Assembly (NCBI GenBank): GCA_021833065.1
Contig: JAKBGO010000006.1
Coordinates: 1-32,019 of the forward strand
Length of the DNA: 32,019 bases
DNA from: a bacterium
GTDB taxonomy: Bacteria > Patescibacteriota > Saccharimonadia > Saccharimonadales > UBA4665
Direction of reading: 5' to 3'
Part shown: positions 1 to 32,019 of the stretch, piece by piece
Numbering within the stretch: the first letter of the stretch is position 1
Layout of the letters: the number at the start of each line of letters is the position of its first letter
The notes under the pieces: model-generated
What the model was told of the DNA's origin: nothing
Seen by the model: the letters and a program-made list of their open reading frames with translations, nothing else
Database searches by the model: none
Made by a program: the position numbers and the translations under genes

Positions 1-36
1 CTTGTGTCCCCAGTTCGAGTCTGGGAGGAGCCACCA
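1..36 (+). tRNA. 3' part of a tRNA truncated by the window edge (identity not determinable)
   Basis: T-arm CCCAG-TTCGAGT-CTGGG (9-25), acceptor 3' strand AGGAGCC, discriminator A and encoded CCA (34-36). Confidence 0.85.
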
Positions 37-44
37 GAATATTT

Positions 45-121
45 GCGGGTCTAGCTCAGTTGTTTAGAGCGCGTCCTTGCCAAGGACGAGGCCAGGGGTT
101 AGAGTCCCCTGACCCGCACCA
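45..121 (+). tRNA. tRNA-Gly (anticodon GCC) with encoded CCA
   Basis: Full cloverleaf: acceptor GCGGGTC/GACCCGC, D stem GCTC/GAGC, anticodon loop TTGCCAA, T stem AGGGG/CCCCT; unusual T-loop TTAGAGT and D-loop AGTTGTTTA. Confidence 0.95.
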
Positions 122-201
122 ATTTTCGCTGTTGATCATTTTAGTATATTTTAAATAAGATGTTTTCAAATTTTTTTAATCCGCCGAGGGTATTTTAAAA
201 T

Positions 202-696
202 ATGAAAAAGAATAAAACTGTTTTTTTGTCGGGTGGATGTTTTTGGGGTCTGGAAGAACTATTTAGAGAGCAACCGGGAGTTATAGATACGGAAGTCGGA
301 TACACAGGTGGAACAAACGATAACCCCACTTACGATAACCATCCTGGACACGCCGAAACTTTGGCTATTACTTATAGCCCAAGAATCACTACATATAATA
401 AGTTGCTCGATTTTTTCTTCAGAATTCACGATCCTACAACCTTAAATAGGCAAGGAAATGATGTCGGATCGTCATATCGCTCTGCAATTTTCTACCAAAA
501 TTTAGAAGAACTAAAAAATGCTAAAAGAGTAATTAAAAAAGTCAATGAATCGAAACTATATGTAAATCCTGTCGTGACTTCGCTGGAACCATTTACTAAA
601 TTTTATAGTGCCGAGGAGTTTCATCAAGATTATTTGCGTAAACATCCTGGTGGATATACTTGTCATTTTATTCGTACAGAAAAATCCTTAATTTGA
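202..696 (+). CDS. msrA: Peptide-methionine (S)-S-oxide reductase MsrA
   Basis: N-terminal SGGCFWGLEELF catalytic motif, GYTGG, EEFHQDYL. Confidence 0.95.
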   Translation: MKKNKTVFLSGGCFWGLEELFREQPGVIDTEVGYTGGTNDNPTYDNHPGHAETLAITYSPRITTYNKLLDFFFRIHDPTTLNRQGNDVGSSYRSAIFYQNLEELKNAKRVIKKVNESKLYVNPVVTSLEPFTKFYSAEEFHQDYLRKHPGGYTCHFIRTEKSLI

Positions 697-710
697 AATA
701 AATTATAGAT

Positions 711-1103
711 ATGGATCCTAAAAAAGCTAAAAACTTAGATAAGCTAACCAGAGAACAACTTGCAGCATTAAGAGACAAAGTTACTGAAGTGCCGTTTTCT
801 GGTGAATTGCTTAATAATAGGCTAAGCGGAATGTACTCTTGTGCTGGTTGTGGGACACAATTATTTCTATCTGATGATAAATTTGAATCAGGTACTGGTT
901 GGCCAAGTTTTGATCAAGCGATAGAGGGAAGAGTAAAACAAGTGACCGACAATAGTCATGACATGGAAAGAATTGAGGTAGTTTGCGCTAATTGCGGGGC
1001 GCATTTAGGGCACATATTTGAGGATGTACCAATCTCCAAAACCGGTAAATATTACTGTATCAACTCTGTATGTTTAAATTTTACTGCTCAAGATACAAAA
1101 TAA
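711..1103 (+). CDS. msrB: Peptide-methionine (R)-S-oxide reductase MsrB
   Basis: CAGCG and CANCG zinc CxxC pairs, ESGTGWPSF, YYCINSVCLNF. Confidence 0.95.
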   Translation: MDPKKAKNLDKLTREQLAALRDKVTEVPFSGELLNNRLSGMYSCAGCGTQLFLSDDKFESGTGWPSFDQAIEGRVKQVTDNSHDMERIEVVCANCGAHLGHIFEDVPISKTGKYYCINSVCLNFTAQDTK

Positions 1104-1181
1104 TCATTTTGTCTCTACAAATATTGTGTTGGTGAAATAGCAAGGGCTATCCTATATTTACTAGCTATTATTTCTAAGTCG

Positions 1182-1751
1182 TCACAAATTCTTCTTTAAT
1201 ACTTTAAATAGAAACCACTTTAAATTAAGTAAAATCAAAACTAATACAATTGACAAAATCTCGGCTGCCAGCATCCAGGGATTGGAGAGTCCGCCGCTCC
1301 ATAGACTAGTAATATTTTGAACCACAAATTTAGATAGAATAAGATAAAAACTCAAAGAGACCAATCTTCCGACAAAAAAGGCTCCACCGAGATACAAGAG
1401 CCTTGATTCTATTAAGCCGGCTGCTTCAAATAATTGAGCGGAAGGCAATGGGGACAAAACAAAAAGACCTAAAAACAGCCAGGTACTTTTCTGTTTTTTA
1501 AGAATCAAAGATTTTCCATAATCTAGATTTTTTATAGTTTTTTCCGGCAATAGCTTTTTGACTTTCTTAGTGATAATGGCCAAAACTAATCGTCCAGCGG
1601 TAGTAGAAAAAGCTGTTAGAACAATTACCAAGGGGAATGATAGATGGTAACTGTGATAAAAAAATACGGCGAACATCCAGGACGGAGGACCGAATGCCGG
1701 TATAAGTCCGACAATAAACACTAGACCTGTTAAGAGTAAGTAATAGTGCAC
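1182..1751 (-). CDS. Multi-pass membrane protein, possibly VTT/DedA-like
   Basis: Several hydrophobic segments; SPLPSAQLFEAAGL segment resembles DedA/SNARE-associated family; family call tentative. Confidence 0.6.
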   Translation of the reverse strand: MHYYLLLTGLVFIVGLIPAFGPPSWMFAVFFYHSYHLSFPLVIVLTAFSTTAGRLVLAIITKKVKKLLPEKTIKNLDYGKSLILKKQKSTWLFLGLFVLSPLPSAQLFEAAGLIESRLLYLGGAFFVGRLVSLSFYLILSKFVVQNITSLWSGGLSNPWMLAAEILSIVLVLILLNLKWFLFKVLKKNL

Positions 1752-1773
1752 CTACTCATTGTATATCCAAAGT

Positions 1774-2085
1774 TTAATCGTTACGAGACTCAAATGACCC
1801 TAAGCTTAGTAGTACGCCTCCAATAAACATCAGTCCAAGTCCAGTCCCTTCTGCAAGCTTGTATATGTCCGGGGTTTTAATAAAATCGTTTAGAATTATT
1901 GACTCAATAAATTGTATTGAACCACCGACTACTCCCAGAGTAAAACCACCAATCGTTAAATTAACACCAGTTCTGCTTCGATGGTCGAAGCGGCGGTGGA
2001 ATTCCTCAGAAAACTTTCTTGGTTTATCGTCAACAAACCTGTCTTTATTCCAATCGGGATTAATCTTGTTACTCCTACTATTCAT
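1774..2085 (-). CDS. Small hypothetical membrane protein (103 aa)
   Basis: Two hydrophobic segments; fits the minus-strand run 2681-1182; the overlapping plus ORF 1859-2125 is less credible. Confidence 0.55.
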   Translation of the reverse strand: MNSRSNKINPDWNKDRFVDDKPRKFSEEFHRRFDHRSRTGVNLTIGGFTLGVVGGSIQFIESIILNDFIKTPDIYKLAEGTGLGLMFIGGVLLSLGSFESRND

Positions 2086-2108
2086 TAGTATAAAATATAA
2101 GAAAAACC

Positions 2109-2681
2109 TTATTTTGTCAAATTAGTAGCCTTATTTTGAAGTTGCTGGTAATTAACTAAAAGCATTAATCCAAATGCTATCTGATAAATTATCTGAGCCT
2201 GCATTAAAAATCCGTTTTTCGGTGCTAGGTAGTAAGCTGAGAATAATCCGCTGATCAATTCAATCGACAGAAGTAGGCGGTTGAAAAATATTTTTCCCAA
2301 TTTCTCGGATATATAAAGAGAAATTAACAGTTCGAAGACGAAAATTAAGACACCGAAAGTTTGATGCACGTCGGCATAGAACCTATTTACGTCGTACGGA
2401 AAAGTAATCAGGAATAGATTAAAAGGAAAAAGAGCAATCAACATAACTCTGACTACCCGGTATTTTTTGATTTTTAAAAAAGCAAACCGAGCGATAATGT
2501 AGCTGGACATAGATAAACCTGCCACATAGGCGGGTAGTGTATTTAAAAAAATTCCGAAATAACTTATGCCACTATTATTGGCGAGTGATTCGGGTCTGAT
2601 TAAAACATCAATTAAAAGAGATATTATTAAAATGATATCTGCAAGGAAGATGTCGTTTACCAAGTTTAAACGTTTAACCAT
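2109..2681 (-). CDS. Hypothetical multi-pass membrane protein (190 aa)
   Basis: Five or six hydrophobic segments. Confidence 0.65.
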   Translation of the reverse strand: MVKRLNLVNDIFLADIILIISLLIDVLIRPESLANNSGISYFGIFLNTLPAYVAGLSMSSYIIARFAFLKIKKYRVVRVMLIALFPFNLFLITFPYDVNRFYADVHQTFGVLIFVFELLISLYISEKLGKIFFNRLLLSIELISGLFSAYYLAPKNGFLMQAQIIYQIAFGLMLLVNYQQLQNKATNLTK

Positions 2682-2750
2682 AATAATAATTTAACAAATT
2701 TAAAATGATGTTTAAATTTTACGAGATAATTATCACTTTTGTAGGGTTGT

Positions 2751-2780
2751 TTGAATTATCAATTGTCTGTAAAATATACT
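2751..2780 (+). promoter_or_regulatory. Candidate sigma70-like promoter for thyX-tmk
   Basis: TTGAAT (2751-2756), 18-nt spacer, TATACT (2775-2780). Confidence 0.45.
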
Positions 2781-2812
2781 GAAACGAACCGGGCTGGGAG
2801 AAAGGTTTAATT

Positions 2813-3748
2813 ATGGCATATTCTGCAGAAGTATTGCTAGATTCTATCAGTCTGAATCAAGATAGACTAACTACGATTGAGGTAACATTGCCTCGAATAG
2901 TCTTGGCCGAACTTAATACCCATAGGGTATTTAGTAGAAATTCAGCCAGTTCCAGGGCTATACCAGTAGAAAAACAGCTAAACAGGATTATTGAAGATCC
3001 TTTCATGCCAATCAAGTGGGGTAAGAATATACCGGGTATGCAGGAAGGTGAAGAACTTTCGGAAGTTGATGAGGCATTGGCTGAAGAAAATTGGTTATTC
3101 ATGAGAGATATCGCTGTTCTTGGAGCTGTTGCCTTATCTGGTGGCTTGAATAAAATCAAGGACAATGTTCTTAAGGAGAAAATTGTCCGTATGAATAGCT
3201 CTTATCATCCTGACTTTGAAACCTTGAGCGAACCGCTTCATAAAAGTTTAGTATCCAGATTACTTGAACCGTGGATGTGGCAAACTGTTATTATATCATC
3301 GACTGAGTGGAATAATTTTTTTGCATTGAGAGATCACGAAAATGCGCAACCTGAACTCCAGAAGGCAGCACAAATGATGCGACAGGCTATCGATTCCAGT
3401 ATTCCCAGAGCGTTATTGGATGATGAATGGCATCTGCCGTTTGTTAAAAATGAAGAGTATGAAGAATTTCCTATCGAGACTCTTAGGCGTTTATCCGTGG
3501 CTAGGTGCGCCAGAGTCAGTTATCTAACGCATGACGGGGTAAGGGATCCTCAGAAAGATATCGATCTTCACGACCAACTCAGAAACAATGGACATATGTC
3601 TCCTTTTGAACATATTGCTAGGCCCATAACAAACATTGAAAGATATAAATCCAATCAAAGCGGTAATTTTACGGGCTGGATCCAGTATCGAAAAATGATA
3701 AATTTTGAAGATGATTACAGTAAAATTTTAGAATTAGAACAGGAATGA
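2813..3748 (+). CDS. thyX: Flavin-dependent thymidylate synthase (long ThyX type)
   Basis: THRVFSRNSASSRAIPVEK ThyX signature (HRxxSxNxxSSR), TEWNNFFALRDHENAQPE. Confidence 0.9.
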   Translation: MAYSAEVLLDSISLNQDRLTTIEVTLPRIVLAELNTHRVFSRNSASSRAIPVEKQLNRIIEDPFMPIKWGKNIPGMQEGEELSEVDEALAEENWLFMRDIAVLGAVALSGGLNKIKDNVLKEKIVRMNSSYHPDFETLSEPLHKSLVSRLLEPWMWQTVIISSTEWNNFFALRDHENAQPELQKAAQMMRQAIDSSIPRALLDDEWHLPFVKNEEYEEFPIETLRRLSVARCARVSYLTHDGVRDPQKDIDLHDQLRNNGHMSPFEHIARPITNIERYKSNQSGNFTGWIQYRKMINFEDDYSKILELEQE

Positions 3749-4404
3749 TGAACTTGAAAGGCAAGTATATTGTAATTGAAGGTTTGGATGGAGCGGGTAC
3801 TACTACCCAACTTCATGAAATGGGTTCTTATTTTAAAGAGATTTCTGAACCGGCAATTACCATCGCAGAACCGGGTGACACTGTTATTGGCGGTTTGCTA
3901 AGAAAAATAATAAAGAACTCTTCGATTAAACGATTACCCGAATCAAATTTAGATATGTTCACCATCAGTCGCCGTGAATTGGCAGCTCAAGTGATAGAGC
4001 CCAATATTGATAACGGCATACACGTTGTTAGTGATCGAAACTGGTTTTCATCTGTTGCTTACCAGGGATTTGGGGAAGGCATAGACCATCAACATATTGT
4101 GGAGAGAATGAAACAAGCACTGGGTAGATTTTTTATGCCTGATTTGGTTGTTATTGTAAAAGTACCGGTCGATGTGGCTATAGAAAGAATGATTGAAAGA
4201 GATGAGACGAAACAAGATTATTTTGAGTCTATGGGGGAGACATACTTTGAAAAAGTTTATCAAGGCTATGAGTGGTTGTCGTCTGAATTCAATCAAAATA
4301 CTGTTGTGGTAGACGGTACTAAATCAATTGAAGAAGTAAGACAAGATTTGATTAGTCATTTAGCTGGGCGACTTTCAATTGGCGCTACAGTTCATTTTGC
4401 CTAA
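3745..4404 (+). CDS. tmk: Thymidylate kinase (dTMP kinase)
   Basis: P-loop IEGLDGAGTTTQ, DRNWFSSVAYQG (DRY-like), lid-like ERDETKQDYFE; 4-bp ATGA overlap with thyX. Confidence 0.88.
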   Translation: MMNLKGKYIVIEGLDGAGTTTQLHEMGSYFKEISEPAITIAEPGDTVIGGLLRKIIKNSSIKRLPESNLDMFTISRRELAAQVIEPNIDNGIHVVSDRNWFSSVAYQGFGEGIDHQHIVERMKQALGRFFMPDLVVIVKVPVDVAIERMIERDETKQDYFESMGETYFEKVYQGYEWLSSEFNQNTVVVDGTKSIEEVRQDLISHLAGRLSIGATVHFA

Positions 4405-4426
4405 TTCTGATATAATTAAAACGTTT

Positions 4427-4696
4427 ATGGAATTAGAACCAACACAAAAACCCGATGAACTTGACGGTCAATCAGTACTAGAAATGTTTGATAGAGGCGG
4501 TCTGGCCGATAATACATACAGAACCTCTAAGGGGCCTATCAAAGGCAGGGAATTCTTGCTGGTCTGTGAACCTGTTATCGGTTTAATAAAATTATATAAA
4601 TCAATGAGTGATGGAGATCCGGAGAAAACGGAGCTCGGAAACGGTATTGTTTTGGCAATAGATCATTATTTAAGTGAAGAAAACCAAGTTTTGTAA
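4427..4696 (+). CDS. Hypothetical protein (~89 aa; start re-called from TTG 4379 to ATG 4427)
   Basis: Extended -10 TGATATAAT (4408-4416) lies between the track start and ATG 4427, arguing for the downstream start. Confidence 0.55.
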   Translation: MELEPTQKPDELDGQSVLEMFDRGGLADNTYRTSKGPIKGREFLLVCEPVIGLIKLYKSMSDGDPEKTELGNGIVLAIDHYLSEENQVL

Positions 4697-4718
4697 AAAA
4701 ATCTAAAAATTAAATAAA

Positions 4719-6050
4719 ATGTCGGAGAGTTTAGAAAGTTCGGTAGTTTTAAACAAACAAGAGCCCTCGTCGGTTTATGTTCATGAAAATGGCCAGGCGG
4801 TAGAGTATGAAGATTCTATTGATGTAAAGAAACTTCTTAAATGTGACTTTTTGGCTAAAGTGGCGGCTAAAGGGTCAATCGAAGACGTTAAAAGCCTAGC
4901 TAAATTCTATGTAAGATCCCAGAATCTGACCAAGGAAACTAAAGAAAATAATGTAAAAAATCGCCGAGAAGAATCAGTGGTCGAAACACCTAAAACAGAT
5001 AAATTTGAGGAGGTTTTTAGTAGCAGAAAGATTTTGGATAAACCTCAAGCTATCACTGAAAGTGGAAATTCTATACTTGAAAGCCAGGAGATTTTTAGAG
5101 ACGTCCTGATTGAAGACCAGCCAATAGTCATAAGACAAGAAACTAAACTTCAAACCCCAGCGATTAATCCAGAAAAAGCAAGTAATAGACCTTCAAAAAC
5201 AGAAGTTGTCACTAATACGCCCAAATCATCAGAGTCTGAAAAACCAATAAGACAAGAAAGAGAAAAAAAGGTTTTTGCAAATAAGCTAGAAATCGTCGTA
5301 CCGTCAGATGATCAAACACCAACCTTAGTTGAGAAAAAAGATCCGGAAGTTATCATCGATTCTGATGAGTCGTTAAGTAATTTCGAAGAAAAAACCGAAC
5401 TATCAAAATTTCAGATTGAATCGACGTTTGATGATTTTGAAGAATCTATAGATATTGATTTGGGTGAAGAAATAAGCGAAACGGTTAATGACACTGAAAA
5501 CGATGGTGTATCTTATCTCCTCGAATATCAGACTGCTGATTTGCAAATTGTTTCCGAGATGAGCTTGTTCTATGAAAAGTTTGATAAGGCAAAAGAGGAT
5601 AGTGAAGAAAAAGAATATTTACCGGTAGTTGTAGTATTTAAGGAGTTTGTTGAAGATTTAAATAATATTAATCAAGAAATAGAAAATTTTGATGAAATAA
5701 TCTCGCAATTGGATCGGATCTTTGAAGTCTATGAAAGTTTTTCTGCGTCCGGCCAAGCGGGATTAGAGATAGAAAGGGAATTGATATCGAGTATCAGGAT
5801 TTTCTTGGAATTACTTGGCGTGGAAGAGCCGCTTTCATCGATTTCTGACTTTATTAGGCTTTATGATTTTGATTTTTTGATTAAGAATATTGAATATTTC
5901 AGAATATTAATCAATGAAAGATATAGAAAAGAATTCAAATCAGGTAACATTAACAATGATTTCAATTTGATTGGGAATGACGACTCAAATCAAACAATTT
6001 TTAGTTGGATCATGTCTATGGTTACTCTTTTTAGCCCGGTCGTTCGGTGA
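4719..6050 (+). CDS. Hypothetical acidic protein with long low-complexity region (443 aa)
   Basis: Long ORF, Glu/Asp/Lys/Ser-rich; no recognisable domain. Confidence 0.75.
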   Translation: MSESLESSVVLNKQEPSSVYVHENGQAVEYEDSIDVKKLLKCDFLAKVAAKGSIEDVKSLAKFYVRSQNLTKETKENNVKNRREESVVETPKTDKFEEVFSSRKILDKPQAITESGNSILESQEIFRDVLIEDQPIVIRQETKLQTPAINPEKASNRPSKTEVVTNTPKSSESEKPIRQEREKKVFANKLEIVVPSDDQTPTLVEKKDPEVIIDSDESLSNFEEKTELSKFQIESTFDDFEESIDIDLGEEISETVNDTENDGVSYLLEYQTADLQIVSEMSLFYEKFDKAKEDSEEKEYLPVVVVFKEFVEDLNNINQEIENFDEIISQLDRIFEVYESFSASGQAGLEIERELISSIRIFLELLGVEEPLSSISDFIRLYDFDFLIKNIEYFRILINERYRKEFKSGNINNDFNLIGNDDSNQTIFSWIMSMVTLFSPVVR

Positions 6051-6056
6051 TCGTTT

Positions 6057-7157
6057 TTAACCAACTAGTCTGTATTTTTCTATATAATCTTCAACCATCT
6101 GTCTGGCAATTCGATCTTCAAATTGTTTTGGCGGTCTTTTTTGGAAGAAGGCTGCGGGTTCTATGATTGGACCTTTTAATTTGTTATTGAGTGCAAGCTT
6201 CATACACCGTATAGAATCTATGGCTACACCAGCTGAGTTAGGCGAATCCTCTACCGATAATCTCAGTTCAAGGTTCATCGGCACATCGCCGAAATGCTTA
6301 CTCTCGATTCTTAGAAAACAGATTTTATTATCTTTCTGCCATGGTACATAATCCGACGGGCCGATATGAATATTATCATCATCTATAGTTTGACCTCTGG
6401 CTTCTATCATTGATTTAACCGATTCTGTCTTTGAAATTTTTTTCGATGATAAACGTTCTCTTTCCAGCATATTTAAGAAATCAGTATTGCCACCAGTGTT
6501 TAGTTGGTATGTTCTTTCAATTTTCATGCCGCGGTCTAGAAATAAATTAACGAGTGTTCGATGAGTTATTGTTGCTCCGACCTGGGCTTTTATATCGTCA
6601 CCAATAACCGGTAGTCCGGCTTTTTCGAATTTTTTTGCCCACTTGGGATCTGAAGCAATAAATACCGGTATACAATTAACAAAACCACATCCTGCATCTA
6701 TGGCACATTGGGCATAGAATTCGGTGGCTTTCTGAGACCCTACCGGTAAATAGTTGATTACTATTTCAGCTCCACTGTCCTTTAAAATCTTTACAACATC
6801 AACCGCTTTTTGTTTTTGATTAACTGGTACAACTTCAGCAGTATATTTATTAACACCGTCGAGTACCGGTCCTTTTTGAACTTTAACACCGGTCTTAGGT
6901 ACTTTGGCGAATATTGCTGTATTATTGGGACTTTCATAAATCGCCTCTCCGATATCTTTGCCTATTTTGTTGCTGTTAACATCGAATGCGGCTACTATTT
7001 TTATGTCCTCTATGTAGTATCCTCCGAAATTAACATGCATTAAACCTGGAACAAATTCTTCTTTCTTAGAGTTTCTGTAATAATACAAACCTTGTATTAA
7101 AGACGATGCGCAGTTACCCAATCCGACAACTGCAACCCTTATCTCCTTTTTAACCAT
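6057..7157 (-). CDS. ino1: myo-inositol-1-phosphate synthase (actinobacterial/archaeal-like short form)
   Basis: VGLGNCASSLIQGLYYY Rossmann start, NYLPVGSQKATEFYAQCAIDAG, DDIKAQVGATITHRTL, LNTGGNTDFLNM. Confidence 0.92.
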   Translation of the reverse strand: MVKKEIRVAVVGLGNCASSLIQGLYYYRNSKKEEFVPGLMHVNFGGYYIEDIKIVAAFDVNSNKIGKDIGEAIYESPNNTAIFAKVPKTGVKVQKGPVLDGVNKYTAEVVPVNQKQKAVDVVKILKDSGAEIVINYLPVGSQKATEFYAQCAIDAGCGFVNCIPVFIASDPKWAKKFEKAGLPVIGDDIKAQVGATITHRTLVNLFLDRGMKIERTYQLNTGGNTDFLNMLERERLSSKKISKTESVKSMIEARGQTIDDDNIHIGPSDYVPWQKDNKICFLRIESKHFGDVPMNLELRLSVEDSPNSAGVAIDSIRCMKLALNNKLKGPIIEPAAFFQKRPPKQFEDRIARQMVEDYIEKYRLVG

Positions 7158-7243
7158 GATTCCCCCTTAATTTAATATCAATCATAGCTAATTTATATAT
7201 AAATAAATAATAGAAAATGTTAATATTTGTATAAATTAAATTT

Positions 7244-8125
7244 ATGTATGAAGATGTTTTAAAGTTTGTTTGCTTGATTGATCAAGGAAGTTTCACACTG
7301 GCTTCCAAGGAGTTGCATATATCACAGCCAGCACTTAGCGTTGCAATAAAAAACTTGGAAAAAAATCTTAAAACCGACCTGATCGTTCGCTCTCATAAAA
7401 GTTTCAAGATTTCCGAAGCCGGTAGACTAGTATATAAATACGGCGTGTCTGCTAAAAATAGCACAGAACTGCTCAAATTAGATTTGATTACCGTTAAGAA
7501 TAAACCGATTAATCTTAAAATAGGATTAATTGATAGTGTAGCTGAGACATTGTTTCTAGAATCTCAGTCATTTTTCAAACAGATTGATGAACTGTCTACT
7601 TTAAATTTGACAATAAATAACAGCGATAATTTATTAAACAGATTTAATAAATCGGAACTGGATATAATATGTATTACCAAGCCAGTTTATTCAATTAGCA
7701 ATAAGAAGTATATCGGTAGTGTCAGAGAGCCTTTCTATTTGGTTTGTAGTGCCAAAAGCTACGAGCATTATAGCCTGTCACTTAGTAAGTATAATCTGAT
7801 TGATAACTTTTTGAGCTACAACGCCAACTCCAATACGGCAAATTTAATTGATAACTTTTTGACTAAAAACAACGTTACGGTCAATAAATCATTTTATTCT
7901 ACCAGTCCGGCTTTTATTTTGCAGCTTATTTTAAAAGACATGGGTGCCTCTTTTTTACCGAGGCAAATGGTTGATAATTATATCAAATCCGGTGAGCTCA
8001 AAATAATATCTGTCTCTAAAAATGATCAACTCTATCGACCGATAGACGTATTATCAGTCGATAGTAAAAATATTAGAAATGTAGCCAGGCTCATACTATC
8101 GGAGCTTCAAAAGAACTTTAGATAG
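7244..8125 (+). CDS. LysR-family transcriptional regulator
   Basis: N-terminal HTH DQGSFTLASKELHISQPALSVAIKNLEKNLKTDLIVR; substrate-binding-like C-terminal part. Confidence 0.9.
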   Translation: MYEDVLKFVCLIDQGSFTLASKELHISQPALSVAIKNLEKNLKTDLIVRSHKSFKISEAGRLVYKYGVSAKNSTELLKLDLITVKNKPINLKIGLIDSVAETLFLESQSFFKQIDELSTLNLTINNSDNLLNRFNKSELDIICITKPVYSISNKKYIGSVREPFYLVCSAKSYEHYSLSLSKYNLIDNFLSYNANSNTANLIDNFLTKNNVTVNKSFYSTSPAFILQLILKDMGASFLPRQMVDNYIKSGELKIISVSKNDQLYRPIDVLSVDSKNIRNVARLILSELQKNFR

Positions 8126-8172
8126 AAGGTGTTAAATAAGACTAAACTTTGGTATCATTTATTAATATTGAT

Positions 8173-8246
8173 GGCGCTTTGGCGGAGTGGTTACGCAGAG
8201 GTCTGCAAAACCTTTTACGCCGGTTCAATTCCGGTAGGCGCCTCCA
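8173..8246 (+). tRNA. tRNA-Cys (anticodon GCA) with encoded CCA
   Basis: Acceptor GGCGCTT/AGGCGCC, loop CTGCAAA, U73 discriminator, canonical G18G19 and T-loop TTCAATT. Confidence 0.95.
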
Positions 8247-8300
8247 ATTAAATTGAACGGTAAAATTCATCTGTGTTAATATGTTTTTACCAATTGATTA

Positions 8301-8388
8301 GGGCGAGTGGCGGAATTGGTATACGCGATGGACTTAAAATCCATTGGCCTTTAAAGCCTTGAGGGTTCGAGTCCCTCCTCGCCCACCA
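8301..8388 (+). tRNA. tRNA-Leu (anticodon UAA) with encoded CCA
   Basis: Acceptor GGGCGAG/CTCGCCC, loop CTTAAAA, long variable arm, canonical T-loop TTCGAGT. Confidence 0.95.
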
Positions 8389-8441
8389 TTTTACTTTTGT
8401 TACTGGTAAGTTGAACTAAGCTACGAGCTTTTGTGAATGTT

Positions 8442-9647
8442 CTAGTAGTTAATATGCAACAATAGCCACTTCAGCGGTGGTTTGATAGTTTGATTTAGGT
8501 AAAGATTATAGCTCGAAAAGGTGTTGTCAAAATTCTTTTTCAGACTCGCCGTCCCGACAATCTCGTTTGAATTTGTATTTACTTTAATTGGATTAATGTT
8601 GATGACAATTGTTTGATATTCGTTTATCCAAGAGTATCCTTCGATATTGGTTTTTAGATGAATACCGACTTTTTGTCCCCAGGGTAATTTCACATAGGCG
8701 ACTGTCTGTTTGTTGCTTAAAAATGTCTGTCTTTGAAAATCGTTTTGAAGCGAGTTTATTAGACTAGAGGAAGACGTCAAAGCATCCATTAGATCTTTAG
8801 ATTTCATGACGGCCGTCACTATAGTTACCGGTTTGTTATTTATTTCTTTTATTGACGCCGAAACAAAAACCCCGCCTGCCTGGTCGGTATTACCTGTTTT
8901 GATGCCAATGACTCCATTTTGGCCCAGTAGAAAATTAAGGTTGGAAAAATTTCCAACAACCGGAAAGTTTGTAACTTGTTTGGTTGCGACTATTTGTGCA
9001 ATTACTGGATTTTGGATTGCCATTTCACCGATTTTTACCAAATCGCTGGCCGTGGACGTGGTTGATGGATCAAGACCGCTGGCGTCCTTACCAACATGGG
9101 TTTGGTTAATTCCGTTTAACTTCAAGAAATTGTTGGCGTAATTAGCGTAATTCGACAGTGAGCCAAATGCCCAGATAGCCAGAGCATCGGCCAAATTGTT
9201 AGCCGATGGCAGTAGCATGGCTTGCATTACCTGATATTGACTTAATTTCTCACCTAGTTGTACTGGCACGACCGAACCTTGCTCTCTGACATATTGATTG
9301 TAGATATTTAAGTCTTGTTGGGTGATGGTAATTGTTGGACCGTCTTGATTGATTTTTAATGGATGGACTTTTAAAACAGATAGTATGGTTATTAATTTTG
9401 CGGTTGAAGCGGTTTGAGATGGAATTTGCGGATTGTTTGAGATTATGAGTTCTTGGCCGACAATACCAGCTGCCGCTTCACCGGTCTTTGGCCAGCTAAT
9501 GTTTTTAGGTGTTGAAGCAATATTTAAAGTACTAGAGTAACCGGTTGATTTAATGGGTAGAATGAAGTTGAAATAGGCGTTAAAAACACCTAAAATAATC
9601 AGACATAACAATAAATAGACTAAACTTTTTTTAAACTTTTTCTTCAT
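8442..9647 (-). CDS. D-alanyl-D-alanine carboxypeptidase (PBP5/DacA-like serine peptidase)
   Basis: N-terminal TM/signal; STAK (SxxK), SANN (SxN), IKTGNT (KTG) motifs in order. Confidence 0.9.
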   Translation of the reverse strand: MKKKFKKSLVYLLLCLIILGVFNAYFNFILPIKSTGYSSTLNIASTPKNISWPKTGEAAAGIVGQELIISNNPQIPSQTASTAKLITILSVLKVHPLKINQDGPTITITQQDLNIYNQYVREQGSVVPVQLGEKLSQYQVMQAMLLPSANNLADALAIWAFGSLSNYANYANNFLKLNGINQTHVGKDASGLDPSTTSTASDLVKIGEMAIQNPVIAQIVATKQVTNFPVVGNFSNLNFLLGQNGVIGIKTGNTDQAGGVFVSASIKEINNKPVTIVTAVMKSKDLMDALTSSSSLINSLQNDFQRQTFLSNKQTVAYVKLPWGQKVGIHLKTNIEGYSWINEYQTIVININPIKVNTNSNEIVGTASLKKNFDNTFSSYNLYLNQTIKPPLKWLLLHINY

Positions 9648-9757
9648 TGTAAAACTTAGATAAATTATATATTACTAAGGTGTTTGAATCCTAGAGAATA
9701 ATTGGAAAAATTGATGTATAATTTAGCTATAGACAGTATTAGAAGGGGGTTTAAGAT

Positions 9758-10327
9758 ATGAATGTATATGTAATTGTAGCAATTGTAGTTATAGTTTTGA
9801 TTTTTATTGTAGCAATAGGTATTTATAACGGTTTAGTTAAATTGAACCAGAGAGTAGCCGAAGCTTGGAGTGATATAACAGTACAATTAAAACGAAGGGC
9901 CGATTTGATACCGAATCTGGTCAATACAGTTAAGGGTTATGCCAAGCATGAAAGTAGCGTTTTTGAAGCCGTTACAGCTGCTAGAACCAGTACAATGAAC
10001 GCTTCCGGTCCTGTTGAAGCCGCAAAAGCTGAAAATCAATTCCAACAAACCTTAAAAAGTCTGTTTGCCGTTGCTGAGAATTACCCAGATCTTAAAGCCA
10101 ACCAAGGTTTTCTTGATCTGCAAGCCGAGTTAACCGATACTGAAGACAAGATACAGGCATCAAGACGTTTTTATAACACAGTGGTCAGAGATTTTAACAC
10201 CAAAAGGAAAGTTTTTCCGAGCAATATTTTTGCTTCGATGCTTGGTTTTAACAGCGACAAAGAGTTCTTCGAGTTACCTGAAAGCGAACAAGAAACAGTC
10301 GCTGAACCCGTCAACGTTCAATTTTAA
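9758..10327 (+). CDS. lemA: LemA family protein
   Basis: N-terminal TM then [43 protein letters not shown]. Confidence 0.95.
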
Positions 10328-10341
10328 TCTAAGGATTAATT

Positions 10342-11220
10342 ATGTATAGCCAGATAGCTCAGAATAAGCGACGAACCGTCTACATTATGTTTTTCTTTGT
10401 TGCTTTTGTTTCTTTGATAGTGTGGTTGTTTGCAAAGTATTTAAACGGCGGTACGGGCGTTTTTTACGGGGCACTAATCGGCTCATTGGCTTATGCGGCT
10501 TTTTCATATTTCGCCGGCTCCAGGATGTCGCTGGCGTTAACCGGAGCTAAACCGGTAGAAAAAAAAGATAACCCCAGGCTTTATCGTTTAGTTGAAAACT
10601 TGGCTATTACCGATGGTCTACCAACTCCAAAGGTTTACATTATCAATGATCCCTCGCCTAATGCTTTTGCGACCGGTCGTAAGCCGGAAAAATCCTATGT
10701 CTGCGTAACCTCGGGACTATTGGAAATTATGAATGATCAGGAACTGGAAGCTGTCTTGGCCCATGAACTCGGTCACATTAAGAACTATGACATAGTGGTT
10801 AATATGATTGCTTTTGCACTGACGGCTATCATATCTTTACTTGCCGATATAATGATAAGAATTGCTTTCTTCGGCGGTAATGACCGAGAAGAGAATAATC
10901 AAATTTTTATAATCCTTGGTATCGTAGCGGCAATTCTGGCGCCGATTGTGGCAACTTTAATCCAGTTGGCAATATCAAGGCAAAGAGAATATCTGGCGGA
11001 TGCAACATCTGTAATGACCACTAGGTATCCCGAAGGATTGATAAGTGCCTTGACTAAAATTTCTCAAACCGGTTCTGCGTTAAAAAAACAGAATACAGCG
11101 ACCGCCCATTTCTTTTTTGCCAATCCCCTAAAGGGTCATAGTATAACCAATTTGTTCTCCACCCACCCTCCGATAGCCGAAAGAATTGCCAGATTGCAAA
11201 AGGGAGAGACAACAGTCTAG
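10342..11220 (+). CDS. htpX: M48 family zinc metalloprotease HtpX
   Basis: HELGH motif, NAFATGRKPEKSYVCVTSGLL, REYLADA; adjacent to lemA. Confidence 0.95.
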   Translation: MYSQIAQNKRRTVYIMFFFVAFVSLIVWLFAKYLNGGTGVFYGALIGSLAYAAFSYFAGSRMSLALTGAKPVEKKDNPRLYRLVENLAITDGLPTPKVYIINDPSPNAFATGRKPEKSYVCVTSGLLEIMNDQELEAVLAHELGHIKNYDIVVNMIAFALTAIISLLADIMIRIAFFGGNDREENNQIFIILGIVAAILAPIVATLIQLAISRQREYLADATSVMTTRYPEGLISALTKISQTGSALKKQNTATAHFFFANPLKGHSITNLFSTHPPIAERIARLQKGETTV

Positions 11221-11223
11221 TTT

Positions 11224-14165
<2,942 letters not shown>

Positions 14166-14170
14166 TAAAA

Positions 14171-14305
14171 GTGAGCGTGCGCATAAAAAAGCGACGAAAA
14201 TAAAGAGCTAAAACAAACATCAATTTTTTGCCCATTCGTCGCTTCTCGGGTGGGCGCGCACGAAGAATAAATGCTAAGAACCTCAATGTTTCTTAGCATT
14301 TTTTT
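14171..14305 (+). ncRNA. Putative structured non-coding RNA of unknown family
   Basis: Nested perfect helices CGTGCGC/GCGCACG (176-182/256-262, +14000) and AAGCGACGAA/TTCGTCGCTT (189-198/235-244), followed by an intrinsic terminator; no ORF reported here. Confidence 0.6.
14270..14305 (+). terminator. Rho-independent terminator
   Basis: AATGCTAAGAA - CCTCAATGT - TTCTTAGCATT (11-bp stem) followed by a T run. Confidence 0.9.
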
Positions 14306-14313
14306 GTTATAAT
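14305..14313 (+). promoter_or_regulatory. Extended -10 promoter element for tRNA-Ala
   Basis: TGTTATAAT overlapping the terminator T tract. Confidence 0.5.
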
Positions 14314-14333
14314 ATTATCTAGTTTTAATTTTT

Positions 14334-14410
14334 GGGGATATAGCTCAGTTGATTAGAGCGCAGCGCTGGCAGCGCTGAGGTCCGGGGTTTGAGTCCCCGT
14401 ATCTCCACCA
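14334..14410 (+). tRNA. tRNA-Ala (anticodon GGC) with encoded CCA
   Basis: Acceptor GGGGATA/TATCTCC with the G3:U70 alanine identity pair, loop CTGGCAG; unusual T-loop TTTGAGT and D-loop AGTTGATTA. Confidence 0.95.
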
Positions 14411-14429
14411 AATTTAAGGAGGGAAGTTT

Positions 14430-15317
14430 ATGTCGGAAATTTTGTCATCAGAGCTAACGAATGCGAGACATCCTCGTTTGTTCGAACTTACAAAATCCGG
14501 TGGGGTAATTTTTGAGCCTGTTTATTCTAATGAGGAACAGCTAATTTTTAATTTTAAAGAACGTCTTGTGTCTAATGTTGAAAATTTATCACTGGCCGGT
14601 AAACTTTCCGTATTAATTGATTCGCCTGACTTCATCGAATTAGGATATCAAGCAAAAGTATTCAGTCAATTTTGGGAAATACTTGGATTTGATACTCCTC
14701 AGATTCCCAAAAGTATTGCTGACTCTTATATTAATGAATTTAACGGTACCTCCACCAGATTATTGCCTGTACCTACTTTGACCATGGCTGAGAGAAAACT
14801 CATTTATAAAAAAGCCAAAACATATTTTTCCGGTGCATTGGAAACCTCGGAAACTTCACAGTTGACCAATGATGAATCGATAATTTATGCAAATCTCTCA
14901 AGGAATACAGAAAAATTTTATGACAACGGTGAAAAGAAATTCGCACTAAGATACCTAAGCGATAACGGACCCTTAAGTCGACAAGAGTATATTAACTGGT
15001 TGGCTGGTAACGACAGGGGCTTGATTCATAGAAACCGAGTTTGGTCTTTTGTGCCAATTGATTTTTCAAGTAATGATAGGCTTGGCAGTAGCGTCGATAG
15101 TCTGGTTAGCAATTACGACCTGCTATCCCCAGAGAGTCTGATAGCTCGGCAAATGATTATGGTTGCCAGCGGAAATAGTTATAACTGGTCGTCCAGATTT
15201 TGCAATGAATTGATTTTTGAAGTTGACTCTGAGGGTAATCCAAAAGATATCGCCGGCTTTGTCAGCTTACGTTGGAATAATTCCAATCAAACCGGTCACC
15301 TAAGCGTTGAAAAATAA
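14430..15317 (+). CDS. Hypothetical protein (295 aa)
   Basis: ORF with SD AAGGAGGG upstream of ATG; no recognised domain. Confidence 0.75.
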   Translation: MSEILSSELTNARHPRLFELTKSGGVIFEPVYSNEEQLIFNFKERLVSNVENLSLAGKLSVLIDSPDFIELGYQAKVFSQFWEILGFDTPQIPKSIADSYINEFNGTSTRLLPVPTLTMAERKLIYKKAKTYFSGALETSETSQLTNDESIIYANLSRNTEKFYDNGEKKFALRYLSDNGPLSRQEYINWLAGNDRGLIHRNRVWSFVPIDFSSNDRLGSSVDSLVSNYDLLSPESLIARQMIMVASGNSYNWSSRFCNELIFEVDSEGNPKDIAGFVSLRWNNSNQTGHLSVEK

Positions 15318-15368
15318 ATCAATTTAAGATAAGCAAAATATCTGAAATTAAGGTTATAATTTAACTTA

Positions 15369-16124
15369 GTGAAAATCTTGATAGATGATCTGGTTATCAA
15401 CTACCGCTTAAACAAAGCACCTAAAATTGTTTTGTTGTTGCATGGTTGGGGTGATACTGGAAACGGATTAAAAAACTTGGAGGATGGTCTCATGGAAGCC
15501 GGTTATGGAGTCTTAAGCCTCGATCTTCCCGGATTTGGACTTTCAGATAATCCTAAATCGCCTTGGGGTTTGGGTGACTATGCGGCATTTGTCGGTAGTT
15601 TCTTAAAGAAAGTTAAAGTTAATCCCTACGCCGTAATCGGTCATTCTAATGGCGGGGCAATCGCCATAAAAGCTTATTCAACAGGCTATCTAAAATCACC
15701 GAAATTAGTTTTGATAGCAGCGGCCGGAATCAGAACAAACTATAATTTAAGAAATAAAACATTTAGGCTTATTGCCAAATTCGGGAAAATTCTAACTTTT
15801 GTACTGCCTAGGGGTTACCGGGACAAATTAAAAAGAAAATTTTATGATAAGATTGGTTCGGATTTATTAATTAAAGAAGATCTGATAGAGACTTTTAAAA
15901 AAGTTGTCAGCGAGGATTTGAGAGTGACGGCAAAGTCGGTGGCAGCAAAAACACTTATGATTTACGGAGATAAAGATATGGCTACGCCGGTTAGCTACGG
16001 TGAAATTTACAAACAGTCTATCAGTGGTTCCAAATTAGTTGTATTGCCTGGGGTAGGCCATTTCATCCATTTGGAAGTCCCTGAAAAATTAATTAAAGAA
16101 GTAGTAGGATTTTTGAATGTTTAA
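15369..16124 (+). CDS. Alpha/beta-fold hydrolase
   Basis: LLHGWGDTGNG oxyanion region, nucleophile elbow GHSNGG, late acid/His region YGDKD...GVGHFIHLEVPE; GTG start. Confidence 0.9.
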   Translation: MKILIDDLVINYRLNKAPKIVLLLHGWGDTGNGLKNLEDGLMEAGYGVLSLDLPGFGLSDNPKSPWGLGDYAAFVGSFLKKVKVNPYAVIGHSNGGAIAIKAYSTGYLKSPKLVLIAAAGIRTNYNLRNKTFRLIAKFGKILTFVLPRGYRDKLKRKFYDKIGSDLLIKEDLIETFKKVVSEDLRVTAKSVAAKTLMIYGDKDMATPVSYGEIYKQSISGSKLVVLPGVGHFIHLEVPEKLIKEVVGFLNV

Positions 16125-17556
16125 AAATTTATTTAGCCTTTATCGTCCCAGTTTTCCAAGAAATATCGCATATATGCTCCAAGCCAGTGAGTATGATGCA
16201 ATTGCTTATTTAAAATGGTTAAATAAGACTAAAGATTTCAGCAGAGTCAGTAGCCGTAAACAATTTGTTAAAACAAAGTTTAGCAGCGCCCTTTACTATA
16301 TTTTGGTTTTTGGGATAGTCATACAAATAATCATCGGACTTGTTGTCATTAGTCTAGGTTTTAGCCATAAAATTATAGGTGGTCAATACTATGGCGCCGC
16401 CGTGATACTTTCTTATCCTTTAATTTGGCCTTATTTAATACTCTTCATAATTGAACTGGCCAAGTATTTTGTGATAGCTCCCAGATACCGCGTTTTGGTT
16501 TCTCAAGCTGAGCAGGTTTTCAAAAGTCACCCCGGTAAAGTTATCGCCGTGCTGGGAAGTTACGGTAAGACTTCCATGAAAGAGTTTTTAAACACCGTTT
16601 TATCGGAGGGCTTAAAGGTTGCCGCTTCTCCGGCAAATAAAAATGTCGCTCTCTCGCATGCTCAGTTTGCAAAATCTCTAAAAGGAAATGAAGACGTAGT
16701 TATTGTCGAATTCGGTGAGGGCAAAAACGGAGACATCGCGAAATTAGCTAAATTGACTCATCCTGACATAGCCGTCATAACAGGTCTGGCGCCCGTCCAC
16801 CAAGACCATTACAAGAACCTCAAACAACAAGCCGATGACTTACTGTCAATCAAGGAGTTTGTTGAACCTAAAAATATTTATTTAAATCTTGATAATTTTT
16901 TTAAAGATATAAAGTTGCCTAACAATATTCTTACTTTTAGCGACAGTAATGTCGGAGATATTAAAATTGGAAACGTAGAAGTTTCATTTAATAAAACTAC
17001 TTTTGATTTGATAAAAGGAAAAAACAAGAGTTCTTTTAAAACAAATGTAATCGGTTTTCATCAAGTTAAATATTTGGCGCTGGTTTATCTACTAGCGTCA
17101 CAGCTGGGACTAAAAGACAGTGAAATCAGAAAAGGTATAGCCAAAACCAAAGCATTTTCTCATCGAATGGAGCCATATGTTTTAAACGGTGCCAAGATAA
17201 TCGATGACAGCTATAACGGGAACATTGAGGGGATAAAAGCCGGTCTGAACCTCTTAAAGCGATTAGCCGGAAAACGTAAAATTTATGTTACGCCCGGTTT
17301 GGTTGATCAAGGAAAAGATTCTAAACTGATACATCATGAAATGGGAAGATTAATTGCTAAAGCAAATCCCGATATAGTAGTTCTAATGGATAACTCGACC
17401 ACCAATAGCATTAAGTCTGGTTTGGAGGATGAAAAATTCAAAGGCCAGCTGATTATTGAAGATAAGCCCCTGGATTTTTATAATAATTTAGGCGTATTCG
17501 TGGCTCAGGACGACCTGGTTTTAATGCAGAATGATTGGCCGGATAATTACAAATAG
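16117..17556 (+). CDS. MurF-like Mur ligase with N-terminal transmembrane region
   Basis: ATP-binding VLGSYGKTS, NKNVALSHAQ, TGLAPVHQDHY, FSHRMEP, IDDSYNGNIEG; two hydrophobic segments in the first ~130 aa; adjacent to ddl. Confidence 0.85.
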   Translation: MFKNLFSLYRPSFPRNIAYMLQASEYDAIAYLKWLNKTKDFSRVSSRKQFVKTKFSSALYYILVFGIVIQIIIGLVVISLGFSHKIIGGQYYGAAVILSYPLIWPYLILFIIELAKYFVIAPRYRVLVSQAEQVFKSHPGKVIAVLGSYGKTSMKEFLNTVLSEGLKVAASPANKNVALSHAQFAKSLKGNEDVVIVEFGEGKNGDIAKLAKLTHPDIAVITGLAPVHQDHYKNLKQQADDLLSIKEFVEPKNIYLNLDNFFKDIKLPNNILTFSDSNVGDIKIGNVEVSFNKTTFDLIKGKNKSSFKTNVIGFHQVKYLALVYLLASQLGLKDSEIRKGIAKTKAFSHRMEPYVLNGAKIIDDSYNGNIEGIKAGLNLLKRLAGKRKIYVTPGLVDQGKDSKLIHHEMGRLIAKANPDIVVLMDNSTTNSIKSGLEDEKFKGQLIIEDKPLDFYNNLGVFVAQDDLVLMQNDWPDNYK

Positions 17557-17604
17557 TATTAAAAATCCGTCCAGACGCTGTTATACTAAATGTAATTAAT
17601 AGTT

Positions 17605-18759
17605 ATGAAAAAGATTTTAGTTGTATTTGGTGGTCGCTCGGTTGAGCACGATGTCTCGATTATTACTGCTATTAACAGCGTTATAAAACCTTTAAGACTT
17701 ACCAAAAAATATCAGGTCGAGCCCCTCTATATTACAAAAGAGGGAAAGTGGTTTTGGGATGAGTCTCTCTCGAACATTGAGACCTATTCTTCCGGTAAAA
17801 TTGCTAATCTAACTAAGAAGTTAAAGCCGGCTGATATCAGTTTTAATGACGGACTAATAATATCCAATGGTAAATCCTTTAACTCTAAAAAAGTTAAAAT
17901 TGACATAGTATTCCCCGCTCTTCATGGAACCTACGGGGAAGATGGCGACCTCATGGGTTTACTGGAGATGGCCGGAGTAGCTTATGTCGGTTGTGGAGTA
18001 TTAGCTTCCGCCGTAGCCATGGATAAAGTCATTTCTAAGCAATTGGCAATCGCCAACAAGATACCGATTACTAATTTTCTCTTTTATCAGGATAAAGATT
18101 ATAAGGCTAACTCATCCAAGATAATAAACGAGATAAATACTAATCTTAACTGGCCTTTATTCGTAAAACCGGCTCATCTTGGTTCTTCAATCGGAATTAC
18201 AAGGGTAAAAAATAACGAAGAACTTGAAACCGCTATCGAACTGGCTTTTCATTATGATAGTTTAGTATTGGTTGAGGAGGAGGTTTCTAATTTAATCGAA
18301 GTTACCCTGCCAATCATAGGCAATGAAGTACCAGAGCCGGCCTATCTTGAGAGACCGACACTTCAAAAGACTGATTTCTTTGATTTTGAGGCTAAATACC
18401 TGAGAGGCGGCAAGAAGGGTTCAAAAAATGGACAAGCTTCGTCAAGTTACTCTCAAGTACCAGCGGTGCTACCTAAAAAACTATATAAACAAGCCGAAGA
18501 ACTGGGTGTGAAAATTTATAAAAGTTTCGGCTTAACCGGCATAGCCAGAGTCGACATGTTGATAGATTCCAAGGTCGGAAAGGTTTATTTTAACGAAATA
18601 AATCCTTTACCGGGTTCTTTATATTCCCATAATTTTCAAAAATTTGGGTTATCAAATGTCGAATTGGTCGAAAAATTGTTATTTTTCGCAATGGAGAGAT
18701 TCGAACAAAAGAATAAAATAAATTCCTCCTTTGCAACAAATTATTTAAAACAGTTCTAG
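17605..18759 (+). CDS. ddl: D-alanine--D-alanine ligase
   Basis: VVFGGRSVEHDVSIITA, FPALHGTYGEDGDLMGLLEMAGVAYVG, KPAHLGSSIGI, FNEINPLPG. Confidence 0.96.
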   Translation: MKKILVVFGGRSVEHDVSIITAINSVIKPLRLTKKYQVEPLYITKEGKWFWDESLSNIETYSSGKIANLTKKLKPADISFNDGLIISNGKSFNSKKVKIDIVFPALHGTYGEDGDLMGLLEMAGVAYVGCGVLASAVAMDKVISKQLAIANKIPITNFLFYQDKDYKANSSKIINEINTNLNWPLFVKPAHLGSSIGITRVKNNEELETAIELAFHYDSLVLVEEEVSNLIEVTLPIIGNEVPEPAYLERPTLQKTDFFDFEAKYLRGGKKGSKNGQASSSYSQVPAVLPKKLYKQAEELGVKIYKSFGLTGIARVDMLIDSKVGKVYFNEINPLPGSLYSHNFQKFGLSNVELVEKLLFFAMERFEQKNKINSSFATNYLKQF

Positions 18760-18761
18760 TT

Positions 18762-21203
18762 ATGAATCGCTATAATCCAAAAAATTTTGAATCGAAATGG
18801 CAAGCTGAATGGGACAAGTCAGGAATTTACAAAGCCCAAGATAATTCTCTGAAACCCAAAAAATACATCTTGGAGTATTTCCCGTATCCAAGTGGCGCGG
18901 CAATGCATGTAGGACATGTCAGAAATTATGCAATAGGCGATGCGATGGCTCGTTTTAATCGCATGCAAGGGTTTGAAGTCCTTCACCCTATGGGTTGGGA
19001 TGCATTTGGCCTACCTGCTGAGAACTATGCAATAAAAAACAAGGTTAGCCCAGCTGTAGCAATCGAACAAAACACCAAAAGATTTAAAGCTCAACTAAAC
19101 CAAATGGGATTTGGATATGATTGGAGCAGGGAGATTAACAGTACCGATCCTAAATACTATAAATGGACCCAGTGGTTTTTCTTACTTTTATATAAAAGAG
19201 GACTGGCATATCAGCAAGAGAGTCTCCAATGGTGGTGTCCGGTAGACAAAACTGTACTGGCAAATGAACAAGTTGAAGCTGGCCTTTGTTGGAGATGTGG
19301 CAATCAAGTTGAAAAAAAATCTCTTAAACAGTGGTTTTTTAAGATAACCGATTATGCCGATAGACTGTTAAATGATTTGGATGATCTGAATTGGTCGGAA
19401 GCCATCAAATCGATGCAAAGAAACTGGATTGGCAAAAGTAAAGGTGCGTTAATTGATTTTAAGATTGACGGTAGTTCCCAAAAAATCCAGGTTTTTACAA
19501 CCAGACCTGATACTATTTTTGGTGCTACTTTTCTGGTTGTCGCTCCTGAACACCAGATCGTTAACCTAATAACTGCCGATTCTCAGAAAACAGCGGTTGA
19601 GAAATATGTCAAAGACACTCAAGCAAAGTCAGAAATCGAAAGACAAGAGACTGGCAGGGAGAAAACCGGGGTATTCAGTGGAACATATGCCATAAATCCA
19701 CTGTCAAATGAAAAAGTTCCGATTTGGATTGCCGACTATGTTTTAGCGGGCTATGGAACAGGGGCTATTATGGCTGTGCCAGCTCATGACGAAAGAGACT
19801 TTGAGTTTGCCACAAAATTCAATTTGGAAATCAAACAAGTAATATCTAACGATGATTCCGGCGACGGATTTACTGTCAACGAAGGTGGAATGGTTTCCTC
19901 GGGTGAATTTAATGGCCTTGATTCTGCTCAGGCAAGGGAAAAAATAGTCCAAAAATTGGCTGAACTGGGACTCGGCGTCGAAAAAGTAAATTACAAAATG
20001 AGAGATTGGCTGATTTCTCGGCAAAGGTACTGGGGCGCACCGATTCCGATAGTTTATTGTTCGAAAGACGGAGTTGTTCCCCTGGATGAGAAGGACCTGC
20101 CGGTTTTATTGCCGGAAATTGAGAGCATAGAACCCAGTGGCGATGGACGAAGTCCTCTGGTTAATGTTGAGTCTTTTGTTAATACAACCTGCCCTAAATG
20201 TGGTGGTTCGGCCAAGAGAGAAACTGATACTATGGACGGATTTGCATGTTCCAGCTGGTATTTTTTACGTTTTGCCGATCCTAACAACGACAAGATGCCT
20301 TTTGATAAATCCAAGGCGGATTACTGGTTGCCAGTCGATGAATATATCGGTGGTGCCGAGCATGCTGTTATGCATCTTCTCTATGCCAGGTTTTGGACTA
20401 AGGTAATGTATGACGAGGGACTGATTGATTTCACGGAACCGTTTACAACCCTTAGAAATCAAGGTATGATTCTGGCCCCAGACGGCAATAAAATGAGTAA
20501 AAGTAAAGGCAATACCATCGAACCTGATGGTTTAATAGAATCCGGTTACGGTGCCGATAGCATAAGGGTAATGGAGCTTTTTATAGGTCCCTGGAACCAG
20601 GCTTCGAATTGGAGCGTCGACGGCTTGGGTGGATCATATCGGTTTCTTCAACGAGTCTGGAAGATTACCAGTCAATATATTGAAGCTGTTGATGGTGATT
20701 TAAGTTCATCGTCGGCCCAAAGATTAAAAAAAATCGAACACAAGACGATTAAGAAAGTAACAAGAGATCTTGAAAACTTAAGTTTTAACACAGCCGTCGC
20801 AACATTAATGGAGTTTGTAAACGATCTTTATAAAATTAAGGAAGAAAGTCCTATTGTTAAAAAAACGGCTTGGGATGATGTTATTGTCAGTTTATTGAAG
20901 CTACTGGCGCCGATTGCACCTTATATAACAGAAGAGCTGTGGCATTTAATGGGCAAAGAAGATTCTATTCACCTCCAGGCATGGTCGGTATTTGATGAAT
21001 CATTGACCCAGGATGATGATTTTGAACTGGTTATTCAAATAAACGGTAAAGTCCGTCAACAATTAAGAGCATTGAATAGTCTCAGTCAAAAAGAATTAAT
21101 CGATTTGGCTCTAAACGACGATAAGGTTAAAAAATATATCAACCAGAACCCGGTTAAAAAAACAATTGTAGTTCCCGGTAAATTAATTAATTTTGTTGTT
21201 TGA
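18762..21203 (+). CDS. leuS: Leucyl-tRNA synthetase
   Basis: YPSGAAMHVGHVRNY (HIGH class motif), CxxD/CWRC zinc region, GTGAIMAVPAHDERD editing region, NKMSKSKGN. Confidence 0.98.
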   Translation: MNRYNPKNFESKWQAEWDKSGIYKAQDNSLKPKKYILEYFPYPSGAAMHVGHVRNYAIGDAMARFNRMQGFEVLHPMGWDAFGLPAENYAIKNKVSPAVAIEQNTKRFKAQLNQMGFGYDWSREINSTDPKYYKWTQWFFLLLYKRGLAYQQESLQWWCPVDKTVLANEQVEAGLCWRCGNQVEKKSLKQWFFKITDYADRLLNDLDDLNWSEAIKSMQRNWIGKSKGALIDFKIDGSSQKIQVFTTRPDTIFGATFLVVAPEHQIVNLITADSQKTAVEKYVKDTQAKSEIERQETGREKTGVFSGTYAINPLSNEKVPIWIADYVLAGYGTGAIMAVPAHDERDFEFATKFNLEIKQVISNDDSGDGFTVNEGGMVSSGEFNGLDSAQAREKIVQKLAELGLGVEKVNYKMRDWLISRQRYWGAPIPIVYCSKDGVVPLDEKDLPVLLPEIESIEPSGDGRSPLVNVESFVNTTCPKCGGSAKRETDTMDGFACSSWYFLRFADPNNDKMPFDKSKADYWLPVDEYIGGAEHAVMHLLYARFWTKVMYDEGLIDFTEPFTTLRNQGMILAPDGNKMSKSKGNTIEPDGLIESGYGADSIRVMELFIGPWNQASNWSVDGLGGSYRFLQRVWKITSQYIEAVDGDLSSSSAQRLKKIEHKTIKKVTRDLENLSFNTAVATLMEFVNDLYKIKEESPIVKKTAWDDVIVSLLKLLAPIAPYITEELWHLMGKEDSIHLQAWSVFDESLTQDDDFELVIQINGKVRQQLRALNSLSQKELIDLALNDDKVKKYINQNPVKKTIVVPGKLINFVV

Positions 21204-21222
21204 TAGTTTTATACTTTTAAGA

Positions 21223-21251
21223 TTGAAAAAACAGTTTAAAGATAGTAAAAT
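21223..21251 (+). promoter_or_regulatory. Candidate promoter for rpmF-nusB
   Basis: TTGAAA (21223-21228), 17-nt spacer, TAAAAT (21246-21251). Confidence 0.5.
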
Positions 21252-21294
21252 AAAGTCCAAGATATCTAATATTTAAAAAGGAGATTTATTTTTC

Positions 21295-21453
21295 ATGGGT
21301 AAGCCAAAGAAGCGCACAAGTCCCCGTAGGACAGGTAGCCGTCGTAGTCACTTGGTACTTGATTTGGCTCGTCGAGTCAATGCGAAATCACCGGTTAAGG
21401 TTCGGACAACCGTTCGAGAATCCGGCAAAAAAGTAGTAAAAACAGTTAAATAG
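21295..21453 (+). CDS. rpmF: 50S ribosomal protein bL32 (52 aa, cysteine-free), absent from the ORF track
   Basis: Translation MGKPKKRTSPRRTGSRRSHLVLDLARRVNAKSPVKVRTTVRESGKKVVKTVK; PKKRTS...RRSH bL32-like N-terminus; SD AAGGAG upstream. Confidence 0.8.
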   Translation: MGKPKKRTSPRRTGSRRSHLVLDLARRVNAKSPVKVRTTVRESGKKVVKTVK

Positions 21454-21517
21454 TTGATGGCATATTTTGCCAAGTATTTTTTAAAAATTTAAATTATATT
21501 CTTTTGAAGGGGTATAA

Positions 21518-21970
21518 ATGGCGTCAAATCGACATTTGGGAAGAATCATTGTCTTACAAAGCTTGTTTGAGTGTGAATTCAGGCAAGATTGTGGAGATGA
21601 TAAGTGCTCGATTGAAGATATTGTTAAACGCAATTTCGAAAGATACCACGATTTGATTGAAGACAAGAAATTCACCATTGATCTTGCCAAAGGTGTTAGC
21701 CAAAAATCTGATGAGCTAGACTCTAAACTTCAACCGATAGCGCCGGAATGGCCAATTGATCAGATTGCTCGGATTGATCGCAATATCCTCAGGATCGGTC
21801 TTTATGAATTGCTCTACGAGAAAGACGTCCCTCCCAAAGTAGTCATAAATGAATCGGTAGAACTGGCAAAATCTTTCGGCAATATCAATTCTTCGAAATT
21901 CATTAACGGTGTACTTGGGACAGCCCTCAGTCAATCGGAAGTAAAGACGAAAACTAAAAAGACTAAGTAA
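21518..21970 (+). CDS. nusB: Transcription antitermination factor NusB
   Basis: RIARIDRNILRIGLYELLY-type motif, PPKVVINESVELAKSFG, SSKFINGVLGT. Confidence 0.93.
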   Translation: MASNRHLGRIIVLQSLFECEFRQDCGDDKCSIEDIVKRNFERYHDLIEDKKFTIDLAKGVSQKSDELDSKLQPIAPEWPIDQIARIDRNILRIGLYELLYEKDVPPKVVINESVELAKSFGNINSSKFINGVLGTALSQSEVKTKTKKTK

Positions 21971-22006
21971 TTTTTTAGCTAAAACATTTAATTTATAAGG
22001 TAAGTT

Positions 22007-22504
22007 ATGAAAAAACCTGAACCAATCAGAGGTATTAAGAATTTTGTTTATAAGATAAGACCCGATATATCGGAAGTCGTTCATGAAACGACTGCCGGGG
22101 GCGTGGTCTTCAGAAGAGCCAAGGATGGTTCAATAGACATTTTGTTAATTCAGGATACAAAAAATAGATGGACTGTTCCTAAAGGTCATGTTGAACCGAA
22201 AGAAGAACCCAGAAAAACCGCTGAAAGAGAAATTACTGAAGAAACCGGCCTGGCAAATCTTAAGGTTTATTCTTGGCTGGGAAAAGTAAATTTTCGTTAT
22301 CGCCGAGAAAAAACACTGGTTCTCATGACAATGCATATTTATTTGGTAGAGGTCTTAAGTAACAGCGAGGAATTTAAGCCCGAAGAATGGCTTAATGATA
22401 TTAAGTGGTTTAAATCAACTGAGGCAATTGATAAAATAGCTTATGATGATATTGGAAAACTAATTTTAGTCGGAATGAAAAAAATCAGGAATAATAAACT
22501 CTAG
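22007..22504 (+). CDS. Nudix hydrolase
   Basis: Nudix box GHVEPKEEPRKTAEREITEETGL. Confidence 0.95.
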   Translation: MKKPEPIRGIKNFVYKIRPDISEVVHETTAGGVVFRRAKDGSIDILLIQDTKNRWTVPKGHVEPKEEPRKTAEREITEETGLANLKVYSWLGKVNFRYRREKTLVLMTMHIYLVEVLSNSEEFKPEEWLNDIKWFKSTEAIDKIAYDDIGKLILVGMKKIRNNKL

Positions 22505-22520
22505 TAAGTACACCTATTTT

Positions 22521-23216
22521 ATGGACACAAACATTTACAGACGATTTGCTCTTGAGAATCTAAAACTTGAGTTTACTGATATAGATAAGCTTGTGACGGC
22601 TTTTACCCATCGTTCTTACTTGAATGAACATAAAAAATTAAAATTGGAGCATAATGAGCGATATGAATTTTTAGGTGATGCAGTACTAGAGCTAATCGTT
22701 ACTGAATATCTGTTCAAGAATTTTAATCAGCCGGAAGGAATATTGACTAATTGGCGAAGTAGCCTGGTGAGAACGGAAAGCATCGGAGCGGTAGCCGACA
22801 AATTGGGTTTTTTCCCACTAATCAGATTGTCTAAGGGAGAAAAAAGGGGCAGCGAGAGAGCTCGTCAACAAATACTGGCTAATTGCTATGAGGCAGTTAT
22901 AGGTGCAATCTATTTGGATGTAGGCTATGTCGGCGCAGTTAAATTCATACGAGAAAGTTTAATAGTTACCCTGGACGAGATTCTAAAAACCGGGTCTTGG
23001 GTTGATCCCAAATCTCAACTCCAAGAGGTATCTCAAAGTAAAGAGGATGCGACACCATCTTATCGCGTATTGAACGAGGAAGGCCCTGACCACGATAAGT
23101 TGTTTACGGTAGGCGTCTACATTAACGGTCAATTGGCCGGGACGGGCGAGGGACCTTCCAAACAAATCGCTCAGCAAAAAGCAGCGTCAAAGGCTCTGGA
23201 AAAATATAAAGATTAG
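22521..23216 (+). CDS. rnc: Ribonuclease III
   Basis: HNERYEFLGDAVLELIVTEYLF signature, C-terminal dsRBD. Confidence 0.97.
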   Translation: MDTNIYRRFALENLKLEFTDIDKLVTAFTHRSYLNEHKKLKLEHNERYEFLGDAVLELIVTEYLFKNFNQPEGILTNWRSSLVRTESIGAVADKLGFFPLIRLSKGEKRGSERARQQILANCYEAVIGAIYLDVGYVGAVKFIRESLIVTLDEILKTGSWVDPKSQLQEVSQSKEDATPSYRVLNEEGPDHDKLFTVGVYINGQLAGTGEGPSKQIAQQKAASKALEKYKD

Positions 23217-23228
23217 AAAATTATCAAT

Positions 23229-23257
23229 TTGACAACAGATGAATATATCTGTAAAAT
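23229..23257 (+). promoter_or_regulatory. Strong sigma70-like promoter for rpsP with embedded palindrome
   Basis: TTGACA (23229-23234), 17-nt spacer, TAAAAT (23252-23257); ACAGAT-GAATAT-ATCTGT at 23235-23252. Confidence 0.7.
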
Positions 23258-23319
23258 AACACCCATAGTTAATTTATTAAGTAACGGAATTAAAAGGAAC
23301 CAATAAGCTTATCTAATTT

Positions 23320-23763
23320 ATGTTATCTATTCGTTTGCAAAGAACCGGTCGAAAATCCCTAGCCATGTACAGAGTCATTGTTCAAGACTCGAGAAGAACA
23401 CCTACAAGTGGCAATATTGTAGCTCAAATCGGTACGTATAATCCTCACACTAAAGAACTTGTTCTAGATACTGAAAAAGCTAGCAGTTATCTCAAAAATG
23501 GTGCTCAACCAACGCCAAGAGTAGTTTCTTTGCTTAAACTAAAAAAAGTTAAAATTCCTGCTTGGGTTAAAGAAAATAAACCTTCTGAAAGTAAAACCAG
23601 AAATCCCGAGAAGTTGAGAAAGAATAACCCCGCCTCAGTTGATGAGGTCAAACCGGAAGAAGAGAGTCAACCGGATGCTCCAGTCGTAGAGACTGCCGAA
23701 TCGACCGAGGAAGTCGTCGCTCCAATCGAAGAGCCCAGTGAAGAATCTCCTGCCGAAGCTTAG
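23320..23763 (+). CDS. rpsP: 30S ribosomal protein bS16 with acidic C-terminal extension
   Basis: MLSIRLQRTGRKSLAMYRVIVQDSRRTPTSG...IGTYNPHTKE; Glu/Pro-rich tail. Confidence 0.95.
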   Translation: MLSIRLQRTGRKSLAMYRVIVQDSRRTPTSGNIVAQIGTYNPHTKELVLDTEKASSYLKNGAQPTPRVVSLLKLKKVKIPAWVKENKPSESKTRNPEKLRKNNPASVDEVKPEEESQPDAPVVETAESTEEVVAPIEEPSEESPAEA

Positions 23764-23787
23764 TCTTTAAAACCCAAAAAAATAAAG

Positions 23788-23810
23788 TCTCGGTCTAGCC
23801 GAGATTTTTT
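23788..23810 (+). terminator. Rho-independent terminator downstream of rpsP
   Basis: TCTCGG-TCTAG-CCGAGA stem-loop followed by TTTTTT. Confidence 0.85.
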
Positions 23811-23854
23811 GTTATAATTTTAAGTATTAATAATACCTAAAAGGAGTTTCTTGT

Positions 23855-24277
23855 ATGAGTAGTATTGACCAACAATTTGTTGAATTTGTCGTCAAATCTT
23901 TAGTCTCTCAACCAGACAAAATTAAAGTTGAAAGACGAATTGATGAAAAAGGTGTTTTATTAGAGTTGACGGTTGATCCGGAGGATCTTGGGAGAGTTAT
24001 CGGTAAACACGGCGCAACGGCACAAAGTATCAGGACTTTACTCAGAGCTTTAGGCACAAAAAATGACGCCAGGTACAATCTTAAAATTGTCGATAACGGA
24101 GTTGGCGGTCATGAAAGTTCATCGCGCCATGAAACCAAGAGCGAGAACCCGATAAAAGAGTCTCAGCAAGCCGAAACGGTTGAAGAACCAGTAGTTGATG
24201 ACGCTTCCGACGAAACCGTCGATCGATTTAAACAGACTCGAGATGAACTTGCTGAGTTTGATGATTTAGAAGTTTAA
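23855..24277 (+). CDS. khpA: KH-domain RNA-binding protein (KhpA-like) with acidic C-terminal tail
   Basis: VDPEDLGRVIGKHGATAQSIRTLLRA KH motif; located between rpsP and trmD. Confidence 0.92.
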   Translation: MSSIDQQFVEFVVKSLVSQPDKIKVERRIDEKGVLLELTVDPEDLGRVIGKHGATAQSIRTLLRALGTKNDARYNLKIVDNGVGGHESSSRHETKSENPIKESQQAETVEEPVVDDASDETVDRFKQTRDELAEFDDLEV

Positions 24278-24295
24278 AGTCTCGGGGAATCTAGA

Positions 24296-24955
24296 TTGAT
24301 TACTTTTTATTTGGCAACACTGTTTCCAAAAATTTTTGATGGTGTGCTTGATCAAAGTATGCTTCATAAGGCCAGAGATCTTAATATTATCGATGTTCAG
24401 ATTATCGATATAAGAGATTTTGGTCTCGGTAAAAGACGACAAGTCGACGATACGCCTTATGGTGGCGGTGACGGCATGCTGTTAATGATTGAACCTCTTT
24501 ATAACCTGATAAATTCAGTTAAAGAAAAAACCACTAATGAAGTTAAGATATTACTACCTTCTCCGAGGGGAAAGAATTATGTTCAATCGGACGCCATAAG
24601 ATTATCCCAGGCAAATTGCGATTTTCTAATTATTTGCCCACGTTATGAGGGCTATGACGAGAGATTAACCAAGTACGTTGATGAGGTTTTTAGCGTTGGA
24701 AATTATGTTTTGACCGGTGGCGAGATACCGGCCATGATAATGGTGGACTCTATAACCAGACTTCTTCCAGGTGTTCTAGGAGGTGAAAAAAGTGCCGAGA
24801 TTGAGTCCTTTGCCGACGATAAGACAAGAGAGTTTCCTCAATACACCAGACCTGAAATGTTTGATTCCCAGGGCGTTCCCAAGGTTCTCTTAACAGGGAA
24901 TCATAAACAAATTGAACAATGGCGACACTCAATGATGATTAAAGAGCAAAAATAG
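24296..24955 (+). CDS. trmD: tRNA (guanine-N1)-methyltransferase TrmD (TTG start)
   Basis: DDTPYGGGDGMLL, CPRYEGYDERL, NYVLTGGEIPAMIMVDSITRLLPGVLG. Confidence 0.97.
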   Translation: MITFYLATLFPKIFDGVLDQSMLHKARDLNIIDVQIIDIRDFGLGKRRQVDDTPYGGGDGMLLMIEPLYNLINSVKEKTTNEVKILLPSPRGKNYVQSDAIRLSQANCDFLIICPRYEGYDERLTKYVDEVFSVGNYVLTGGEIPAMIMVDSITRLLPGVLGGEKSAEIESFADDKTREFPQYTRPEMFDSQGVPKVLLTGNHKQIEQWRHSMMIKEQK

Positions 24956-24983
24956 ATATAATTATATTAAGGAGGGTGAAATT

Positions 24984-25367
24984 ATGAGATTTAAATTAAT
25001 TAAAACAGCGTACGCTCATTGCGATCTACCATGCGGCGTATATGATCCAGCACAGGCCAGAATAGAGGCACTATCCGTTAAAGCTATCATGGAAAAGTAT
25101 GACGGTTTGGACGACTACAATAAAACCAGAGCGATTGTTATTAAAGAGCAAAGAGCGGAGCTGGTAAAAAATCACTTAATGATTCTTTGGGCAGATTATT
25201 TTAAAGAGATGCATCTTGAAAAATATCCCCAGCTACATGACATGTTCTGGAAAGCAATTAAGCAGGCCAGCGCTTGCAAGTCACATAACGATGTTTCACT
25301 TGCAGATAAATTAATCGAAATGATTGATGAAATTGCGGTTATTTTTGCTGAGACTAAAAAAGCTTAG
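24984..25367 (+). CDS. sodN: Nickel superoxide dismutase precursor
   Basis: Short leader MRFKLIKTAYA followed by Ni-hook HCDLPCGVYDPAQARIEA. Confidence 0.95.
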   Translation: MRFKLIKTAYAHCDLPCGVYDPAQARIEALSVKAIMEKYDGLDDYNKTRAIVIKEQRAELVKNHLMILWADYFKEMHLEKYPQLHDMFWKAIKQASACKSHNDVSLADKLIEMIDEIAVIFAETKKA

Positions 25368-25644
25368 TTTTCCAATTTCAGTTTACCGTATAAGGGGCGA
25401 CAGCATGCTTCCAGCTGTTAGGTCTGGACAATTTGTCATAACAAGAAGAAGTAAACCTCATAATCCAGTCAATAGGCTGGTTGTTTTCGAGAACCAAGGA
25501 ATCTTAAAGATTAAAAGAATAACCCGAGTTAGTCAGATGGGTTATTGGGTTTTGGGAGACAACAGACATTTTAGCCAAGATTCCAGACATTTCGGAGATT
25601 TAAATATTGAAAAAGTCAGAGGTTACGTAATTAAGATTTTCTAA
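25327..25644 (+). CDS. sodX: S26-type signal peptidase-like protease, likely nickel-SOD maturation protease
   Basis: YRIRGDSMLPAVRSG catalytic Ser region, ILKIKRI candidate Lys region, VLGDNRHFSQDSRHFG; overlaps the sodN 3' end; ATG 25327 preferred over TTG 25324. Confidence 0.88.
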   Translation: MKLRLFLLRLKKLSFPISVYRIRGDSMLPAVRSGQFVITRRSKPHNPVNRLVVFENQGILKIKRITRVSQMGYWVLGDNRHFSQDSRHFGDLNIEKVRGYVIKIF

Positions 25645-25982
25645 TTTATAGGAAAGTTGATATCGGAAACTTTAGCGGCATTTTGAATATTTGATTGTCC
25701 GGATTGATTAGCCTGCGTATTGGCTTGTAGGTTAGTCGTTGATACGTTGGTTGGGTTATAAGAGCTGGAAACGTCTGCAGAGAATTTGGATGATGTGATT
25801 TTGTCGTTTTTCGATAACGCATCGGCCGATTTCAGGGTAGTTTGCCCGATAATGGTATTATTCAGTGATTGGTTTTTTTTGAGATGATTAATAGAAAGCG
25901 CTAAGACGCTCGCCGATATTATTAAAAATAGTATGACTAAAATCGAGGAATAGCTATTTTTTATTCTCATAAAACAAATCAT
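25641..25982 (-). CDS. Hypothetical membrane-anchored protein (113 aa)
   Basis: Single N-terminal TM followed by Ser/Asn/Gln-rich extracytoplasmic-like tail. Confidence 0.55.
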   Translation of the reverse strand: MICFMRIKNSYSSILVILFLIISASVLALSINHLKKNQSLNNTIIGQTTLKSADALSKNDKITSSKFSADVSSSYNPTNVSTTNLQANTQANQSGQSNIQNAAKVSDINFPIN

Positions 25983-26024
25983 AATTTACCACAATTTAAA
26001 TATATTTACTATAATTACAATCAG

Positions 26025-26594
26025 ATGAGGGTTGTTAAAAGAATTCTTCTAGTCGTTTTGATATTGTCAGTTTTTGGCAGTATCTTTTTATTTTTGCGTC
26101 AGTTTAGCTCTCCAATTATCGGTAAGCCATACCTTGTAAAGCAAACTGCTTCAGTTATTTCAGGTTCCAAAATCAAGAGTAACACTTCACCAGTTGATTA
26201 CTCGAATGATTACTTCAGTTTTGAGCTACCACCGAGTTTTTCTTATCAATCCGGTTCAAGTCAGAGAATCGGCAACCTTATATTGACAAGGTCTTATACC
26301 AGATTAAATCCAACCCCGCTTATAGTACAGATTGGTTTATATAGCTATAACGGTAGTCTGTCTGAAAATACGTCATATAATCTCAGAAAAAATAATCCAG
26401 ATTACATTATTCAGAATTACGATGGTGACTTCATCAGTTATTCCAATAAATACGATGGAGTTGTTTGTTTTTTAACCAGTTCCAATTATTTGGCTACAGT
26501 TTCCGTAACCACTGGGCTTCAGCAGTCGGGAAATTACCTAAACGATGAAATAAATCTATCGAAACAAATCATAACTTCGTGGCAGTGGAGATAA
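26025..26594 (+). CDS. Hypothetical membrane-anchored/secreted protein (189 aa)
   Basis: N-terminal TM (RILLVVLILSVFGSIFLFL), extracytoplasmic-like remainder. Confidence 0.7.
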   Translation: MRVVKRILLVVLILSVFGSIFLFLRQFSSPIIGKPYLVKQTASVISGSKIKSNTSPVDYSNDYFSFELPPSFSYQSGSSQRIGNLILTRSYTRLNPTPLIVQIGLYSYNGSLSENTSYNLRKNNPDYIIQNYDGDFISYSNKYDGVVCFLTSSNYLATVSVTTGLQQSGNYLNDEINLSKQIITSWQWR

Positions 26595-26630
26595 TCGGAT
26601 ATAATTATATAAAACAGGGGGTTGAATAAA

Positions 26631-27695
26631 GTGGACATCAAAAGATTTTTCGGCGTTTTAATGATTTATCCATTATTTCTTTTTGCCTCATTGCCGACTA
26701 CTTCAAACTATTCTCTTCAAAGTTTTAGTTTTGGGAGCGGCGGTTCGGCTAACTCTTCCACTACAACTTATTCAATAGAAGGTGAAACGGGTGGAAATTC
26801 TGGGAATAATTCATCTACCATAAACACCACTCTAAAACCCGGATTTATTCAATCTCAACAAGCCAATGTTCCAAAAATACTAACCCTGGATAATGGTGGT
26901 GGAATATTCTACAACAAACTACACTTTGTTTTAGATAATCAGTCTAATCCAACCGACGCACTCTTTTTGATTTCAGTCAGTACCGATAATTTTGTCAGTA
27001 ATATAACCTATCTCCAACCAGACGGTACTCTGAGTTCTTCACTACTACTATCCGACTATCAATCATATGCGTCTTTTGGAGGTGCGGCCGGCAGCTACAT
27101 TATTGGGCTTAATCCATCTACCACCTACTATGTCAGGGCGCTAGCTACAAACGGACAGTTCGCAGAATCTGGTTTTGGTCCTATTTCTTCTCAGACAACT
27201 GCCCCTCCGACACTTAGCTTCTCCCTTGACACTTCTACTCAGAGCACTGGGCCTTATGTAGTCTCCTTGGGCGATCTACTAAGCGGTCAAATCGTAACTT
27301 CTACTCAAACTATTAACACTTCTATCTCAACTAACGGCGCAAGCGGTGGCAATATTTATGTCAGTTCGCTATACGGAGGTCTTCATAGTCCGAGCTCAAA
27401 TTATACAATCACTTCAACCTCGGGTGATTTAACATCACTAAGTGAAGGCTATGGTGCTCAAGCCACAAGCGCTATTTCTTCTACCGGCGGTCCTCTTCTG
27501 ATAGAAAGCCCTTTTAACTCATCCGGAACAGCAGTTGGTGGGTTGTCGCAAATAATGCAAAGCGTCTTTAGTTCAAACAATCCATTAAGCGGCGGCGTCG
27601 GGCAGTTAATTCTAAAAGCTAAATCTGCCTCTACTGATGTTTCCTCCACCGACTACCAAGATGTTTTGACTTTTGTTGCTTCGGCCAACTTCTAA
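26631..27695 (+). CDS. Secreted Ser/Thr/Gly-rich surface protein with Fn3-like segment (GTG start preferred)
   Basis: Hydrophobic N-terminus; GLNPSTTYYVRALATNGQ Fn3-like; GGGGG SD at 26617-26621 is 9 nt from GTG 26631 and abuts TTG 26622; C-term DYQDVLTFVASANF. Confidence 0.75.
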   Translation: MDIKRFFGVLMIYPLFLFASLPTTSNYSLQSFSFGSGGSANSSTTTYSIEGETGGNSGNNSSTINTTLKPGFIQSQQANVPKILTLDNGGGIFYNKLHFVLDNQSNPTDALFLISVSTDNFVSNITYLQPDGTLSSSLLLSDYQSYASFGGAAGSYIIGLNPSTTYYVRALATNGQFAESGFGPISSQTTAPPTLSFSLDTSTQSTGPYVVSLGDLLSGQIVTSTQTINTSISTNGASGGNIYVSSLYGGLHSPSSNYTITSTSGDLTSLSEGYGAQATSAISSTGGPLLIESPFNSSGTAVGGLSQIMQSVFSSNNPLSGGVGQLILKAKSASTDVSSTDYQDVLTFVASANF

Positions 27696-27762
27696 GCTAT
27701 TGACTACATTAAAGCTTATGTATTAATATCAAGGTTAGTATTAAACTTAAAAAACAAATAAA

Positions 27763-28857
27763 ATGACTAAAAAAATATTTACTAAATTAAGTATTAAAAG
27801 GAAAATATCCTTAATAGCAGCCGTCGGTTTGATGTCTGCGTTAATAATGCCGGCTTTTGCTGGTGCCACTAATCTTGGTCAAGCAGGAGTGAGATTAGGT
27901 AGGTTAGGTAATGGCGCTTCAACTAACAACGATGCTCTCGTTACATTCAAATTAAATACTACTCCCACATCAGTTGCCGAGATAGTTGTTAGCTTCCCAA
28001 GCGGCTTTACTCTAACAGCAGGTACTCCAACACCGGTTACTACCGGATTTCCTACCACCCCGGCCAGTATTACTGCTCCTCCCGGAACACTTACTTCTAA
28101 TATTGTTTCTGCCGGTGCCGGTCTAGGTGGAACGATTACAGTTTCAGGTCTTACCAGCGCAAGTCTTAATAACACTACTTTATACGGTTTCGACATACCT
28201 ACTGGCTACATCACTAACCCATCTACGGCCGGACAGTATAATTTAACGGTAAGCAGCGACACTTCAACCCCAACTGTTATTGATTCAACGGATGTGCCTG
28301 TTTACATTTATGGTGCGTCCGCAAATCAAGATCAGGTTACTGTTACTGCATCAGTATCGCCAAACTTTAACTTTGCTCTTAGTTCTAACTCTGACACAAT
28401 ACCAGCAGTTGATCCCACAACAATTCAGACATCTGCCGGTGTCAACATGACTGTAAGCACTAACTCACCACTTGGTTACACGGCCTATGTCCGTTCAGCT
28501 AACGGTGCTCTTGTTTCAGCCACTAGCCCGTCTACTCCAATTTCAACAGGGGCCTACAGTAACACCACCCCAAATACTCTTACCCCCGGTACTACCGACT
28601 ACACCTTCGTTCCATCTACCGGAACAGCTTGTACTCTTTGTACTGGAACCTTGACCTACAATGGTGGATATACAATAGCTTCTGGTACTCAAGGAGGAGC
28701 TTTTAACGGTACCAACTTCGCAGCTTTCGTTTCCAGGAACGGTTATACTAATGCCGATGTAGTGTCCCTAAAGGAACGAATTACAGTTGCAAACACCGTT
28801 GGATACGCTAACGACTATACAGATACTCTGACCATAGTAGCTGCCGGAAACTTTTAG
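27763..28857 (+). CDS. Secreted surface protein, WxL-like C-terminal half
   Basis: Signal-peptide-like N-terminus ending AFAGA; beta-rich Ser/Thr/Gly/Asn composition; C-term DYTDTLTIVAAGNF similar to the preceding gene. Confidence 0.75.
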   Translation: MTKKIFTKLSIKRKISLIAAVGLMSALIMPAFAGATNLGQAGVRLGRLGNGASTNNDALVTFKLNTTPTSVAEIVVSFPSGFTLTAGTPTPVTTGFPTTPASITAPPGTLTSNIVSAGAGLGGTITVSGLTSASLNNTTLYGFDIPTGYITNPSTAGQYNLTVSSDTSTPTVIDSTDVPVYIYGASANQDQVTVTASVSPNFNFALSSNSDTIPAVDPTTIQTSAGVNMTVSTNSPLGYTAYVRSANGALVSATSPSTPISTGAYSNTTPNTLTPGTTDYTFVPSTGTACTLCTGTLTYNGGYTIASGTQGGAFNGTNFAAFVSRNGYTNADVVSLKERITVANTVGYANDYTDTLTIVAAGNF

Positions 28858-28911
28858 TTAATTCAGGGATAGTCAAGACCTATCTATACTGTATAATTAG
28901 CAGATAGGTCT

Positions 28912-29958
28912 ATGAGATTATTGCGTTATCTAAGTTTCCTGGGATTGTTAACGGCTTTTATTCTGATTCCGTTCGGTGTGTCAAGGGCTCAAAGTTTTCA
29001 GATCATAACCTCACCGCTACCCATCAAGTTGACTCTAAAACCAGGCCAATCCACCAGCATTAATCTAAGGGTTAAAAACCAGGGAATTACCACTGAACCA
29101 ATCTCGGTTGGTTTAATGAAATTCACGGCTTCTTCAGATAATGGATCGCCTAATATATCCAAACTTTCACCTTCAGATAACTACAGTTGGATTACCTTTA
29201 GTCCTAGTCTAATACAAGCTAAACCAGATATCTGGTATACGGTAGTAATGAATATTAATGTACCTAAGACGGCGTCTTTAGGCTATTATCTGGCTGCCAC
29301 TTTTTCTAGTCAAACACCAACCCAGGATCAAAAAACCAGTGTAGCTAATTTAAACGGGGTGGTTGCCACGCCGGTTCTTATTAATGTAGTCACGCCTAAT
29401 GAAAAACAGTCAATGGATTTGGTCAGTTTTTCTGCCGATCAGGGTTTTTATGAGTACTTACCGGCTAACTTCAGTGTTCTCCTTAAGAACACCGGTAATA
29501 TTTATCTGTCACCGATAGGAAATATTTTTATCTATAAAGGATCGAAGTTGGTCGACACGTTGTATGTTAATGATGCCGGAGGAAGTATCTTACCTGGCTC
29601 AGAGAGGATCTTTAAAGTATCTTGGACTGACGGTTTTCCAGTTTACAAACAAGCTCTTTTTAACGGTGTGCCAAAATTAGACAATCACGGTAAATTCATA
29701 GAGAACCTAAACTGGAATTTCTCTAATATTACTAAACTAAGAATAGGGCAGTATACCGCTAAATTAATCATGGTTTACAATAATGGTTCGGTTGATGTTC
29801 CGCTAGCTTCAAGTTTAAATTTCTGGGTTGTTCCATGGAAATTGATACTAATGGGGATAGCTGTACTAGCTTTAATCGGGTATGGTATTTATAGTGGAAT
29901 AAAATCCCTTTCAAAGAAGTTTAAAAGGATAAAAGGGAAGTTTTTTTCTAAAAAATGA
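28912..29958 (+). CDS. DUF916/WxL-interacting-like surface protein with C-terminal TM and basic tail
   Basis: Signal peptide, LPIKLTLKPGQSTSINLRVKNQG Ig-like start, C-term WVVPWKLILMGIAVLALIGYGIY + KKFKRIKGKFFSKK. Confidence 0.7.
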   Translation: MRLLRYLSFLGLLTAFILIPFGVSRAQSFQIITSPLPIKLTLKPGQSTSINLRVKNQGITTEPISVGLMKFTASSDNGSPNISKLSPSDNYSWITFSPSLIQAKPDIWYTVVMNINVPKTASLGYYLAATFSSQTPTQDQKTSVANLNGVVATPVLINVVTPNEKQSMDLVSFSADQGFYEYLPANFSVLLKNTGNIYLSPIGNIFIYKGSKLVDTLYVNDAGGSILPGSERIFKVSWTDGFPVYKQALFNGVPKLDNHGKFIENLNWNFSNITKLRIGQYTAKLIMVYNNGSVDVPLASSLNFWVVPWKLILMGIAVLALIGYGIYSGIKSLSKKFKRIKGKFFSKK

Positions 29959-30914
29959 AACGATTGGCCTTCGTTTTTATTACTTATGTATGTTCTCTGG
30001 TTGCGTTTAACTCTGTGGCTTTTGCTAGTAGTATCGATTTGAAACAGAATCAAAGTGGGATACAGATGTCTCCATTCTTAGAAAACATTAACCTGGACCC
30101 ATCTAAATCTTCTATTTCATTTAACATAAATTACTCCAATAGTACCAACAAAATACAAGAGCTTGATTTGACAACTGAGGACTTTGGTTCACTGAACAAT
30201 ACCGGCGGAATATTGCTTGAGGGCTCTAATCCTTATACTGAAAAATATGGACTAACGGCTTGGATGAGCCTGTCATCTAACACCGTAACATTGAATCCTA
30301 ACTCTTCAGCATCGGTTCAAGTCACGATTAAGAACGAAAGCTCTCTTTCTCCAGGAGGCCACTACGGCGCAGTGATTGCTAAAGTTAATAACTTCAATAA
30401 TTCTTCTAACGGCAACATCGTTACTATTAATCAACAACTGGTTAATTTAGTATTAATCGATAAAACAGGAGGGGATCATTTTAATTTAAAGCTAACTGAT
30501 ATTAAGAATAACGGCAACTGGCTAGTTTTGCCTTCAAGCGTAGTTTTAACGTTTCAAAATCCAGGAAATGTACAAGTCGTTCCAAGAGGCTTAGTCAGGT
30601 TACTGTCCCCAACCGGTAAAACTTTGGCACAGGGAATTATTAATCCCCAGTCATCTTTTATTTTACCGGAATCTTATCAAGATTTTATCGTTAACTTAAA
30701 CGCGGTTTCCAAAGATTATGCTTACCCCGGCATATACAGTTTGTCGGTTGATTTTAGGTACGACGGACTGAGTAGTTATTATAATCAGAAATTAGAGATA
30801 AAGTATGCTGATTTTCAGGGATTTATATTACTTTTAATTTTAGTATGGTTATTGTTCTTTGCTTATAAAAAAGTTACTAAATTTAAAACAAAAAATAGAT
30901 TGAAAAAAAACTAA
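29955..30914 (+). CDS. Second DUF916-like surface protein with C-terminal TM and basic tail
   Basis: Signal peptide, QMSPFLENINLDPSKSSISFNINYSNSTNK, C-term FILLLILVWLLFFAYKK; 4-bp overlap with upstream gene. Confidence 0.7.
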   Translation: MKRLAFVFITYVCSLVAFNSVAFASSIDLKQNQSGIQMSPFLENINLDPSKSSISFNINYSNSTNKIQELDLTTEDFGSLNNTGGILLEGSNPYTEKYGLTAWMSLSSNTVTLNPNSSASVQVTIKNESSLSPGGHYGAVIAKVNNFNNSSNGNIVTINQQLVNLVLIDKTGGDHFNLKLTDIKNNGNWLVLPSSVVLTFQNPGNVQVVPRGLVRLLSPTGKTLAQGIINPQSSFILPESYQDFIVNLNAVSKDYAYPGIYSLSVDFRYDGLSSYYNQKLEIKYADFQGFILLLILVWLLFFAYKKVTKFKTKNRLKKN

Positions 30915-30998
30915 ATTTGGGGCAAAAAAGCTTGTGTTTAGTTGTAAAATTTGATACGATTAACCTAGATCTTTTAAAGAAACAAAGAAGAGGAAAAA

Positions 30999-32019
30999 GT
31001 GGAATTGGTAAAACGGTTTTTTACCATAAAGTTTTGGGTTATAGCCGCACTCATTTTATTGTTTGGTGGCTTATTATGGAATTCACAGAATGCTTTTGCG
31101 GCAAACCCAACTACAATTAATTTTCAGGGTAAAGTTGTCAATTCTAATGGTACCAATGTAGCAAACGGAACCTACCCCTTTACTTTCAAATTATATACAG
31201 TATCTAGTGGCGGTTCTGCCATATGGACGGAAACCCAGTCTGCAGTATTGGTAAACTCCGGTATTTTCCAAGTCTCGCTCGGCAGCGTCTGTCCTTTTTT
31301 TACGGCAAATACATGTAACAACAATACTCCTATCAATTTTGCGACTTCATCGACTATATACATGGGGATTACATTCAACAACGATCCCGCGGGTGAAATG
31401 ACGCCAAGAATATTGTTTCAATCCGTACCTTTTGCATATAATGCAGACCAAGTCGGTGGGTTATCGGTAAGTCAACTAGTTCAATTATCTCCTGCACTAC
31501 AACAAAGCGGGAACATTAACATAAACGGTAATGGTACTTTTGGAGGTAATTTGAATTCGACGAATATTACTGCAAGCGGATCACTTCAAGGTGGAACATT
31601 GACCGTAACCGGACTAACCACATTAAGTGGTGGATTGACAGCTTCTTCGATTAATACGACTGCCGGCACCAATACTACCCTCGGCAATGCCACCGGATCT
31701 TTTGCTCTTAGTTCAACCGGTTTGAATATCTCAAGCCTAGGAAACATAACAGGTGTTTCCGGTATATCTACTACTGGTTCATACACTCAGACAGGTACTT
31801 CAGCCAACACCTTCACTGGTGCTTCAACTTTCTCAGCTGCCGGTACCGGACTTACTGTTACAAACAATGCTTCAGTTGGCGGTACTCTTGGAGTAACCGG
31901 ACTAACCACATTAAGTGGTGGATTGACAGCTTCTTCGATTAATACGACTGCCGGCACCAATACTACCCTCGGCAATGCCACCGGATCTTTTGCTCTTAGT
32001 TCAACCGGTTTGAATATCT
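30999..32019 (+). CDS. Large adhesin-like repeat surface protein, 3' truncated by window edge (not in ORF track)
   Basis: GTG start with SD GAGGAAAA; signal VKRFFTIKFWVIAALILLFGGLLWNSQNAFAA; TINFQGKVVNSNGTNVANGTYPFTFKLYTVSSGGSAIWTET domain; open frame to window end. Confidence 0.85.
   Translation, partial: MELVKRFFTIKFWVIAALILLFGGLLWNSQNAFAANPTTINFQGKVVNSNGTNVANGTYPFTFKLYTVSSGGSAIWTETQSAVLVNSGIFQVSLGSVCPFFTANTCNNNTPINFATSSTIYMGITFNNDPAGEMTPRILFQSVPFAYNADQVGGLSVSQLVQLSPALQQSGNININGNGTFGGNLNSTNITASGSLQGGTLTVTGLTTLSGGLTASSINTTAGTNTTLGNATGSFALSSTGLNISSLGNITGVSGISTTGSYTQTGTSANTFTGASTFSAAGTGLTVTNNASVGGTLGVTGLTTLSGGLTASSINTTAGTNTTLGNATGSFALSSTGLNI
31605..31731 (+). repeat. Direct repeat copy 1 (127 bp identical to copy 2)
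   Basis: Base-by-base identical to 31893-32019; offset 288 bp (96 codons, in frame). Confidence 0.97.
31893..32019 (+). repeat. Direct repeat copy 2 (runs into window end)
   Basis: Identical to 31605-31731; mismatch immediately upstream (A31892 vs C31604). Confidence 0.97.

Follow-up and report, generated by a model that had tools for sequence, protein, structure and literature searches.

An A/U pair in place of G19-C56 closes the elbow of tRNA-Gly(GCC) in Saccharimonadales

The tRNA-Gly(GCC) locus

The window (the whole stretch of DNA analysed, 32,019 nucleotides of a Saccharimonadales contig) opens with the 3' end of a tRNA-Phe(GAA) gene followed by a complete tRNA-Gly(GCC) gene (Table 1), and Phe adjoins Gly(GCC) directly upstream in 42 of 103 related loci. 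The tRNA-Gly(GCC) gene is the top tRNA match in the window to Rfam RF00005, and ARAGORN gives the same placement. The G19-C56 pair of the tRNA elbow is taught as invariant and is the surface onto which the ribosome, RNase P, T-boxes and numerous enzymes dock. The gene at this locus has the intact-stem cloverleaf, the GCC anticodon and the encoded CCA of an elongator tRNA-Gly(GCC) and retains G18, U54, U55 and A58, but carries U19-A56 instead of G19-C56. Its D- and T-loops, AGTTGTTTA and TTAGAGT, stand in a register identical to that of AGTTGGTTA and TTCGAGT in the sister tRNAs of the genome.

Table 1 Features of the window, with the elbow bases of the two variant tRNAs
Feature	Position	Strand	Details	Basis
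tRNA-Phe(GAA), 3' end	1-36	+	Truncated by contig start; full copy on contig C35 (L009)	
tRNA-Gly(GCC)	45-121	+	CCA encoded; four stems all paired; discriminator A73	ARAGORN; Rfam RF00005, 67.5 bits
D-loop of tRNA-Gly(GCC)	58-66	+	AGTTGTTTA; G18 = 62, U19 = 63	Sequence; register from comparison with 35 sister tRNAs
Anticodon of tRNA-Gly(GCC)	79-81	+	GCC	ARAGORN
T-loop of tRNA-Gly(GCC)	99-105	+	TTAGAGT; U55 = 100, A56 = 101, G57 = 102	Sequence; parsing
tRNA-Cys(GCA)	8173-8246		Canonical	
tRNA-Ala(GGC)	14334-14410	+	Second tRNA of the genome without G19-C56; G18 = 14351, A19 = 14352, U56 = 14390	ARAGORN; RF00005; parsing
Alpha/beta hydrolase, Mur ligase, D-Ala-D-Ala ligase and leucyl-tRNA synthetase genes	15369-21203		Shortly downstream of tRNA-Ala(GGC)	

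An earlier note on this DNA had read U19 paired with A56 in an undegraded tRNA-Gly(GCC) with intact stems. The placement by both programs and the register shared with the sister tRNAs confirm the two bases, and the pairing of every stem together with the RF00005 score confirms the state of the gene. That note had also pointed out that a shifted D-loop might bring another G to position 19; no such G is available, because the only Gs of the loop are G15 and G18. A sequencing error was ruled out because many further assemblies from the family contain the same 77-base gene. A tRNA pseudogene, with broken stems, a low score and no conservation, was ruled out likewise by the score and by the identical gene in those assemblies.

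Positions 19 and 56 in the other tRNAs of the genome

All 38 RF00005 matches of the genome were parsed for positions 19 and 56, and 35 of them have G19-C56. The exceptions are tRNA-Gly(GCC), which is present on two overlapping contigs, and tRNA-Ala(GGC), which lies in the same window, was overlooked by the earlier note and carries the opposite swap, A19-U56. Among the tRNAs of three near-complete relatives, G053 (44 tRNAs), G105 (33) and G102 (41), only Gly(GCC) departs from G19-C56, joined by Ala(GGC) in G053. The tabulation that the earlier note had proposed for this genome and its relatives thus confines the deviation to Gly(GCC) and sometimes its Ala/Gly siblings. Chance was ruled out, as approximately 150 tRNAs from the four genomes otherwise have G19-C56. 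Moreover, each of the three relatives has a single Gly(GCC) gene, the sole decoder with a GCC anticodon, so that this tRNA is most likely the working GGC/GGU decoder rather than a spare.

In Staphylococcus, the tRNA-Gly species devoted to cell-wall synthesis have changed G18/G19 in the D-loop, have lost the elbow signature and are encoded by extra gene copies. Such tRNAs are defined by the loss of the G18/G19 and T54/U55 elbow signature and by redundancy with a normal GCC tRNA. In contrast, the Saccharibacteria tRNA preserves the pair and is the sole GCC tRNA in the three near-complete genomes. A cell-wall, non-ribosomal tRNA-Gly was rejected on the retention of G18, U54, U55 and A58 and on the single GCC gene.

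All tRNA-Gly isoacceptors read from the genome have the discriminator A73, whereas U73 is found in tRNA-Gly(GCC) from the phylum's other classes, as in the other bacterial tRNA-Gly(GCC) read. Judged from the genes, this difference suggests a different (alpha2-type) GlyRS in the class. A73 was ruled out as the driver of the swap, since two tRNA-Gly from other classes that acquired A19-U56 convergently (L291, L292) have U73.

Some Patescibacteria lack certain ribosomal proteins, which would suit a swap adapted to an altered ribosome or processing machinery, such as a lost uL1 or a changed L1 stalk or RNase P. The L1 stalk indeed stacks onto G19-C56 (PMC5309774). However, this genome is among the 25, of 31 searched, in which uL1 was detected, and the L1 stalk protein, named as an elbow partner in the earlier note, was set aside. 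All tRNAs should deviate under such an adaptation, whereas only one or two do, and we consider this explanation scarcely credible. Loss of TruB was also ruled out as the cause, TruB being present. The uL1 open frames (L321-L323 and the other uL1 loci) are 288-378 aa long, pointing to a possible terminal extension of this elbow-contacting protein. E. coli L1, at about 230 aa, is shorter.

Distribution of the A/U elbow pair

The order Saccharimonadales was searched with an exact pattern running from the Gly(GCC) anticodon loop to the T-arm, with position 56 fixed and position 19 left free. A or U at position 56 was found in 251 of 295 genomes (206 of the 223 good ones) and C in three, while approximately 15% of the genomes were left unscored because the pattern is exact. 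None of the three C56 matches was accepted as a native tRNA-Gly(GCC): that in G196 is not a tRNA; that in G182 is without a normal D-arm, in a genome that also has an A/U56 gene; and that in G061 (L289), which has U73, is a second, differently constructed copy that lies on a separate contig, at its edge, and is probably foreign. Hence no genuine native tRNA-Gly(GCC) with C56 was confirmed among the 295 genomes searched by pattern. Three genomes from other orders of the class also have an A/U 19-56 pair in Gly(GCC), and the pair characterises the order as a whole as well as these three other class genomes examined. In the rest of the phylum C56 is usual, its form being matched in 59 of 240 genomes (a few of the matches are probably not tRNAs), and A19-U56 has arisen independently in the tRNA-Gly of two genomes of other classes (L291, L292).

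Other isoacceptors are affected less regularly. Ala(GGC) is mixed within the order (38 with U56, 75 with C56), and U19-A56 occurs in Ala(TGC) and Gly(CCC) of some Saccharibacteria, so that every isoacceptor affected within the class serves GGN or GCN codons. Beyond this phylum, a scan with the D-arm fixed as AGCTCAG...AGAGC detected U19-A56 almost exclusively in Arg isoacceptors (CCT, CCG, TCT and TCG); Lys and Thr contributed one case each. When 34 of those genomes were searched with a less strict D-arm pattern, they usually gave one U19-A56 tRNA each and no further type, a result that gives no frequency because the genomes had been picked for having one such tRNA. In the Saccharibacteria genomes with an A/U pair in Gly(GCC), Pro GGG, Arg GCG/CCG and usually Gly CCC, all with all-G/C anticodons, retain G19-C56. 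Taken together, the change affects one particular isoacceptor, sometimes with its Ala/Gly siblings, has become fixed throughout the class and seems to keep G-C out actively.

This pattern bears on the possibility that a protein or RNA recognising G18-G19/C56 must spare tRNA-Gly(GCC) or act on it alone, with the C-Ala domain of AlaRS, a trans-editing enzyme, a modification enzyme and a toxin as candidates. The affected tRNAs, Gly and Ala, belong to a confusion-prone pair of amino acids. Such dependence has precedents: the C-Ala of Caenorhabditis elegans needs G18G19, and restoring the pair by changing C56 does not rescue charging (PMC10485164), while thiolation of T54 in Thermus requires C56 (PMC7912444). 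However, many genomes have A19-U56 on Ala(GGC) itself, Gly(TCC) keeps G-C despite the same discriminator, and no candidate reader was found, TruB being simply present. We therefore regard escape from, or marking for, an elbow reader as quite unlikely.

The second elbow pair, 18-55, is altered in a different isoacceptor. In tRNA-Cys(GCA) of other Saccharibacteria (L234, L257, L108, L166, L176, L189, L037, L305), A18/G55 replace G18/U55 with loss of the pseudouridine-55 site, while G19-C56 is kept. Two of these (L257, L108) have the T-loops AGCGTTA/AGCATTA, with further changes at positions 54 (A54) and 58 (U58).

Covariation between positions 19 and 56

The tRNA-Gly(GCC) genes of the class that were read at both positions always have U19-A56 or A19-U56, with zero mismatches. 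Within one genus, L326 (G250) and L335 (G289) differ solely at positions 19 and 56; L327/L328 (G240, G256) and L329 (G164), likewise congeneric, differ solely at these two positions and one loop base. The pooled set of 436 distinct tRNA sequences comprises 301 with G-C, 96 with U-A (a count inflated by one contributing scan pattern that required both bases), 38 with A-U and none with a mismatch, one false tRNA call being unscored. Six viral tRNA-Gly(GCC), found by a search with position 19 unconstrained, are also all complementary, and two of them, register-corrected by hand for their 7-nt D-loops, have A19-U56. The compensatory evolution claimed in the earlier note is therefore upheld: genes selected on position 56 alone always have the complementary base at 19, in both orientations.

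Both orientations occur within each of six disjoint groups, namely families f8, f29, f31 and f32 and genera g91 and g116. If these groups are monophyletic, there would have been at least six orientation flips, none of them to G-C or C-G; this count rests on group labels rather than on a tree and assumes independent events. With three equally likely targets, the probability that six flips all stay within A/U is approximately 0.0014. G-C would moreover be the easiest target to expect, because the route from A-U through G.U to G-C takes transitions only. As the repeated flips stay A/U, the pair appears to be under selection both to remain paired and to remain A/U, which is the main argument for a selected rather than a merely tolerated pair.

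Neutral compensatory drift would instead hold that any Watson-Crick elbow pair suffices and that descendants inherited the switch of an early ancestor. Consistent with this, aminoacylation of mt-tRNA-Ser(UGA) tolerates A19:U56 and C19:G56 (PMC10412605), U19-A56 appears on Arg isoacceptors in scattered phyla, and Ala(GGC) is mixed in the order. Nevertheless, the confinement of the Gly(GCC) flips to A/U and the retention of G-C in the remaining approximately 40 tRNAs per genome make drift an unlikely explanation.

Position 57 also differs between the two kinds of tRNA: every A/U56 tRNA has G57, whereas 103 of the 301 distinct G-C tRNAs have A57. This association is partly built into one scan pattern, but not for the Gly(GCC) and Ala(GGC) of the order search. 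G57, which is stacked between 18-55 and 19-56, may support the weaker pair.

The flanks of tRNA-Gly(GCC)

Positions 1-126 of the window are identical to contig C35 (L022) over exactly 126 bases, after which the two diverge, with a methionine sulfoxide reductase gene on the right in the window and a serine recombinase on contig C35. Because an identity of 126 bases fits an assembly-graph overlap at k=127, the two Gly copies may be one gene with two alternative right flanks, and the second copy may represent the strain with and without an integrated element. The recombinase, a PF07508 large serine recombinase encoded downstream of tRNA-Gly (L022:1512-2882), is oriented toward the tRNA, and the antisense of tRNA-Gly(GCC) encodes its C-terminal residues WCGSGDSNPWPRPWQGRALNN. 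Homologues with the same kind of end are present in L027 and L031; L080, L128, L174 and L294 have related recombinases at this place, some of which stop a little short. The tRNA-Gly(GCC) gene looks like an old integration site.

A conflict at this site might be thought to have shaped the T-loop, given that the recombinase on contig C35 terminates inside the antisense of the gene and that its relatives do likewise in other Saccharibacteria, their C-termini being encoded antisense across tRNA-Gly(GCC). In the antisense frame, however, position 56 is the third base of a Ser codon and can change synonymously, which ruled out this frame as a constraint on it, and position 19 alters the penultimate residue only. 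Such a conflict would also leave the complementarity of 19 and 56 unexplained, and the recombinase is absent at most loci. We consider it very unlikely that the swap is a consequence of integration.

Comparison with known tRNAs

Saks and Conery reportedly described anticodon-dependent tuning of bacterial tRNAs. In the tuning established by Uhlenbeck, residues outside the anticodon covary with it (reviewed in PMC11231383), as in the present case; it is known mostly for the anticodon arm and the EF-Tu contacts, and positions 19-56 were not found reported. Tertiary pairs that are otherwise invariant are known to change in particular isoacceptors of eukaryotic tRNA-Ala, again in a G/C-rich codon box, but there the change concerns pairs 15/48 and 54/58 in another domain of life, and these variant pairs are reported absent from bacteria (PMC7566577).

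The closest pair is that of the Methanosarcina tRNA-Pyl hinge, where a natural Watson-Crick U19:A56 joins the D- and T-loops and is less stable than G19:C56 (PMC5758916). tRNA-Pyl is an aberrant suppressor with other core changes, a small D-loop, a 6-bp anticodon stem and a CUA anticodon, whereas the Saccharibacteria tRNA is an ordinary sense-codon elongator with a 9-nt D-loop, a 5-bp anticodon stem and GCC, in which G18/U54/U55/A58 and all stems are kept. We found no report of 19-56 variants in bacterial tRNAs in the open-access literature, subscription journals and tRNA databases being outside this scope. U19:A56 is already known from tRNA-Pyl, and its bacterial occurrence, although not found reported, may have been noticed before.

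A proposed role of the A/U elbow pair

We tentatively read the gene at the locus as a tRNA-Gly(GCC) that functions in elongation and whose elbow ends in a Watson-Crick A/U pair instead of G19-C56. This outermost pair would keep the elbow closed but weak and so tune decoding; from sequence comparison, this reading seems plausible to us at rather less than an even chance. The ribosome, RNase P and processing enzymes stack on the pair, and the ribosome, RNase P and the CCA enzyme need it flat; selection would for this reason hold the elbow closed, and would at the same time keep the pair weak. With two hydrogen bonds, the pair would let the D- and T-loops flex or undock more readily, and the looser elbow could tune accommodation or translocation of tRNA-Gly(GCC), so that this tRNA, in spite of its very strong all-G/C codon-anticodon pairing, would behave like other tRNAs. 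Changing the natural U19:A56 of tRNA-Pyl to G19:C56 raised suppression, which its authors credit to a more stable tRNA (PMC5758916), and on this ground the A/U elbow is taken as the softer one. A destabilised elbow affects translocation and frame (PMC4810234), tuning of strong anticodons through other residues is established (PMC11231383), and charging of mt-tRNA-Ser depends on a paired elbow but not on the identity of the pair (PMC10412605). We favour tuning because of the softer A/U elbow in tRNA-Pyl together with the immateriality of pair identity for mt-tRNA-Ser charging.

Against tuning, the equally strong Pro and Arg anticodons in the same genomes show no swap, and outside the class mostly Arg(CCT/CCG/TCT) is affected, not all of which are strong pairers. 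An elbow-reading partner would also explain A/U in either orientation, and a reader that specifically recognises G19/C56 is almost as good a fit as tuning. Our wider proposal, held with similar reserve, is that selection in Saccharimonadia may keep G19-C56 out of tRNA-Gly(GCC) but require a pair between 19 and 56. The outer elbow pair would then act as an isoacceptor-specific stability dial for decoding, used convergently by Ala/Gly tRNAs of this class and, in other phyla, by individual Arg isoacceptors.

For annotation, these tRNAs are a caution that G19/C56 is unsafe as a fixed tRNA filter. A class that keeps G19-C56 in nearly every tRNA and avoids the pair in one constitutes a natural experiment separating the identity of the pair from its mere existence. 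The supposedly universal elbow joint is open to retuning in a single selected tRNA, which may adjust the behaviour of that tRNA on the ribosome.
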